The translations under genes and the position numbers were made by a program. The notes under the pieces were generated by a model that saw only the letters and a list, made by a program, of their open reading frames with translations, was not told the DNA's origin and searched no databases. From NCBI RefSeq assembly GCF_000331305.1, contig NZ_KB217478.1, positions 614,904-678,903 of the forward strand: 64,000 bases of DNA, given 5' to 3'. This stretch comes from Calothrix sp. PCC 7103. Its GTDB lineage: Bacteria > Cyanobacteriota > Cyanobacteriia > Cyanobacteriales > Nostocaceae. The stretch's first letter is position 1, and each line of letters opens with the position of its first letter. Shown here one piece after another: positions 1-64,000 of this stretch.

Positions 1-372
1 AACAATAATAAAGTTGAAGGTAGAGCCAGAATTAGAGATAACGTAGAATTTGAGTACAACAACAACCGCTATACTAGCAAAGATATTTCTTCTATAAAAG
101 GCAAAGTTTCATTTCCCAATAACATTGCACCATATTTAGGTATCGGTTGGGGTAATGCTGTAAAACCAGGAAACCGTTGGGGGTTCTCTGCTAACTTAGG
201 AGTTATTTTTGCAGGGGCACCGCAAGTTAATTTAGATGCTGATATAGTTAACGAAAGCTTACGCGAACAAATTAAGCGTGACTTGAGAGTCGAAGAAAGA
301 GAACTTGAAGACGATATTCAAGGATTTAAATTTTATCCAGTTCTTTCTGTAGGTGTTTCGTATCAATTTTAG
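1..372 (+). CDS. Outer-membrane beta-barrel-like protein, C-terminal part
   Basis: The reading frame is open from the window edge to a TAG at 370-372, so the 5' part is missing. The visible 123 residues contain Gly/aromatic-rich segments (GIGWGNAV, WGFSANLGVIF, FYPVLSVGVSYQF) and end in Phe. Alternating hydrophobic and aromatic residues with a terminal Phe are typical of the last strands and C-terminal sorting signal of outer-membrane beta-barrels. A charged segment (REQIKRDLRVEERELEDD) lies between two putative strands and is probably a loop or turn. Function cannot be given beyond outer-membrane protein. It converges on the ferredoxin gene, with a shared palindrome between them. Confidence 0.6.
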   Translation, partial: NNNKVEGRARIRDNVEFEYNNNRYTSKDISSIKGKVSFPNNIAPYLGIGWGNAVKPGNRWGFSANLGVIFAGAPQVNLDADIVNESLREQIKRDLRVEERELEDDIQGFKFYPVLSVGVSYQF

Positions 373-373
373 G

Positions 374-420
374 CAACGGATGTAACGGATGTATTTGAGC
401 TTCATCCGTTACATCCGTTG
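374..420. terminator. Bidirectional terminator-like palindrome of GGATGTAAC repeats
   Basis: CAACGGATGTAACGGATG at 374-391 is the exact reverse complement of 403-420, giving an 18-bp perfect stem with an 11-nt loop between convergent genes. Each arm is itself a tandem repeat of a nine-base unit. The same unit builds hairpins at 1487-1546, 59555-59613 and, more loosely, 19001-19083, so this is a dispersed repeat family. Confidence 0.7.
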
Positions 421-436
421 AAATCTGTTGCCAGTG

Positions 437-841
437 TTATAAGTTTGTAGAAATTGCCTGTACTGGACAAGTAGGTATACATTGTTCGCAAACGATGCAA
501 CGTGAGCGTGTAAATACTAGTTTATAAGTTTCTGGGTTGAGGGTCAGCGCTTCTGTTGGACAAACCCCCGTACATAACCCGCAGTCTACACAAATGTCTT
601 CATCTACATATATTTCGCCAAGTGTCAACGACACAGCAATATTTTGAGCGCGCATCCAGTCTATTGCTGCATCTAACTGGTCAATATCTCCCGAAAGCTC
701 TACTACTAGCTTACCAATTTGATTCGGTGCCACTTGTGCGCGGATGATATTTGCTGCGACGTTAAAGTCTTTTGCGAGTCGGTATGTGACTGGCATTTGC
801 ACTGTGCGTTTGGGAAAGGTGAGAGTAACTCGTTTTTTCAT
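437..841 (-). CDS. NIL-domain 4Fe-4S ferredoxin
   Basis: A 134-residue protein. Residues 1-75 resemble the NIL domain, a small ferredoxin-fold module often found on methionine transporters and ferredoxins. Residues 76-134 are a bacterial 2x[4Fe-4S] ferredoxin with both cluster motifs intact (CVDCGLCTGVCP and CIVCEQCIPTCP). This points to a soluble electron carrier, possibly with ligand sensing by the NIL part. Small NIL-ferredoxins are common in cyanobacteria; the redox partner is unknown. The gene is divergent from the thioredoxin gene 65 bp away. Confidence 0.85.
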   Translation of the reverse strand: MKKRVTLTFPKRTVQMPVTYRLAKDFNVAANIIRAQVAPNQIGKLVVELSGDIDQLDAAIDWMRAQNIAVSLTLGEIYVDEDICVDCGLCTGVCPTEALTLNPETYKLVFTRSRCIVCEQCIPTCPVQAISTNL

Positions 842-906
842 ATATATATGTATATTTCGTTAAACTAAATGATGATAGTACCTTAATATCTTTTAATAAT
901 TCTGCT

Positions 907-1497
907 ATGGCTGATGAAGAGCAAATTAATACACAGCAAAACGCTGTGTCAGGAACGCGCGTTAGAAATTTTCTAATTGCAATCGTAGCAATTGTTTTGA
1001 GTGTTGCGCTAGTTTTGGGTTTACGTACTGAAACAAATACTGCAACATTGACTTCTTTAGGTGAACAGTCTACACCACTGGATGTGGCTTTAAGTAACGG
1101 TAAACCTTCTATGGTAGAGTTTTACGCTAACTGGTGTACTGTTTGTCAAAAAATGGCGCCGGATATTGCAGATCTAGAGAAAGAGTACGCAGGCAAACTT
1201 AATTTTGTGATGCTGAATGTAGATAATACTAAGTGGTTGCCCGAAATGTTGCACTACCGAGTAGACGGTATACCTCATTTTGTGTTTCTTGATCAAAATG
1301 GAGAAGCACTCGCTCAAGCAATTGGCGACCAACCTCGCGTTATCATGGCTAATAATCTTAACGCATTAGCTACTAATTCTCCTTTACCTTACGCTCAAGC
1401 TAGTGGAGAAGTTTCTAAATTTTCTGCACCTGTGGCACCTACGGGTAGCGAAGAAGACCCTCGTAGTCACGGTAGTCAAGTTGGGCAACAGATGTAA
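907..1497 (+). CDS. txlA: Membrane-anchored thioredoxin-like protein (TxlA/HCF164 type)
   Basis: A 196-residue protein with a membrane anchor at about residues 22-40 (FLIAIVAIVLSVALVLGL) followed by a thioredoxin fold. The active site is WCTVC in FYANWCTVCQKMAPDIADLE, and a cis-Pro is present in VDGIPHFVFLD. In plants and cyanobacteria HCF164/TxlA proteins carry reducing power across the thylakoid membrane and are needed for cytochrome b6f assembly. The sequence shows the anchor and redox site; the thylakoid role is from family knowledge. The last ~25 residues are low-complexity. The stop lies inside a palindromic repeat that probably terminates transcription. Confidence 0.85.
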   Translation: MADEEQINTQQNAVSGTRVRNFLIAIVAIVLSVALVLGLRTETNTATLTSLGEQSTPLDVALSNGKPSMVEFYANWCTVCQKMAPDIADLEKEYAGKLNFVMLNVDNTKWLPEMLHYRVDGIPHFVFLDQNGEALAQAIGDQPRVIMANNLNALATNSPLPYAQASGEVSKFSAPVAPTGSEEDPRSHGSQVGQQM

Positions 1498-1546
1498 CGG
1501 ATGCAACGGATGTAACTTATCCGTTACATTCGTTTTATCCGTTGCA
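1487..1546. terminator. GGATGYAAC-repeat palindrome downstream of txlA
   Basis: Three direct copies of the nine-base unit (GATGTAACG, GATGCAACG, GATGTAAC) are followed by inverted copies (ATCCGTTAC, TTATCCGTTGC), giving an imperfect hairpin that begins before the txlA stop codon at 1495-1497. Same family as 374-420 and 59555-59613. Confidence 0.55.
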
Positions 1547-1892
1547 AATAACTTATTAATAACTATATAAATAAAAAGATTTTTTTGACTTATTGATTAT
1601 AAAAAATAATTTTTTGATGAACTCATATAGAATAATGTTATTGGTTACGGGATTGCCCAAACAAAATATTAAGTTAACAGCAAATCTAGTATGAAAAATA
1701 ATTTAATAACTAGATGACTGCAAACGTTAGAAATAGCTTTTAGTTGGTATAGCGTTGCGTCTCGACTCACTCAACTTTACAATAATTTACTCAATTGAGC
1801 AAAATCGGCGCCTAAGAAAAAATCTAATATTGCCGCATAATAGGCACCTATTGGTGGAGACGCGATTTATCACGTCCCTACGATGATTGATT
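1547..1892. other. Intergenic, no gene seen
   Basis: About 350 AT-rich bases between convergent genes. One GGCGCC site lies near 1809. No open frame, tRNA or convincing hairpin was recognised. Confidence 0.5.
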
Positions 1893-2564
1893 TTATTGAT
1901 TTTTACATTTGTTCAAGGTGTCGCGGTCAATTTTGCTCATTTGATCAATTTGATGAAAATCGCGTAATGCTATTGAGTAAGCATAGCTTGTTGGTTCGTC
2001 TGTGTTAAGTTTGGGTTCGTCTTTATTTATAGCGACTTGAGTTTGACCACTTTCACCTCCATAAGGGTTGATGGTCATTGCTAACTCACCCGTTTCGTCA
2101 ACGGTACCGTTAAAACAGCTATATTCTGAGTCTGGCATATATAAGGCGCCAACTACACGACCTTGTTTTTTCTCAAACACTACATAACCTTGTCCCAATT
2201 GTCCTGGTTGTGGTGATTGTCCGTAAAGATATATCCCATCTTGCTGAGGATAATTACTACCAGTTCTACCTGTTGACTTGCTTCTGGGTGTTTCAACTTC
2301 GGGAACAATTGCTATTACCATTGACTGTTCAGGGTTAGGAACATTTTGAGGTACATTTGACGGTTGCTCTTTCCACGTTTCAAAGTATGCTCCTGAGTCA
2401 GGTAGTTGTACCCTGTAAGAATATGGGTCGTTATCGAGTTGATTACTAAATACTGGTTTTGAGCGGTCTGTTACTATGCCCAATACCAATGATAATCCTA
2501 CTAAAGGAAGTCCCCAACGACGAAATAATTTTATGTTTTGTGTAATTTTACGCACCCTCGGCAC
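1893..2564 (-). CDS. Hypothetical exported or membrane-anchored protein
   Basis: A 223-residue protein whose positively charged N-terminus (MPRVRKITQNIKLFRRWG) precedes one hydrophobic segment at about residues 19-31 (LPLVGLSLVLGIV). This is a signal anchor or signal peptide, placing the rest outside the cytoplasmic membrane. The middle is Pro/Gly/Gln-rich and probably disordered. The region around residues 115-165 (GIYLYGQSPQPGQLGQGYVVFEKKQGRVVGALYMPDSEYSCFNG) looks like a compact beta domain. Two cysteines, one there and one near the C-terminus, could form a disulfide. I do not recognise a named domain, although similar proteins occur across cyanobacteria. Confidence 0.65.
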   Translation of the reverse strand: MPRVRKITQNIKLFRRWGLPLVGLSLVLGIVTDRSKPVFSNQLDNDPYSYRVQLPDSGAYFETWKEQPSNVPQNVPNPEQSMVIAIVPEVETPRSKSTGRTGSNYPQQDGIYLYGQSPQPGQLGQGYVVFEKKQGRVVGALYMPDSEYSCFNGTVDETGELAMTINPYGGESGQTQVAINKDEPKLNTDEPTSYAYSIALRDFHQIDQMSKIDRDTLNKCKNQ

Positions 2565-2941
2565 CTCCTCACAAATCTATACCTAAACTTTTAAGCTTTT
2601 ATATTCGACTTTACATGTTTTTGTTTTAACTTACATAAATATACCTAAGTTCTTGTACGTAGACACTCGGTCTAAGGTTTGATATTTTATTCTCTCAGCA
2701 CAACAATTTTAGTAGGGAAATTTTTTGTAATATTTTAACAATAATGATTAAATTACCATATTTTTAGGTCTTTTTTGCTGTTCGCGCACGATTATTTACA
2801 CAAAAACCAACTTTACTTAAAAAATGATTAGTTCTCTAAATATTTCAAACAACTACGCAATTATTCTTAATGAACAAGATTTATATTTTCTTTAGATTTG
2901 TTTGAAATAAATATCTAAAGAAAATCTATTAAAAGACAGTT
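2565..2941. other. AT-rich intergenic region
   Basis: About 380 bases between the 5' end of the exported-protein gene and the terminator of the sigma-factor gene. It should hold the promoter of the 1893-2564 gene. No open frame or RNA gene was recognised. Confidence 0.4.
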
Positions 2942-2978
2942 TTTACAAAAAAACCATAGGCTTTACTTAGCCTATGGG
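2942..2978 (-). terminator. Intrinsic terminator of the sigma-factor gene
   Basis: CCATAGGCT (2954-2962) pairs with AGCCTATGG (2969-2977) across a six-base loop. Read on the minus strand, the hairpin is followed by a run of T. It lies about 35 bp after the sigma-factor stop codon, a textbook rho-independent layout. Confidence 0.85.
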
Positions 2979-3012
2979 TAAATTAAAGCCTAGTGGGGCT
3001 TTGCCCACAAAT

Positions 3013-3999
3013 CTAACTAGCTACATACTCTTTGACGTTAGCTCGGCGCCGACGTAAGTGAGCAAGAGCTTGATGCTCCAATTGACGGACGCGCTCACGA
3101 CTTAAATTTAAACGTTCGCCAACTTTGGCAAGCGATAATTCGTGACCGTCTTCTAAACCAAAACGTAAAGCAAGAACTTCACGCTGCTGAGGAGTTAGCT
3201 CAGAAAGCAAGTTGTTTAAATCTTGGCGTAGGAACTCTTGAGTGGTGTAATACTCAGGTGATGGTCCATCATCCTCAAGCATTTCTTGCAACTCAGTATC
3301 TTGGTTGTCACCAACTCGCACATCTAAAGAAACTGGCTGACGAGCCATATTCATGTACTCGCGGATTTGCGCTGGCTCTAATTCGAGTTCCTTGGCAATT
3401 TCCCCAGGTGTTGGGGATCGACCTAGCTGCTGCGCTAACTCTCGTTGTACTTTTTTGATTTTGTTGAGTTTTTCGGTGATGTGAATTGGCAAGCGAATAG
3501 TGCGTCCTTGCTGGGCAATAGCACGGGTAATAGCTTGACGAATCCACCAGTAAGCGTAGGTAGAGAATTTATAACCGCGAGTTGGGTCAAATTTCTCAAC
3601 TCCTCGCTCTAAACCAAGCGTTCCTTCCTGAATTAAGTCCAGAAATTCCATATTCCGCTTTTGGTATTTTTTCGCAATCGCTACTACCAAGCGCAAATTG
3701 GCTTCTATCATCTTCTGCTTGGCTCGCTTACCTTGATGCACAGTCTGCTTTACATCAGCTTCTGGCTGTTTGACATGTTCTGCCCATTCTTTCAGGCTAG
3801 CTTCGCGACGCAGTTTTTTCTCTAAAGCCTCTTTGGCATCAACAAGCGTCATCATTTGCTGGACTTGCTTCCCGAAAACAATTTCTTGTTCGCGGGTTAA
3901 TAACGGTACACGACCAATCTCGCGCAGATAGGTTCGCACCATATCAGCCGTGAATTTGGCGTTCGTATTTTCTTCGGTTGAAATGTTTACTATAGGCAT
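3013..3999 (-). CDS. Group 2 RNA polymerase sigma-70 factor (SigB/SigD-like)
   Basis: A 328-residue primary-like sigma factor. Region 1.2 is near residues 18-50 ([20 protein letters not shown]). Region 2 follows with the core-binding and -10-melting sequence [61 protein letters not shown] (stated here as landmarks: [21 protein letters not shown]). Region 3 and a region 4 helix-turn-helix ([24 protein letters not shown]) complete it. The long acidic region 1.1 of SigA is missing, which fits a non-essential group 2 factor used in nutrient or stress responses. I cannot tell SigB from SigC, SigD or SigE. A clear terminator follows; upstream lies a 720-bp region without genes. Confidence 0.9.
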
Positions 4000-4719
4000 T
4001 GGTGCGCTTTTCCTCTACTCGCATTAAAGAATAAATCTTGAATTATTAAGGCTGGTTGGGAAAGGCAGTTTTAATCTTACGCAGCTGTTGGGTAACACGG
4101 GTGTGACAAGAGCGTCTATACAGGTTTTGTCAAGACGAGCGGTTATCCAAATTTGTTCCCCTACTTTCCCATTAGTTGAAAATTGTTTAGAAGCACGCTG
4201 TTTTCGCTTAAGAGTATCTATAGCTCTTGGTCGCTGGCGGCGACAGTAAAAATACGAAGTCAGTATGAGTTTTGCTTTAGTCTAATAGTACGACAAATCT
4301 TAGCGTTAGTAAAGTAGCATAGCCAAAACTTATTATTATAGTTTAAAAAACGCACTTACTAAAAAATCTGAGTGAAACAATACAGTTCCTCACAACTCAC
4401 TATATATATACTGACGTGAAAACTCCTAGTTCCATACCAACTCTCTATCCGGATAACCGTAATGATAAAGCTTGGATATGGGGGGGATGTTACTAAACAT
4501 ACGAATTCTGGAATTGCTGATGGTGGTGTTGTAGTTTATAGACTTTTACACTAAACATTTTTACTAAGATTTATAAAGAAACTTCTCTGCCTTCAGAGTG
4601 GTTTATTCTCTAAACTGTTCCCGCTTTTGTCTGTAATCGCTCTCACGCGCAGTTTTGAGCGTAGGGTATATGACTTTTGGCGTAGAATGTACGGCGCCAT
4701 TACAAAATTTTAATTAGAT
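4000..4719. other. Long intergenic region upstream of the sigma gene
   Basis: This must hold the sigma-factor promoter. A GTCGC/GCGAC hairpin lies near 4229-4243. Near 4460-4553 a short frame reads GYGGDVTKHTNSGIADGGVVVYRLLH and then stops, with a possible continuation in another frame upstream (PTLYPDNRNDKAWIW). It could be the decayed end of a beta-rich protein gene, but I do not recognise a family. Nothing else was seen. Confidence 0.3.
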
Positions 4720-4778
4720 GGTGCGTGAAAGCACTTTAATTTCGTTTCACTTTTTGATTGTAATGGCTTTCACGCACC
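4720..4778 (-). terminator. Hairpin after the metallo-hydrolase gene
   Basis: GGTGCGTGAAAGC (4720-4732) is the exact reverse complement of 4766-4778, a 13-bp stem with a long 33-nt loop. It starts 6 bp past the stop codon of the minus-strand gene at 4784. The motif resembles dispersed cyanobacterial GTGCGT palindromes, so it may be a repeat serving as terminator. Confidence 0.55.
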
Positions 4779-4783
4779 CTACT

Positions 4784-5560
4784 TTACGTACCAATTGCGT
4801 GAGTAAGTTCAACTTCAAAGCGTTGACCTGGTGCCACTTCTATTACTTTTGTGGAAAGATTTTTCTGTGCGAGAAGATTACGCAGTTCTGCGGTGCTTCC
4901 CTTTGCTCGTAGTGCTGATGCTAACAACCCGTCAAATTTAACATCTCCACCTGCTGCGGTATTCATTATTAATTGTGGTTTTAACCATTCAATTAATTCT
5001 AAGGCACTGCTTACACCTTTGATAAATGACCCAAATAAGACTATTTCGATATCTATTATTGGGGTGATTACTACATCGATTGGCGCCAGTTCTTTGAGGG
5101 TGGGTGAGTGATAACCATGAGGTTCGTAGTATAAACTAGTTTGATTAATTCTATCTACCAACACATACCCATTTTCTATAAGTATTGGGCCAATTGGTGA
5201 ACCTGGAGTTGCTTTGATAGTGACTTTATCTGCAAAAGTAAATGATTCTCCATGCGCTAAGGTTGTGATTTTGGTGTAACCCAATTTTGAGACTACTTTG
5301 GCTGCATTTACAGAAGCAATAACTGGTATATCACGGTCAAGCTTTTCTAATGTTGGTGGATGAGCATGGTCTTCTAACCCTTGTGATAATAAAATTAAGT
5401 CTATTTTTTCTGGTATTGAACGTTGTTGGGTTCGTTCTCCCTTGAAAAACCAAGGTGCATTCCCAAAAACTAATGGACCAACTAGCCAAGGGTCAAGCAA
5501 AATTTTTAAATCGGCTATTTCAATTAGCCATGAATTGCTATCAAGCCAAGTTAAATACAT
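4784..5560 (-). CDS. Metallo-beta-lactamase-fold (UlaG-like) protein
   Basis: A 258-residue protein of the MBL-fold superfamily. The N-terminus (YLTWLDSNSWLIEIADLKILLDPWLVGP) is the typical UlaG-type start, with a strand-forming segment and the DPWL turn. The usual HxHxDH metal motif reads SQGLEDHAHP here: the first two histidines are replaced and the DH pair remains, as in plant and cyanobacterial members of this group. Metal binding and hydrolase activity are therefore uncertain. No operon partner is visible; the upstream gene diverges and a hairpin follows. Confidence 0.75.
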   Translation of the reverse strand: MYLTWLDSNSWLIEIADLKILLDPWLVGPLVFGNAPWFFKGERTQQRSIPEKIDLILLSQGLEDHAHPPTLEKLDRDIPVIASVNAAKVVSKLGYTKITTLAHGESFTFADKVTIKATPGSPIGPILIENGYVLVDRINQTSLYYEPHGYHSPTLKELAPIDVVITPIIDIEIVLFGSFIKGVSSALELIEWLKPQLIMNTAAGGDVKFDGLLASALRAKGSTAELRNLLAQKNLSTKVIEVAPGQRFEVELTHAIGT

Positions 5561-5765
5561 ATTTTTGTACTTTTTGGTAGTGGTTGCTAAAAGTAATTAA
5601 TAAACAATTAACACAAATTGTGTAGTTTTGTAACTTGTACGGTAATTAGTATACAAACGGTTGTGAAATCCAGACGCGCGCTGTCTGGCTATAAGTGTTA
5701 CGCTGTGAATAATAGAGCAATGACTATATACGCCACTTTATATATTAATTTGGAATTTTAGTACT

Positions 5766-6269
5766 ATGGCGCCTTCAGATAACAAACCTATACGCTCTTA
5801 TACCCAAGAAGACATACAGCAAATTCTTCACCTGGCAATTACACGTCAAGCTTCAGACCAGGAAAAAGAGTTTAGTTACGAACAATTACGAGAAATTGCC
5901 TCAGAATTAGAAATTTCTCCAGAATTGCTCAAGCAAGCTGAAGGTGACTGGATAGTTCAACAAGGTGATGTACAGCAACGACTCGCATTTTCTAAGTACC
6001 GTCAAAAACAGTTTCATAAACGTATAGGTAATTATGCTATAGTAAATGTGTTCTTGTTAATGATGGATTTTGTGGGTGGTTGGAGTATTTCTTGGGCACT
6101 GTATCCTTTGCTGATATCAGTATTGGCAGTTGGGCTAGATGGATGGAACAACTTTAACAAAAATACCGAAGAGTATGAGTTGGAGTTTCAGAAGTGGAAT
6201 CGTAGACACCAGCTGAAAAAGTCGTTTAATACTTTGCTGTCGAAGTTTATCCGAATCGTGAATGGATAA
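5766..6269 (+). CDS. 2TM-domain protein
   Basis: A 167-residue protein. Residues 10-60 are helical and polar (SYTQEDIQQILHLAITRQ, FSYEQLREIASELEISPELLKQAE), similar to the N-terminal segment common in cyanobacterial 2TM-domain proteins. Residues ~84-130 contain the 2TM signature: basic YRQKQFHKRIGNYAIVNVFLLMMDFVGG, then a short Trp-containing turn, then a second membrane segment and WNNFNKN. The C-terminus is basic. The fold is known from some histidine kinases and regulators, but the function of the stand-alone form is unknown. Confidence 0.75.
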   Translation: MAPSDNKPIRSYTQEDIQQILHLAITRQASDQEKEFSYEQLREIASELEISPELLKQAEGDWIVQQGDVQQRLAFSKYRQKQFHKRIGNYAIVNVFLLMMDFVGGWSISWALYPLLISVLAVGLDGWNNFNKNTEEYELEFQKWNRRHQLKKSFNTLLSKFIRIVNG

Positions 6270-6380
6270 TATTAAACAATTAATGGATAATAGTTAGACG
6301 GCTAATTGTCGATAGCTAATTGGCGATAAAGAATTAACATGTTGATTCTAGATTTGTCCAGTTGCCTATTACATCCAAGC

Positions 6381-6419
6381 CATTCTTTAATTTACTGTTT
6401 AGATATAATCAAGCCTGTG
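6381..6419 (+). promoter_or_regulatory. Possible promoter placing transcription start at the MarR start codon
   Basis: A perfect -10 hexamer TATAAT is at 6404-6409, eight bases before an in-frame GTG at 6417. The corresponding -35 region (about 6381-6386, CATTCT) is weak. If used, the transcript would begin at or next to the GTG and be leaderless. Inference from sequence only. Confidence 0.35.
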
Positions 6420-6881
6420 ACCACAATCGATGGAAAAAAATCTGTAGAAGTTGCCGCGTCTGAAACGTTTTACCCCACTTTAAGTGCGCTAGTTTCTGCA
6501 TATCATGCATACCGCAGTTATTCTGATGCTCACGTTCGTCAGCTTGGTTTAACTTCGTCCCAATTCGATGTGATTTGTACTCTGGGCAATACTTCAGGTA
6601 TGACTTTTAATAAGTTAGCGAAGAAAACCCTAACCACTAAGGGTGAGTTAACTGGTATTATCGACCGTCTGGAAAAAAAAGGTTTGGTGCGTCGCGAGGT
6701 TCCCCCAAATGACCGTCGTAGCTTTTTAGCTGTTTTGACTCCAGAGGGTGAGCAAATATTTGAAGAAGTTTTCCCTGCACACACCGAATATCTCAAGGAG
6801 TGCTTCGCGACTCTCGAAATTCAAGAACTTGAAGAAATTCGTCTGGCCATAGAAAAACTCAGAAGCTTTTTCCCTAACTAA
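6417..6881 (+). CDS. MarR-family transcriptional regulator
   Basis: A winged-helix regulator of the MarR family, 154 residues from GTG at 6417. The recognition helix and wing are in SGMTFNKLAKKTLTTKGELTGIIDRLEKKGLVRREVPPNDRRSFLAVLTPEGE, containing the DR...R..LT wing signature. I prefer the GTG because the typical family length is 140-160 residues and the 26 residues encoded from the upstream ATG at 6339 look non-homologous. These dimers usually repress neighbouring or detoxification genes and respond to small aromatic ligands or oxidants. The NDH-2 gene 220 bp downstream is a possible target. Confidence 0.85.
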   Translation: MTTIDGKKSVEVAASETFYPTLSALVSAYHAYRSYSDAHVRQLGLTSSQFDVICTLGNTSGMTFNKLAKKTLTTKGELTGIIDRLEKKGLVRREVPPNDRRSFLAVLTPEGEQIFEEVFPAHTEYLKECFATLEIQELEEIRLAIEKLRSFFPN

Positions 6882-7102
6882 CTCCAGCTTATATCCTCCC
6901 TTCCCTCTCCGTTAATGTTTGTATTATTTATGTCCATGCACTTAGGTAATTACATTTATATATCTAGCTGTATTGATTGTAAATACTAGAAATTTCCGAG
7001 TTGCGGAATTATTCCTTAGCACATAAGATTACTCGTAAGAACAATAATTATTGTTTAAGCTATTATGTGGAAATTTTTTAAGCATTTGGTGTTGGGGGGA
7101 TA

Positions 7103-8398
7103 ATGACACGTCAAAGGGTTGTGATTGTAGGAGCTGGGTTTGCTGGACTATCAGCAGCACGCGCTTTAGGAAATTCCCCTTGTGAGGTGCTGCTAGTCAA
7201 CCGCGAAAACTATCATACTTTTGTACCTTTACTACATCAAGTGGCAACCTGTGGACTGGCACCGGAACATATTGTTTGCTCAATTCGGAATTTAATCAAA
7301 AAATATACAAATGTTAAATTTGTTACTGCGGAAGTTAACAAAATAAATTTAGAAACCAAAACTATCGAAGTCAATGGTGTTGTAATTAGCTATGATTACT
7401 TAGTTTTAGCCTGTGGCAGTACTTCGCGTTTTTTTGCAGTGCCTGGTGCCTACGAGCATTCATTAACGCTAAAATCTTTGCAAAATTCAATAAATATACG
7501 TAATCACATATTAAATTGTTTTGAGGTAGCCCAAGAGGAAGTACGAGTATCTCGACAACAGCAGCAATTGACATTTACAATTGTGGGAGGAGGTGCCACT
7601 GGAGTTGAGATAGCAGGAGAGTTAGCGACCTTAGTTTACGGAACGCTAAGTAAAGATTATCCAAATTTAGATTTTCGTCGAGTTAGAATTTTATTGCTGC
7701 ACTCAGGAGAAAGACTACTTCCTGATATGCCAACTCGTTTGAGTAATTATACTGCGCGTCAATTGTGGCAATTAGGAGTAGAAGTACAATTAAATTCTCG
7801 CGTGACTGGGGTGACAGAAAACGCAGTTCATTTAGAAGACTCGCGCGTTATTCCTTGCCATACGGTAATATGGACTGCGGGAGTTGAGGGAGATAATAAA
7901 CTTAATAAATGGGGACTGTTAAAAAATCGCAATAATCAAGTAAAGGTTTTCTCGACATTACAAGTTCTCGAATACCCCCAAGTATATGCCGTTGGAGATT
8001 TAGCAGCACTTCACGATAAACAATTACCAATGGTGGCGCCAGTAGCAATTCAGCAAGGAATAACTGCCGCAAAGAATATTTTACGGCAAATCAAAGGTAA
8101 AAATCCCCAACCACTGCACTATCAACACCAAGGTTCAATGGTCATTATTGGGCGCCATGCAGCAGTAGCTCATATTGGTAAAGTTAAATTAACAGGGTTT
8201 CCTGCTTGGTTTTTGTGGTTAGTAATTCACCTCGCTTGTTTACCAGGATATCTAAATCGTTTACAGGTTTTAATTAGCTGGGGATGGATATACTTTTTAC
8301 GTACACATCCAATGCGGTTAATCTTTAGGCAAGATTATTTAGCCAAATATTATGATGTCACACTTCCTAACCTCGACCGTGTACAGGGGAAGGATTAA
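7103..8398 (+). CDS. ndh: Type II NAD(P)H:quinone oxidoreductase (NDH-2)
   Basis: A 431-residue flavoprotein of the NDH-2 family, which oxidises NAD(P)H and passes electrons to the quinone pool without pumping protons. The FAD dinucleotide-binding motif is at the N-terminus (VVIVGAGFAGLSAARAL), the NAD(P)H-binding Rossmann motif at about residues 155-175 (TIVGGGATGVEIAGELA), and the second FAD-contacting motif is VYAVGDLAAL. The C-terminal hydrophobic and amphipathic segment (FPAWFLWLVIHLACLPGYLNRLQVL) is the usual membrane-attachment region. Start: ATG following GGGGG at 7094-7098. Cyanobacteria carry several paralogues (ndbA/B/C) and I cannot assign one. The 3' end overlaps the convergent gene by 32 bp. 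Confidence 0.9.
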   Translation: MTRQRVVIVGAGFAGLSAARALGNSPCEVLLVNRENYHTFVPLLHQVATCGLAPEHIVCSIRNLIKKYTNVKFVTAEVNKINLETKTIEVNGVVISYDYLVLACGSTSRFFAVPGAYEHSLTLKSLQNSINIRNHILNCFEVAQEEVRVSRQQQQLTFTIVGGGATGVEIAGELATLVYGTLSKDYPNLDFRRVRILLLHSGERLLPDMPTRLSNYTARQLWQLGVEVQLNSRVTGVTENAVHLEDSRVIPCHTVIWTAGVEGDNKLNKWGLLKNRNNQVKVFSTLQVLEYPQVYAVGDLAALHDKQLPMVAPVAIQQGITAAKNILRQIKGKNPQPLHYQHQGSMVIIGRHAAVAHIGKVKLTGFPAWFLWLVIHLACLPGYLNRLQVLISWGWIYFLRTHPMRLIFRQDYLAKYYDVTLPNLDRVQGKD

Positions 8399-9218
8399 TT
8401 TTTTTGGCAGTATCAAATTCAATGGCATCATGACTACAAAACAAGCGTATCTCATTACTATGTGCTATAGATAACACACGTAATCGTTCTTGATTCAAAA
8501 GTCGATTTTTGCGATCAACTTCCATAAACCACTGATAAGCGCGTAAACCAGGTGTACAGTTTGGTTTATCTGTTCCAACTTCATCTCGGTAAAAATAAGC
8601 ATCACCTGCGTGTAAAAGCCAACCTTCAGATGTTTCAATAGCAATACCAGCATGACCACGTGTATGACCTGCCAAAGGAATCATTAAAATAGATTCGGGT
8701 AATCCATCAAGGTCGCGAACTGCTTCAAAACCATACCAAGATTCACCCAATGCACTATATAACTTCCACTGTTTAACTTCATCCCATTGATTTGGACGGT
8801 AGCGTTGCGATGATATAAAACCTTTTCGTTCCTGTGCTGCATCAAGCTCTGCTTGCATTACGTGTATAGTCGCTTCTGGAAAATCTTCCAATCCTCCTGC
8901 ATGGTCAAAATCTAAATGCGTAAGCACAATATGACGTACATCACTTGTTTTAAATCCTAACTGCTCTATTTGAGCGCGCGCGGTATATTTTTCTTCAAAC
9001 TGAATTCTATTTATATTCATGAAAAATGGGCTGAGTCGTGATAATGGCGCCTTAACATCACGTACCCCAAACCCAGTATCAATCAGAACCAATCCCTGAT
9101 TAGTCTCAATTAGCAAACAGTGACAAACTAGACACGCTGTAAGTCCACGACTAAAACCGTCAAACAGGGCGCCTCCTATTGGGCACATGCAACCGCAGTT
9201 TAAATGGTGAATATGCAT
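8367..9218 (-). CDS. Metallo-beta-lactamase-fold hydrolase, lactonase-like
   Basis: A 283-residue zinc hydrolase of the MBL superfamily. The metal motif HTHLDFDHAGG is intact. Other ligands are visible as GHTRGHAG (His) and HAGDAYF (Asp). The arrangement, including an N-terminal CxCxxPIGG stretch before the strand LLIETNQGLVLIDTGFG, resembles the family containing N-acyl homoserine lactonases; the real substrate is unknown. The gene is convergent with NDH-2 and overlaps it by 32 bp at the 3' ends, an unusual tail-to-tail arrangement. Confidence 0.85.
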   Translation of the reverse strand: MHIHHLNCGCMCPIGGALFDGFSRGLTACLVCHCLLIETNQGLVLIDTGFGVRDVKAPLSRLSPFFMNINRIQFEEKYTARAQIEQLGFKTSDVRHIVLTHLDFDHAGGLEDFPEATIHVMQAELDAAQERKGFISSQRYRPNQWDEVKQWKLYSALGESWYGFEAVRDLDGLPESILMIPLAGHTRGHAGIAIETSEGWLLHAGDAYFYRDEVGTDKPNCTPGLRAYQWFMEVDRKNRLLNQERLRVLSIAHSNEIRLFCSHDAIEFDTAKKINPSPVHGRG

Positions 9219-9355
9219 GAAGCAATCCTTCTATAATTCACAACTACTACATTGCATTGCAAAAAAGGCTATTACATCTAACTATTGGGGGAAAGAGGAG
9301 TAGAATACTTAATGATTACAGCCAATATGTAAAGAGGGGAATTTTATGCAGTTAA

Positions 9356-9586
9356 CAGATTTTCTCTTTAGCTATTGTTCCAGAAATTTATAAAGATAAG
9401 TCAAATCGCTGGCGCCTGATTCACACTACCCTAAATTGTATTGCCTTATTATTATTTTTAGGACAAGCAATGACAGGAACGCGCGACTTATTGGAGATTC
9501 CTTTAAGCTGGCAAGAACCTTACATATATAAATGTGATTTTGTGAATAAAACTTGCCCTACACCTCAACCGCAAGTAACAAAGTGA
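9356..9586 (+). pseudogene. Remnant of a small integral membrane protein (DUF4079-like)
   Basis: An open frame of 76 residues begins directly after an in-frame stop and has no start codon. It encodes LAIVPEIYKDKSNRWRLIHTTLNC, a membrane segment (IALLLFLGQAMTG) and TRDLLEIPLSWQEPYIYKCDF. From memory this is the conserved C-terminal part of a cyanobacterial DUF4079-type membrane protein; the N-terminal membrane segments are missing. An ATG at 9346 in another frame suggests a deletion or frameshift. The trace is clear, the family name less so. Confidence 0.5.
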
Positions 9587-9900
9587 ACTTATATAATACC
9601 TAACTTTTAATTTTATATATAATTTTATATATAATATTGGGTTTTAATATGTAAGTTCCATTTTACTCTATCTGAAAAATATATTACAAAAAAATTATTT
9701 AATGAAGTACAGTATTTAAATAACCCATAAATGTCACAAAGAACACAAATAAAAAGATACAACCATATTTTTATGCAGATACAATTAATTTAAACCTACT
9801 ATGGTATTCCTATATTCATTGAAACTCTTCTTTTCTTCCTTTGTGCCCTTTGTGTGCTTTGTGGTTTAAAATATCTTTAACTCTATGTATCTACTGGTAT
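9587..9900. repeat. AT-rich inverted repeats upstream of the stress-protein gene
   Basis: GAACTTATAT near 9593 pairs with ATATGTAAGTTC near 9648-9659 around a TATATAATTTTATATA core. Further on, CACAAAGAACACAAA (about 9734) is inversely related to the TTTGTGCCCTTTGTGTGCTTTGTGG stretch near 9840-9866, part of the dispersed CTTTGTG/CTCTGCG repeats of filamentous cyanobacteria. No gene was seen. Confidence 0.45.
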
Positions 9901-10770
9901 ATGTTTACACAAATATTGATTTGTACAGACTTTTCTGACGGTTTACATCGCCTAGCGCATTTTGTCCCTAGCTTAGAGAAAGCAGGAGTAAAGCAAATAG
10001 TGTTCCTCCATACTGTACCATTCTCTGATAAAGGAGTTATAGTACGAGTCGATAGCGACAAAATAGAGCAAGCTCAAACTCGATTAGCAGAAGCTATCGG
10101 TGAAAGTCCTGCTGGTATAGAAGTAAAAATAGAAGTTCAATCAGGGAAACCAGTAGATACAATTCTTAAAGTAGCTCGAGCATATCAATCGCAATTAATT
10201 ATAGTGGGTTCGCAAAGCCGTAGTTCTATAACAGAGAAATTCGTAGGTAGTACAATGGCTGATTTATCGCGTCAAACCAATATTCCTTTATTTGTACTAC
10301 GTCCGCAATTAATCGCTGCATATACAAATGAAGAACTAGCGCTTCGCTGTCAACATCTTTTTCGTTCCTTGCTAATTCCCTATAATCAAAGTCAAGTAGC
10401 AGATAATTTAATCGAACAAATCAAGCAATTAGCTCAAAAACCTGGGGAATATCTTCAAAAATGTAAGCTTTGCTGGGTTTTAGAATCAAGTGGTCGTCGA
10501 GACTTACCAGTAAAAGTCTCACCGCAGCAAGCACAAGAAACTCTATCTAAAATTAAAGCCGATTTAGAGAAGCTTAATTTACAGGTGAACACAGAGGTGC
10601 GGGAAGGAAGCTCTGTTACTACCATTTTAGATATAGCTGTAATGGAAGATATTACTGCTATTGCAATCTCATCAGGAACAATAGGTAAACTCCAAGAATG
10701 GCTCGTTTCCAGTTTTGCTGCTGAAATTTTACGACAAAGTTGGTACCCTGTTTTATTTTTTCCATCTTAA
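9901..10770 (+). CDS. Tandem universal stress protein (UspA family)
   Basis: 289 residues from ATG at 9901; an in-frame upstream extension to 9841 looks non-coding. There are two Usp domains. The first (about 1-140) has the start FTQILICTDFSDG and the nucleotide-binding GxxGxxxxxxxxxGS pattern as VGSQSRSSITEKFVGSTMADLS. The second (about 155-289) is more diverged and lacks a clear ATP-binding glycine motif. Such proteins help survival under starvation, oxidative or low-oxygen stress. The two downstream genes, a haem-domain sensor and a ParA-like ATPase, follow at 60 and 16 bp and are probably co-transcribed. Confidence 0.85.
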   Translation: MFTQILICTDFSDGLHRLAHFVPSLEKAGVKQIVFLHTVPFSDKGVIVRVDSDKIEQAQTRLAEAIGESPAGIEVKIEVQSGKPVDTILKVARAYQSQLIIVGSQSRSSITEKFVGSTMADLSRQTNIPLFVLRPQLIAAYTNEELALRCQHLFRSLLIPYNQSQVADNLIEQIKQLAQKPGEYLQKCKLCWVLESSGRRDLPVKVSPQQAQETLSKIKADLEKLNLQVNTEVREGSSVTTILDIAVMEDITAIAISSGTIGKLQEWLVSSFAAEILRQSWYPVLFFPS

Positions 10771-10830
10771 ATTGCATAAGTTATGAGGCGCCGGATATAG
10801 AGATATTACAGACAGTTGGTACTAAACAAA

Positions 10831-11886
10831 ATGGTACGTCGTTTAAATCTCGCGTCTCAATTTACACTGATATTATCAATAATCTTCGTTATTGGGATTT
10901 TGATCGGTGGTTTTTCGTTATCGAAAGCCCTTGAAAACAAGGCTCAAATCGAAATGACCTACCGCGCACAGTTGGCAATGCAATTAGTCAACGCCGTTAA
11001 AAGTTATACGAGTAATGATATAGCACCGTTGCTAGCTTCGGTGACAAATCCAGAATCGCGTTTTTTTCCCGAAACTGTCCCAAGTTTGAGTGGGAGAAGA
11101 GTTTTTGAGCGGTTTAAGCAAGATTGGAAATATAAAGACTTAATATATAAGGATGCAGCCTTAAACCCTACAAACCCCCATGATAAAGCTGATTTATTTG
11201 AAGCTAATTTAGTCGAAAAGTTTGAACAGAACAGAGATACTAAAAATTTTTCTGGATTTAGGTCTGTAAAGGGTGAACAATTATTTTACAGCGCACAACC
11301 ACTAACCGTTAATAGCCCCACCTGCTTAAAATGTCATTCTACACCAGAAATGGCGCCGAAAAGTCACGTCAAGCTGTACGGTAATAAAAACGGATATGGA
11401 TGGAAACTCAATCAAATTATTGGCACACAGATAATTTATGTACCTGCCAGCGAATTATTTGAAAACGCACATAAAGCACTTTTAATGTTTGTTGGCATAT
11501 TTATCATCATTTTTGCATTAGTTATAGTCTGTATTAATTATTTACTTCAATGGAGAGTAATTCAACCTTTAAAACCAATGGCTCAACTTGCTTCACAAAT
11601 GACTCAAGATGCAGCAATGAAGAGCGAAATTTGGGTACAGGAGCGTTCCGCACTGACTAAAATTGCCAAACGCACTGATGAATTTGGATATTTAGGAAGA
11701 GTATTTCAAAAAATGATGCATGAAATTTACCTGCGTGAACAACAATTAACACAACAGCTACAACAATTACAAGTTGAAATAGACCATAGCAAACGTCAAC
11801 GCGAAGTAGCAGAGATTGAAGAAAGCGATTATTTTAAAAATCTTCAAAAAACAGCAAAAGAAATTCGTAATCAGTGGGATAAATAA
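10831..11886 (+). CDS. Membrane sensor with Tll0287-like (DUF3365) c-haem domain and HAMP-like region
   Basis: 351 residues from ATG at 10831 (a TTG at 10816 is an alternative). A first membrane helix (FTLILSIIFVIGILIGGFSL) is followed by an extracytoplasmic domain with the DUF3365 pattern and one CxxCH haem-c motif in NSPTCLKCHSTPEMAP. Then come a second helix (ALLMFVGIFIIIFALVIVCINYLL), a HAMP-like linker (WRVIQPLKPMAQLASQMT) and a coiled coil (REQQLTQQLQQLQVEIDHSK). No kinase or cyclase output domain is present, so the signal presumably passes to a partner; the ParA-like ATPase 16 bp downstream is the obvious candidate. That link is inference. Confidence 0.8.
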   Translation: MVRRLNLASQFTLILSIIFVIGILIGGFSLSKALENKAQIEMTYRAQLAMQLVNAVKSYTSNDIAPLLASVTNPESRFFPETVPSLSGRRVFERFKQDWKYKDLIYKDAALNPTNPHDKADLFEANLVEKFEQNRDTKNFSGFRSVKGEQLFYSAQPLTVNSPTCLKCHSTPEMAPKSHVKLYGNKNGYGWKLNQIIGTQIIYVPASELFENAHKALLMFVGIFIIIFALVIVCINYLLQWRVIQPLKPMAQLASQMTQDAAMKSEIWVQERSALTKIAKRTDEFGYLGRVFQKMMHEIYLREQQLTQQLQQLQVEIDHSKRQREVAEIEESDYFKNLQKTAKEIRNQWDK

Positions 11887-11902
11887 CAGGAAAAAATAAC
11901 AA

Positions 11903-12733
11903 ATGACTAAAATTATATCAATTCATTCTTTCCGTGGTGGTACAGGGAAATCAAACATTACCGCGAACTTAGCAACAATGATTGCGCGGTCTGGCTACCG
12001 TGTTGGTATAGTAGATACAGACATTCAATCTCCAGGTATTCATGTTCCCTTTGGCTTAGATGACACCCAAATTAAATACACTCTCAATGATTACTTGTGG
12101 GGGAAATGTAAACTCGAAGCAGCTACCTACGACGTTAGCTCAGTTTTTACCACTCGACAAAAAACTGCCTGGTTCAGCAATAATAAAGGCAAAATATATT
12201 TAATCCCATCAAGTATTAAAACCAACGAGATATCCAAAATTTTACGTGAAGGATACGACGCACGTTTACTTAACGATGGGTTTCGTCATCTTACACAACA
12301 ACTCAAACTAGATTACTTATTTATAGACACCCACCCAGGAATAAACGAAGAAACCCTGCTCTCAGTAATTATCTCCGATATACTAATAGTTATCTTGCGT
12401 CCCGACAAACAAGACTATCAAGGAACCGCAGTAACTATAGATGTTGCACGCAAACTAGAAGTCCCAAAAATGCTCTTAGTCGTAAATAAAGTATTACCAA
12501 GCATCAACCAAGAAGCACTGCGAAATCAAGTACAAAAAAACTATAATGCTACCGTCGCGGGTATTTTACCAGTATGTGATGAAATGTTTCAACTAGCAAG
12601 CAGCGATATCTTCTCACTACGCTACCCAGAACATACTTGGACACAAACCGTAAGTTCAATAGCCAAACAATTAACTGATAAACAACTTGCTACAAAACTT
12701 TATAAAGAAGCGCGCTCAAATGTTGTGGGCTAA
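11903..12733 (+). CDS. ParA/MinD-family ATPase
   Basis: A 276-residue deviant-Walker ATPase. The N-terminus IISIHSFRGGTGKSNITANLATMIA carries the P-loop, with Arg where most ParA/MinD proteins have the first signature Lys. Switch motifs are VGIVDTDIQSPG and YLFIDTHPGINEET. These ATPases position proteins, plasmids or organelles on membranes or nucleoid. There is no partner ParB nearby; the neighbours are a haem-binding membrane sensor and a stress protein, so a signalling or membrane-localising role fits better than DNA partition. Probably the last gene of a three-gene operon. The stop codon lies in the first unit of a 15-bp tandem repeat. Confidence 0.85.
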   Translation: MTKIISIHSFRGGTGKSNITANLATMIARSGYRVGIVDTDIQSPGIHVPFGLDDTQIKYTLNDYLWGKCKLEAATYDVSSVFTTRQKTAWFSNNKGKIYLIPSSIKTNEISKILREGYDARLLNDGFRHLTQQLKLDYLFIDTHPGINEETLLSVIISDILIVILRPDKQDYQGTAVTIDVARKLEVPKMLLVVNKVLPSINQEALRNQVQKNYNATVAGILPVCDEMFQLASSDIFSLRYPEHTWTQTVSSIAKQLTDKQLATKLYKEARSNVVG

Positions 12734-12767
12734 AATATTGTGGGCTAAAATATTGTGGGCTAAAATA
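12723..12767 (+). repeat. 15-bp tandem repeat, three copies
   Basis: TTGTGGGCTAAAATA is present three times head to tail. The first copy contains the ParA-like gene's TAA, so the array probably arose by local duplication of the gene's end. As each unit is five codons, a stop loss would extend the protein by repeats. Confidence 0.85.
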
Positions 12768-14774
<2,007 letters not shown>

Positions 14775-14810
14775 ACCTATAGGCTCCCAAAAATGTAATT
14801 AATCATCTTG

Positions 14811-14836
14811 TGGAATGGGCATCCTTGCCCGTTCCA
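14811..14836 (+). terminator. Hairpin downstream of pgm
   Basis: TGGAATGGGC pairs with GCCCGTTCCA (one G-T pair) around the loop ATCCTT. It is a member of the dispersed GGGCATCCTTGCCC palindrome family, here in terminator position. Confidence 0.55.
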
Positions 14837-14856
14837 TCTACAAAAAAGGCTTAAGC

Positions 14857-14949
14857 ATGAAATTTGAAGAATTAGACTTATTTATGTTGATGAATGCTTC
14901 AGACATAGAATATAGTAACTTACCAGAGGATATGATTGATGCTAAATAA
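14857..14949 (+). CDS. Very small ORF, uncertain
   Basis: An ATG-initiated 30-codon frame (MKFEELDLFMLMNASDIEYS...DMIDAK). It is acidic, without a recognised domain, and its end lies only 6 bp from the convergent SDR gene. It could be the start of a decayed gene or chance; no strong ribosome-binding site is seen. Confidence 0.2.
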   Translation: MKFEELDLFMLMNASDIEYSNLPEDMIDAK

Positions 14950-14955
14950 AAAGTA

Positions 14956-15615
14956 TTAACCTCCTTTAAAGAACATCTCTGTTTGATATTCATCTTTTGG
15001 CTGATGATGCATAGCTAAAAAGGCGCCACCAATTTTATCAGGGTCAAACGGAGTATTAGGAGCAACTTGACCCATAATACTAACCAAACCAACACGTATA
15101 TTTGTATTATCAAGTTCTTGTGCAAGAGTAAATGCTAAACTACGTAACCCTGCTTTACCAATACTAATAGAAGCAGCTTCATCCCAAGGATAATGTGCCC
15201 AACCACCACCTGTAAACAAAATGCTACCGTGTCCTTGAGAAATCATATTTGGTACAACAGCTTTTGCTGCTACTAAGGCGCCTACAACATTAGCACGAAA
15301 ATCTTGGACAACTTGCTCGGCGCCTAAGCTTGTGGGTTTACCATATGTTGGAGATACGACATTGTAAATTAAGACTTCTGCCTTTTGAGATTGCTGAAGT
15401 TTAGTGATAGCATCTGTAAGCGATTTTTCATTACTCACATCAGCAGCTTCAAAAGTCGCATCAACACCTGATTCTAAAAGAGATTGTAAGGCGCCAGTAT
15501 ATTTAGAAGGATTTCGAGCAATTAATCCTAGTTGAAAACCCGCTTGACCAAATGCACGCGCAACACCTAAACCAACACCCGTTCCAAATCCTACAATAAT
15601 GCAAAGTGGCTTCAT
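14956..15615 (-). CDS. Short-chain dehydrogenase/reductase-like protein
   Basis: 219 residues from ATG at 15615 (preceded by AGG); a TTG 33 bp upstream is less likely. The Rossmann nucleotide motif reads CIIVGFGTGVGLGVARAFG. The central NxVSP/ILFTGGG segments are typical of SDRs, but at the usual catalytic YxxxK site the sequence is ISIGK: the lysine is kept and the tyrosine is replaced by isoleucine. Activity may therefore differ from classical SDRs. This is the last gene of a probable operon transcribed away from the LysR gene, after SMP-30-like, ABM and NADP-oxidoreductase genes. A detoxification or secondary-metabolite role is inference. Confidence 0.8.
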   Translation of the reverse strand: MKPLCIIVGFGTGVGLGVARAFGQAGFQLGLIARNPSKYTGALQSLLESGVDATFEAADVSNEKSLTDAITKLQQSQKAEVLIYNVVSPTYGKPTSLGAEQVVQDFRANVVGALVAAKAVVPNMISQGHGSILFTGGGWAHYPWDEAASISIGKAGLRSLAFTLAQELDNTNIRVGLVSIMGQVAPNTPFDPDKIGGAFLAMHHQPKDEYQTEMFFKGG

Positions 15616-15723
15616 TTGATTTTTACCTATTTTATTTAACAAAAACAATCGAACTTTGTTTATAATGCTGCATTTCCTCTATCTGCAGAATATAAGGTTG
15701 AACAAGAGCATGTGTAGATAAAT

Positions 15724-16353
15724 TTATCTCTTTAACAATCGCCAAGCTATATTACGTCCCATACCTTGAGCGTAAACAAGCTGTCCCCAAAATCCTGCAA
15801 GTGTTTCCAAAAACTTAGCTGTTGACAGCGCTCCCACATCAACGGGGTCAAATCCAATATCGCTTGCCAATTTTGCCGCAACTTGCTTTGCTTCCACATC
15901 ATCCCCAGCATAAAACATTGTGGCAACCTCATTTCCATATTGGGGGTTTTCCATAGTTTCCCAACCAATAGTATTGAATATTTTTACTACTCGCGCGTGC
16001 GGTAACCAAGCAGCAACTTGTTCACCACCAGATATCCCTAAGTCTAACGATGCGTCAAGTTTATTCCCTACCAAGGGATTAGTACAATCAAGCAAAACTT
16101 TTCCGCTCACATCACCAATTTGCTGTATCACCTCTGGCACTGCTTCCCACGTCACCGTCAACACAATTACATCTACATTAGTAGCGTCTAATACACTTGC
16201 CGCACAAGTATTTGCACCAGCAAGAGCTAACAAAGTTTGTACTTTAGGTGCCGTAGTATCTCGTACACCAAATATTATCTGATGTTCTTTTTTTGCCCAA
16301 GCTTTACCCAATGCTGCACCTACATTTCCGGCGCCAATAATTCCAATCTTCAT
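15724..16353 (-). CDS. F420/NADP-dependent oxidoreductase-like protein (NpdG type)
   Basis: 209 residues from ATG at 16353, which is preceded by AAAAGGAAG; an in-frame extension to 16404 overlaps the upstream gene and is unlikely. The N-terminus KIGIIGAGNVGAALGKAWAKKEHQIIFGVRD is an NADP-binding Rossmann fold of the F420-dependent NADP reductase family. DVIVLTVTWEAVPEVIQQI and LLDCTNPLVG are further family landmarks. Cyanobacterial members probably act on NADP-linked substrates other than methanogen F420; the substrate is unknown. It is an operon member, 16 bp after the ABM gene's stop. Confidence 0.8.
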   Translation of the reverse strand: MKIGIIGAGNVGAALGKAWAKKEHQIIFGVRDTTAPKVQTLLALAGANTCAASVLDATNVDVIVLTVTWEAVPEVIQQIGDVSGKVLLDCTNPLVGNKLDASLDLGISGGEQVAAWLPHARVVKIFNTIGWETMENPQYGNEVATMFYAGDDVEAKQVAAKLASDIGFDPVDVGALSTAKFLETLAGFWGQLVYAQGMGRNIAWRLLKR

Positions 16354-16369
16354 AAAGCATACTTCCTTT

Positions 16370-16936
16370 TTAATTTTTAGATTTCGGATATAACCATCCT
16401 GCAAACAATTTAGTCATGCGTGGCATTACCACATAAGTCATTAAAGATAACAAAACAACCGTTGTAATCAAGCTGCGAAGTAGTAAAGGAAGAATAACTA
16501 ACAATGGTTGCAGAATAAAATTAATTAGATTAAGCGTTGGGAATGCCGCTATACAGGTGATAACTAACATCTTATAACGCGGTGGTGGCACAATCGCGCT
16601 TCGGTTTGGTAACGTAAACCAAGTTTCCAAGCCAGTTAAAACTTGCATTTTGCGCGAACCAACCGTTAATTTTTCTGCTCGCTGCAACCAAGTTTTACGA
16701 ATTGCAGAATTTTCCCACAATTGCAGGCTACTCAAATGGTCAAACTTAAAAACAATTCGATATTCAGGATGTTTAGAATCTATGGGACGGAAGACATTCA
16801 CTCCTAAATGTCCATCAAAGGTTTTGGCAGCTTCTATCAATTCTAATAAAACATCTTCAAAAGCTTCTTCAAAACCTGGTTTTACCTCTTGAATTATATC
16901 AACAGTTGTTGGTGGGTCGTTAGGATTTGAAATCAT
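16370..16936 (-). CDS. Antibiotic-biosynthesis-monooxygenase-domain membrane protein
   Basis: A 188-residue protein. Residues 10-100 form an ABM-type ferredoxin-like fold (VKPGFEEAFEDVLLELIEAAKTFDGHLGVNVFRP, YRIVFKFDHLSSLQLWENS). Residues ~122-175 contain two membrane helices (MLVITCIAAFPTLNLINFIL and LLLRSLITTVVLLSLMTYVVMP), the usual tail of this cyanobacterial/proteobacterial subgroup. ABM domains act as small monooxygenases or dimeric ligand-binding folds; the substrate is unknown. It starts 8 bp after the SMP-30-like gene stops. Confidence 0.85.
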   Translation of the reverse strand: MISNPNDPPTTVDIIQEVKPGFEEAFEDVLLELIEAAKTFDGHLGVNVFRPIDSKHPEYRIVFKFDHLSSLQLWENSAIRKTWLQRAEKLTVGSRKMQVLTGLETWFTLPNRSAIVPPPRYKMLVITCIAAFPTLNLINFILQPLLVILPLLLRSLITTVVLLSLMTYVVMPRMTKLFAGWLYPKSKN

Positions 16937-16944
16937 GGCGCCAC

Positions 16945-17868
16945 CTACAGTTCTGATTTCAAAGGTAAACCAACGGCGCCGACATCAAGACAGACAACTT
17001 TTCCGCTTTCAACACCAGTTGCAGGTGGTAGCGACATACCCCCATTAGTTACAACATATACTTTCTTTTGCTCACCCTCAATACGACCAAAAGCCAGAGC
17101 AGTACTACCTGTCATTCCTTGTTCAGCTTGAGCAATAGTAGTAATACTGCCACTTTGCGTAATTTTTACAACGCTATTGTAAACATGAGTAGTACCGTAG
17201 AGATTACCATCTACATCAAAAGCAAAATCATCAAGATTAATATTTTGCAGAAATATCTCTGGTGTACCAGGTTGACCATTAGATTGCAATGGTATCTTCA
17301 CCAATTGCATCTTTTCAGTAACGGAAGCGTATAAAATATTATCATAAATCTTCAATCCATTTACTGCTGGAAAGACGCTACCGGAAAAACTTCGCGCCAA
17401 AGCTGGATGTTCGAGCCAAATATCCACTGTTTTCTGGGCTACATTCAGTTCCCAAATGGCGCCGCGATAAGAGTCAGCAATTAAATAAATACAGTCTTTA
17501 AGACAAGTAAGTCCGTTTAAAAAAATTGCATCGGGCAGTGTTACTAGAACCTCTGCTTCTCCTTGAGGAGAAATTATAAACACAGTTGGAACATCTTGGT
17601 CATCCCAAGCGCTGAGTAACAAGCTATTGTCCATCATAGCCAGTCCGGTAGCTTTTCCAGCAATTGCTACATGCAAAACAGGTACACCATCCGTACCAAT
17701 CCGAAATACTTTGCCATCGTAGTGACTACTAACAAACAGAGTATTATCTTCACTAACAGCAATGCTTTCTAAAAAAGTATTAACTGGAAACTCAGCAATT
17801 TGGCGCGCTGGAACCAGAGCAATTGGGATTTCTGCAAATATTGGTGGTAATCCTGGTGGGGTGAACAT
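16945..17868 (-). CDS. SMP-30/gluconolactonase-like beta-propeller protein
   Basis: A 307-residue protein made of repeated propeller strands (ESIAVSEDNTLFVSSHYDGKVFRIGTDG, FLNGLTCLKDCIYLIADSYRGAIWELN, DDFAFDVDGNLYGTTHVYNSVVKIT), as in the SMP-30/gluconolactonase/LRE-like family. This family includes calcium-dependent lactonases and strictosidine-synthase-like enzymes. No signal peptide is evident, so it is probably cytoplasmic. First gene of the minus-strand operon, divergent from the LysR gene; the 209-bp gap between them should hold both promoters. Confidence 0.8.
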   Translation of the reverse strand: MFTPPGLPPIFAEIPIALVPARQIAEFPVNTFLESIAVSEDNTLFVSSHYDGKVFRIGTDGVPVLHVAIAGKATGLAMMDNSLLLSAWDDQDVPTVFIISPQGEAEVLVTLPDAIFLNGLTCLKDCIYLIADSYRGAIWELNVAQKTVDIWLEHPALARSFSGSVFPAVNGLKIYDNILYASVTEKMQLVKIPLQSNGQPGTPEIFLQNINLDDFAFDVDGNLYGTTHVYNSVVKITQSGSITTIAQAEQGMTGSTALAFGRIEGEQKKVYVVTNGGMSLPPATGVESGKVVCLDVGAVGLPLKSEL

Positions 17869-18077
17869 TGAAACTCCTTCGATTTTAGGTTTTTCTACGA
17901 TATAACGAACCGGAATAGCTTAGGCTTGAAACCCTAGGGGAACAAAGGACGCTGCATAAAGAAAAGAAGTACTTTTTTGACTTTTAATGTTGCTGAGTAT
18001 TTTTTACTTACAGCTAACTACAAACTTATCAAGATGTTGTACATTAATCAAATCGATTGTAAAAATGTGATATATCA
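17869..18077. promoter_or_regulatory. Divergent control region between SMP-30 operon and LysR gene
   Basis: LysR regulators usually bind the shared promoter region. TTGTACATTAATCAA (about 18035-18049) has dyad symmetry at its ends (TTG...CAA), and ATCAAATCGATTG next to it is partly palindromic; these are plausible operator sites. Inference from position and weak symmetry only. Confidence 0.3.
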
Positions 18078-18995
18078 ATGAAATCAATTGACTTAGCGTC
18101 CATCGATTTGAATTTGCTTGTTGCTTTTGAAGCGTTGTTTGAGGAACGAAGTGTGACGGCAGCAGCCAAACGGCTTTATCTAGGGCAACCAGCAATGAGT
18201 GCGGCATTAGGGCGCCTAAGAATCTTGTTCAACGACGAACTATTTATTCGCATCGGTCGAGAAATGCAGCCCACGAGTAAAGCATCTGCAATTGCACCGG
18301 GAATTTTTGCTGCACTTGGACAAATTCGTGTTTCTATCGAGTCTAGTCAAACTTTTGACCCCAGTTCAGCACAACGAGATTTTACAATTGGCAGTGCTGA
18401 TTACATTAGCTTTGTGATTCTGCCAAAATTATTAGAATATTGTCGCGCAAAGGCGCCTTTGCTAAACTTTCGGATGATTGGATTTGACAAAGACAGTGTG
18501 GGTGAGATGTTAGAACAAGGTACGATTCACGTAGCATTAGGTGTTTTTCCAAATCCACCTCGGCAAACAATTTGTGTACCACTATTTCAAGAACATTTCA
18601 TCGGAATCGCGCGTCAAAAACACCCAGCAATCACGGATAAACCAATTTCTCTGGAGACATTCGCCAATTTATCCCATGCATTAGTGACGATCCGGCAAGA
18701 TGCAACAGGTGAAATTGATAAAATCCTGGCAACTCACAACCTCCAACGCCATATTCTGTTAACCACACCACATATGTTAGTTCTACCAGCAATTATTTCA
18801 TCAAGCGATATAGTTGCCGCAGTACCGTATCGAATTGGCGCCCATTTCTCTAATAATAATAGCATAAAGCTTTTTGAACTCCCACTGGAGATGCAACCTT
18901 GGACTGTCTCAATGATGTGGAGTCAATTAACCGACAAGGATGATGCAAATCACTGGCTACGGGAAACGCTTAAAACCGTATGCGAACACATCTAA
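18078..18995 (+). CDS. LysR-family transcriptional regulator
   Basis: A 305-residue LTTR. The N-terminal winged helix-turn-helix is clear: DLNLLVAFEALFEERSVTAAAKRLYLGQPAMSAALGRLRILFNDELFIRIGREMQPTSKA. A periplasmic-binding-protein-like effector domain follows (FTIGSADYISFVILPKLLEYCRAKAP onwards). The divergent position suggests it controls the four-gene oxidoreductase operon at 14956-17868. The effector is unknown. Confidence 0.9.
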   Translation: MKSIDLASIDLNLLVAFEALFEERSVTAAAKRLYLGQPAMSAALGRLRILFNDELFIRIGREMQPTSKASAIAPGIFAALGQIRVSIESSQTFDPSSAQRDFTIGSADYISFVILPKLLEYCRAKAPLLNFRMIGFDKDSVGEMLEQGTIHVALGVFPNPPRQTICVPLFQEHFIGIARQKHPAITDKPISLETFANLSHALVTIRQDATGEIDKILATHNLQRHILLTTPHMLVLPAIISSSDIVAAVPYRIGAHFSNNNSIKLFELPLEMQPWTVSMMWSQLTDKDDANHWLRETLKTVCEHI

Positions 18996-19000
18996 ATACA

Positions 19001-19083
19001 TGTAACGGATAATTTATTAATTATAAATAGTTTTTTGTTTTGTAAGATTAATTACCAGTTACATCATTTTATAATCCGTTACC
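19001..19083. repeat. Separated GTAACGGAT / ATCCGTTAC inverted repeat
   Basis: GTAACGGATAAT (19002-19013) and ATAATCCGTTACC (19071-19083) are inverted copies of the unit seen in the terminator palindromes at 374, 1487 and 59555, here 57 bp apart. It lies just after the LysR gene and may terminate it. Confidence 0.5.
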
Positions 19084-19395
19084 AATCAAGGCTAATTGAT
19101 TTAAATGATTGTAACTTATAACCTTAAATGATTGAAATGGTATTGACTCACAAAAATCTTAAGTAATAATGTATACATGAGATTAATAGCATAATTCTTG
19201 CTATCTGTTAAATTTTTTTGAAATTTATACTCAAGCAGATTTATTGCTTATTAAGTAGGTATAGATTGCTATTTAAGTTAGCAATCAAATAGCTAATTAT
19301 TTTGCTCAAATCGAGCGAGGAAGTTTAGTCAGATAAAGGTCAAAATTTTTCTTTTGCCGATAAAACCAAATCAATCAACAAACAGGAGAATATAA
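19084..19395. other. AT-rich leader region of the PG-binding gene
   Basis: No gene seen. The TAGCAATCAAATAGCTA stretch is weakly symmetric. A good ribosome-binding site (AACAGGAG) precedes the ATG at 19396. Confidence 0.35.
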
Positions 19396-19851
19396 ATGTC
19401 AGCAGTAACAGAACCAACTCTACAACAAGGTTCCTCTGGTGAACCAGTTAGAGAACTGCAAAGGCTACTAAATCAACTAAATTACGCTCCAGGTAAAGCT
19501 GATGGTATCTTTGGTTCTCAGACAACAGAAGCAGTGAAAACTTTTCAGAGAGCTTCATCTCTGACAGCAGATGGTATTGTGGGACAGAGAACTTGGCAAG
19601 CGTTGTTCAACCAAACTTCTGATGATTCTAACTCCAATCGTCCAACGCTACAAAGAGGTAGTACAGGTAAAGCTGTCAATGATTTACAGTCTGCATTAAA
19701 GGCTTCTGGAGATTATAGTGGTCAGGTTGACAGCGATTTCGGTCCTAGCACTGAAGCTGCTGTTAAAAGTTTCCAAAGACGAGTCGGTTTGGCGGCTGAT
19801 GGAATTGTAGGTAATAATACCTGGAATAAAGTTAATCAAATCGCTGCTTAA
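19396..19851 (+). CDS. Protein with two peptidoglycan-binding domains
   Basis: A 151-residue protein consisting almost only of two PG_binding_1 modules: residues ~8-72 (LQQGSSGEPVRELQRLLNQLNYAPGKADGIFGSQTTEAVKTFQ, DGIVGQRTWQAL) and ~82-148 (LQRGSTGKAVNDLQSALKASG, DGIVGNNTWNKV). There is no signal peptide and no catalytic domain. Such short proteins are common in filamentous cyanobacteria; cytoplasmic or unconventional export is possible. Well-formed ribosome-binding site and an intrinsic terminator flank it, so it is probably monocistronic. Confidence 0.85.
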   Translation: MSAVTEPTLQQGSSGEPVRELQRLLNQLNYAPGKADGIFGSQTTEAVKTFQRASSLTADGIVGQRTWQALFNQTSDDSNSNRPTLQRGSTGKAVNDLQSALKASGDYSGQVDSDFGPSTEAAVKSFQRRVGLAADGIVGNNTWNKVNQIAA

Positions 19852-19896
19852 TAATTTCGGCGCCAATTCAAGATCAGTTTGGTGGTACTGAAATCA

Positions 19897-19929
19897 AAAA
19901 ACACGGATAGTATATTTATCCGTGTTTTT
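19897..19929 (+). terminator. Intrinsic terminator
   Basis: AAAAACACGGATA (19897-19909) pairs perfectly with TATCCGTGTTTTT (19917-19929), loop of 7 and a T-rich 3' arm, about 45 bp after the PG-binding gene. Confidence 0.85.
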
Positions 19930-20172
19930 GGGTTTTCAGTGCGTAAACTTTCCCGCAATCGAACAACTATTACACCTGCAATTCTCGAACAGCTAAATTT
20001 AGCTTACACAGGTGGTGATACAACTGCTAAAAGTTTGACGCTTAATAAGGATTTTCTCAAATAGATATTAATGCTGATGCATCCACAACATTCCTTGGCT
20101 CGAATTGTGGTGGGTAGTGGTTTATCTTATGGCGATTTAATTGAGGCTATTTTAAAAACATTTGTTTCATGA
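19930..20172 (+). pseudogene. Decayed gene end, family not recognised
   Basis: One frame reads VRKLSRNRTTITPAILEQLNLAYTGGDTTAKSLTLNKDFL and then stops. After a frame slip the following DNA reads IDINADA, then HSLARIVVGSGLSYGDLIEAILKTFVS to a TGA at 20170-20172. Both parts look like real protein and seem to belong together, suggesting the frameshifted 3' end of a lost gene. No family was recognised. Confidence 0.35.
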
Positions 20173-20218
20173 AAAGTATTGTACTTGAATTCTACCTTGT
20201 TAAAACATGTAGAAGAGT

Positions 20219-21976
20219 TCAAGGTTTGCCAATCCGGATATTATTTTCTTCAAATGCTTGCCGCACCAGTAGACGGAACTCTCGTCCAACGCTCCACTGT
20301 TCCATAGGTGCTGTTTTAATCCAAACACGTACTAACATTCCTATGTGGGAGATGTCGTCAATCCCCAGCACTTCTGGTGGTTCTAGTAAGCGTGCGCGCC
20401 ATTCTGGTTTACTATAAAACTGCTGCGACACTTTCCTCAAAACATCGAGAACCAGTTTGGGGTCGCTTTCATAGGCAACTATGATGGAAAAGTCTACCCG
20501 TGACCAAAGGCGAGTTAAATTACAGACATTAACGATATTGCTATTTGGAATTGTGATTAATTGACCTTCGGCATTTCGTAATTGAGTTACGCGCAGGTTA
20601 AGATTTTCCACTAATCCGCTTTTATCACCAATTTGAATCACATCTCCTACTGCAAATTGATCCTCCATCAAAATCAAGCAACCGTTAACTAGGTCTTTAA
20701 TCAGATTTTGAGAACCAAAGGAAATTGCAATACCGATGACAGCACCCCCTGCCAAAATTGAATTAGTAGGTACATCAAATAATCCAAGAGACCATAAGAT
20801 ACCTAATGAGATAAGAACAACAGTGGCTAACCCTTTTAATGCTCCAGAGACTGTTGCAGTTCTTAGGGTAATTCGTTGGGTTTCACTCAATGATAAAGAG
20901 GGATGCATTACCCAGGCACGGATAAGAATATCGATTAAGCTTTTACTTATCTTAATAGCAAGACTGATAAAAAACCAAAGAGTGAGTAGCGCAAGGGGAG
21001 TAGCTATAGCATATGTTGACCATCTCATGAGGAAAGGAACGTGATATATGATGATGGTAATCCCAACGTACCACATGAGAATAAATGTCCAGAATACTAG
21101 CCATGAGAGAAAGGAGTATATTCCTTGTTGGCGCTCAATATTGAACTTTTTGTGTATGATGGCTAAAAGCCTTGATTTATAGCGAGCGATTACTTCTACT
21201 TCTTCTTCGCTGAACTCTGTCGGTTGAGTATGAGTTATTACTTCTTCGGTGACCTTAATAGCAGTCTGTTCTACCGCATTTATCGGTTCTTGATGATGGT
21301 GTTGTAATAATTTTTGTTTTTTAACCAGAATCCGTCGTAAAAACCAAAGTATACCACTGCCTAACAGCAATCCAAGAATGATTTGCAAGGCTTCTCCAGC
21401 GCGTTTAAGTAAAACTTTACGAGTAAAGAGTTTATCAATACGCTCTACTTCTGTTTGTAGTTCTTTTCGCCATTCCTCTGCTAGTATTTCTACAGGCTTA
21501 CCATAATAGTCAGCATCTGGCTCTGTTACTGTCAGCAGTCGTAATGGACGTGCTGTTTTATCGTCTTGAAGTTGGAGGATTAGATTATCATTAAGGGTGG
21601 CAATGGAAATGATGGGAGTTTGATTGGTGCCAATGGCTCGTGTAGTGACTCGCTGTAATCTTTGGCTAATTTCTTCGGCACGTACCTCTACCGGGAGACT
21701 TTTCTCTGGTGGATTTTCGCGATTAAAAATCGTGGGAGAAACAACCTCAAACAATAATTTTCTATCCAAAGGTGAATATACGTATGCAGCTTCATATTCA
21801 CCTATACGAGTAACACTGCTAGGTGGTTTGTGCGGATCATCGCGAACTCCAGTAGGTAATGAAGGTAGTTGACTGTGAGCGATGGCGCCACAGGCAACTA
21901 CCAGCACGATTGTCACCAGACTGCTCAATACAAACCGTATTATTGTTAGACGGAGAAATCGATTAAATAAGAACAT
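20219..21976 (-). CDS. MscS-family mechanosensitive channel
   Basis: A 585-residue membrane protein. An N-terminal signal/anchor (ITIVLVVACGAIAHSQ region) and a periplasmic domain of ~150 residues precede membrane helices (near residues 195-215, 285-330 and 370-440). The MscS pore helix and beta domain follow: TNSILAGGAVIGIAISFGSQNLIKDLVNGCLILMEDQFAVGDVIQIGDKSGLVENLNLRVTQLRNAEGQLITIPNSNI is the conserved core (landmarks GAVIGIAISFGSQ and EDQFAVGD). It releases solutes on hypo-osmotic shock. The extended N-terminal domain is typical of large cyanobacterial MscS homologues. Confidence 0.9.
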   Translation of the reverse strand: MFLFNRFLRLTIIRFVLSSLVTIVLVVACGAIAHSQLPSLPTGVRDDPHKPPSSVTRIGEYEAAYVYSPLDRKLLFEVVSPTIFNRENPPEKSLPVEVRAEEISQRLQRVTTRAIGTNQTPIISIATLNDNLILQLQDDKTARPLRLLTVTEPDADYYGKPVEILAEEWRKELQTEVERIDKLFTRKVLLKRAGEALQIILGLLLGSGILWFLRRILVKKQKLLQHHHQEPINAVEQTAIKVTEEVITHTQPTEFSEEEVEVIARYKSRLLAIIHKKFNIERQQGIYSFLSWLVFWTFILMWYVGITIIIYHVPFLMRWSTYAIATPLALLTLWFFISLAIKISKSLIDILIRAWVMHPSLSLSETQRITLRTATVSGALKGLATVVLISLGILWSLGLFDVPTNSILAGGAVIGIAISFGSQNLIKDLVNGCLILMEDQFAVGDVIQIGDKSGLVENLNLRVTQLRNAEGQLITIPNSNIVNVCNLTRLWSRVDFSIIVAYESDPKLVLDVLRKVSQQFYSKPEWRARLLEPPEVLGIDDISHIGMLVRVWIKTAPMEQWSVGREFRLLVRQAFEENNIRIGKP

Positions 21977-22016
21977 AAATACTTAGCTGCTCTTAAATGA
22001 GCATACTTCTGCCTTA

Positions 22017-22373
22017 TTAACGATTATAAGGAGCAGTGTCCCAATAAAGGTAAATTGACTCGTTTGCTAATCGATAAATTTGACCTTTCTTTCCTAATCC
22101 AGCTTGACGATACGCTCTTTTCCCGTTTTGATCAAGATAATTTCCCGGTTGCTTGCCTACAGGTCGCAGTTCATAACTAACTCCATCTTTTCGTTCAATC
22201 CTGATAAATCCTTGACGCTGAGAAAATTTGCAAAGTCCTGAAGAAGATGCCCGATCTTTTCCTTTAGGATAAATATCACAACGAGCATTCACTGTATCTG
22301 CTTTAACTGGCAAGGCGGTAGCAATTGATGCTACAGAAAAAATAGTGAGTATCAATCGCGTCTGAAATTTCAT
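22017..22373 (-). CDS. Small exported protein
   Basis: A 118-residue protein with a signal peptide (MKFQTRLILTIFSVASIATALPVKA, cleavage probably after VKA-DTV). The mature part has two cysteines (ARCDIYPKGKD...GLCKFSQRQGFIRI) and is basic and beta-rich. No named domain was recognised. Its signal peptide closely resembles that of the neighbouring 22447-22806 gene (SIATALPVKAD), indicating a shared origin or recent duplication of the 5' part. Confidence 0.7.
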   Translation of the reverse strand: MKFQTRLILTIFSVASIATALPVKADTVNARCDIYPKGKDRASSSGLCKFSQRQGFIRIERKDGVSYELRPVGKQPGNYLDQNGKRAYRQAGLGKKGQIYRLANESIYLYWDTAPYNR

Positions 22374-22446
22374 GGTTGTTTATATTTCTGGTTTTTTCAA
22401 AAGGTAAATTCTGTCTCACCCATCTCTGACCTATCCTTAAATGAAG

Positions 22447-22806
22447 CTATAATGCTCCTTCATTAGTCGTAGAAAATATGTAGTTGTAATATTCCGTCCC
22501 AGTTTTTTTGTTAATTACAACTATACGACTAGTTTTACGGTTATATATCACACGAACTTGCCTATCCTCAGCGATAAAGGTACTACCTTTGGTTCTCCGA
22601 AGTGTACCCTTAAAATTAAATTCTCCTTCTCTAATCGTAATAAAAAACTGATTAGAATTTTTCCGCGTCAAGCGGGTAACGGGAGTTATTTTCTTTTGAG
22701 CAATTAGCAGAGACTGAGGATTAATAATGTCTGCTTTTACTGGTAAGGCAGTAGCAATTGATGCTAAAGAAAGAATAGTTACGAACACTGATGTTGAGAA
22801 CTTCAT
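22447..22806 (-). CDS. Small exported protein, paralogous signal peptide
   Basis: A 119-residue protein with signal peptide MKFSTSVFVTILSLASIATALPVKA, nearly the same as the next gene downstream. The mature region (RLTRKNSNQFFITIREGEFNFKGTLRRTKGSTFIAEDRQVRVIYNRKTSRIVVINKKTGTEYYNYIF) is a run of short beta strands and lacks cysteines. Function unknown. Probably a separate unit, as 70 bp separate the two genes. Confidence 0.65.
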   Translation of the reverse strand: MKFSTSVFVTILSLASIATALPVKADIINPQSLLIAQKKITPVTRLTRKNSNQFFITIREGEFNFKGTLRRTKGSTFIAEDRQVRVIYNRKTSRIVVINKKTGTEYYNYIFSTTNEGAL

Positions 22807-23006
22807 AATTTTTCCTCAGTTAATAATTTGAATTTGATATTGAAAATTGGTCAAACTGAATCATTACGTAAGCACACCAGTTCATGTAGAATCTAACGGT
22901 TGTAGAGACGTTCTGGTTCAAAAGCGCCTCTACGCAGATATTTTTTCTACAACTTATATAGGAATGCTATAGCAGCACTTATCAAGGTGAGGTAAGAAAG
23001 TTATAT

Positions 23007-23222
23007 TTACACTCCTAGTGCAATTCTGGTTTGTGATCCAACTTTACCATCAACTAATAAACCATTATTAATTTGGAAGTTACGCACCGCGCGTTCTGTT
23101 ACCGGGCCGTAATATCCAGTTGGCGATATTCCCAGACTACGCAATTGTATTTCAGGAAGTCCTAATTCTGGCTCTACTGTTTCATTCGCATCAAACATTG
23201 AAGAATAAGCTAGATATTCCAT
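23007..23222 (-). CDS. Single peptidoglycan-binding-domain mini-protein
   Basis: A 71-residue protein. Residues 20-70 form one PG_binding_1 module (LPEIQLRSLGISPTGYYGPVTERAVRNFQINNGLLVDGKVGSQTRIAL). The usual first helix of the module is short. No signal peptide; ribosome-binding site AGGAGATC precedes the ATG. Related in domain to the genes at 19396 and 52675. Confidence 0.7.
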   Translation of the reverse strand: MEYLAYSSMFDANETVEPELGLPEIQLRSLGISPTGYYGPVTERAVRNFQINNGLLVDGKVGSQTRIALGV

Positions 23223-23390
23223 CTTGATCTCCTAGTATTAATTATTGTTTCAAGCCTAATAAATAGAGATTCTTCTGGATGATAAAACTTGAAGTAGTTC
23301 AATTTATTCTTGATTTTTCCAGAAGACAAAAGACGCGCAATTGAGGACATAGGCGCCTTCTTATTGATGATTATATCGTGTTACATGGAT

Positions 23391-24341
23391 TTAACGCTTT
23401 TCATCCACTTGCACCCTAACCTTATCGCGCGGACAACGCCAACTCACAGAACCGCCCCCAACATAACTGCAACCTTGGGCTTGCATGGCATCCCATGAAA
23501 TATCACTTGGTTTATAAAATCGCCAACGACCTTTATCATCTGGTCCCGACTCGGCTCTCAATTCACGTGTAGAGCCTCCGTAATTATAATTAGGAGGATT
23601 AGAATTATTTACTTGTACTCGAATCTTCCTGTTAGGACAACGCCAGTCTGGAGCGCCGGCGCCAACATAACTGCAACCTTGGGCTTGCATGGCATCCAAT
23701 GAAATATCACTTGGTTTATAAAATCGCCAACGACCTTTATCATCTGGTCCCGACTCGGCTCTCAGTTCAATAGTATCGCCTCCGTAGTTATAATTAGGAG
23801 GATTAGAATTATTCACTTGTACCCGAATCTTCCTGCTAGAACAGCGCCAGTCTGGAGCGCCGGCGCCAACATAACTGCAACCTTGGGCTTGCATGGCATC
23901 CAATGAAACATTACTAGGCTTATAGAATCGCCAACGACCTTTATCATCTGGTCCCGACTCGGCTCTCAGTTCAATAGTATCGCCTCCGTAGTTATAATTA
24001 GGAGGATTAGAATTATTCACTTGTACCCGAATCTTCCTGTTAGGACAACGCCAGTCTGGAGCGCCGGTGCCAACATAACTGCAACCTTGTGCGTGCATGG
24101 CATCCAATGAAACATTACTAGGCTTATAAAATCGCCAACGACCTTTATCATCTGGTCCCGACTCGGCTCTCAGTTCAATAGTATCGCCTCTTTGGGCAAT
24201 TACTAAAGGAGTAGTGAGTTTAACTTTTTGCGCTAAAACTGAAGAATCTTCCGCCTTAATAGAAACTGGACTCAAGAAAATACCGCAAACGGCTAAAGTC
24301 ATAAATCGAGACAATCGACTTATTTTGATTAAATCCAACAT
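23391..24341 (-). CDS. Exported protein with four near-identical 66-residue repeats
   Basis: 316 residues: signal peptide (FMTLAVCGIFLSPVSIKA), a short linker, then four tandem repeats. Each unit holds GDTIELRAESGPDDKGRWRFYKP, D-A-M-x-AQGCSYVG and APDWRC, and ends RKIRVQVNNSNPPNYNYG; the last unit is slightly diverged (STRELRAESG, VSWRCPRDKVRVQVDEKR). Each repeat has two cysteines, likely one disulfide per unit in the oxidising periplasm. The unit is not a named domain I recognise. The near identity at DNA level points to recent unequal recombination, so copy number may vary between strains. Confidence 0.75.
   Translation of the reverse strand: MLDLIKISRLSRFMTLAVCGIFLSPVSIKAEDSSVLAQKVKLTTPLVIAQRGDTIELRAESGPDDKGRWRFYKPSNVSLDAMHAQGCSYVGTGAPDWRCPNRKIRVQVNNSNPPNYNYGGDTIELRAESGPDDKGRWRFYKPSNVSLDAMQAQGCSYVGAGAPDWRCSSRKIRVQVNNSNPPNYNYGGDTIELRAESGPDDKGRWRFYKPSDISLDAMQAQGCSYVGAGAPDWRCPNRKIRVQVNNSNPPNYNYGGSTRELRAESGPDDKGRWRFYKPSDISWDAMQAQGCSYVGGGSVSWRCPRDKVRVQVDEKR
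23396..24188 (-). repeat. Four ~198-bp tandem DNA repeats inside the exported-protein gene
   Basis: Long stretches recur with few changes at about 198-bp spacing, for example CGACCTTTATCATCTGGTCC at four places (about 23526-23545, 23724-23743, 23935-23954, 24138-24157; approximate). They encode the protein repeats described for 23391-24341. Confidence 0.85.
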
Positions 24342-24586
24342 AAGTTCCTCTACTTGTTTTAATTATTACACTTTCCAGATTTCACTATCAAAATAGGAGA
24401 GTTCCAGTGCTGCCGTTACCAGGGGCAGGGACGTTAACCCTTTTACGTGGTAACCAGAGCCGCTTTCTGGGGAATGTCTGCACTCCAATCTAGTTCGGTA
24501 TTTATACTTCAATGCAACTTTCACTAATGTGATTACATTTAATGTAATTATATTTTGGAGATGTCTATTAATTATCAGAATTAGCT
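24342..24586. other. Unexplained GC-richer stretch between two exported-protein genes
   Basis: The part at ~24405-24490 is GC-richer than its surroundings and holds short complementary segments (GTTACC/GGTAAC, CAGAGCC...TTTCTG). Minus-strand open frame is present but has no ribosome-binding site and overlaps the next gene, so I do not call it. It may be an RNA leader or a remnant repeat. Confidence 0.25.
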
Positions 24587-25180
24587 TTACAAAGGCTGGC
24601 ATTTAGAAGCCAAAGCTGCTTCAGCTATCCAAACTTTATTGCCATCGTTATCAGTTGCTTCTACGTATTTAAAATTACTACCAGAAATACTGGTTGTACG
24701 GACACAGTTAACTCTGAGCTTCTGTCCTTGTTTCACAGGAATTTGGATACTTCGATTCTTTTGTAAAAACGTCCAAGTTCCGTAAGTTACTGTGTCATTG
24801 CGAATCGACGAGCTTTGTTGTTGCCCAGGTGTTTGAGCAGAAGGACTTATTACATTTTCCGTTATCGGTTGTTCCCCATCAGTACCAATGATAAATTTAC
24901 TCGAATCAATAATGTAGTTACGTTGACCATCAGTGCCAGAATACTTATTGCCTTCACGGGTTGCTGGTACTCTGGTATACCCCGAACCATCGTAATAAGT
25001 GATAATCATTTGAAAACTCGCTTCACCAGGGCAAATTGTTACTAAGTGTTTCGGGGTTTTAAACTTGGCTTCTGGTGTTTGTTCTCCACAGACACTTACA
25101 GCTTTCGTTTCTGGCGCCATTAATGCGCCTGCAATTAATATAGTAGATAGTACAGATGGCAAAAATATGTTTGCTTTCAT
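24587..25180 (-). CDS. Exported protein, possible SH3-like C-terminal domain
   Basis: 197 residues from ATG at 25180 (preceded by AAGGG); an 18-residue in-frame extension is unlikely. Signal peptide MKANIFLPSVLSTILIAGALMAPETKA. The central part ends in a flexible Gln/Ser linker. The last ~60 residues (WTFLQKNRSIQIPVKQGQKLRVNCVRTTSISGSNFKYVEATDNDGNKVWIAEAALASKC) look like a small beta-barrel of bacterial SH3 type, with paired cysteines. Function unknown. An upstream sequence at 25250-25283 is shared with two other exported-protein genes. Confidence 0.65.
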   Translation of the reverse strand: MKANIFLPSVLSTILIAGALMAPETKAVSVCGEQTPEAKFKTPKHLVTICPGEASFQMIITYYDGSGYTRVPATREGNKYSGTDGQRNYIIDSSKFIIGTDGEQPITENVISPSAQTPGQQQSSSIRNDTVTYGTWTFLQKNRSIQIPVKQGQKLRVNCVRTTSISGSNFKYVEATDNDGNKVWIAEAALASKCQPL

Positions 25181-25234
25181 GATTACCCTTACGCTAAAAC
25201 GAATCAAAGCCACTATTAGCAATAAATGTCTCAT

Positions 25235-25545
25235 GTTTTACTATTCACCTCAAGTACAGATAAATCAGTTAAGCACTCTCTAGTCTGACTAAGTACAAAT
25301 ACTCTAATAATTTTGTCATTTTGTTAATACTTTAGTTCTAAATAGCGGTGGAATCCTTGACTATTCTGATATGACGGAATTTTATGCAGATAGCTACATT
25401 GACAAAACGCTTTATTAGTACTTATGATTTAAAATATTCTTAATATTTAATTTAATATTTAATAAAAAAATAATATTTATATCAATTAAGAACGGTTATT
25501 ATTTTTAATAAGGTTTTTCATAAGAAATTAATAATTTATTTAGAT
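25235..25545. promoter_or_regulatory. Shared upstream element (copy 1) and divergent promoters
   Basis: At 25250-25283, read towards the exported-protein gene on the minus strand, the element contains AGAGAGTGCTTAACTGATTT followed by ATCTGTACTTGA. Very similar sequence precedes the exported-protein genes at 27239 (27835-27867) and 39240 (39883-39910). A second shared block, ATTGACAAAACGC, is at about 25397-25409 and again near 27947. The region also serves the divergent HTH-ATPase gene. Confidence 0.5.
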
Positions 25546-27105
25546 ATGACACAATACAATAGTGCGTCAAAAAGAAAACGGGGAGTAGTTTTAACTGTTG
25601 CTGGATTGAATAAATTTCAATCTGCAATTTTAGAAGAAGAGAGAAGAGAAAGAGGAGGAAGACGTTTTACACAAGCAGAACTAAGTGAGCGCATTGGGGT
25701 TTCTACCCCAACTATAAGTCGTTTATGGTCTTTAAATTGTAGGGTAGATCCGCGTACTTTACGCATGTGCTTTAGTACTTTTAATTTGCGGTTGGATAAG
25801 GGAGATTATATGCTTTTTAACGACGATGATGTTAATTTCTTCGATATAAATTACTCAGAAGAAGAAGTAATCGATGGAGATTTGCCCGAAGACAGATGTA
25901 ATGCAGATTCATTTTCAGCTAAAGTAGAACCTCAAATCGTTTCTACAGTTGTTAGTGAAGATAAAATTTCTAATGCAATTCTATTAAGACAAAAGGCTGA
26001 TAAAGTAACTGTAACCGTACAAGAAGTAGCTGATGAATTATCACTTAATCATCACTATGAAGGTAAAATGGATAACTATTGTAGATACCCTTGTGGCCCT
26101 TTATCTTTAGATTCTCAATTATATATTCCTCGCCCTCCACTGGAAGAACTAGCATATAAAGAAATAATGCAACCAGGATGTGTGATTCGGATTCAAGGTT
26201 GTCAAGAAATGGGTAAAACTTCTTTGATGTTAAGGATTTTAGCTTATGCTAAAATGTTAAATTATGAAACTGTCAAACTTGATATTAATCAAATCGATAC
26301 AAAATTTCTACAAAAGCCTGAATTATTTATGCAATGGTTCATCGCCAGTATTTATTATAAACTAGGATTAGAATATGACTCAGAAAAATACTGGAATGGA
26401 GAAATTGGTAATAAACTAAGTTGCACTCTTTACATGAAAGAGTGTTTACTTACACATCTAGAACAACCTTTATTATTGGTATTAGATAATGTTCACCATA
26501 TTTTTGAAGTTCCTGATTTAGCCAAGGAATTTTTACCTTTATTACGTTCATGGCAAGAAGAAGCGCAACAAGAAGAAATATGGCATAAACTCAGAATGTT
26601 GATTGTTTATTCGACTGAGGTCTATATTCCTCTTAATATTAATCAATCTCCTTTTAATATTGGTTTACCATTAAAATTATCGAGATTTAATAGTGAGCAA
26701 GTAATTGAATTAGCAAAACGCTATGGCATTGATTGGAGAGAAAATAATCAAGCGCAACAATTAATGAAATTGGTAGGAGGACACCCAGCACTAGTTAATT
26801 TGGCTCTTTATTACATTCGTTGCAAAGAATTAACATTAGAGGAGATTTGCCAAACAGCAATTACACCCATAAGTATTTATCGCCAACATTTGCAAACTTT
26901 ATTGAGTAAATTAAAACAAAATTCACAATTATTATCTCTTTTCAAAAAGATTTTAGAAAAAGATGATAATATCCATCTAGACCTACTTACTGCCTATCAA
27001 TTAGAAAGTATAGGGTTAATTAAATTACAGCAACAAAAATGGCATATTAGTTGTCAACTGTATCAAGACTTCTTTGGAAAGTATCTTAAAGAAAACATTT
27101 TTTAA
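25546..27105 (+). CDS. HTH-domain AAA-like ATPase
   Basis: A 519-residue protein. N-terminal ~75 residues form a helix-turn-helix with the phrase GLNKFQSAILEEERRERGGRRFTQAELSERIGVSTPTISRLW, typical of the N-terminal domain on many cyanobacterial signalling ATPases and WD40 proteins. An acidic linker follows. From ~residue 180 is an AAA-like (AAA_35) NTPase: PCGPLSLDSQLYIPRPPLEELAYKEIMQPG, P-loop GCQEMGKTSL, Walker B LLLVLDNVHH, and GGHPALVNLALYYI as the sensor region. It resembles the N-terminal domain of the 29481-33389 protein. A role as a signal-transducing or conflict-related switch is inference; no output domain is attached. Confidence 0.8.
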   Translation: MTQYNSASKRKRGVVLTVAGLNKFQSAILEEERRERGGRRFTQAELSERIGVSTPTISRLWSLNCRVDPRTLRMCFSTFNLRLDKGDYMLFNDDDVNFFDINYSEEEVIDGDLPEDRCNADSFSAKVEPQIVSTVVSEDKISNAILLRQKADKVTVTVQEVADELSLNHHYEGKMDNYCRYPCGPLSLDSQLYIPRPPLEELAYKEIMQPGCVIRIQGCQEMGKTSLMLRILAYAKMLNYETVKLDINQIDTKFLQKPELFMQWFIASIYYKLGLEYDSEKYWNGEIGNKLSCTLYMKECLLTHLEQPLLLVLDNVHHIFEVPDLAKEFLPLLRSWQEEAQQEEIWHKLRMLIVYSTEVYIPLNINQSPFNIGLPLKLSRFNSEQVIELAKRYGIDWRENNQAQQLMKLVGGHPALVNLALYYIRCKELTLEEICQTAITPISIYRQHLQTLLSKLKQNSQLLSLFKKILEKDDNIHLDLLTAYQLESIGLIKLQQQKWHISCQLYQDFFGKYLKENIF

Positions 27106-27183
27106 TAAAGCCCTGGTTTTTAAGAATTCTATGATTAGCCTTTAATAAGTAAATTCAAGATTTATTTTAGTAAGAAAATTTGA

Positions 27184-27217
27184 CACCAAAAGCATTTTGT
27201 CACTCATGCTTTTGGTG
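27184..27217. terminator. Bidirectional terminator between convergent genes
   Basis: CACCAAAAGCA (27184-27194) is the exact reverse complement of TGCTTTTGGTG (27207-27217), 12-nt loop, placed between the convergent genes ending at 27105 and 27239. Confidence 0.75.
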
Positions 27218-27238
27218 AATATATTGCATTAGAAAAGA

Positions 27239-27697
27239 CTAGTAGAGATAGATGGCGCCCTTTGGGTCTATATAAATAGAACGTGTTATACCATAAGTTG
27301 CTGGCTTGGCTGTGACGGTGACAATTAGTTCATTATTTACAACCTTGATTTGAGTGCGTAAATTCATTTCTTTGACATCCGTGTATACCGTCAAATCTAC
27401 TGGTGGTGGTAGATAGCTGGTATGGAGTGTACCAAAGGTAACAGACTTTTGAGGCGGTACGTTATGTTCGCGTGATGTTGGTTCTGCTAGTACAGCCAGG
27501 ATGCTAACATTAGACTGATTCACAACACGAATTCGGATGGGCTTGTTAGGATTAATGTTAGCAATTGACTCCCGTCTATCGTTTCGTTGTTGTGGCGCTT
27601 GTTGAACCGATTCACTTTGTTGAGCAGTAGTCAATTCAGATTGGGCTGTTACACCCATTGCTATTAATCCCACTAAAAATACAATTCTAAATTTCAT
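27239..27697 (-). CDS. Small exported protein
   Basis: 152 residues from ATG at 27697; an in-frame extension to 27763 is unlikely. Signal peptide MKFRIVFLVGLIAMGVTAQS, then a Gln/Ser-rich linker and a beta-rich domain (IRIRVVNQSNVSILAVLAEPTSREHNVPPQKSVTFGTLHTSYLPPPVDLTVYTDV). The domain resembles an immunoglobulin-like or lipoprotein beta-sandwich in strand pattern, with no cysteines. Function unknown. The upstream shared element at 27835-27867 links it to the genes at 24587 and 39240. Confidence 0.7.
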   Translation of the reverse strand: MKFRIVFLVGLIAMGVTAQSELTTAQQSESVQQAPQQRNDRRESIANINPNKPIRIRVVNQSNVSILAVLAEPTSREHNVPPQKSVTFGTLHTSYLPPPVDLTVYTDVKEMNLRTQIKVVNNELIVTVTAKPATYGITRSIYIDPKGAIYLY

Positions 27698-27834
27698 TAA
27701 CGATTTTCTCCGAAGCAAGTTTTTTGAAATTTCCCGATTGTTGAGAACAAATATTGAGAACAAATATTTTATTGTCTCTTCTAATCAAACAAAATTACTA
27801 ATAAAAATTAATTTCCCATATTTCACTATTTACG

Positions 27835-27867
27835 TCAAGTAAAAATAAATCAGTTAAGCGCTCTCTA
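27835..27867 (-). promoter_or_regulatory. Shared upstream element, copy 2
   Basis: Read on the minus strand it has AGAGAGCGCTTAACTGATTT then an AT stretch and ACTTGA, about 140 bp before the gene start, matching copy 1 (25250-25283) at most positions. ATTGACAAAACGC lies about 110 bp further upstream, as in copy 1. Confidence 0.5.
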
Positions 27868-27997
27868 ACCTTATTTACTAGAAATACTCTCTAGTAATTA
27901 CAAAATCGCTAGTTATCCTCATATAAAAAATTATGCTGCTAGTTAATTGACAAAACGCCTTGATTCGTATAAAATATTTTTTAATTTTAAAATTTTA

Positions 27998-29433
27998 GGC
28001 TCTTCAGTACTTGTTATGCTAAACTAACAATTAAAGTGCCAAGCTAATAAGCATCGAACTCGGAAATTTTCAAAATTTCTAAACCCATAAGCCGAGCGCT
28101 TAATTAATTTTATTTTATTATTAATACCTTCAACGGCGCCGCTAGTCGTGCCATTATCAAAATAAGCAATAATTTCATCAAACCAACGAATAAAAGTGTT
28201 ATTGCTATTTGGAAAATATGTTTTAGCTTTTGAAAGCCACATACCTAATTTAAATACTGCTGGATACCAATGATTAGTTTTATTAAAAATTTTTCTAAGT
28301 TTTTCCTTTAATTCATGCATCATTTTTAAAGTAGGAGATACAGCTTTTACTTGAATTAATTTCTTTATTTGTTCTTCATTTAAGTCCTTTTCATTTTTAA
28401 GTAAAGCATATTTACTATTTTTCAATCCTTCTAATATTTTTTCATATTCATCTTTCTTTTCAGATGTTTCTGCTAATTTAATTAGTTCCTCTATTTTGTA
28501 CTTTTCTCTCTTCCTCTGTGTGTCTAATTCTTTATTTACTTGCACCATTACGTGAAATCTATCGGCGACGACTTGAACGTTAGGCATTAATTCTATCACT
28601 AAATTTTTGTACCCTTGCCATAAATCTATACTCACTTCCTTAATTTGCTCTAACACCTCAACTCCCCAACTGATAAGAACTTCCTCGATTACTCCTTGTG
28701 TACGTGCGTTCAAAATAGCGATTGGTTTAGATGTATCTAAATCTATTAACACTGCACAGTAGTTACCCTTTCCTTTTCTTAAAGCTATTTCATCAATTCC
28801 CAGCCTTTTTAAATTCTTAGGTTTTGTTAAATTTAGTTTTTCAGATGCATCTTTTAACATTCTTTCTATCTCTTCTGTTGTGACTATACCTTTTGATGCC
28901 ACGCTATGTATGTCGTTTTCTAAAACTTCTTGTATTATTTTGTTTGCAAGGCGATTTGTATAGGTTCTTTTCTTTCTTGCAAACTCAAATTCTTCACTAA
29001 ACGGTTTTTTACAAATTCTACATTTAAATTGGCGCCGATTTATTTCTAAAAAAATTGGTTTCTCTCCAAAAGGTAAATCTTTAATAATATGACGATGGTT
29101 TTGATGTAGTTTATGACTCTCCGTACCACAAGATGGACATACACTATACAGCTTTATTGGCTCTGTTCGTAAAATTATTCCAATTTCGTTATAAATGCTG
29201 TGCGATATAACTTTTACTTCGTCTATATCCAGAATTTGTGATAAGATTTTTATATCTTTTTTATTAGTCATGACTGTAAATGTACCCTAAAATACAATGA
29301 ACGTACATACAGTCAATAATAAATAAGACTTACAAGTCAATCCTATCAAGCATTTTTGTAATATTTTTTACAATAAATTAATAATAGTTGACATCTTTAT
29401 TTAACAATTTAGCATAACAACTACTGAAGAACC
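27998..29433 (-). mobile_element. Complete ISL3-family insertion sequence
   Basis: 1436 bp bounded by 26-bp terminal inverted repeats (27998-28023 and 29408-29433; 24 of 26 match; outer end GGCTCTTCAG / GGTTCTTCAG, inner end GTTGTTATGCTAAA or TTGTTATGCTAAA). The element is flanked by a perfect 8-bp direct repeat AAATTTTA (27990-27997 and 29434-29441), the target-site size known for ISL3 elements. The single gene encodes the transposase and its stop codon directly abuts the left inverted repeat. Both ends and the gene are intact, so the copy could be active. Confidence 0.95.
28024..29271 (-). CDS. ISL3-family transposase
   Basis: A 415-residue DDE transposase. The N-terminus has a zinc-ribbon-like CPSCGTESHKLH and CRICKKPF pair for end binding. 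The catalytic core shows LGIDEIALRKGKGNYCAVLIDLD (first Asp), VSIDLWQGYKNLV and VVADRFHVMVQVNKELD (second Asp), and SGAVEGINNKIKLIKRSAYGFRNFENFRVRCLL (Glu). All key residues are present and the length is normal for the family. It lies within a complete element with matching inverted repeats and target duplication. Confidence 0.95.
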   Translation of the reverse strand: MTNKKDIKILSQILDIDEVKVISHSIYNEIGIILRTEPIKLYSVCPSCGTESHKLHQNHRHIIKDLPFGEKPIFLEINRRQFKCRICKKPFSEEFEFARKKRTYTNRLANKIIQEVLENDIHSVASKGIVTTEEIERMLKDASEKLNLTKPKNLKRLGIDEIALRKGKGNYCAVLIDLDTSKPIAILNARTQGVIEEVLISWGVEVLEQIKEVSIDLWQGYKNLVIELMPNVQVVADRFHVMVQVNKELDTQRKREKYKIEELIKLAETSEKKDEYEKILEGLKNSKYALLKNEKDLNEEQIKKLIQVKAVSPTLKMMHELKEKLRKIFNKTNHWYPAVFKLGMWLSKAKTYFPNSNNTFIRWFDEIIAYFDNGTTSGAVEGINNKIKLIKRSAYGFRNFENFRVRCLLAWHFNC

Positions 29434-29480
29434 AAATTTTATCTTAACAGTGCTAATAATTTTGAGTTAGCTTCTTAACA

Positions 29481-32400
29481 ATGACGGGAGATTCGTTTCG
29501 ATACAAAGTCGGCGGATGCCTTCAGGCGGATGCACCCAATTATGTAGTGAGGCAAGCAGACCGACAGCTTTACAACGCACTTCGGGCAGGAGAGTTTTGC
29601 TACGTGTTTAATGCGCGACAGATGGGTAAATCATCGTTACTGGTGCGAGTGAAGCGACAACTTCAACAGGGTGGGGCACAGTGCGCGTATTTGGATATGA
29701 CTCGATTGGGTAGCGATAACATCACGCGCGATCAATGGTATCGCGGCATTATAATCAGCCTGTATCATAGTTTTCAGCTACCTAGTACTGTGAGTTATCG
29801 AGACTGGTTTGCTACCCATGCAGACATATCCTTGGTTCAGTGTTTGACGGTATTTGTAGAAGAAGTTTTATTCGTGCAATTTCCTGAGACACCAATCTAC
29901 ATTTTTATTGATGAAATTGATAGTCTATTAAATCTAAAATTTTCCACTGACGATTTTTTCGCGTGGATTCGGGCTTGTTATAACCAACGAGCGCATAATA
30001 TTTGTTATCAACGCTTGAATATTGCCCTATTTGGTGTGACAACACCCTCCGATTTAATTACTAATAAGCAACGTACACCTTTCAATATCGGTCATGCAAT
30101 CCAGTTAGATGGGTTTACTTTTGCAGAAGCCGCACCTTTGGCAGCAGGACTCAAGGCTGTGGTAGAAAACCCTGTTATCACGCTTCAGGCTATCCTTCAT
30201 TGGACGGAAGGACAACCTTTTCTCACCCAAAAGATCTGCCAGCTTGTGGTTTATGTCGCTGAAAAAGCGGAAAGGTCATCACTTAAGATTTCTTCCGATA
30301 TAGAAATGTTGTCGATAGATGAGTTTGTCAGATCTTATGTACTAGATAACTGGGAAATTCACGATGAACCAGTGCATCTGCGAACCATTCGGGATCGCTT
30401 GTTCTGGAATGAAAGCCGCACCGGACGATTGCTGGGTATTTATCAGCAACTCTTGCACGGAGAATTGGTTCCCTTGGACGACAGTCGAGAGCAAATTGAA
30501 TTATTGCTGTCAGGATTAGTCATACGGCAAAGCGATCACTTGGCAATTAAAAATCGGATTTATCAGCGTGTTTTCAATCTGGATTGGGTAAACCAGAAAT
30601 TAAACCGTTTACGTCCCTATGCAGTTGCAATTAATGCTTGGGTTGCTTCCCAACGTAGAGATACATCCAAACTATTATGGGGAAAATCTCTGTTGGAAGC
30701 ACAACAGTGGGCGCAGAATAAAAGCCTTAGCGATCTAGACTACCAGTTTCTTGCTGCCAGTCAGGATGCAGAACGGCAGGTGATCCAGCAGCAACTTGAA
30801 GTACAGGAGGAAAGTGAACGATTCTTTCGGCAGCTGGCAGAAGCAATGCCCCAGGTCATGTGGATTGTCGAGCCAGATGGTACGCTATCTTATACTAACC
30901 AGCAAGGAACTACCTTTTTAGGGCAAACACTGTCTGAGGTAGCGGACTGGAAACGGCTGGATTTAATTCATCCCGATGATCGCTCTACTAGCCTCGCTGC
31001 CTGGGCACATTCGCTCTCGACGGGGGAAACCTACGAAGCGCAACTAAGAATACGAGATAGCGAGGGAAAGTATCGCTGGTTTCTCAATCGTGCAATTCCT
31101 ATGCGGGATGTTAACAATCAGGTAATCAAATGGTTTGGCACCAGCACAGACCTGGATAACCTGAAACGCGAAGAAGAAGTTCGGCGCCTGCAAGAAGTTG
31201 AGAAGCGGCTTCGACAAGAACAGCGCGCGAGTCGCTTGCAAAAGTGGCTGCTAAGAAGCATTAGTCTTGGATTTGTCATTGCAAGTTTACTTGGATTTTA
31301 TGCCTTTGCTCAAAACCACGAAGCCACTTTACGAGAAATTGAGGCGATCGCTAACGTCTCCGAAGCTCAGTTTGCCTCCGGGAATCGATTAGATGCTTTG
31401 GTCAGCGTCATTAAAACGCAGACCAAGTTGGGCAAATTAGCAAATGTACCTATTAAATTAGCCACTAAGATAAATCTCGATCTACGTCGTGCTACCTTTC
31501 AGGTAGTTGAACGCAATCGCCTGAATGGTAGTAAGGGTAAAGTGCGAGCTGTTGCTATCAGTGCCGATGGGTGCCTAATTGCTGCTGCTCACCAACTGGG
31601 TGCAATTACCTTGTGGGGAGATCATGGTGTCTTGCTAAAGGTACTCAATGGTCACAAGGGAGAAGTTTTTGATGTCACCTTTTCCCCCAAAGGAGATAAG
31701 TTGATTTCATCTGGGCAGGATGGCATGGTGCGTGTATGGAAGCGAGACGGTACACCGATAAAGACACTTAAGGGACATCAAGATTCGGTACGCTCAGTGG
31801 ACATTAGCGCTAACGGAAAATGGATTGCCTCAGCTAGTAACGACGGCACAGTCAAACTTTGGAGTATCGATGGCGCCTTGATTCACACTCTAAAGGGGCA
31901 TAGTGATGCAGTTGGGAAGGTGGCGTTTAGCCTCGATAATCAACTTCTAGCCTCCGTTAGTGACGACAATACTCTCATCCTCTGGGACTTGAAGGGTAGG
32001 AAAATTCGACAACTAAATAATCCAATTGTAAGTAAAAGAGGGAAAAACCGTCTGGTCAGCGTAGCTTTTAGTCCCGACGGTCAGACCATAGTAGCAGGCG
32101 ACTGGATTGGTAATATTTTGTGGTGGACTAAGGATGGCGCCCTATTGGAAACTGCCACACGACATGATAGTAGTGTTGTGACATTGGCCTTTAGCCCCGA
32201 TGGCAAAAGTATGGCTTCAGCCGGTTGGGATAATACGATTAAGCTGTGGAACAGTAATAGAAACCTTAATAAAACCTTGTATGGCCATATTAACGGTACG
32301 TGGAAGGTTGCTTTTAGTGCCGATGGTCGTCGCTTGGTTTCCGGTGGCGAAGATTCTTTGGTGCGGTTGTGGCAATTTCAACCGGATTTTTTAACAATAT

Positions 32401-33389
32401 TGCGGGGTCATAGTGCCTCTGTCTGGCACACCTCGATTAGCCCTAATGGGCAAACAATTGTTTCCTCAAGTACTGATGGAACCATTAAACTTTGGAATCG
32501 AGCGGGAAAACTCCTCAATACGTTAACTCCACCACCCGGACAGGTTTGGTCAGTTGATATAAGCCCAGATGGCAAAGAGATTGCAGCAGCTAGCGATGAT
32601 GGTTCGTTGACCTTATGGACGATGAAAGGCAAACGCTTACAAACCATCTTGGCACATAACGCAACAGTGCGCGATGTGGCGTTTAGTCGGGATGGAGCAG
32701 AAATAGCTACCATCAGTTGGGACGGTACAGCGAAGCTCTGGCGCCGGGATGGCACTTTGCTCCAAACCCTGAGTGGGTCGCTACCCAAAAAGCGCGACCG
32801 ACTTAATACCGGAGCATTTAGCCCTGATAACCAATGGTTAGCCATTGGGGGTCGAGATACCTTCGTTCGACTCTGGCGCCGGGACGCGACCGGAAAGTTT
32901 CCGTCTCAACCGCAGCTCACTATAAAAAGTCATAATGAAGCCATTTGGGATGTCGCTTTTAGCCCTGATGGACAGATTTTTGCCACAGCCAGTGAGGATA
33001 AAACAATCAAGCTGTGGTCATTAAACGGCAAATTAATTCGTACTATTCCCGCCCACACAGATCGGGTAAATGCAATCACATTTATCCCGCCTCATTCTGG
33101 ACTCCCCAACAGCTGGGGTACCGTCCTAGCTTCTGCGGGTTGGGATAATACTGTAAAACTTTGGTCATTAGATGGCACCCTGCGGACAACCTTAGAAGGG
33201 CATGAAGAGCGGGCACTCGATGTAGCATTTTATCCAGCCACGAGCAACCATAAACCACTATTGGCATCTGCTGGTCTCGATGATGTCGTGATTCTCTGGC
33301 AGCTAGATCAAGTCTTAGATATGAAACAGGTAATGCACTCTGCTTGTATCTGGGTACCTCACATCTTGCACCAAAGTATAAATACTTAA
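29481..33389 (+). CDS. AAA-PAS-WD40 multidomain signalling protein
   Basis: A 1302-residue protein. Residues 1-~400 are an AAA-like (AAA_35) NTPase with P-loop [12 protein letters not shown] and Walker [13 protein letters not shown]. Residues ~445-565 are a PAS/PAC sensor ([27 protein letters not shown]). A membrane helix is near 592-612 ([17 protein letters not shown]). Residues ~683-1290 are about 14 WD40 repeats (for example [30 protein letters not shown]). The propellers probably form two rings binding partner proteins. This architecture is typical of filamentous cyanobacteria and is usually placed in signal transduction or NACHT-like surveillance. The last ~12 residues come from an inserted inverted-repeat element, so the original C-terminus is probably lost. 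An ISL3 element ends 47 bp upstream and may have displaced the promoter. Confidence 0.85.
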
Positions 33390-33516
33390 AAATTATTTTT
33401 TTAAGAAACATACATTTTTATCAACAAGACGTTAAATTAGCATTTATAGCCTGCGCAGGCAGGCTTTGTTTGTATAGTCTCGCCCTTCTAGAGTGTAGGT
33501 GCAAGATATGAGGTAC
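33354..33516. mobile_element. Small inverted-repeat element at the 3' end of the WD40 gene
   Basis: GTACCTCACATCTTGCACC (33354-33372) and the reverse complement of 33498-33516 match at 18 of 19 positions, bounding a 163-bp non-autonomous element. It contains the palindromic run GCCTGCGCAGGCAGGC. The left repeat encodes residues of the WD40 protein's tail (VPHILHQ), where related proteins normally continue as DYL..., so the insertion appears to have truncated the gene. Confidence 0.6.
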
Positions 33517-34104
33517 GCGATTATCTGCAAACGCATCCAGACCAGAGCGCTCGTGCTTTATGTGATGGATTCCATCGATAGCTACCACATTTTCTACTGA
33601 TGTTTAACATCTATCTAAAGTAATATTTTACATATATTTACTTTTTTCTATTGATTTTACGAATCTAATTGTGTAATGTATCTTTATGCTAAAAATGTGC
33701 TAGCTACATGTGTCATAAGATTATAAAAATTTAAGTGTGGCTCTTTTCATAAGACAATGTTCACGGAGGTGTCTAAAATCTAGGTTTCTTTTTATCCTCA
33801 TACTTGCTTAAAGTTAACCGTGTTTTATCATTTTGGGAAAACCAATTGCTGAAAGGTTTTTAGAGCTTTACTTCCCACTTAATCGCTAGAAGTTTTAGTT
33901 AGCATCATAAAATAAAGTGTCAAATTTATTTAAATCAAAGCCTTAAAACTTGGCTTGATTATTGTTTTGCAGAATAAAAACAGGTTTAATGCCAATCAAA
34001 TAATTAGTTACTTATAAACTACGTAAAAAAGTAACTTATACAACAATTCCATACTCATTTTCCGTTATGCAAAGTAATAAATTTTGATCATTATTAAAAT
34101 TGAG
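33517..34104. other. Intergenic, AT-rich
   Basis: About 590 bases with no open frame recognised as coding. It should contain the promoter of the serine hydrolase operon. No clear hairpin or tRNA was seen. Confidence 0.35.
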
Positions 34105-35421
34105 ATGAAACAAAATAGCAAAAATAGCAGTACGGACAGCACTGGCAAATATAAAAATATACTGAATTCAAGTTCTAGATTTAAGCTATACCGAATCCCG
34201 CTTTTATATTACGGAGTTAAGGTCAATGTTGCATTAGTCATTTTAGGTACATTAATACTCACTTTGATCCCCAAAAATCTATTAGAAAAACCTCGCAAAT
34301 TAGCAGTTTCGCAGTTATTCAATTCACCAGCGAGTCCTTTGGCATCTCCGAGTACGTTTCCCACTAAAGCATTTAGTTCAAAATCATTAAAATTGCAGGC
34401 TATTCCTCAAGCACTTCCCTCTCGTCAATCAGGACAAGAAGATTCGGAAGTTGCTTACAACCTCACAACACCTCCAAAGTTCAAGCACAGTGATGAATTG
34501 CAAATAATTGTTAATGATGTTATTAATTTAGTCACGGCGAATAGCCTGCCTAAAGCACCCTTATCAATTACCTTAATCGATGCAAAAACTGGTGAAACTG
34601 CTGAATTTCAGGAAGATAAACTGAGATATCCAGCGAGTGTAGTCAAAATGTTTTGGATGGTAGCTTTATATGGTCAAATAGAAAATGGTATTTGGAAAAA
34701 CGAACATAGTTTTATTCCTTATATTACTAAGATGATTAAGGAATCGGATAATGAATCTGCTAGTTTTATAGTTGACCAATTGACAAATACACAATCTAGT
34801 TCAGAACTAAGTAGTGATAAATTTAAAATTTTGAAAAATAAACGACAAAGAATTAACCGTTTTTTTGAAAAATCAAATTATAAAAATATGAATATTAGTC
34901 AGAAAACATTTCCCATTGACTACCTGAATCTCTCAGAACCTAAGGGTAGTGAATCACAAATGTTAGGCAACCCTATTTGGGACTGGAATAAAATAACAAC
35001 CAAACAAGCTGCTAGACTTATATATGAAGTTTGTTATTCTGAAAAAGCTATTTCTCAACAAGCTAGTTAAAAGATGTGTAGTTTTTTAAAAAGGGACTTA
35101 AATCCCAATGTTTGGCAAAAGTCCTCATTAGTATTTAACCCCATAGAAAGCTTTTTAGGGGAGTCTTTATCTAATAAGAACGTTCGCTTCTATTCTAAAG
35201 CAGGATTAGTTTCTCTTGCTAGAGGAGAAGTGGCAATGGTTGCAACAGAAAATAATGAAAAAATATATATTTTGGCAATTTTGGCTGAGGATTCTGCATA
35301 CGCTCTTCATTCTCAAATTTTTCCAGATATATCTCGTCTTGTGTACGACCGCATGATAGCTCGTTTGCCAAATAAGCAATTTAATTCAATGAATAAACCA
35401 GCCTCAGAGATAAACGAATAA
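34105..35421 (+). pseudogene. Class A beta-lactamase-like serine hydrolase, broken by one nonsense codon
   Basis: From ATG at 34105 to TAA at 35419-35421 the frame is continuous except for one in-frame TAA at 35068-35070. The upstream part has a membrane anchor (VALVILGTLILTLIP), the SxxK motif (YPASVVKMFW) and the SDN motif (KESDNESASFIVDQL). The part after the stop has a KAG box (YSKAGLVSLARGEVAMV) in the KTG position. The context ISQQAS-stop-KMCSFLKRDLN suggests a sense codon such as CAA became TAA. Unless the stop is read through, the KTG half is lost and the enzyme inactive. Homologues are penicillin-interacting or beta-lactamase-like hydrolases. Two genes follow closely. Confidence 0.8.
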
Positions 35422-35422
35422 A

Positions 35423-36745
35423 ATGTCTTTAAGTCAACAAAAAAATGCTCGAGGTATTAGCTTATTTACTGCTACCTGCATTGTAATAGCTAATATGATT
35501 GGTACAGGCGTTTTCACCAGTTTAGGCTTCCAAGCAGTAGATATTAAATCTGGCTTTGCACTTTTGCTTTTATGGTTATTAGGAGGAGTTGTAGCTTTGT
35601 GCGGAGCATTAGCTTATGGAGAATTAGCAGCATCAATGCCATGCAACGGTGGTGAATATTATTATTTATCTCGTATTTATCATCCTGCGGTAGGCTTTTT
35701 ATCAGGATGGGTATCGGTAACCGTAGGTTTTTCAGCGCCAATTGCAGCAGCAGCAATGGCATTAGCAAAGTATTTGATCCAAGTATTTCCCTATCTTCAT
35801 CCTACAGGAGTAGCTTTATCTGTTGTTGTAGGCATTTCTTTAATCCATACTAATAATCTGAAATTTGGTAGCTACTTTCAACAAATTTTTACTGTACTGA
35901 AAGTATTGTTAATAGTTGTGTTGATAATTTGTGGATTTTACTTAGCTGACCCTCAAGAACTGAGCTTTTTACCGTCTATAGGAGATGGAAAGACAATTCT
36001 AAGTTCAAATTTTGCAGTTTCTTTAGTTTACGTCATCTATTCTTATTCGGGTTGGAATGCAGCAGTTTATTTAGCAAGTGAAGTCGAAGAACCAGAAAAG
36101 AATTTACCCCGCGCGCTTATTATAGGAACTTTAACCGTTGTAGGATTATACTTGCTACTAAATTTTGTCTTTTTGTACTCCACACCTTTAGATAAATTAG
36201 CAGGACAACTTGAAGTTGGATATATCGTTGCTAACGAAATTTTTGGTAGCAACGGTTCTAAGAGAATGGGGTTATTGATTTCTATGGGACTAATTTCTTC
36301 GATTAGTTCAATGGTGTTAGCAGGACCAAGAGTTACCCAAGTGATTGGTAATGATATCCCCTTGTTTAAATTACTTGCTCGAAAAAATGCTCAGGGTATT
36401 CCCACTTATGCAATTTTTTTGCAATTACTTTTGGTAACTTTATTATTAATAACAGCTAGCTTCGAGGCAATTATTACATATTTAGGATTTACCCTAACTT
36501 TATCCTCATTCCTTACAGTACTAGGAGTATTTATTGCAAGGTATAAATATCCCAATTTAGCTAGACCATATAAAACTTTGGGACATCCTATTACAACTAT
36601 TGTCTTTTTAGCAATTAACTTGTGGATGTTAGTATTTATTTTCCGCGATAAACCTGTTGAATCTTTGGCTGGACTTGCAACTTTATTTTTTTGGTTGTTA
36701 GTCTACTTTGTGTCTTCTAAAAATAAATTTAACGCTCAACCTTAA
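35423..36745 (+). CDS. APC-superfamily amino acid permease
   Basis: A 440-residue protein with about 12 membrane helices. The N-terminus GISLFTATCIVIANMIGTGVFTSLGF carries the conserved substrate-binding GxG turn of APC transporters. Other landmarks are GALAYGELAASMPCNGGEYYYLSRIYHP and YSYSGWNAAVYLASEVEEPEKNLPRALI. It probably imports or exchanges amino acids; substrate not predictable. It starts 1 base after the serine hydrolase stop, indicating one operon with it and the lipoprotein gene downstream. Confidence 0.9.
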   Translation: MSLSQQKNARGISLFTATCIVIANMIGTGVFTSLGFQAVDIKSGFALLLLWLLGGVVALCGALAYGELAASMPCNGGEYYYLSRIYHPAVGFLSGWVSVTVGFSAPIAAAAMALAKYLIQVFPYLHPTGVALSVVVGISLIHTNNLKFGSYFQQIFTVLKVLLIVVLIICGFYLADPQELSFLPSIGDGKTILSSNFAVSLVYVIYSYSGWNAAVYLASEVEEPEKNLPRALIIGTLTVVGLYLLLNFVFLYSTPLDKLAGQLEVGYIVANEIFGSNGSKRMGLLISMGLISSISSMVLAGPRVTQVIGNDIPLFKLLARKNAQGIPTYAIFLQLLLVTLLLITASFEAIITYLGFTLTLSSFLTVLGVFIARYKYPNLARPYKTLGHPITTIVFLAINLWMLVFIFRDKPVESLAGLATLFFWLLVYFVSSKNKFNAQP

Positions 36746-36756
36746 AAGGAAATAAG

Positions 36757-37953
36757 ATGAAACCTAAAGTTATTTTACCCGTTAGTATTATCACACTGCT
36801 TTGCCTTACCTCTTGTAAAGCAACTATTACTGCGAAGAAAGCTAATAATGAGCAGCAAACATTAATAACATCAACTCCACAAGTATCAGAGCAAGCAAAT
36901 GTGGATTTTGACCAAAGAAAATCAGAAAAATTCACAAATACAGCTAAATTTATAGCAGGTATGCAGCTAAACAATAATAGTCCTTTAGCTCGAGTACAAA
37001 AGAGTAATAATTGGCTAAAACAGCAACAATATTTTGAAAATACTTGGCCAAAATTAGAAGAACAACAGTTAAAAAAAGTTAGGCAATGGTCACAGCAAGA
37101 ACTAAAGCGAATAAATAATATTTCTCCAACTGTTTTCTATCCCTTTAGCGGACCAGATTTTCTGTATGCTTATTCATTCTTCCCCAAAGGAAAAGAATAT
37201 TTTTTGATCGGTTTAGAACCAGTAGGTAAAATATTAGATTTGACTACAGCTTCAGAAAGCGAACAAAATCAGAGACTACAGAAAGTTAGAAGTTCGCTTT
37301 ATGCAATTCTGCAATTTAGCTTTTTCCGCACCAACGATATGAAAGTAGACTTGCAGAAACAAGGGGTTTTACCGATTTTATATGTGTTTCTCGCGCGTAC
37401 TCAAAACCGTATTTTAGATGTGCAAAATATTGGCATAGACAAAGATGGAAAAATTCAGAAATTGGACAAAGGAATGATTTCTGGAGTTAAAATTGTTTTT
37501 GTCCCCAAAGGAGAATCTCAACCTCGCACTTTATATTATTTATCTGCCGACTTATCGGATGATGGTCTGAAAAAACGACCGGAGTTGAATAAATTCATTA
37601 GTAGAATCGATAAGAATATCACTTATTTAAAAGCTGCATCATATTTAATGTATAATGACAGCTTTTCAAAAATTCGGAGAAGTATCCTAACTGGTAGTAA
37701 AAAAATATTACAGGATGATTCTGGCATCCATCTTAAAGCCTTTGATAATTCTAAATGGAATTTAAAATTTTATGGGTCTTATACTAGTCCTATTAGTTTA
37801 TTCTCAGGTAGCTACCAAGAAGAATTAAGGAGAGTATACTCCACTCGCAAAAACATTAAGCCTTTAAATTTTGGTATTGGCTATAAATTCGCAGCGAATG
37901 ATTCAAATTTGATGTTAGCCGAGCATAAAAATCTTCCTGCAAGTAATCCCTAA
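36757..37953 (+). CDS. Putative lipoprotein, function unknown
   Basis: A 398-residue protein with a lipoprotein signal peptide (PVSIITLLCLTSC, lipobox LTSC with Cys near residue 21). The mature part begins with a helical segment and then a mixed domain containing FYPFSGPDFLYAYSFFPKGKEYFLIGLEPVG and VLPILYVFLARTQNRILDV. I do not recognise the family by name, although similar proteins occur in several bacteria. It lies 11 bp after the permease gene, so serine hydrolase, permease and lipoprotein form a probable operon for envelope processes. No GGCGCC sites occur across this operon. Confidence 0.75.
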   Translation: MKPKVILPVSIITLLCLTSCKATITAKKANNEQQTLITSTPQVSEQANVDFDQRKSEKFTNTAKFIAGMQLNNNSPLARVQKSNNWLKQQQYFENTWPKLEEQQLKKVRQWSQQELKRINNISPTVFYPFSGPDFLYAYSFFPKGKEYFLIGLEPVGKILDLTTASESEQNQRLQKVRSSLYAILQFSFFRTNDMKVDLQKQGVLPILYVFLARTQNRILDVQNIGIDKDGKIQKLDKGMISGVKIVFVPKGESQPRTLYYLSADLSDDGLKKRPELNKFISRIDKNITYLKAASYLMYNDSFSKIRRSILTGSKKILQDDSGIHLKAFDNSKWNLKFYGSYTSPISLFSGSYQEELRRVYSTRKNIKPLNFGIGYKFAANDSNLMLAEHKNLPASNP

Positions 37954-37965
37954 CTAAATAAATAT

Positions 37966-38054
37966 ACCAAATTATCTGTGACTAACGATACTATATTTGC
38001 TGCTGCTTCGTTGAGTAAGCCGTTATTTGCTTATGCAGTGTTGAAAATTTCCAG
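37966..38054 (+). pseudogene. Fragment of a class C beta-lactamase-like serine hydrolase
   Basis: The frame reads TKLSVTNDTIFAAASLSKPLFAYAVLKI, containing the SxxK active-site motif SLSK in the context typical of class C beta-lactamase-like esterases. It has no start and soon becomes unrelated. It is a remnant, different in class from the class A gene upstream. Confidence 0.6.
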
Positions 38055-38202
38055 AAATTGTTTCACAAGTAATTTCTGGAAAACATACTGCTTTCAATTT
38101 TCAGATGATTAGTTATTAGGGTTTCTTAAATTCTTGCAAGAGACGCGATTAATATTGTACCCGACGGGGGTTTCCCCCGTTGTAGCGGTTGCTATTATCT
38201 CT

Positions 38203-38292
38203 CAAGAAACACATCCCGGCGCCGAGTTATATCAAATTCCACCTTCATTGCTATGGCACAAGCGTATTATACAAGTCTACCGTCGTGAATAA
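38203..38292 (+). pseudogene. Fragment of a CHAT-CHASE2 gene
   Basis: The frame reads [26 protein letters not shown] and then stops at 38290-38292. It closely matches CHPGAELYKIPPSLPWHQRIRQV of the intact CHAT-CHASE2 protein at 60338-62716, the junction between the CHAT domain and the first membrane segment. Only about 26 codons survive, and the end overlaps the convergent aquaporin gene. Confidence 0.65.
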
Positions 38293-39062
38293 TCATCGAC
38301 ATCGGGCGAAAATTGACGTTCTGCCTCACCTACAATTTGTGCGCCTGATTCACCTAAAACCTTTGAATAAAATAGACCTGCCAATATTGCACCTAAAATT
38401 GGAGCTACCCAAAACAGCCATACTTGTTTAAACATTTCTACACCAGCAAAAAGCGCCGGACCAGTACTACGAGCAGGATTAACTGATGTATTCGTTATGG
38501 GTATGCTAATTAAATGAATTAGTGTTAGTGCCAAACCAATAGCAATTGGTGCAAAGCCCTTTGGCGCGCGACCATCTGTTGCACCTAAAATCACAATTAA
38601 AAAAATGAAGGTAAGTACAACCTCTGTAATGAAACTAGCAACCAGTGAATAGCCTCCCGGAGAATGTAATCCAAAACCATTCGTCGCTAATGGATTTGAC
38701 CCAGAGAGCGTAAATCCTGGTTTGCCACTGGCAATTAAATAAACAAGACCTGCGGCTAATATTGCTCCCAATACCTGAGCAATAATGTATGGAAGTAATT
38801 CGGCGCCAGGAAAACGCTTTCCTGACCAAAGGCCAAATGATACGGCAGGGTTAAAATGGGCGCCAGAAATATGACCAACTGCGTAAGCCATAATTAGCAC
38901 TGTTAGCCCAAAAGCCAGAGCCACACCTACAAAGCCGATTCCTAATTGATTGACTTTCGCATCTGGAAATGCTGCTGCAAAAACAGCACTTCCGCATCCA
39001 CCGAAAACTAAAACAAATGTCCCAATGAATTCTGCAATGCATCGCGTAATAAGTGATACCAT
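38277..39062 (-). CDS. aqpZ: Aquaporin Z-type water channel
   Basis: 261 residues from ATG at 39062, preceded by AAGGAAAT; an in-frame extension to 39116 is unlikely. Six membrane helices and both half-helix NPA motifs are present ([14 protein letters not shown] and [16 protein letters not shown]). The N-terminus [21 protein letters not shown] is typical of AqpZ. It mediates rapid water flow and osmotic adjustment across the plasma membrane. The C-terminal tail is polar and ends DVDDYSRR. Stands alone, convergent with gene remnants. Confidence 0.93.
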
Positions 39063-39239
39063 AAATATTTCCTTGCTGCCTCCAAATACATAATTATCGC
39101 ATGGTGCCGACACCATGATATCTGCTTGCCAAGTTTATTTGCTTTGTGTCCTCAAAGTATGAGAAAAAGGGCGTTGAAACGTACATAAATTGAGCAAGAA
39201 AAAGTCCGACTATACTAGTCAATGATGTAGACTGCAATT

Positions 39240-39656
39240 TTATTCGCCGCCATCGCTGAAAATAATGTTATCGCTACGAATCCAACCAATTGCTCCCGAT
39301 CTTGGGAATTTTACTCGACACCAGTTACGGTTACGACCACCTCTATCTTGGTCTTGAACGCATTGTAAGTTTTTGACGCGATCGCCACCTAAACCATAGC
39401 CCTTAGTACCCGAGTTGATAGTTGGTCTTGTGCGTAGGTTAATTCTTCTTGACCGTCCTCCAGCTAGCGTCACCCAATTAGATCTAGCGATAAGATAAGG
39501 TTGGTTTAACTGCTTTATAACAGAAGGGTTTGAGGGTCTAGAAACATTATTTATTTCTTGCACTTGTTCGTAAGAAACATTTGCTTTCACCGGAAAAGTC
39601 GCAACAAATGATGCTAAAGAGACAACAGTAGTGACAAGTAATATTTTAATTTTCAT
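39240..39656 (-). CDS. Exported SH3-like-domain protein
   Basis: A 138-residue protein with a signal peptide (MKIKILLVTTVVSLASFVATFPVKA). The mature C-terminal part (GGRSRRINLRTRPTINSGTKGYGLGGDRVKNLQCVQDQDRGGRNRNWCRVKFPRSGAIGWIRSDNI) is a bacterial SH3-like domain with two cysteines, a fold often binding cell-wall peptides. It contains one of the two HIP1 octamers found outside the 41-47 kb block. The upstream element at 39883-39910 is shared with two other exported-protein genes. Confidence 0.75.
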   Translation of the reverse strand: MKIKILLVTTVVSLASFVATFPVKANVSYEQVQEINNVSRPSNPSVIKQLNQPYLIARSNWVTLAGGRSRRINLRTRPTINSGTKGYGLGGDRVKNLQCVQDQDRGGRNRNWCRVKFPRSGAIGWIRSDNIIFSDGGE

Positions 39657-40312
39657 GATTTTTTACCTAAATAAATATTGACAAATTCAAACTCAGCTAC
39701 CCTTGTATTAACGCATATTTTAATCTGAAATAAAGACAGAATTGAGCAAACAGAAGCACAGTTTTTATTGCTAGCTTGTTGTCGGATTTGCTCCTTAAGC
39801 TTATCCCATACTGGAAAAAACAGAGGATAAAAACCTGAAAATTTTTAGACATGTTTACATCTACCATGTTTCTTTCTTTATCTCAAGTGCAGATAAATCA
39901 GTTAATATACTTTCCGCCAAAGTAGCTATAAAGCACTACCATCATTAGACTTATCTGAAAATTAGGTTATAAATTTATTTTGCTTGACAAGCTTTTGTAC
40001 TAATTTTTTATACTAAATTTTTTAATAAGTTTATTTTTTTTATTTTTATTGTCGAAAAATATTGTTTTATTTCGTTGTGATCAAAGACACATCATTTAAA
40101 TCAATTAAGAAGTAAACTATTTTAGTCCAAACCTCATGTAAATCATTTAAGGTGAGAATATCACTTAGAAAATCTGACTGTTTCAGGCACTTCACGCAGA
40201 CTATAATCCATTGAGACAAGTAGAAAAAAGCAAAAAATCGAAGCATGTTTTTTCGATTACTTCGATTACATTTATATATCTATAATTTTTTTATTTTTTA
40301 AATCAACCTCTT
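39657..40312. other. AT-rich intergenic region
   Basis: About 655 bases. It carries the shared upstream element at 39883-39910; a TTGACAAG stretch near 39983 may correspond to the second shared block. No gene, tRNA or strong terminator was recognised. Confidence 0.35.
39883..39910 (-). promoter_or_regulatory. Shared upstream element, copy 3
   Basis: On the minus strand: TTAACTGATTTATCTGCACT followed by TGA, matching copies at 25250-25283 and 27835-27867. It lies about 230 bp upstream of the SH3-like exported protein gene. Confidence 0.45.
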
Positions 40313-40477
40313 ATGATAAACTCACTATTAGTTTTTAATGGTTTTGTAAAAAAACAAAATCCTAATTTAGCGGAACATGAAGCAATTAACCACAATAATT
40401 ATTTCAAAACTGAAAAGCAAACACTAGATTCAATGTCGCTTCCAGAGGCAGTCAAAGATTTAGGGACTTCCAAATAA
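40313..40477 (+). CDS. Small ORF whose end is supplied by an inserted MITE
   Basis: A 54-codon frame (MINSLLVFNGFVKKQNPNLAEHE...SLPEAVKDLGTSK). The final codons and stop come from the inverted-repeat element starting at 40463. Joining the flanks without the element gives AVKDLMKLKNW-stop, a slightly longer natural end. No domain recognised and no strong ribosome-binding site; it could be a small gene or chance. Confidence 0.35.
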   Translation: MINSLLVFNGFVKKQNPNLAEHEAINHNNYFKTEKQTLDSMSLPEAVKDLGTSK

Positions 40478-40587
40478 AAAAAAATCTCCAATATCTTCTT
40501 GTGGAATGGGCATCCTGCCCGTTCATTTAAAGAAGGTGGGCAAGGATGCCCACCCCACAAGATAGAGAATTAAATTTTGGAAGTCCC
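40463..40587. mobile_element. MITE-like element with GGGACTTCCAAA inverted repeats
   Basis: A 125-bp element with perfect 12-bp terminal inverted repeats GGGACTTCCAAA (40463-40474) and TTTGGAAGTCCC (40576-40587). It is flanked by the direct repeat TTA (40460-40462 and 40588-40590), a probable 3-bp target duplication. Inside are GGGCATCCTGCCC and GGTGGGCAAGGATGCCCACC palindromes, so it can fold into a compact hairpin set. No coding capacity. Confidence 0.75.
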
Positions 40588-40682
40588 TTAATGAAATTAA
40601 AAAACTGGTAATAAACAATAAATATATATTGATATTGAGAATAAACATGAAAAACAACAAGCAATTTCGTATCTCTGCCTGG

Positions 40683-40874
40683 TTAATCAGCAAGCAAAGC
40701 CAAGGCAGCAACTAAATACAAACGTTCCAACGATTTTGCATTTCGCAGACGAGAGCCTTCCAATTCAAAAGCGCATGATTTGCTATCGAGAAATAATTCC
40801 TCTACCTGAAATCTGACTTTCCTAGCTAAAGCAGTTGCCGAAGCCGTCAAATCCTTAGAATACAAACAAAGCAT
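40683..40874 (-). pseudogene. Transposase remnant (IS4-like)
   Basis: A short frame reads [48 protein letters not shown]-stop. The phrase (F/I)EELFLDSKS-x-AFELE...RLYLVAA-x-ALL is characteristic of IS4-type cyanobacterial transposases near their C-terminal half. No complete gene or inverted repeats are present. It sits at the left border of the HIP1-rich block, fitting an insertion or rearrangement scar. Confidence 0.6.
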
Positions 40875-40993
40875 TGTTCATTTCTGCACACAGCCTTGGG
40901 CGTCTCTAGCGACCCTCGCTGCTATGGATACAGCACTACTTTATCCCAATTAAAGCAAAAGTTACAACTCTATACTTACGCTAGATAAAAAGT

Positions 40994-43015
40994 ATGAAAA
41001 CTCACCTCCTGACCCTCGCTAGTGTCCTGATACCATTCTTCAGCATGAGCGCACCTGCCCAAAGCCAGCCCCCAGCAAAAGCTATCAGTGGCAAGGTAGT
41101 CAAATGTCCTATGCCTTTAGCTGCCAACGAAGTCGATGGTAAAACTGTGATTTGTGGGCAAATCAAAGTACCAGAAAACTGGAACAAACCTAACGGTAAA
41201 CTCATCACCCTCACCTACGCCCGCAAGATGTCCTTCAATCAATCGGCGATCGCTGATCCAATTATCTTCTTTGCAGGTGGTCCGGGTGGTTCAGTACTAG
41301 CTTACCAAGGCAGTTCAAGTTTTGATTTTAGCTTTCTACGCCAAACCCGCGATGTTATCGTTTGGGATCAACGAGGCAATCGTTACAGTGAAGATTTGCG
41401 CTGCCCCCAAAATGTACAGGTACCAAATGCTGCCGCTATAGATGCTGCCCTGAAGAAATTAGGGGAACCCAAATTCACGGTCAGGAGTAACCCCGAAGCA
41501 ATACTCGCCTGGACTCGCCAGGTTGAGGTAATTAGTGGAACGGCACGATGTACGGCTTACTTTAAGGCACAGGGACGAGATGTGTCTCAATATAATACCG
41601 CTAACACGGTGCGGGATGCGATCGCTCTGATGGATCATCTCAACTATCCTGTCTACAACCTGTTTGGGATTTCCTATGGTACTCAGGTGACACTGGCTAT
41701 TATGGATTATTACAAAAAAAATCCTAGTGCGAATTTGCCGCCGATCCGCAGTGCTGTGATTGATGGTGTTTACCCCCAAAACGTTTCCTCGGTAGAAGAA
41801 GCACTGACCGCCCCCTACAATATTTTGCGCGTCTTTACTGACTGTGAGGCGGATACAGTCTGCGGTGCTGCATATCCCCAGATTAAACAGCGCACCATCG
41901 ACCTACTAGCCCGCCTGGAAGCATCACCAATCAAGGATAAGCGGGGGAAAGCGATTGCCCTGAAGGATGTGGTCGAAGTTCTCCATACCGCTGTTCAACT
42001 ACAACCGGAGCTAATTCCCTATCTGCCGCGTCTGGTGAATGAGTTGGCACAGGGTCAAACCGCCACCTATGCTGTATTACGGGAGATAATTGGGGGGCAG
42101 GTGACTATACTGCCAAAAACCTCTGAAGCGACAAATGGGGTAGCAAGTAACCCACTTAACCCAATTACATCGGAGACAACAGCACTGGCAGCAGACCTAC
42201 GGGCGATTGCTAATCGGCTCGATAGGCTGGGTAAGACAACCAGTAACTTGGCAGGGGCAATTGAGGAGGCGAAGACCCTATCACGGCTGTATATTGGTGT
42301 GCTTAACCGTTATTTGATTGATAGCAGCCCAGAAGAGCGCAATAAATTCTCTGACACTGTAATCAACTTTTTTGCCAGCTATCCAGAACAGCAAAACCGA
42401 GCAGGATTACTGAGGCTCTCTAATACCTTGACAGGAATTGTCGCTGGGGAATTGAGCGCGATCACTAATCAGATGAGTGAAGCAGAAGTGCGTACCGTTT
42501 GGCGTTCCTTAACAGATGATAAAGTTCTCCAACGCCTGCAAACAATTGATGTGATGACCAATATGGTTGTCAAATGTAATGATCGCGGCGCGTCCTTCAA
42601 GATTGATCGAGCATTGCAAAGATACCGTGCCTTCCCTGCTCCACAACTGATTGATAGCCTAGAATTACCTGCCTACTATCAAGCTCGTTGCGAAATATTT
42701 GGATCAGCTGTGCCAGAGTATAGTGTCTTACCTCCCGTCAGTAGTGATTTGCCGACCCTAGTGATGAATGGAGGCAGAGACCATGCCACCCCAGTGGAAT
42801 ATGGAGAACTTGCCTTCAAAACCCTGAGCAACGCCAAGATAGTCACTGTTCCCATGACCGACCACGGTGTGGTGCGATATTCAAAATGTGCCAGGGACAT
42901 TGCCCACACCTTTTTTCTCTACCCAAACGCCAAGCTTGATACTTCCTGCGTCAAGGAATTCCGTCCCGTTTTTGTGTTGCCCAAAGACCCACTACCCCAG
43001 GCTAAGAAGCCGTAG
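40994..43015 (+). CDS. Secreted alpha/beta hydrolase, tripeptidyl-aminopeptidase (TAP)-like
   Basis: 673 residues with a signal peptide (LTLASVLIPFFSMSAPAQS). The alpha/beta hydrolase features are oxyanion loop FFAGGPGGS (about 93-100), WDQRGNRYS, nucleophile elbow FGISYGT with Ser near 227, and near the C-terminus GGRDHATPVEYGE (Asp) and TDHGVVRYSKCA (His). The C-terminal region matches the TAP-like domain of peptidase S33 enzymes that remove N-terminal peptides. The large insertion (residues ~280-560) is the lid. Three adjacent genes with similar base composition form a probable operon. The gene has two HIP1 octamers and no GGCGCC, unlike most of the window. Confidence 0.85.
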   Translation: MKTHLLTLASVLIPFFSMSAPAQSQPPAKAISGKVVKCPMPLAANEVDGKTVICGQIKVPENWNKPNGKLITLTYARKMSFNQSAIADPIIFFAGGPGGSVLAYQGSSSFDFSFLRQTRDVIVWDQRGNRYSEDLRCPQNVQVPNAAAIDAALKKLGEPKFTVRSNPEAILAWTRQVEVISGTARCTAYFKAQGRDVSQYNTANTVRDAIALMDHLNYPVYNLFGISYGTQVTLAIMDYYKKNPSANLPPIRSAVIDGVYPQNVSSVEEALTAPYNILRVFTDCEADTVCGAAYPQIKQRTIDLLARLEASPIKDKRGKAIALKDVVEVLHTAVQLQPELIPYLPRLVNELAQGQTATYAVLREIIGGQVTILPKTSEATNGVASNPLNPITSETTALAADLRAIANRLDRLGKTTSNLAGAIEEAKTLSRLYIGVLNRYLIDSSPEERNKFSDTVINFFASYPEQQNRAGLLRLSNTLTGIVAGELSAITNQMSEAEVRTVWRSLTDDKVLQRLQTIDVMTNMVVKCNDRGASFKIDRALQRYRAFPAPQLIDSLELPAYYQARCEIFGSAVPEYSVLPPVSSDLPTLVMNGGRDHATPVEYGELAFKTLSNAKIVTVPMTDHGVVRYSKCARDIAHTFFLYPNAKLDTSCVKEFRPVFVLPKDPLPQAKKP

Positions 43016-43072
43016 AAAAATAGCATTAGCCAATGTTTCTATCATTATAAATTAACCAAAAATGAATCAAAA

Positions 43073-44866
43073 ATGAATCAAAAACCTTTTCGATTTGTAA
43101 GTTTGTTGTTGGGATTGACATTTGCCCTCAGCATTGCCACCCATGTCCGTTCAGCACCCTCCCCAAAACCTCAGACAACGAGTCAAGCTGTCACTAATAC
43201 ACGCAGTTTTCCTCTGTCAGAGCCAAACTACACTAGCAAACGTATCCGGGATTTTAGCCCTTTTAGCGCAGCACTCACTAATTTTTCTGCCAAGCGGCGT
43301 AATGAGCTAGACAAGGAGTTACTAGAAGCCACCGTGCCGAAAATGCAACAAATGATGGCAAGTGGCAAACTCAGTGCTACTGAATTGGTGGTTTATTACC
43401 TCGATCGCATCCAGCGCTATGACATCAACAAACTCAACTCCGTCATGGAACTGAATCCTGATGCCCTGGAGATTGCCAAAAAACTTGACGATGAGCGCAA
43501 AGCCGGAAAGGTGAGGGGAGCTATGCACGGTATCCCAGTATTACTCAAAGACAATATTGCTACAGGCGATCGCCTACACACCACTGCCGGAGCCTACGCC
43601 CTTAAGGACTGGCGAGCCGACCGGGATGCGTTTTTGGTACAGCAGTTACGAAATGCCGGAGCTATTATTTTAGGGAAAGCTAACTTGTCAGAATGGGCAA
43701 ACTATCTTGACGAAAATATGCCCAGTGGGTTTAGTGCTCTGGGTGGTCAAACCCGTAACCCCTACGGAGCTTTTGACACCCTCGGTTCCAGTTCTGGTTC
43801 CGCCGTATCAGTTGCCGCTAACCTGACTGCTGTCAGTGTAGGCAGCGAAACCCAAGGCTCAATTGTACAACCATCAAGAAAAAATAATGTAGTGGGGCTA
43901 AAACCCAGTTACGGGTTAGTCAGTGGCGATTATATAATTCCTCTGACCGCCTGGGTTGATATGCCAGGTCCAATTGGTCGCACCGTAACCGATGTTGCAA
44001 CCTTGCTCACTGCTATGGCTGGCAATAACTCAAAGGTAGATGCGAAGGTTACTGCCCTAGCAAAAACAGACTTTACCCAGTTTCTCTCTCTGGATGCCGC
44101 CCGTAAGCTTCGGGTTGGGGTAGTAATTTTTGGCAAGGATGACGAGGAGGCATTTATCAAGAACATCTTGACGACACAACCACAACTGTCAGAATCTGAG
44201 ATCAAGCTGCTGCCCCAGTATGCAGCACAACTGTACGCCGCGAAAAATCAGCAAGTCCAACCAGCGATCGCTGCCCTCCGCAAGCAAAAAATCAAGGTAG
44301 TAGAAATTGTCGCTAGCAAACTGCCAAAGGAGAACCTAACCCAGGTTTCAACCCCAGATTTGGAATACAACTTTAAAAACGACCTGAATAGCTTTTTAGC
44401 TAAAGCCAAAGGTGTACCTGTAGACTCTTTGTCTAAGATTATCGAGATCAATAAAGCTGACTCCAGCAATCGGGTTCCCTATGGGCAAAGATCAATTGAA
44501 AGCTCCCAAAACACAGTCATTACTGCCGAAGAATATGCTGCTAGACAAGCAAGCCTGAAAAATACGGCAACCAATAGTTTAAATCAGCTACTGAAAACAA
44601 ACAATATCAGTGTGTTAGTTGTACCCGTTGATACTATGTTTGCTCACTCAACATCGGGCTTTCCTGCTTTGACAGTACCCAGTAGCTTTTCTCCACAAGG
44701 AGAACCTGAAGGTATCAAGTTTGTAGGTCGGTATCTGGGAGAACCAGACATATTGGCAGTAGGCTACGCCTATGAACAGGCAACTCGTATCCGTAGGACT
44801 CCTAACCTGGAAGCAACCATCGCCACATTTACGAAGCTCAATAACTCTGTGCCGAGCATTCGTTAG
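43073..44866 (+). CDS. Secreted amidase (amidase-signature family)
   Basis: A 597-residue protein with a signal peptide (VSLLLGLTFALSIATHVRSA). The amidase signature core has Lys159 in GIPVLLKDNIATGD, the serine-rich loop TLGSSSGSAVSVAANL (cis-Ser around 240) and the catalytic-Ser motif GSETQGSIVQPS (Ser263). The triad is complete. Length exceeds cytosolic amidases because of the signal region and inserts. It hydrolyses amide bonds of unknown substrates outside the cytoplasm. It lies 57 bp after one TAP-like hydrolase gene and is followed 77 bp later by another, suggesting a secreted peptide/amide scavenging cassette. Confidence 0.88.
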   Translation: MNQKPFRFVSLLLGLTFALSIATHVRSAPSPKPQTTSQAVTNTRSFPLSEPNYTSKRIRDFSPFSAALTNFSAKRRNELDKELLEATVPKMQQMMASGKLSATELVVYYLDRIQRYDINKLNSVMELNPDALEIAKKLDDERKAGKVRGAMHGIPVLLKDNIATGDRLHTTAGAYALKDWRADRDAFLVQQLRNAGAIILGKANLSEWANYLDENMPSGFSALGGQTRNPYGAFDTLGSSSGSAVSVAANLTAVSVGSETQGSIVQPSRKNNVVGLKPSYGLVSGDYIIPLTAWVDMPGPIGRTVTDVATLLTAMAGNNSKVDAKVTALAKTDFTQFLSLDAARKLRVGVVIFGKDDEEAFIKNILTTQPQLSESEIKLLPQYAAQLYAAKNQQVQPAIAALRKQKIKVVEIVASKLPKENLTQVSTPDLEYNFKNDLNSFLAKAKGVPVDSLSKIIEINKADSSNRVPYGQRSIESSQNTVITAEEYAARQASLKNTATNSLNQLLKTNNISVLVVPVDTMFAHSTSGFPALTVPSSFSPQGEPEGIKFVGRYLGEPDILAVGYAYEQATRIRRTPNLEATIATFTKLNNSVPSIR

Positions 44867-44943
44867 CTGCACAGGTCTTGGTCAACAGATCAAAAATCCC
44901 CAGCAAAGACATTTGTAAATATCCTACTATCGCCATCTTGACT

Positions 44944-46917
44944 ATGAAAATAAAAACTTGGCAATTGTTCAGTCTGCTGTTTGCATTTGCGATCGCTTTT
45001 CCCATTAAAGATTCTTCCTCAGTGGTTGCCCAGGATTCATCCTTGAAATCCTCTGTTCCCCGCACCACTAAAATTCCTTGCCCAGTGCCGCCAGATCCTG
45101 AAGAAGTCGAAGGTAAAACCATTATTTGCGGTGTCGTCGCTGTTCCCGAAGATTACAGCAAGCCAACGGGGAGACAAGTAGAGTTAACCTATACGCTACT
45201 GCGGAGTAAAAGCCTTTCACCCCAGCCTGATCCTGTCGTCGTTTTACATGGTGGTCCCGGTGGCAGTGATATATCAGCATTATCATTCATGATTCCCCTG
45301 TACACGCAACAGCGCCAGAGCCGTGATGTTATTTTGTTTGACCAACGTGGCTCCCAATATTCTGGGGATTTGGCTTGTTCCCCCACGGCTTTTATCCTGG
45401 AAAAAGTGATTAATGCGCCTGGTAATGAATTGGCCAAAAAATATGCAGCCTTTGCTCAAAAATTCAAAGATCCAATTGTTGATCCCGACGGTCAAGCTCT
45501 CGCTGTTTATGCGCTGTGTCATAGCATTCTCAAAGGTTATGGAGCTGACCTCAACCAGTACAACACCACAAATAATGCCAGAGATGTGGTGACTTTGGCT
45601 TCTGCCCTGGGCTATGACAAAATTAATCTCTACGGTATTTCCTATGGCACGTACCTGGGGATGCGAGTCATGCGCGACCATCCACAGCGTATCCGTAGTG
45701 TTGTTCTAGATTCGACCATCCCACCCCAAGTTAAAAAGTACGAAGCTGTTGTTAGAGATTTGGAAGTGTCAACGTTGAATTTGATTGAGGATTGCCAGCA
45801 GGATAAAGCTTGCAATGAAGCTTATCCCAATCTCAAGGCACGCACGATCGCTTTATTAAAGGCACTAGACAAAAAACCAATTCCCATACCATCTACTGAT
45901 AAAAACAAGCCATCAGAAAGTGTCACGGTACAGGCATTTGAGGCTTTAATTCGCAAGATGAATCAGGACTATAGAATCTCCGAGTATCTACCCCTGATTG
46001 TGGCGGAATTGGAGAAGGGCGTGACCACTACCTATGTAGGTGTTGTCTCTGGCAAAATTTTCACTACACCCGCACCGAAGACAATCCCCATTGGTGCGCC
46101 TCAAGAACTAATGGCTAAAGGTGATGAATTGAGAAAGCAAGCCCGCAAGCTATTGTCCGAGAGGGCTAAATTTTTGGAATCGAGACGACCTTCCCAACAA
46201 TGGGTCAAACAAGTGCTGAATGTCATTGACAGCTTGCCGGAAAAGGAACGCACCGTTACTCGTGGTAATTTCTATGGTGTAGGCTACCAAAGCGGAATGC
46301 CACGCGATCGCAAAACGTTGATTGCCACAATTGCGGAAATCTTCCCTAAATCGCAGGTTGAGGCTCTAACCAAGCCCCTACAAACCAAGACGGATACGGA
46401 AATTCGTCATATTTATGAGGTGATCGGCACCATTTTCCGTGAAGCCAAACTGCTGGATAATGGAACACCAGGTGGCACATTTCGGAGTTTTGACTGCCAA
46501 GATTTGCTTCCCTCTAGCAACCCGGCTCAGACTGAAGCCAACGCCAAGCAAATGGAAATGCCAGAGTTAGGGCGATCAAATTTAAAAGCTGCTAGGCAAG
46601 CATATGCCCTCTGTAAATCTTGGCAAGTTGAGCCTGCCCCAACTAGCAACAGCGAAGTGGTAAAAAGCACAATTCCCACCCTAGTACTTCAGGGGCGTTA
46701 TGATATCCAAACTAATTCTACAGTTGGCAAACAGGCGATGGCGGGATTAACCAATGGCACCTATTTAGAATTTCCCAAGGCAGGACATGGTGTGCTGCTC
46801 TTTTCCCAGTGTGCGAAGGATGTTGGAGCTGCTTTTGTGAATAATCCCTCTCGTCCTCCCAATGCAGAATGTAGGGAAACTTTGAAACCTAAGTTTGTAC
46901 TGCCACCTGTAAAATAA
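44944..46917 (+). CDS. Secreted alpha/beta hydrolase, TAP-like, paralogue of 40994-43015
   Basis: 657 residues from ATG at 44944; an upstream in-frame start at 44878 would add 22 residues before the signal peptide and is unlikely. Signal peptide IKTWQLFSLLFAFAIAFPIKDSSSVVA. The same landmarks as its neighbour appear in order: VVLHGGPGGS, FDQRGSQYS, nucleophile elbow YGISYGTYLG, QGRYDIQTNS and AGHGVLLFSQCAKD. The two hydrolases share layout but are clearly diverged, so the duplication is old. It has two HIP1 octamers and no GGCGCC. Confidence 0.85.
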   Translation: MKIKTWQLFSLLFAFAIAFPIKDSSSVVAQDSSLKSSVPRTTKIPCPVPPDPEEVEGKTIICGVVAVPEDYSKPTGRQVELTYTLLRSKSLSPQPDPVVVLHGGPGGSDISALSFMIPLYTQQRQSRDVILFDQRGSQYSGDLACSPTAFILEKVINAPGNELAKKYAAFAQKFKDPIVDPDGQALAVYALCHSILKGYGADLNQYNTTNNARDVVTLASALGYDKINLYGISYGTYLGMRVMRDHPQRIRSVVLDSTIPPQVKKYEAVVRDLEVSTLNLIEDCQQDKACNEAYPNLKARTIALLKALDKKPIPIPSTDKNKPSESVTVQAFEALIRKMNQDYRISEYLPLIVAELEKGVTTTYVGVVSGKIFTTPAPKTIPIGAPQELMAKGDELRKQARKLLSERAKFLESRRPSQQWVKQVLNVIDSLPEKERTVTRGNFYGVGYQSGMPRDRKTLIATIAEIFPKSQVEALTKPLQTKTDTEIRHIYEVIGTIFREAKLLDNGTPGGTFRSFDCQDLLPSSNPAQTEANAKQMEMPELGRSNLKAARQAYALCKSWQVEPAPTSNSEVVKSTIPTLVLQGRYDIQTNSTVGKQAMAGLTNGTYLEFPKAGHGVLLFSQCAKDVGAAFVNNPSRPPNAECRETLKPKFVLPPVK

Positions 46918-46960
46918 ACCTAATCCTTGAGTGGGCCCACTAACGTTCAGCTAATAATAA

Positions 46961-47293
46961 TTCTCCGGTTTTTCGCTACTCCATTCCGTAAATGTGTTTG
47001 CTGGTGCGCCACCCGTAGCGATCGCGTTCCAACTGTTTAGCACCTTTCTGTTTGGTTTGGTGTTTGGACTAATGATGCTTAAACTTAACCACATCCTGCC
47101 CTTGATTCTGTTTCACTGGTTCTGGGATTTTGCCCTATTCGCTGCTCCCATTGTTAGTTCACAGGTTGCCACCACAGTTTCACGGACTAGCACTGCGATT
47201 TACCCGATTGAAATCATTGTTGGTGTGCTGTTGTGGCTCAATCTGCGAAAACAACAAAATACCATTTTAGACAAGATAGCAATTACGTCTTAG
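46961..47293 (+). pseudogene. C-terminal remnant of a CPBP-family intramembrane protease
   Basis: The frame is open from just after an in-frame TAA (46958-46960): FSGFSLLHSVNVFAGAPPVAIAFQLFSTFLFGLVFGLMMLKLNHILPLILFHWFWDFALF. This matches the last half of CPBP (CAAX-protease-like) membrane proteins, with the FALLHxxN-type and HxxxD motifs as SLLHSVN and FHWFWDF. The N-terminal half, including the EExxxR motif, is missing. A GTG at 46994 could start a 99-residue product, but a truncated gene is more likely. It contains a HIP1 octamer and lies at the right end of the HIP1-rich block. Confidence 0.65.
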
Positions 47294-47588
47294 CAGATTG
47301 CTGTGTAGGAAGAACAGTTGTTGATTGTTGGGTTTGGGCAGTCCCTGCAAATCATGATCTGGCTACTGTTGGATAGTTTTGTGCTGTGGTTCTTGCGGCA
47401 AGCCCTAATTCGTAACAGGAGGCACTGCAAGCCTATCATACCAATGCTTTTACCTTGGAGCGAATGCTTAAGTAAGTGCCATTCATGTCTACTATCTGTG
47501 AAGCACCATCTCTAACATCCCTACCCCTGGCGCCTTCAAAAAAACCAAGCGAAAATAGAATTTGGTACAGTTGAATGGTGGGGGCAGT
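47294..47588. other. Degraded coding fragments before the WGR gene
   Basis: Short broken frames read LLIVGFGQSLQIMIWLLLDSFVLWFLRQALIRNR and, after a frame change, EALQAYHTNAFTLERMLK-stop (about 47420-47475). They look like gene debris but I cannot name a family. The first GGCGCC after the HIP1 block is at about 47529, so the block boundary probably falls here. The WGR gene promoter should be near 47500-47588. Confidence 0.4.
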
Positions 47589-50500
47589 ATGAAATTAATC
47601 AAGCGGACGACGCTGCATTATCGCGAAGGTACATCTGACAAGGTTTATGAAGTAGATATTTGCCAGACTGGTGAAGCGCAGTATGTTGTGAACTTTCGTT
47701 ACGGGAAACGTGGTGCCACTTTAAAAGAAGGTGTCAAAACTACCCAAGCTGTACCTTTACTAGAAGCAGAGCGAGTATTCGACAAGCTTGTTCAAGAAAA
47801 AACTAAAAAAGGATATCAAGATGTATCCACTCCCGCACCTACAACTCAAACACAACCAGTAGCAATATACAAAACTCGTGAAGAAGCTATATTAACTCGT
47901 CTTGCCAATACCCAACCGAGTAAATGGAAGTTAGAAAGAGCAATATGGCGCGCGGGTGAACTTAGAATTAAAGAAGCGGCGCCTTTACTCATCAACCTTA
48001 TCGGAACAGGTGAGCCTTTACGCGATTATTGCATAGCTTGGTCATTAGGATACTGTGGAAGTCAAGAAGCTATCCCCGTACTTATTCAACTTTATCAAAA
48101 TGCATCTTCACCTGAATTTGTAAGTCGAATAGCATTTGAAGCGCTCTTACAACTTAGTGATACTCGCACCAAAGCTGAGTTACAAGCAGAAATGATAGAG
48201 TTTTTGCCCAAAAATTTACAAAAGTTAGCACGTAATGGTTCGGCAGAAAGCTTTGCCTCAGAACTCGACCATTATTTTAAGCGTGGAGATTATAAGAGTT
48301 TTGCACTTCTTAAGAAAATTTATCAAATAGATAATAATCATGTTCGTCCAGTATTACTAGAAATATTACGTACAGCTCCATACAAACCTAATTATTTCAA
48401 GCATCTGCGACATATATTCAAAATGGCAGAGTATCGTTATGATGCTGAAGTATTCAGTATTTTTGCTTATCGATTTGAGAAAGAACAAGGGACATTTGAC
48501 AACGATAATAACTATTGGGAATGGAACCCTACTACTCAAAGATATAGCAAGGTTGAGAAACGGCGCCACGAAGACGAGTTAAAAAGTCCAACATCAACAA
48601 AAGCATATAGTAATCAAACTCAAGCGTACTTACAGCGAAGAATTTGGCGTACACTCAAACAATTGGGAGAAGAAGGCGCCGTAGAATATGTAAATATGGC
48701 AGCTAGCGTCTTGCTTCAATATTCAGATGCAGACGCAGAACCAGTTAGAGAAACAAAATTTTATCGTTGGAACCGTTCTAATTGGAGTCGAGTCGAATTT
48801 AGCAACACTTGGGATGCATATGCTGGTTACATAACTTTTAATCATATCTTGTATGAGAATAGTGCGCGCTACGAATTAAAAACAAACTCCAAAGCATGGA
48901 AATGTAAAGCAGGATATAAACTGGGTACACCAGAACCGAAACGTGAAGAAGCATTTCCAAAATTGTGGACACAACACCCGCAGGTATTACTCAGACTATT
49001 ACTACAAAGTCAATGCTCTCCAGTTCACGAGTTTGCCGTCAAAGCACTGCGAATATGTACTAGCTTCCATACATCTATAAGTATAGATAATATTATTCAA
49101 CTCCTTCAAAAGTCCTATGAAGTCACTGCACAGTTTGCATGTGAATTAGCACAATATAATTATAATCAACAAGAACCTAATATCGAACTCGTCTTAGCTG
49201 TAATTAACAGCGCATCTCAAACAGCAAGAAGTGTCGCTTATCAGTGGATAGAAGGCAACCGCGAGTTTTTCTTACAAGATACTAACTTTATTACAGCTAT
49301 AATCGTCAGTACACACAATGATACTCGTAACTTCGCGAAAAAACTCCTAAGTGCAACAGTAATTAATGACACAACTGCGCGAGTTTTGTTAGGAAGAATA
49401 ATTATTGAATTGTTAGGATTTACACCCGAAGCACCAACTGAAATTATCAAAGAAATTAGCGAAATATTACTGATAAGCTTTGCTCCCCAACTGCATAAAT
49501 TAGGGATGAGTGTAATTAATGACTTACTAGCACATCCAGTATTAGAAATTCAAGAATTAGGCGCCCGTATTTTACTCAACCATCAAACTAGTGCTGAAAA
49601 CCTACCTAGCAATACTATAGAATCATTATTAGCATCATCATACGAAACATTGCGAGTTATTGGAATTCGATTATTTGGACAACTACCCGATGCCAAACTG
49701 CTAGAAGACAGTACCTTAATTATTGCAATGGCAATAAATCCTAACCCTGAAATACGCAACGCTATTAAACCAATTATCCATAGATTAGGCGCCGCTCATC
49801 CAGACTTCCAAATAGACGTAGCACATGAATTTATCGAAATATTACTAACTCCAGAACAACACGAAGGAGTGCATAGTTACCTACTCCACCTCCTCCAAGA
49901 ACAACCAGGATGGATGATAAGTATTACTAAAAACACAGCATTACCCTTACTCCAAACCAAATCATCAGCAGCACAAGAACTTGGAGGACTACTACTCCAA
50001 GCCAACCTAAACACATGGGTATCTCAATTTACAACCAGCGAAATAGTCAAACTGAGTAACCATGAAATAATGGCAGTTCGACAAGCAGCGCAACAAATGC
50101 TATCGCTAAACATAGAAAAATTTCGCAATAATCCCGAAGAACTAACTATCGCAGTCAAAACACTAGAAGCAAAATGGCAAGACACACGCGACTTCGCATT
50201 TAACATATTTACCACCCAATTCGGCGCCCAACAATTCACCCCTCAAGTACTAATCTTCATTTGCGACAGCGTAAGAGAAGAAACCAGAAAATTTGGCAGA
50301 GACTTACTAACGCAAAACTTCCAAACCCAAGACGCAGAACAATACCTTCTCAAATTTAGCGAACACCCTTCCTCCGACATGCAAACCCTAGTCACCAACT
50401 ACCTAGAAAACTACGCCACCGACAACCCCCAACGCCTACAGCAACTAACACCATACTTCACAACAGTACTATCAAACATCAACCGTAGCCGACCAGCCAA

Positions 50501-50708
50501 ACAACGCATCTTCCAATTCCTTCACAACGAATCACAAAAAAGCGAACAAGCAGCACAAATAGTAACAGAAATAATGACCCGTCAATCCCTCACCATAGCC
50601 AAACAAGACAAAGCCACCACCCTACAAATAATGCTAACAATCCGCAAAAAATACCCACACCTATCGAGTCCCCTCCACATCCTCGCACCAACCGAAACCA
50701 GAACCTAA
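47589..50708 (+). CDS. WGR-domain HEAT/ARM-repeat protein, retron-associated
   Basis: 1039 residues from ATG at 47589 (an in-frame start at 47562 adds nine residues before the domain). Residues 1-~75 are a WGR domain (KLIKRTTLHYREGTSDKVYEVDICQ, YVVNFRYGKRGATLKEG), a fold found in PARPs and MolR-type proteins and linked to nucleic-acid binding. The rest is alpha-helical repeats of HEAT/ARM type (ILTRLANTQPSKWKLERAIWRAGELRIKEAAPLLINLIG, REETRKFGRDLLTQNF). No enzyme motif was recognised. The SWIM protein gene follows 56 bp later. WGR-HEAT plus WHSWIM next to a retron reverse transcriptase fits, from memory, the accessory pair of type XIII retrons. Confidence 0.8.
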   Translation: MKLIKRTTLHYREGTSDKVYEVDICQTGEAQYVVNFRYGKRGATLKEGVKTTQAVPLLEAERVFDKLVQEKTKKGYQDVSTPAPTTQTQPVAIYKTREEAILTRLANTQPSKWKLERAIWRAGELRIKEAAPLLINLIGTGEPLRDYCIAWSLGYCGSQEAIPVLIQLYQNASSPEFVSRIAFEALLQLSDTRTKAELQAEMIEFLPKNLQKLARNGSAESFASELDHYFKRGDYKSFALLKKIYQIDNNHVRPVLLEILRTAPYKPNYFKHLRHIFKMAEYRYDAEVFSIFAYRFEKEQGTFDNDNNYWEWNPTTQRYSKVEKRRHEDELKSPTSTKAYSNQTQAYLQRRIWRTLKQLGEEGAVEYVNMAASVLLQYSDADAEPVRETKFYRWNRSNWSRVEFSNTWDAYAGYITFNHILYENSARYELKTNSKAWKCKAGYKLGTPEPKREEAFPKLWTQHPQVLLRLLLQSQCSPVHEFAVKALRICTSFHTSISIDNIIQLLQKSYEVTAQFACELAQYNYNQQEPNIELVLAVINSASQTARSVAYQWIEGNREFFLQDTNFITAIIVSTHNDTRNFAKKLLSATVINDTTARVLLGRIIIELLGFTPEAPTEIIKEISEILLISFAPQLHKLGMSVINDLLAHPVLEIQELGARILLNHQTSAENLPSNTIESLLASSYETLRVIGIRLFGQLPDAKLLEDSTLIIAMAINPNPEIRNAIKPIIHRLGAAHPDFQIDVAHEFIEILLTPEQHEGVHSYLLHLLQEQPGWMISITKNTALPLLQTKSSAAQELGGLLLQANLNTWVSQFTTSEIVKLSNHEIMAVRQAAQQMLSLNIEKFRNNPEELTIAVKTLEAKWQDTRDFAFNIFTTQFGAQQFTPQVLIFICDSVREETRKFGRDLLTQNFQTQDAEQYLLKFSEHPSSDMQTLVTNYLENYATDNPQRLQQLTPYFTTVLSNINRSRPAKQRIFQFLHNESQKSEQAAQIVTEIMTRQSLTIAKQDKATTLQIMLTIRKKYPHLSSPLHILAPTETRT

Positions 50709-50711
50709 ACC

Positions 50712-50738
50712 CCTCTGCGTCCTCTGCGTCTCTGTGGT
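50712..50738 (+). repeat. Dispersed CTCTGCGTC-CTCTGCGTCTCTGTGGT motif
   Basis: A common cyanobacterial dispersed sequence located between the WGR and WHSWIM genes; related copies lie at 12939-12955 and 58370-58416. Here it sits inside a likely operon, so it would be part of the mRNA. Confidence 0.6.
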
Positions 50739-50764
50739 AAAAAACTCAACCTCCAAAAAAACCA

Positions 50765-52402
50765 ATGCAATTCAACTACACCTACAAAAACAACACAACC
50801 GTCCAAGAAAATGGCACCAACACCCAAATGTCATTTTCACCCGACACCACTCGTCCTCCTACATACTTCATCGGAGAACTGCGACAAAACATAGCATTTC
50901 GCGAAGCAATAAGTGCCCTACACGATGTCGTAATCTCCGACCTACGCTTCACACCCAAAGACAAAACAGCATACAAAGAATGGCGTAAACAACAAGAAGA
51001 CCTTAACTGGGACTTAATAGCAGCAATGCGTCAAGATGTTGCGACAAAAATCCAAACCCTGCAACAAGAATACAATCAATTAACCAAACAAAGTTACGAA
51101 AGAATGGCGCCATTTTACGCAGCCAGACAAAAATACTTTAATTACCTATACGAAAAAGACCGAGACGCATGGTTTGTCCTTGACCCAGTAATCACAGTAC
51201 ATCCAGACGAAGTATTCTTTGAATGCTTTAGTATAGACGAATCGAGCTACGGGCGCCTAAGTGCCAGCTACGAAGTCTTCAAAATCAACGAATTTGCTTG
51301 TGGAACAACAAACGTAGACTACTCAGCATCACTATACGAAGAATTTCAAAAAATCCGTACCTACAAAACCACCGAACTCAAAGTAGACCCATCCGGATTT
51401 GAAGTAGAAACCACCAACGAAGAAGCATACAAAGAAGTAAAAATAGACTTACCCGACACCTGGGTACGTGGCTTTTTACAAGTAAGTTCAGCAATGTGCT
51501 TACCCACAATTCAATTCGACCTACACCCTACCGACATCTATAATATGTGCTTCATACTGCGGCGCCACAAAGAAAAACAAGGACCCCGCAGTATACGTTA
51601 CCATCTCGAACCAGGAAAACCCATCCGTATCGTATTTGAACCCTGGAACATTGAATTAACCTGTCCCCGTTCACCATACCTTGGTTCCGAACCACAAACA
51701 ATAAGAGTATGGGGACGTAGGCGTCTCTTAATCCTCGAACGTCTTATACCCATAGCCAAAAAATTCACTGTTCATTTACTAGGAACAGGAATGCCATCAT
51801 TTTACATTGCCGACCTAGGCGACATGTCATTTACTCTAGGATTATCAGGATGGACAGCGAACGACTGGTCAACATCAGGAAACTTCGACTTAATGGCGCC
51901 ACGTGCTTCGGTTGACGAATGGACACAAACACAAATATTTAACGCACTACGTGAAAACTGGGTAGAAACAGCAGACGATTTAGCAAAACGACTAAAACTA
52001 AGCCGTGCAGCCATTACAGGAGCATTAAGTGTTTACACACAAGCAGGACGTGTAATATACGACTTAAACAAAAAAGTTTATCGCATTCGCGAACTAAGTC
52101 GTGACCCCTTACCAATAGACAGACTACGCTTTGCGAACGAACGTGAAGAAGGCGCCACAAAGTTTTTAGCGAACAACGCTATTCAAATAACATCAGTCGA
52201 TGACAGTAATAACAGACTAACAATACAAGGCAATGTTAAAGACAAACAAAAAACTTACACACCATCTTTGACGATTGATAATGACGAGCGTATAATTGGA
52301 GCAGAGTGTACTTGTAACTGGCACCAACAGAACAAACTGTTTAAAGGGCCATGCGAGCATATTCTCGCCTTACGAATGCAACATAGTCGTGGGCGCCAAT
52401 AA
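50765..52402 (+). CDS. Winged-helix SWIM zinc-finger protein (WHSWIM), retron-associated
   Basis: A 545-residue protein. The N-terminal ~390 residues have no recognised domain (landmarks TYFIGELRQNIAFREAISALHDVV and WFVLDPVITVHPDEVFFECFS). Residues ~395-450 form a winged helix (IFNALRENWVETADDLAKRLKLSRAAITGALSVYTQAGRVIYD). The C-terminus carries a SWIM zinc finger, Cys515-x-Cys517-x12-Cys530-x-His532 (ECTCNWHQ, GPCEHILAL). SWIM fingers bind DNA or proteins. It pairs with the WGR-HEAT gene upstream and lies 2.7 kb before the retron reverse transcriptase. A comparable WGR plus SWIM pairing exists in the E. coli yeh cluster, there with MoxR and VWA genes that are absent here. Confidence 0.85.
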   Translation: MQFNYTYKNNTTVQENGTNTQMSFSPDTTRPPTYFIGELRQNIAFREAISALHDVVISDLRFTPKDKTAYKEWRKQQEDLNWDLIAAMRQDVATKIQTLQQEYNQLTKQSYERMAPFYAARQKYFNYLYEKDRDAWFVLDPVITVHPDEVFFECFSIDESSYGRLSASYEVFKINEFACGTTNVDYSASLYEEFQKIRTYKTTELKVDPSGFEVETTNEEAYKEVKIDLPDTWVRGFLQVSSAMCLPTIQFDLHPTDIYNMCFILRRHKEKQGPRSIRYHLEPGKPIRIVFEPWNIELTCPRSPYLGSEPQTIRVWGRRRLLILERLIPIAKKFTVHLLGTGMPSFYIADLGDMSFTLGLSGWTANDWSTSGNFDLMAPRASVDEWTQTQIFNALRENWVETADDLAKRLKLSRAAITGALSVYTQAGRVIYDLNKKVYRIRELSRDPLPIDRLRFANEREEGATKFLANNAIQITSVDDSNNRLTIQGNVKDKQKTYTPSLTIDNDERIIGAECTCNWHQQNKLFKGPCEHILALRMQHSRGRQ

Positions 52403-52412
52403 ATAAATAATC

Positions 52413-52675
52413 GTGTAAGCGCGCTGGTAAAGATTCCTTGCAAATTGGGCGGTGTATCGCCGTCCGTGCATTCAGTCTATACACACATCACTAGTCTACT
52501 CTTGACTGTGCGGTCTTACTAGTACTATGCGCGTTCCAGTTTGACTTATTATAAAGTGAACGGGCGCATAGTACTAGTGACCGCTTGAGTTGAGTAACCT
52601 AGTCCCCAGAGATTTACGAAGGGAAACCAGCGCGCAAACACGACATTTTCGTAATAAGCACTTCAGTGCTTACAC
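52413..52675 (+). ncRNA. Candidate retron msr-msd RNA
   Basis: Ten bases past the WHSWIM stop codon. GTGTAAGC (52413-52420) is complementary to GCTTACAC (52668-52675) and could be the a1/a2 pair; pairing may extend through CTG/CAG. Inside are GGCG-GTGTAT-CGCC (52448-52461), within a TGCA/TGCA pair (52439-52470), as an msr-like hairpin. A long imperfect hairpin runs 52491-52602 and includes ACTAGTACTATGCGC (52518-52532) pairing exactly with 52564-52578, GCGGTC/GACCGC, GTTC/GAAC and TACTC/GAGTA. This order, outer pair, short hairpin and long hairpin, is that of retron RNAs. Against it: the RT gene is 2.4 kb away and the 3' arm overlaps a common palindrome. Not verified by folding. Confidence 0.4.
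52655..52672 (-). terminator. TAAGCAC-TTCA-GTGCTTA palindrome
   Basis: A perfect 7-bp stem with a four-base loop ending at the stop codon of the minus-strand PG-binding gene. It could terminate that gene. Similar AAGCACTTCAGTGCTT palindromes are common in cyanobacterial intergenic DNA. It competes with the proposed a1/a2 pairing of the candidate retron RNA. Confidence 0.45.
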
Positions 52676-53184
52676 TAACACCCACCATAATAAGTAGCAA
52701 AACAGTTATCAACATGAGAATCAAGCTTAATTAAAGCATCCCAAGACTTGGCGCCTAAAACTCCATCAGCAACCAAACCAAAATGTGCTTGAAAATCCTT
52801 AACAGCTTGCACAGTCAAAGTACCAAACACACCATCAATTGCGCGATTATAAAAACCAGCACCAGACAAAGCTTGTTGAACTGCCTTTATAACACTTCCA
52901 GTACTATTTAACCGTAAAACAGGTAAACTAGCGGCGCCATTACAAATAAAATTCCAAGTAGCTGCATCCGCAATTCCACTCACACTTAAAAAACCAAGGC
53001 ACTGCAAATACCTAACAGCAGTTTCAGTTTCAGCACCAAAATCACCATCAACCGCAACTTCTAAAGCAGGTGTATAAATAGCAGCCAAACGTTGATTCAA
53101 ACGCTTTTGCATCTCCTTAACATCTTGACCATTATTACCAAGTCTTAAAGTAGGCTTAAAAGTAGGGCATTGAATAGCAGTCAT
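52675..53184 (-). CDS. Protein with two peptidoglycan-binding domains
   Basis: 169 residues from ATG at 53184, preceded by GAGAGATT; an in-frame extension to 53241 looks non-coding. Two PG_binding_1 modules: residues ~13-78 (LRLGNNGQDVKEMQKRLNQRL, DGDFGAETETAVRYLQCLGF) and ~88-152 (LRLNSTGSVIKAVQQALSGAGFYNRAIDGVFGTLTVQAVKDFQAHFGLVADGVLG). No signal peptide or catalytic domain. It lies on the opposite strand between the WHSWIM and RT genes. Downstream of the Tudor-like gene on the same strand, but a strong terminator at 53262 separates them. Confidence 0.85.
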   Translation of the reverse strand: MTAIQCPTFKPTLRLGNNGQDVKEMQKRLNQRLAAIYTPALEVAVDGDFGAETETAVRYLQCLGFLSVSGIADAATWNFICNGAASLPVLRLNSTGSVIKAVQQALSGAGFYNRAIDGVFGTLTVQAVKDFQAHFGLVADGVLGAKSWDALIKLDSHVDNCFATYYGGC

Positions 53185-53261
53185 GTCTTTAATCTCTCGA
53201 CAAGTTTTGAATTTACATAACCAAACTACAAGCACCCTCAAGACAATTCCAGAAAAATAAT

Positions 53262-53279
53262 GGTACCCTCAAGGGTACC
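53262..53279 (-). terminator. Intrinsic terminator of the Tudor-like gene
   Basis: GGTACCCT pairs with AGGGTACC around CA; on the minus strand the stem is followed by ATTATTTTTC. It lies 18 bp past the stop codon of the gene at 53297. Confidence 0.8.
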
Positions 53280-53296
53280 TTACTGTTTAAGAGAAA

Positions 53297-54607
53297 TTAG
53301 CACATTTCATCCAAATCAACCCATTCATCGTAAGATGAATCGTAACCGACATACTGCACAAAATATTGCTGACCTTGGGTTTTTCCAATAATTGCTGAAT
53401 ACCAATCTTCATTATCTTCATCCCAAACTTTGACTTTATCACCGACCGCGTACCCATTTTCATCAGAGGAACTTTGGTTACGAATACGGATATCTTCCTC
53501 ATCAACCCATTCATCACCAGATGAACCTTGACCAACGTAATGTACAAAGAACCGCTTCTCTTCCATTTTCTCAATCGTTGCTCGGTACCAATCCTCTTCT
53601 TGTGAATCCCAAACCTCTATTGTTTGACCTAACGCATACTTATTGCTTGTATCTGAGCTTGCAGCAGATAAAATATCTTGTGGAGCTTTTGGAGCTGCTT
53701 GAATTTCTGCCTTGGCTAAAGCATGAGCTTGCAAAATCAACTTACGAGCTACTGTTTGAATTCCCGTGTGTTCGTAATAATTAGTGGTTTGGTCTAAGAA
53801 TGCAGCTACAAAATCTAAGTTATCATCTGCAATTTGAATAAAATTACCCAAATTGCTAAAAATAGATTGGGGTGTTACACCTGTCTTAGAAACTAAATTA
53901 CCCATCCAACCCTGTACCGAGTTAAAACCCTGAGTCACAAAACCAAGTTTATCAGAAGGGCTGCCACCTGGAAGAGAACTACTTATAGTTGAGAAAAGAG
54001 GATTTTGAGTAATTACGCTTGTATCGGCACCTTGTATAATTTCTTGGATTTTGGTAAGAAAATCAGGACCTAAAGGTAAAATTCCATCAAGACAAACCAA
54101 AGCAACCATCCGCATTAAAGACGCATCTTGGTAGTGATTGCCAAGAGAATTAGCAAATTCTTGTGGATTTGGTTGTGGAATACCGTTGAGTTTGGAAAAA
54201 GCAATGATTTCAATTGCGATTTTTAAGACTAAATCAATCGTTTGAGTTACATCTGCCTTGGGAGTAATGTTGCTCAAAAAAGAGAGAAAGCCAATTTTTT
54301 CGCCAACTTTATTTGCTAAAGCAGCCGTTGCCATCGCCGTATCAGCTTTATCAATCGTTTGATACAATCTTACCGCTGTTTGGTAGCCTTGTTGTGGGTC
54401 TTCATACAACCTAACAGCGTTCTGGCGAATTTTTTGAATTACATTAGCATCGGTTTCTCCCGTAATAGTACGGATACTATTGTCAAATCCCAGCAGATTA
54501 CTCCACTGACCTGGCGCCACAAAATCAAGAGCCTTTAATACCTTGACAGTAATATTATCATTGGGTAACTCATCAACCAATTGAATTATCGATTTATCCA
54601 TAGCCAA
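53297..54607 (-). CDS. Helical protein with two C-terminal Tudor/Agenet-like domains
   Basis: A 436-residue protein. Residues 1-~300 are mostly helical with no recognised domain (IIQLVDELPNDNITVKVLKALDFVAPGQW at the start). The C-terminal ~115 residues contain two similar modules: YALGQTIEVWDSQEEDWYRATIEKMEEKRFFVHYVGQGSSGDEWVDEEDI and YAVGDKVKVWDEDNEDWYSAIIGKTQGQQYFVQYVGYDSSYDEWVDLDEM. The pattern VxVWDxxxxDWYxAxIxxxxxxxxxVHYxGxxxxxDEWV is that of Agenet/Tudor-knot/chromo-barrel folds, which bind modified peptides or nucleic acids in eukaryotes. In bacteria the ligand is unknown. It lies between the retron RT and its likely partner genes, divergent from the RT. Confidence 0.75.
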   Translation of the reverse strand: MAMDKSIIQLVDELPNDNITVKVLKALDFVAPGQWSNLLGFDNSIRTITGETDANVIQKIRQNAVRLYEDPQQGYQTAVRLYQTIDKADTAMATAALANKVGEKIGFLSFLSNITPKADVTQTIDLVLKIAIEIIAFSKLNGIPQPNPQEFANSLGNHYQDASLMRMVALVCLDGILPLGPDFLTKIQEIIQGADTSVITQNPLFSTISSSLPGGSPSDKLGFVTQGFNSVQGWMGNLVSKTGVTPQSIFSNLGNFIQIADDNLDFVAAFLDQTTNYYEHTGIQTVARKLILQAHALAKAEIQAAPKAPQDILSAASSDTSNKYALGQTIEVWDSQEEDWYRATIEKMEEKRFFVHYVGQGSSGDEWVDEEDIRIRNQSSSDENGYAVGDKVKVWDEDNEDWYSAIIGKTQGQQYFVQYVGYDSSYDEWVDLDEMC

Positions 54608-54639
54608 TTATTAAATCCTCACATAGTGTTTACTGTCAC

Positions 54640-55090
54640 AATCAGATTCAGTTGTGTCCAGGAAGTAACACAATGAGCTGAACCTATCACTAGGTTTCCC
54701 ATATATGGAAGCAAAATAACTTTTTATGACTAATTTTAAGATTCATTACAAACATCCTGTAATCTGGCAATACATCTGTATATTAATTATCCCTATTTTT
54801 TATTGGGTATGTGCTGCCATAAATTCAAAGGCGGCAATAATCTAAGAATCTTCTTATAAAATGATTGAAACTAAAATGATTGAAACTTAGAAGCATATTT
54901 ATAGTTGTGAAAAAAATTTTCCTCCACACCTACCCAAAATAGGGAAACTGCGAATACACTGGATAAAGCTCACGCGGATTATCAGCAAGTAACAACTTGC
55001 AACCCGGACGGGTTAACCTAAATTTGTCATTATAAAACAGGATATAGATAAACCCGCCCCCACGATAACTCCTCATTTTGCACTACCGCT
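54640..55090 (+). other. Hairpin-rich leader upstream of the retron RT
   Basis: Between the divergent Tudor-like and RT genes. Successive perfect or near-perfect hairpins are TTGTGT/ACACAA (54652-54673), AACCTA-TCAC-TAGGTT (54681-54696), ATTACA/TGTAAT (54745-54763), TGCTGCC/GGCGGCA (about 54813-54836), CTGGATAA/TTATCAG with one bulge (54959-54985), GCAAGT-AACA-ACTTGC (54985-55000) and AACCC-GGAC-GGGTT (55001-55014). A 15-bp direct repeat AAAATGATTGAAACT lies at 54858-54872 and 54873-54887. Retron RNAs usually lie here, so this is an alternative site for the msr-msd RNA. No typical ribosome-binding site is seen just before the RT ATG. Confidence 0.4.
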
Positions 55091-56491
55091 ATGTCTGACC
55101 AACCCCGCACCCGTCAGGAACTCTACGACCGCATTCGCCAAACAGGGAAAGACGAATTTATCCTGGAAGAAATGATTCGTTTCGGATTTTGGGCGCCCCA
55201 AGGTACAATACCTGAAGACCCAGCAGACGAAATTCGGCATCAAGGAGAAATACGACGCGAGTTAGAAAAACTACGTCAACAAAGCAGTCAGCTTCGCAAT
55301 GAAAAAGAATTGCGAAAGCAAATTTTAAAGCAGCGTCTAGAAGAGTCGCGACGCAAACAGAAAGAAACCAAAGAACGACGCGAAAAAGAACGGCTCGAAC
55401 GCGCAGCAGCATGGCAAGAGAAAAAACAAAAAGATATCATCTACCTTGGGGAAGATGTATCAGGCGGGTTAAATAACACTGAAGCAAATATCGAAAGATT
55501 GCAAAGTCATAACTTACCACTTTGCAACACAGCCCTAGAAATTGCAGAAGCAATGGGAGTCAATATTGGCAAACTCCGTTTCTTAGCCTTCAACCGTAAA
55601 ACTTCCACAATATCTCATTATATTCGCTTCAAAGTTCCCAAAAAAACAGGTGGAGAAAGACTAATATCGGCGCCAATGCCCAACCTCAAGCAAGCACAAT
55701 ACTGGATACTAGAAAACATACTCAATAAACTCGAAGTACACGATGCTGCACATGGGTTTCGCAAAAATCGTTCTATCATCACCAACGCAAACCCCCACGT
55801 CGGCGCCGATGTTATTATAAACTTCGATCTCAAAGACTTTTTTCCCTCAATATCTTACAAACGAGTCAAAGGACTATTTCAAAGCTTTGGTTACTCAGAA
55901 GCAGCAGCAACAATCTTTGGCTTAATTTGTACCGCTGCCGACATCGAAGAAGTCGAACTCGACGGTAAAACATATTACGTAGCTTTAGATGACAGACACC
56001 TTCCCCAAGGTTCACCAGCAAGTCCAGCCATCACTAATTTACTCTGTCGTCGTTTAGACCGACGTTTACAAGGTATGGCAGAAAATATTGGATTTACCTA
56101 TAGTCGTTACGCAGATGATTTAACCTTCTCAGCCAAAAGCGAAAATCGGCGCCACATATGTAATATCATGAGACGCACAGAATCAATAGTAGCCCACGAA
56201 GGTTTCAACATAAATCACGATAAAACCCGCGTTCTACGCAACACAAATCAGCAAGAAGTTACAGGCATTATCGTCAACGAAAAACTAAATATATCCAAAA
56301 AAGTCCTCAAGAAATTTCGCGCCACCTTACACCAAATCGAACAAGAAGGATTTCAAGGAAAACATTGGGGTAACTCTCATGATACACTCGCAGCAATCAC
56401 CGGATTTGCCAACTTTGTCGCAATGGTCAACCCTGAAAAAGGCGCCGAATTTCAACAGCAATTACAACGCATCAAAAAGAAACGTAAATAA
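55091..56491 (+). CDS. Retron-type reverse transcriptase
   Basis: A 466-residue RT. Residues 1-~135 are an N-terminal extension with a strongly charged coiled coil (~45-118). The RT fold follows: HGFRKNRSI, the retron signature NAxxH at 232-236 (NANPH), motif A NFDLKDFFPSI with Asp246, LPQGSPASPAITN, the catalytic YADD at 340-343, and VTG at 390-392. NAxxH and VTG together distinguish retron RTs from group II intron, DGR and Abi-type RTs, and no maturase or endonuclease domain is attached. It should reverse-transcribe an msr-msd RNA into multicopy ssDNA. The WGR-HEAT and WHSWIM genes nearby suggest type XIII, from memory of the published classification. Confidence 0.9.
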   Translation: MSDQPRTRQELYDRIRQTGKDEFILEEMIRFGFWAPQGTIPEDPADEIRHQGEIRRELEKLRQQSSQLRNEKELRKQILKQRLEESRRKQKETKERREKERLERAAAWQEKKQKDIIYLGEDVSGGLNNTEANIERLQSHNLPLCNTALEIAEAMGVNIGKLRFLAFNRKTSTISHYIRFKVPKKTGGERLISAPMPNLKQAQYWILENILNKLEVHDAAHGFRKNRSIITNANPHVGADVIINFDLKDFFPSISYKRVKGLFQSFGYSEAAATIFGLICTAADIEEVELDGKTYYVALDDRHLPQGSPASPAITNLLCRRLDRRLQGMAENIGFTYSRYADDLTFSAKSENRRHICNIMRRTESIVAHEGFNINHDKTRVLRNTNQQEVTGIIVNEKLNISKKVLKKFRATLHQIEQEGFQGKHWGNSHDTLAAITGFANFVAMVNPEKGAEFQQQLQRIKKKRK

Positions 56492-56508
56492 CTCAATTTT
56501 GGCTTAAT

Positions 56509-57705
56509 TTAAGATATACTTTTTCTAATTTTTTTTACTCCTGATAAAGTGATAAGTGTGATGACAACTGCTGCTACAAGCACAAAAGGATGATGTAAAA
56601 GTTGAGAAACGAGTATTGTGACGGTTGTGAGAACAAAGGCAACAAAGAAGCTTAGACTTACTGTTATGTTTTCTATCCATTCACCGAAAAATGGTATCAA
56701 GTTGAGTAAAGTATTTATTGGTTGTAATGCAAATACCATTCCAAATGACATTGCCAAAAACCCTAAAACCCTTAGTATCCATGTCCAGATTGTGTACTCT
56801 GAGTTTAAAGTTTTTATTGCTTCACTGCGGTTAGTGGCAAATAATTGGTAAAATCTGGTATCTTTGGGAGCATTATAAACAGTTATTTGGTTTGATGGCG
56901 CCAGTTTTCCAAAAACTGTTACTGTTGAGTTAGACGGTATTACATTATAGCAAATACGTACATCTCCAATACTAGGATTTTCAGGCGCACCTTTTCCTTT
57001 GAAAAGATAGTTATTTGCTAATTTAACGTCGTCACCACTTGATTTAATTAACTGTGCAGATAATTGTAATCTACTGTTACTATTTAAATAAATACCTTGT
57101 GCTGTTGGATATGACAATGCAGTCGAGTTACTATCGCATGAGGTTTTACGTTGCATTACCTCTTTGAAATCATTCATGTTAATATCGTATAACCCAACTT
57201 TGGTGCCGGATGCAGTGTAATGCTGGTCTGAATAAGCTTTTTTAGGGTTATGATGCGTTTGCGAATACTTAAAATTACTTGAATCGCTAGGCTCATTTGT
57301 CCATGCTTTGGTATATTTATAAGTAGTCGTCTTAGTGACTTTACCATCTAAGATACTTTTTCTTTCTTCCGTTCGTTTCTCCTCACTCCAAGAAAACATT
57401 TCAACGGTTCTATCGACAACGCTATATGAACCTGGGATTAAAAATAAATTATCACCTAAAGCTTGTTTTGATGTAATCGTTCCAGTTGTAAAAATAAATT
57501 TTCCTATTGCCTTTTTATTTGGTTGCGTTGCTGAAATTTCCACAGCAGTTTTAGCAACTTCTGATAAATTTAATCTACCCTCGTTCCAGAATAGCAAAAT
57601 AAAAGATCCAAAAAATAAGATAAGCCCTAATATTACTGCAAATAGAGAGCTACCGAACCTATTACCCCAACTATCGTCTACGACCTCTGTATATTCTTCG
57701 CTCAT
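56509..57705 (-). CDS. TMEM43-family membrane protein
   Basis: A 398-residue protein. The N-terminus has the family start (VVDDSWGNRFGSSLFAVILGLILFFGSFILLFWNEGRL). A long soluble middle part follows (~50-285), then four C-terminal membrane helices (WTWILRVLGFLAMSFGMVFALQPI through VAAVVITLITLSGV). The TMEM43/DUF1625 family is shared by eukaryotes and bacteria; the bacterial role is unknown. It converges on the RT gene with only 17 bp between, so no shared regulation is expected. Confidence 0.85.
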   Translation of the reverse strand: MSEEYTEVVDDSWGNRFGSSLFAVILGLILFFGSFILLFWNEGRLNLSEVAKTAVEISATQPNKKAIGKFIFTTGTITSKQALGDNLFLIPGSYSVVDRTVEMFSWSEEKRTEERKSILDGKVTKTTTYKYTKAWTNEPSDSSNFKYSQTHHNPKKAYSDQHYTASGTKVGLYDINMNDFKEVMQRKTSCDSNSTALSYPTAQGIYLNSNSRLQLSAQLIKSSGDDVKLANNYLFKGKGAPENPSIGDVRICYNVIPSNSTVTVFGKLAPSNQITVYNAPKDTRFYQLFATNRSEAIKTLNSEYTIWTWILRVLGFLAMSFGMVFALQPINTLLNLIPFFGEWIENITVSLSFFVAFVLTTVTILVSQLLHHPFVLVAAVVITLITLSGVKKIRKSIS

Positions 57706-57887
57706 TGATAACCTCCTGTCAATATAACTAAAACTCTAAATTATATCTACACAGCGTCAAAATAGTTTTTAACACAACTATGGAAAATTTCTACAAACTT
57801 TATTGTGTTAAGTTTTATTGCGCGATTCACCTTAATAAGGGAAAATTATTAAGTTAGTTTAATTAGACTTCAAGGAATATACTGATA

Positions 57888-58331
57888 ATGCTTCGTTTCA
57901 CTGCAATTATTTTTGGAATATTTTTGATTTTGGCAAGTATAGCACTTCCTGCTGATGCTTTAGGAATCAACAAAGGTCATCTTGAAAATTGTCCAGCTTC
58001 TCAAAACTGTGTCGTTAGTCAAGATGCTGACATCAAACACACAATTGACCCAATTTATTATCATATAGACCGCAACAAAGCAAGAGAAACAGTATTAAAA
58101 GTTTTGACAGTTGTTCCACGTACAGAAGTTGTAGAACAAACAGATAACTACATCCATGCTCTTTCCAAAAGTCGTATATTTCGTTTTGTCGATGATGTAG
58201 AATTTTATTTTCCTGAAAACGAAAATTTAATTCATATACGTTCAGCATCTCGTTTAGGAGAATCTGACCTTGGAGTTAACCGCAGACGTATGGAGCAAAT
58301 TAGACTTGCGCTACGTGACCTAAATATTTAG
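57888..58331 (+). CDS. DUF1499-family exported protein
   Basis: A 147-residue protein with a signal peptide (MLRFTAIIFGIFLILASIALPADA). The mature part carries the DUF1499 pattern: a start with LENCPASQNCVVSQ (paired cysteines), a central helix with VLKVLTVVPRTEVVEQTDNYIHALSKSRIFRFVDDVEFYF, and the end IHIRSASRLGESDLGVNRRRMEQIRLAL. All signature elements are present. The family is common in cyanobacteria and plant plastids; no biochemical function known to me. Confidence 0.88.
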   Translation: MLRFTAIIFGIFLILASIALPADALGINKGHLENCPASQNCVVSQDADIKHTIDPIYYHIDRNKARETVLKVLTVVPRTEVVEQTDNYIHALSKSRIFRFVDDVEFYFPENENLIHIRSASRLGESDLGVNRRRMEQIRLALRDLNI

Positions 58332-58369
58332 AGAACTCCATAAACTTCCATCTCATATTTCTCTGCGCT

Positions 58370-58416
58370 CTCTGCGTCTCTGTGGTCACAAAATATATCA
58401 CCACAAAGACACAGAG
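58370..58416. terminator. Dispersed CTCTGCGTCTCTGTGGT inverted repeat
   Basis: CTCTGCGTCTCTGTGGT (58370-58386) and the reverse complement of 58400-58416 match at 15 of 17 positions, forming a hairpin with a 13-nt loop about 40 bp after the DUF1499 gene. A common cyanobacterial dispersed element in terminator position. Confidence 0.6.
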
Positions 58417-58630
58417 TTAAAAAGTTACATCAAAATATATTTATACAATTTCGTAATTTCGTAGTTTCGTTTTTATGATTATAATTTACTTTTTTATTTA
58501 CTAGTTATTTGTACTTAAATACTTAGAAACATGTAATAAATATCTTAAATATATTCGTGGATATTACTCAGGTTACTATAATAATCATACGAATAAAGTA
58601 GCTACATTGATTCTCACACACTCAGCTACT

Positions 58631-59548
58631 ATGAATTTCAAATCGCTCCTCAAACAAGCAAATTATTCAACCGTAGTATTACTAAGTTTAATTAACATTT
58701 CTCAAGTAAACGCACAAACATCGGCACCTACCAACACTCCACCACAAGTTATATTATACGTGAATCCACAGTTAGGAACAGATGGCGCCATTGCGGGGAA
58801 AAGTGAAGCGACACCCTATCGAAGCATCTCATACGCACTCACACAAGCAACTCCAGGAAGCATCATCCAATTAGCATCAGGACGTTATTACAGCGAAACT
58901 TTTCCACTCATCATCAAATCAGGTGTCATTCTCAAAGGTAATGAAAACACCCAAGGTCAAGGAGTAGAAATCATCGGTGGAGATTCCTACATGAGTCGAA
59001 CCTTTGCAAAACAAAACGTAACACTCGTTGCACAAGACAACTCTCAAATAGCAGGTATTACCGTTACCAATCCAAACGTGCGTGGTACTGGTGTTTGGGT
59101 CGAATTCGGACAACCCATCATTCGTAACAATAATTTTATTAACAGCAAACGCGAAGGAATATTTATTACAGGTAACGCGGCACCTACAATAGAAAATAAC
59201 CGATTCTTTCGTAATGATGCAAACGGAGTTTCCATCACCTCCGAAGCAAAAGGTGAAATCCGTAATAACATCTTTGATAATACAGGTTTCGGCGTTGCAA
59301 TTGGTGGCAAATCAACACCCTTACTATCCGACAATCAAATCCGTGGAAACCGCAATGGTATAGTACTAACAGACTCATCTCACCCCAAATTATTCTCAAA
59401 TCTAATTGAAAACAACAGCGATTACGGTTTAGTAATAATCGGACAATCCGAACCCAGCTTAGACAGAAACACCTTCAAAGACAATAAAAAGCAAGACCAA
59501 TTTCGCGTTATCCCAACATTACAACAAGAGGCGCCAATCGAACAATAG
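58631..59548 (+). CDS. Exported right-handed beta-helix protein (DUF1565-like)
   Basis: 305 residues from ATG at 58631 (an in-frame ATT/TTG-type start further upstream is less likely). Signal peptide LKQANYSTVVLLSLINISQVNA. The domain start is typical of DUF1565: ILYVNPQLGTDGAIAGKSEATPYRSISYALTQATPGSIIQLASGRY. Parallel beta-helix repeats follow (GNAAPTIENNRFFRNDANGVSI, SEAKGEIRNNIFDNTGFGVAI, SHPKLFSNLIENNSDYGLVI). Such proteins bind or cleave surface polysaccharides; no catalytic residues can be assigned. A strong palindrome follows the stop. Confidence 0.87.
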   Translation: MNFKSLLKQANYSTVVLLSLINISQVNAQTSAPTNTPPQVILYVNPQLGTDGAIAGKSEATPYRSISYALTQATPGSIIQLASGRYYSETFPLIIKSGVILKGNENTQGQGVEIIGGDSYMSRTFAKQNVTLVAQDNSQIAGITVTNPNVRGTGVWVEFGQPIIRNNNFINSKREGIFITGNAAPTIENNRFFRNDANGVSITSEAKGEIRNNIFDNTGFGVAIGGKSTPLLSDNQIRGNRNGIVLTDSSHPKLFSNLIENNSDYGLVIIGQSEPSLDRNTFKDNKKQDQFRVIPTLQQEAPIEQ

Positions 59549-59554
59549 CAACGT

Positions 59555-59613
59555 GGCAACGGATAGAACGGATGTAACGGATAGCTAATAACTCATCCGT
59601 TACATCCGTTGCC
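59555..59613. terminator. GGATGTAAC-repeat palindrome between convergent genes
   Basis: AACGGATGTAACGGAT (59567-59582) is the exact reverse complement of 59595-59610, loop of 12, with an outer GGCAACGGAT/GTTGCC pair alternative. It separates the convergent beta-helix and DUF928 genes. Same family as 374-420 and 1487-1546. Confidence 0.7.
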
Positions 59614-60345
59614 TTATTTGCTCGCAGTAGAATTAGAAGAACACAACGAAACAATAAACTTATCACGTTGTTCTACAAAAGAAGCAGAAGGTTTATCAAC
59701 TTCATACAACGACTGCAATGCATCCGACCAAGGAAGATAAGTTCTATCGCTGTTTTGATGCTTGATTTGATAATCTAAGAAATAGTGTGCTTTTTTGAGC
59801 GCAATATCTTCCGGTGATAATTTGGCTAGCTTTAAGTTTTGCTCTAATGCTTGTAATCCGCTTTGAATTTTAGCACGTTCAGTTTCGGACATGATTTGGA
59901 ATGTTACAGACTCATTAAGTCCTCGTGATTTGTTCACTAACTGCCATTGATAAAGCTTACCTGGTTCCAAAGCTTTTTCGGCGCCATACACAAGCTTTTG
60001 TGCTGATGTATTAACAGGTTGTCTCCAAACTTCGGTTTGACTGTCGTACCCACGTACTACTAAATTAGCGTCTTGGTTTTCTGATGACTTCCATACAAAT
60101 AGTGGACGTTCGTGCCAAAGTAAATATGTTTCAAAGATACCTGGTGTTATTGAGCAAACTCCACCAGAACGTGATGTTCTTGAAACTTTGCGCTCATCTT
60201 TCCGGCGCCACAACCCGAGGAAATCTGCTACTCTAACTTGGGCGACTGTTTGAGTTGATGTCAGGTTAGTAAAGCTGTCCGTAGTGACAAAACTAGTTGC
60301 GAACAGCAAAATCAACATGAACCGTAAATATTTTTTGTTAAGCAT
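59614..60345 (-). CDS. DUF928-family exported protein
   Basis: 243 residues from ATG at 60345; a start at 60375 would lie deeper in the upstream gene. A signal peptide (FMLILLFATSFVTTDSF) precedes the DUF928 core: CSITPGIFETYLLWHERPLFVWKS, then a strand-rich region and KLVYGAEKALEPGKLYQWQLVNK, then the helical end LKLAKLSPEDIALKKAHYFLDY. The start overlaps the CHAT-CHASE2 gene end by 8 bp, so the two are translationally coupled. DUF928, CHAT-CHASE2 and DUF1822 genes commonly occur together in cyanobacteria. Confidence 0.85.
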   Translation of the reverse strand: MLNKKYLRFMLILLFATSFVTTDSFTNLTSTQTVAQVRVADFLGLWRRKDERKVSRTSRSGGVCSITPGIFETYLLWHERPLFVWKSSENQDANLVVRGYDSQTEVWRQPVNTSAQKLVYGAEKALEPGKLYQWQLVNKSRGLNESVTFQIMSETERAKIQSGLQALEQNLKLAKLSPEDIALKKAHYFLDYQIKHQNSDRTYLPWSDALQSLYEVDKPSASFVEQRDKFIVSLCSSNSTASK

Positions 60346-62716
60346 GGTTTTGTCTTCTTGTCGCAGATAAAACATAAGCTAAAAATACTGATGATGGTAG
60401 GAACCAAGGAAGTAAAAGTGCCGCAGTTACATATAATTGCAACGCTGCTACTCCGTATAACACAACTCCTATTAAGCTACCTGTGAGGATTTTTATCTTA
60501 ATTTTTTGTGTTAAATGTGACTTATATTTGAGAGTAAGTACAGCAATTTTACCGACTAAAATCGCAAGCGTAATTACCCAAATATCAGGTATTGGAGTAA
60601 TTAAATGGCGCCGCATAAAATGGTGAGTTGTATATGCTAAAGATTGACCCCCTGTCATCCACGTCTGTTCCGTCCAATATTTCATTGCTGTCGGTATTGG
60701 CATTCTGTCGGGTTGACCTGCTGCTTTTCCTAAACGCTCATCGTTTCCTGTTGCTATTAATACAGCTTGTTTTGATATCAATGGAAACTTGTTCGCGTCT
60801 GGATTCTCTATTAATTGCCAAGCAGGTATTTTGGTGTATACTTTGTCTGGAGGTATAGAAAAATCTATTATCGGTTGCTGTCCAAATAATGGGCGCCATT
60901 GTTTTAAAGCTGTTAAATCACCTTTTTTAGGTAATTTTGTTTTAATTGTATCAAGCAACTGAGTTCTTAAATCAATAGTTCCACCCGTCTTAGGTTTCGG
61001 TAAATCTGTTATTTCTTGGGTCGCTAATTGAGTTAGTGCCATCAAATAAGAAATCGGACATGTTTCGCGACACTCATTTTCAGGTAATTCCACGTAAGAA
61101 GGGAATGATTCTGTGTAACCTTGTAAAGTCCAGTTACGGTTTCTAATTCCGTTAGCATCATTAACACTCGCTTCTTTACCTTCGTTTAAAATAGTCCCAA
61201 AAACAACCCATTTATTTTCCTTGACTGCACGACTTACTGCTGTTCCTAAATCTTTGTCTGCTGTCGGTGGATACTTTTGCGGTGTATCAATTAAAAAATC
61301 TAAACCAATAACGGGTGCATTTAATTTCCGTACACGTTCCATTAGCTCCGCTATATAACTACGATTCATAGGTAAAATTTGTGAACTTGGTAGTTTGCGT
61401 TTGGCAATGGACTTACTATCTATTTCTACTAATGCTACTGGTGGCGCCTCATCAGATGGAATTTGATTCGTTGTGTTACGATAAACTGCTTGGGTAAATA
61501 CTCTACCATCAAGTAAAAAGTCCTGAACAGGAACCATTGTACCAACAGCAATAGTGACAGCTAATGCGACCCCTTCAATAATACTATTAGGTAAAACCAC
61601 CTGCCGAATGCGCTGATGCCACGGTAACGATGGTGGAATTTTATATAACTCGGCGCCTGGATGACAGAATAAAGAAGGCAGTAAATAAGATGATGGATAA
61701 GTATGGCTTTTGTCTAAACGTAAAAATTGCCGTGCTTCCATCATCGACTCGTACACATTTAAGTGTTTACCCAAAGAAAGCAAAAACTTAACTAAAAATT
61801 CCTGTGCGACCCGGTTATGGACTGGTTCACGCATCACCATTACTTGGCTAAACCCTATATCTATCAAAGATTCAGCAATATTTAACCCACTGCACGAATT
61901 AAATATAGCAACTTTTAACCGACGTTGACGTGCTGCATTCAAAAGCGTTGCTATTTCTTTTATAGATATTGACACCCCTGGTGCGATTCCTAACTCCCCC
62001 CCAGTTAAATCTGTTTCATTGCTATGTCCAGCAAAGAACAGCACATCCCATCCACATTCATCAGCTACTGCATTTGTAATATTTTCAATTACCTGCGAAG
62101 CTGTTTGCTTAGGTTGCCACCCGACAAACTCCACATCTGCAATTTTTGATAATTCTTTTAAAGCTTCTCGTTCTGTTTGAAAGTCTAACCCAGTATCATC
62201 ACCCAATATCGTTAAAATACGAGTGCGTCCTTTTTGCTGTAAAGAATGGTTAGGAGCGCTTATTTTTTGAGGAGAACGAATAATTTGAATTTTTCCAGCA
62301 CTTTCCCAAGCTTCCCACGGAAATCGATCTAACTCAATAGGTGTACAAGTTAAAAATACCTTTATTGATTGAGCTTGATTTAAATTACTGCCTTCTTGAT
62401 TCAATTGTGCGCGAATCTCATATAATTCAGCGCTTCGTAACCAACTATTAAATTCATAAGTCAACCTAGACTCAGCTTTAACTAGTTCTGCGTGCCAGTC
62501 AACCGAAAGCTCCGCAACTCCTCCACCAACTGCTTTTCCCCGCATTTCATCTGACTGGTAAAAGTTTAAATACGCTTTCTTCCAATCTTGATATATTTGA
62601 GTCAAAACGGTAGGATAATCAACCTGTGCAGCTAACCTTTGTCCCTGTCCCCAGGACAACTCAAACAAGCATATTTGTTCTACTTTTTGAACTTTTAAAC
62701 TAAATGAATGTTCCAT
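60338..62716 (-). CDS. CHAT-protease/CHASE2 membrane protein
   Basis: A 792-residue protein. Residues ~115-350 form a CHAT (caspase-like) domain with the catalytic pair His231 (DVLFFAGHSNE) and Cys275 (IFNSCSG), so it is predicted to be an active cysteine protease. A membrane helix near 380-400 precedes an extracytoplasmic CHASE2 sensor (~405-690; PPVALVEIDSKSIAKRKLPSSQILPMNR, GLDFLID). Three helices end the protein (IWVITLAILVGKIAVLTLK and two more). The layout suggests an outside signal controlling a cytoplasmic protease. The DUF1822 gene upstream and DUF928 gene downstream are likely partners. Confidence 0.9.
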   Translation of the reverse strand: MEHSFSLKVQKVEQICLFELSWGQGQRLAAQVDYPTVLTQIYQDWKKAYLNFYQSDEMRGKAVGGGVAELSVDWHAELVKAESRLTYEFNSWLRSAELYEIRAQLNQEGSNLNQAQSIKVFLTCTPIELDRFPWEAWESAGKIQIIRSPQKISAPNHSLQQKGRTRILTILGDDTGLDFQTEREALKELSKIADVEFVGWQPKQTASQVIENITNAVADECGWDVLFFAGHSNETDLTGGELGIAPGVSISIKEIATLLNAARQRRLKVAIFNSCSGLNIAESLIDIGFSQVMVMREPVHNRVAQEFLVKFLLSLGKHLNVYESMMEARQFLRLDKSHTYPSSYLLPSLFCHPGAELYKIPPSLPWHQRIRQVVLPNSIIEGVALAVTIAVGTMVPVQDFLLDGRVFTQAVYRNTTNQIPSDEAPPVALVEIDSKSIAKRKLPSSQILPMNRSYIAELMERVRKLNAPVIGLDFLIDTPQKYPPTADKDLGTAVSRAVKENKWVVFGTILNEGKEASVNDANGIRNRNWTLQGYTESFPSYVELPENECRETCPISYLMALTQLATQEITDLPKPKTGGTIDLRTQLLDTIKTKLPKKGDLTALKQWRPLFGQQPIIDFSIPPDKVYTKIPAWQLIENPDANKFPLISKQAVLIATGNDERLGKAAGQPDRMPIPTAMKYWTEQTWMTGGQSLAYTTHHFMRRHLITPIPDIWVITLAILVGKIAVLTLKYKSHLTQKIKIKILTGSLIGVVLYGVAALQLYVTAALLLPWFLPSSVFLAYVLSATRRQNHA

Positions 62717-62844
62717 AGCTCAGACGTAAAGGGGAAGGAAGTATCTTATTATTATGTATTTTTACTTACAGTTATATAACGAAAGTTTAAATTTTAATTT
62801 AAATTTCCGGTAAAAATTCTAATTAATAGTAAACAGAGCCTGAA

Positions 62845-64000
62845 TTAACCTTCTAAGCCAAAAGGCTCAATTTCAAACACACTGGTATCATCAGCAGTCA
62901 CCGTTACCCAGAAACGGTCATTAGAGTCACCAACAAGACGAGCAAAAAGAATTTCTTTGCTGCTATCACCTTTTAGAGTTTGGTCAAATAATTGTTGCGT
63001 TTTGTCACGAATTTCCAATCTTAAGGTTTGCGGTACTAGTGAACTTGAAATTGAGCGCACAACTATTAGTAGCATCCACTCTGAGTTATCTGATACTTCA
63101 TTTAATTCCCATATAATTGCATAAAGTCTTAAAGCCGCACATTCTGAGTTTAAATCACGTGAGGCGCCTTGAGCATTTAAAGGAATGTAAATTTTTTGTT
63201 TTTCTAATGCTTCTCGAATTGGTTGAAAATCTTCACTTATTCGTAATGCTGATGGTGCTAAAGTAGGCATTAACATCCATCCTAACTCCTCGGCAAGTGT
63301 ATCAATTTGATTACGTAACCAACGTCCAACATTGATAAAAGGTTGTATAGGCTGACTTTTTGTCGCATTCGTTACAACTTCTGCCCGTGTCAGTGCATAT
63401 AACCAGTTAATTAAATGAGGGTTACTAAACAGTGTTTTCGCTTCATCGACCGTCAAAAACTGTGAAGGATGCTTTCTTAATTCAGATTGTAGCCTAGTTA
63501 ACTTTTGCTGTAGGGTTGTGGATGTATCAGTTTGTGTAGTTGGTATACTAGACTCTACAGGTAAATTAATTGCCCTAGTATCTAAACACCGTAAATTTAG
63601 TAGTAGTGCATCAACGTCAAAACTAAGTACCTCATTTGGCAAACAATAAGTGAAATCTTCCTCAACTTGTAACGAAACTTGTTGTTTATAGCTTTGAAGC
63701 TGTGGATAACTCATAAACCCGAACACATTAGCTTGCTGTAATTCTTCCTCAACATGCATCAACACATAAAAATGCGCTGCTAATTTAGGTACATCGACAA
63801 CAGCAAAAGGAATACTTTGTAAATCTCCAACCTTACTTGCCGTAATTACACAAACCTTAAAGGCACCGACTTGAACATTACAAGCAGCAGCAAGTATATT
63901 TGAGTAAGCAGGTTGCCAAATAGTTGACTTAGATGCATCAACTTGTAAATCAGGTGCCCGTTCAGCCATCAATTGTTCAAAGCCAATAGTACCTAAAGCA
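62845..64000 (-). CDS. DUF1822-family protein, 5' end beyond window
   Basis: The frame stays open to the window edge (reading ALGTIGFEQLMAE at the edge), so the true start is outside. The visible ~385 residues are those of DUF1822: YCLPNEVLSFDVDALLLNLRCLDTR, INVGRWLRNQIDTLAEELGWMLMP and a C-terminal beta domain (MLLIVVRSISSSLVPQTLRLEIRDKTQQLFDQTL). No membrane segment or catalytic motif is visible. It lies 128 bp upstream of the CHAT-CHASE2 gene on the same strand. Function unknown, but the association with CHAT proteases is conserved among cyanobacteria to my knowledge. Confidence 0.8.
   Translation of the reverse strand, partial: ALGTIGFEQLMAERAPDLQVDASKSTIWQPAYSNILAAACNVQVGAFKVCVITASKVGDLQSIPFAVVDVPKLAAHFYVLMHVEEELQQANVFGFMSYPQLQSYKQQVSLQVEEDFTYCLPNEVLSFDVDALLLNLRCLDTRAINLPVESSIPTTQTDTSTTLQQKLTRLQSELRKHPSQFLTVDEAKTLFSNPHLINWLYALTRAEVVTNATKSQPIQPFINVGRWLRNQIDTLAEELGWMLMPTLAPSALRISEDFQPIREALEKQKIYIPLNAQGASRDLNSECAALRLYAIIWELNEVSDNSEWMLLIVVRSISSSLVPQTLRLEIRDKTQQLFDQTLKGDSSKEILFARLVGDSNDRFWVTVTADDTSVFEIEPFGLEG

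What the first reader, a model, noticed from the sequence alone, without database searches (positions are those of the whole stretch)
47589..56491. Retron locus with WGR-HEAT and WHSWIM partners (type XIII-like)
Seen: an RT with NAxxH (232-236), YADD (340-343) and VTG (390-392), plus a WGR/HEAT protein and a winged-helix SWIM zinc-finger protein in the same 9-kb island. Known, from memory: retron type XIII is defined by an RT with ARM/HEAT and WHSWIM proteins, and retrons act as antiphage toxin-antitoxin systems. Inferred: this is a tripartite defence system in which the RT with its ssDNA restrains the WGR-HEAT/WHSWIM effectors. The unusual point is that the RT is split from its partners by two opposite-strand genes.
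Basis: partly seen in the sequence, partly recalled or inferred. Interest (0 to 1): 0.85.

Follow-up and report, generated by a model that had tools for sequence, protein, structure and literature searches.

The report
Scattered retron with a clamp-like partner
This cyanobacterial locus is a retron, a bacterial system thought to copy an RNA into single-stranded DNA; in many of its relatives the parts are scattered around the chromosome yet kept in the same genomes, and one partner protein is predicted to have the shape of a DNA sliding clamp, which offers a lead to how this type could work.

Summary
PADLOC's models name the three proteins WGR_XIII, SWIM_XIII and RT_XIII, so this is a type XIII retron.

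(1) A candidate template RNA was found: an msr-msd-like RNA at window 52411-52643, beginning 9 nt after the SWIM stop codon and not beside the RT. It shows strong covariation and an a1/a2 inverted repeat. A truncated second copy lies just upstream of the RT, so the two 'intruding' genes sit between two RNA copies.

(2) The split is not a local oddity. In 150 related genomes all four parts co-occur in 35 and no genome has the RT without the others. Yet 17 of 38 RT loci are unlinked from SWIM, by 0.6-1.4 Mb in three genomes where both lie on one contig. The 92-row RT tree needs at least 12 changes of linkage.

Reverse transcription, defence and toxicity are inferred, not shown. The founding type XIII paper was not available, so I cannot say whether it describes this RNA.

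The parts
47562..50708 (+). WGR-HEAT protein (1048 aa from TTG; ATG at 47589): WGR domain about 47613-47825, then HEAT/ARM solenoid to about 50651
   Evidence: WGR_XIII 1239 bits; Pfam WGR, HEAT_2; AF2 pLDDT 87, mostly helical after a small beta domain
50765..52402 (+). WHSWIM protein (545 aa): predicted sliding-clamp (PCNA-like) fold about residues 34-363 (50864-51853) with a helical insertion at about 68-131, then a winged-helix-like part (about 385-441), then SWIM zinc finger (C515, C517, C530, H532)
52411..52643 (+). msr-msd-like template RNA: a1 52411-52428, msr hairpin 52447-52465, msd long hairpin 52510-52584, a2 52626-52643; model core 52435-52626
   Evidence: fold z-score -7.98, 0 of 200 shuffles as stable; covariation score 0.421 vs 0.145 shuffled
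52675..53241 (-). inserted gene: peptidoglycan-binding domains; not part of the conserved system
   Evidence: found only in loci of the same genus among 48
53297..54607 (-). inserted gene: C-terminal Tudor-knot/Agenet-like domains; not part of the conserved system
   Evidence: window and 3 congeners of 48 loci
54972..55011 (+). truncated second copy of the template RNA (5' part only); full-length at this place in three congeners (L034, L038, L040)
   Evidence: (18.5 bits, model 2-43)
55091..56491 (+). retron reverse transcriptase (466 aa) with about 130-residue charged N-terminal extension; NAxxH, YADD, VTG intact
   Evidence: (RT_XIII 669.9 bits)

Best explanation
The locus is a complete, probably functional type XIII retron in which the template RNA belongs to the partner operon and the RT can work in trans. 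SHOWN by sequence: WGR-HEAT, WHSWIM and the RNA lie head to tail, the RNA beginning 9 nt after the WHSWIM stop codon, and the RT is a separate downstream gene. The RNA has the parts of an msr-msd (a1/a2 inverted repeat, msr hairpin, long msd hairpin) with strong covariation. All four parts are co-inherited whether or not they are neighbours. SHOWN by structure prediction only: WHSWIM carries a PCNA-like DNA-clamp fold followed by a winged-helix-like part and a SWIM zinc finger. INFERRED: the RNA is transcribed as the 3' end of the WGR-SWIM message; the RT reverse-transcribes its msd into a hairpin DNA that stays bound to the RT; this RT-msDNA particle binds and holds the WGR-HEAT scaffold and the clamp-like WHSWIM. 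When a phage disturbs the msDNA or the replication machinery, the clamp-like protein is released onto, or competes at, replication forks and blocks phage (and host) DNA synthesis. Rough odds: RNA is the RT's template 0.93; all four parts act together 0.95; anti-phage role 0.6; clamp-like protein acts at replication or DNA 0.45.
For: Identity: PADLOC models, retron RT motifs invariant in 28 of 28, best solved relatives are retron Ec86 RT chains. RNA: folding z -7.98; 28 of 49 pairs with a two-sided change, 94.3% of cells paired, 0 of 500 shuffles reach the covariation score; cognate a1/a2 duplex stronger than the mean of 25 non-cognate partners in 100 of 104 RNAs; RNA 3' of SWIM in 71 of 80 named loci, within 100 nt in 55. 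Dependence: RT, SWIM, WGR and RNA together in 35 of 150 genomes, RT without the others in 0. Unlinked in 17 of 38 RT loci; the RT tree needs at least 12 changes of linkage. Breadth: of 17 non-cyanobacterial SWIM loci, 16 have SWIM, RNA and RT in a row and 15 of these also have WGR upstream (L253 none found; L254's contig ends after the RNA). Clamp fold.
Against: No msDNA, transcript or phage data. The priming site is unclear: the CAGC context reported for two myxococcal retrons is at the expected place in only 13 of 35 RNAs and not in the window's. SWIM, WGR and RNA exist without a detectable RT in G029 (1 of 150). Of 25 further SWIM genomes searched, two draft MAGs show no RT: G153 (RNA present) and G174 (RNA not found either). 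A strict toxin/antitoxin pair should not tolerate that, though assembly gaps are possible. SWIM is very conserved among the best 80 loci (63-97% identity; 39-49% in two remoter ones), which fits housekeeping as well as defence. No other complete defence system was recognised among 41 of 45 window proteins scanned. The clamp fold rests on one AF2 model with mean pLDDT 71, poor in parts of the first clamp domain, without a sequence-level clamp match.
Confidence: 0.72

Rival explanations
1. A genome-maintenance system, not a defence system: the RT makes a hairpin DNA that works with a clamp-like protein and a WGR DNA-sensing scaffold in replication-fork repair or recombination.
For: Clamp fold; WGR is a DNA-binding domain in PARPs (recalled); high SWIM conservation (A4 mean column identity 76%, drawn from the best 80 loci); parts scattered in the genome; 1 of 72,556 plasmid records and 0 of 50,697 phage records carry a SWIM relative.
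Against: Patchy presence: 35 of 150 relatives, with congeners differing; the msd stem is the most variable helix of an otherwise conserved RNA; retrons are described as bacterial immune systems (start of abstract of PMC12548924).
Confidence: 0.25
2. An ordinary linked type XIII retron; the scattered relatives are assembly artefacts or chance pairs of unrelated parts.
For: 16 of 17 non-cyanobacterial SWIM loci are compact with the RT, the 17th contig ends too early; several cases sit on short contigs (8 of 92 tree rows were left as 'unsure').
Against: RT and SWIM lie on one contig but 1.42, 1.19 and 0.64 Mb apart in G065, G087 and G133; in Moorena bouillonii WGR, SWIM+RNA and RT are at 2.65, 7.55 and 1.86 Mb of one 8.26-Mb contig; co-occurrence 35 of 35.
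Confidence: 0.05
3. The window copy is decaying: the second RNA is already truncated and foreign genes have been inserted.
For: Copy B of the RNA lost all but its 5' part; window and L033 show different deletion ends.
Against: All three ORFs are full length with intact motifs, and RNA copy A is complete and well paired; the five congeners with this locus keep copy A as well.
Confidence: 0.06
4. The peptidoglycan-binding and Tudor-knot genes are further components of the system.
For: The first gene lies inside the locus in all six loci of this genus that carry the main copy (window, L033-L035, L038, L040), the second in four of them.
Against: Not found in any locus outside the genus nor in the genus's second copies (48 loci incl. 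window); opposite strand; another ORF occupies the slot between two RNA copies in L037.
Confidence: 0.05

Closest known systems
Retron type XIII (PADLOC models RT_XIII, WGR_XIII, SWIM_XIII; class named in Mestre et al. 2020, not held, so its content is recalled)
   Same: All three protein models match nearly end to end.
Retron-Nex1 (Ne160) of Nannocystis, as described in PMC6868368 (passages read)
   Different: The passages read describe no partner genes or co-inheritance; here the RNA usually lies behind the SWIM gene and the RT is retained elsewhere in the genome.
Retron-Mxa1 (Mx162) and Retron-Sau1 (Sa163) (PMC6868368, passages read)
   Same: Extended RT N-terminus; reported 241-nt transcript with a 162-nt msd for Mx162 against about 233 nt here; the review groups these RTs with two cyanobacterial ones.
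   Different: RNA model R1 hits only 10 of 58 Myxococcaceae genomes (strict filters), so it is probably not the Mx162 RNA, which I recall as widespread in that family.
PCNA / phage and bacterial sliding clamps
   Same: Two-domain clamp fold in the WHSWIM model.
   Different: No sequence-level match seen; carries a helical insertion, a winged-helix-like part and a SWIM finger; ring formation and DNA binding untested.

Membership tests
Retron | RT of the retron clade with NAxxH, YADD and VTG | tested here: met
   Motifs invariant in 28 of 28 aligned RTs; best PADLOC, PDB and NCBIfam matches are retron RTs (NCBIfam ones below their curated cut-offs).
Retron | msr-msd RNA with a1/a2 inverted repeat, msr hairpin and long msd hairpin | tested here: met
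   Predicted structure and covariation.
Retron | msr, msd and RT in one cassette (Figure 1 legend of PMC6868368; the same review names Ne160 as an exception) | tested here: not met
   In the window the full RNA ends about 2.45 kb before the RT with two minus-strand genes between; only a truncated copy is next to the RT. In 30 of 32 unlinked relatives no RNA was found beside the RT.
Retron | Conserved priming guanosine context | tested here: inconclusive
   CAGC at the expected place in 13 of 35 RNAs, not in the window's.
Retron | Branched RNA-DNA product (msDNA) | not testable with these tools
   Needs nucleic-acid extraction from cells.
Retron type XIII | RT_XIII with HEAT/ARM(-WGR) and WHSWIM partners (definition recalled; models from PADLOC) | tested here: met
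   669.9, 1239.1 and 811.5 bits.
Retron type XIII | Anti-phage activity | not testable with these tools
   Needs phage challenge.
Sliding clamp (PCNA-like) | Two-domain clamp fold | tested here: met
Sliding clamp (PCNA-like) | Recognisable sequence homology to clamp families | tested here: inconclusive
   No clamp family among the Pfam matches listed for the 47 SWIM proteins at E<=1, but only 25 of 36 families are shown; the PDB profile search gave one unrelated marginal hit.
Sliding clamp (PCNA-like) | Ring formation around DNA | not testable with these tools
   Needs biochemistry or a multimer structure.

The most novel reading that the evidence does not exclude
Type XIII is a modular retron that works in trans: template RNAs belong to the partner proteins (encoded right behind them, sometimes several per genome, also behind lone HEAT-repeat paralogues), one RT located anywhere in the genome serves them all, and the partner it controls is a dedicated sliding-clamp relative that acts at replication forks.
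Probability: 0.4. Interest if true: 0.92.

Novelty: new variant of a known kind. Interest (0 to 1): 0.8.

Why it matters
Retrons are described as single cassettes (PMC6868368, passages), and finders such as PADLOC use gene neighbourhood (PMC9252829, passages), so scattered retrons could be missed. Here scattering gives something useful: parts that stay together across genomes without being neighbours very probably depend on each other, which is stronger evidence of joint function than gene order. The predicted clamp fold turns the partner of a retron type for which I found no mechanism in the papers I could search into a testable protein: does it form a ring, bind DNA, or bind clamp-dependent replication proteins? 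If true it would link retrons to the replication fork. The RNA model also makes it possible to find and test type XIII templates for ssDNA production.

Tried and rejected
1) Rfam: no match reached a gathering score around the window locus; the msd hairpin drew only a microRNA-hairpin model at E 0.96; in four myxobacterial/acidobacterial loci and one Archangium stretch no retron family came up. 2) Idea that this RNA is simply the Mx162 RNA of myxobacteria: not supported, R1 hits 10 of 58 Myxococcaceae. 3) Idea that the two intruding genes are components: rejected, confined to the genus. 4) Defence island: 41 of the 45 window ORFs were scanned with PADLOC (10 at E<=0.01; 31 at E<=1e-10). Besides the three retron proteins there was a partial HEAT-ARM_XIII match (29481-33386), one MzaA match, one PDC-M28B match (1.7e-11) and three matches in the flanks (C3a206 2.2e-25, BovA 0.0013, RT_UG36 0.0059); no complete further system. 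5) Fold search of the WGR-HEAT model gave generic helical-repeat proteins with rmsd of 20 or more: uninformative. 6) K-mer enrichment in msd stems: the interval chosen included conserved msr sequence, so that output was not used. 7) Literature: retron+WHSWIM+HEAT, retron+ncRNA+WGR and retron+unlinked+effector+ncRNA gave no paper; retron+type XIII gave one, which only lists PADLOC output for a Variovorax strain (passage); retron+sliding clamp gave 7 listings, none on this by title and abstract start; the retrons/SWIM/WGR search showed 15 of 37 listings, none on this; some searches gave listings used as leads. In PMC12548924 the terms XIII, SWIM, WGR and HEAT do not occur in the main text. One section of PMC8867640 was read: it calls a Trichodesmium RT a retron, without partners in that section. 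The founding type XIII paper is not held, so absence from print is not claimed. 8) An RT-SWIM co-phylogeny test against a housekeeping gene was considered and not run. 9) A SWIM tree was not built.
Full report
OBSERVATION. The window lies in a large cyanobacterial genome (11.6 Mb in 12 contigs). PADLOC names them WGR_XIII (1239 bits), SWIM_XIII (811.5 bits) and RT_XIII (669.9 bits; next model 324.6). The RT motifs NAxxH, YADD and VTG are at the stated residues and invariant in 28 aligned relatives from several phyla. The two genes in between are real: a peptidoglycan-binding protein and a protein with Tudor-knot/Agenet-like domains, both on the minus strand.

THE MISSING RNA. A retron needs a template RNA. 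Aligning sequence upstream of 38 RTs (window and L031-L067) showed a conserved element of about 220 nt in part of them. A profile of it found the window copy directly behind the SWIM gene; the covariance-model core is 52435-52626. The window RNA folds far better than shuffles (-106.5 kcal/mol, z -7.98, 0 of 200). It has an outer a1/a2 repeat (52411-52428 with 52626-52643), an msr hairpin (52447-52465) and a long msd hairpin (52510-52584). On 30 aligned RNAs, 28 of 49 pairs show two-sided changes, 94.3% of cells are paired, and the covariation score is 0.421 against 0.145 in shuffles and at most 0.094 when the partner is slid; on 35 RNAs a separate RNAalifold structure has 14 of 34 pairs with two-sided changes. 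The structure was derived from the alignment, so the slide control leans in its favour, and the shuffle control does not keep relatedness. The msd stem is the variable part: 18 of its 19 pairs change on both sides. Among 104 distinct RNAs (at least 55 bits, not at contig edges) the cognate a1/a2 duplex is stronger than the mean of 25 non-cognate pairings in 100 (the window's RNA is represented by its identical copy L095). Rfam has no matching family.

WHERE THE RNA SITS. It begins 9 nt after the SWIM stop in the window. In the 80 named SWIM loci, an RNA above 50 bits lies 3' of SWIM in 71, within 1 kb in 64 and within 100 nt in 55. In this genus a second copy stands just before the RT: full in L034, L038 and L040, reduced to its 5' part in the window (54972-55011). 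Window and L033 show different deletion ends. The 'intruding' genes therefore sit between two RNA copies. Arrays occur elsewhere: four tandem RNAs in an acidobacterial locus (L237; G181), two in L037, L168, L170, L171, L199 and L226. Several HEAT-repeat paralogues are followed by their own RNA (L154-L156, L158, L162, L167); the two scanned (L156, L167) have no Pfam WGR match, and one paralogue (L159) has no RNA beside it. The window's own genome has one full copy.

SCATTERED YET CO-INHERITED. The three protein families and the RNA model were searched in the same 150 relatives. Weak RT matches are common (114 of 150 at E<=0.001), so thresholds were set: RT at least 600 bits (there is a gap between 631 and 540), WGR at least 900 bits, SWIM near full length, RNA at least 80 bits. 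Dropped rows: the decayed locus G024 from the protein sets, and weak RNA hits in G033, G059 and G082. Kept although imperfect: the SWIM of G076 and the WGR of G092 each read in two pieces. Result: RT 35, SWIM 36, WGR 36, RNA 37, all four in 35; no RT without the others; G029 has all but the RT. Fisher p-values there are 1e-32 to 1e-33 but ignore relatedness. A fairer look is within genera of mixed status: in 8 genera (g1, g9, g18, g20, g45, g57, g77, g80) all four parts are present or absent together, and in one (g24) only the RT differs (my reading of the tables). In four of the eight (g9, g18, g45, g80) the carrier has its parts at separate places.

Of the 38 RT loci in those 35 genomes, 21 have SWIM nearby and 17 do not. 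Contig breaks do not explain this: on single contigs RT and SWIM are 1.42 Mb (G065), 1.19 Mb (G087, Calothrix parasitica NIES-267 by position), 0.64 Mb (G133) and 27 kb (G130) apart. Of the 80 named SWIM loci, 33 hold no RT. Six of these belong to panel genomes, one (L254) ends too early and was left out, and 26 were given to a search; 25 could be searched and 23 have a full RT elsewhere. I counted 15 of those as clearly unlinked and 8 as unsure because contigs are short. In Moorena bouillonii WGR (2.65 Mb), SWIM with RNA (7.55 Mb) and RT (1.86 Mb) lie apart on one contig, while in Moorena sp. SIO3I8 they are contiguous. In ESFC-1 all four parts are apart: RT 2.30, RNA 3.41, SWIM about 3.46, WGR (partial match, model 200-970) 3.52 Mb.

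In the 32 unlinked cases an RNA lies within 1 kb 3' of SWIM in 24, at 2-5 kb in 2, and beside the RT in 2. It is elsewhere in the other 4: ESFC-1, G140, and two (G165, G168) where it is not within 10 kb 3' of SWIM and is on a contig other than the RT's. RT flanks examined for an RNA were up to 9 kb for 17 loci and up to 1.5 kb for 15. Two of the 8 unsure cases also have the RNA beside the RT (L276, L283).

TREE. An RT tree of 92 rows (52 linked, 32 unlinked, 8 unsure) has its 14 non-cyanobacterial rows all linked and the unlinked rows spread through the cyanobacteria. Among the 84 rows of known state at least 12 changes are needed (quick search, SH-aLRT only, 30 of 89 inner branches weak; well-supported branches alone force at least 9 changes of the 'linked' label). 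Some changes may be re-linkings. The compact order WGR-SWIM-RNA-RT, found in 15 of 17 non-cyanobacterial loci, is most likely ancestral and separation recurrent.

DISTRIBUTION. The SWIM scan found 569 stretches encoding relatives in the GTDB contig set, of which only the best 80 were kept. Plasmid records: 1 of 72,556 (Methylobacterium, 49% identity); phage records: none of 50,697.

READING. The anatomy is that of a retron whose template is attached to the partner operon and whose RT can act from anywhere. I infer that the RT-msDNA particle controls the WGR-HEAT/clamp-like pair. Defence is likely by analogy with other retrons; genome maintenance is the main rival. RT loss with partners retained (G029; possibly G153 and G174, the last without RNA as well) is evidence against a simple lethal toxin, unless those assemblies are incomplete. 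What I could not establish: msDNA, priming site, toxicity, phage effect, ring formation, and whether the founding type XIII paper (not held) already describes the RNA.

Noticed in passing
L154, L155, L156, L158, L162, L167: HEAT-repeat paralogues of the WGR protein followed by their own copy of the template RNA; the two scanned lack a Pfam WGR match. Possible extra partner modules served by the same RT.
   Followed up: partly
L237:11723-12698: Four tandem copies of the template RNA with different msd stems between SWIM and RT in an acidobacterial MAG.
   Followed up: partly
L306 and L307 (Nannocystis): Lone partial RNA matches (72.7 and 37.5 bits) far from the canonical locus, with no RT, WGR or SWIM match in the fetched 16-17 kb; they may correspond to the RT-less msr-msd repeats reported for Ne160 in this genus.
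   Followed up: partly
L160 (G024): Decayed type XIII locus with fragments of RT, SWIM and WGR and an RNA copy.
   Followed up: no
L308 (Planctomycetes genome G184): A remoter relative of the whole set: WGR-like, SWIM (39% identity) and RT (41%) in a row, besides the closer copy L263.
   Followed up: no
window:29481-33386: 1302-aa protein with a partial match to a PADLOC HEAT-ARM_XIII model (E 3.1e-45, best stretch on model positions 133-295 of 1972); probably generic HEAT repeats.
   Followed up: partly
window:1-39656: One of 31 proteins matches PADLOC MzaA (E 1.3e-47); which one was not identified.
   Followed up: no
L068-L077: Shorter or partial RT relatives (540 bits and lower for RT_XIII) without the N-terminal extension and without WGR/SWIM nearby, some in long fused ORFs; weak RNA-like matches in L071-L074.
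   Followed up: no
window:53297-54607: Bacterial protein with C-terminal Tudor-knot/Agenet/MBT-like domains.
   Followed up: no
window:50001-52000: Strong strand asymmetry over the SWIM gene (GC skew -0.29, AT skew +0.31), the extreme of the window at this step.
   Followed up: no
window:60338-62716: CHAT plus CHASE2 domain protein.
   Followed up: no
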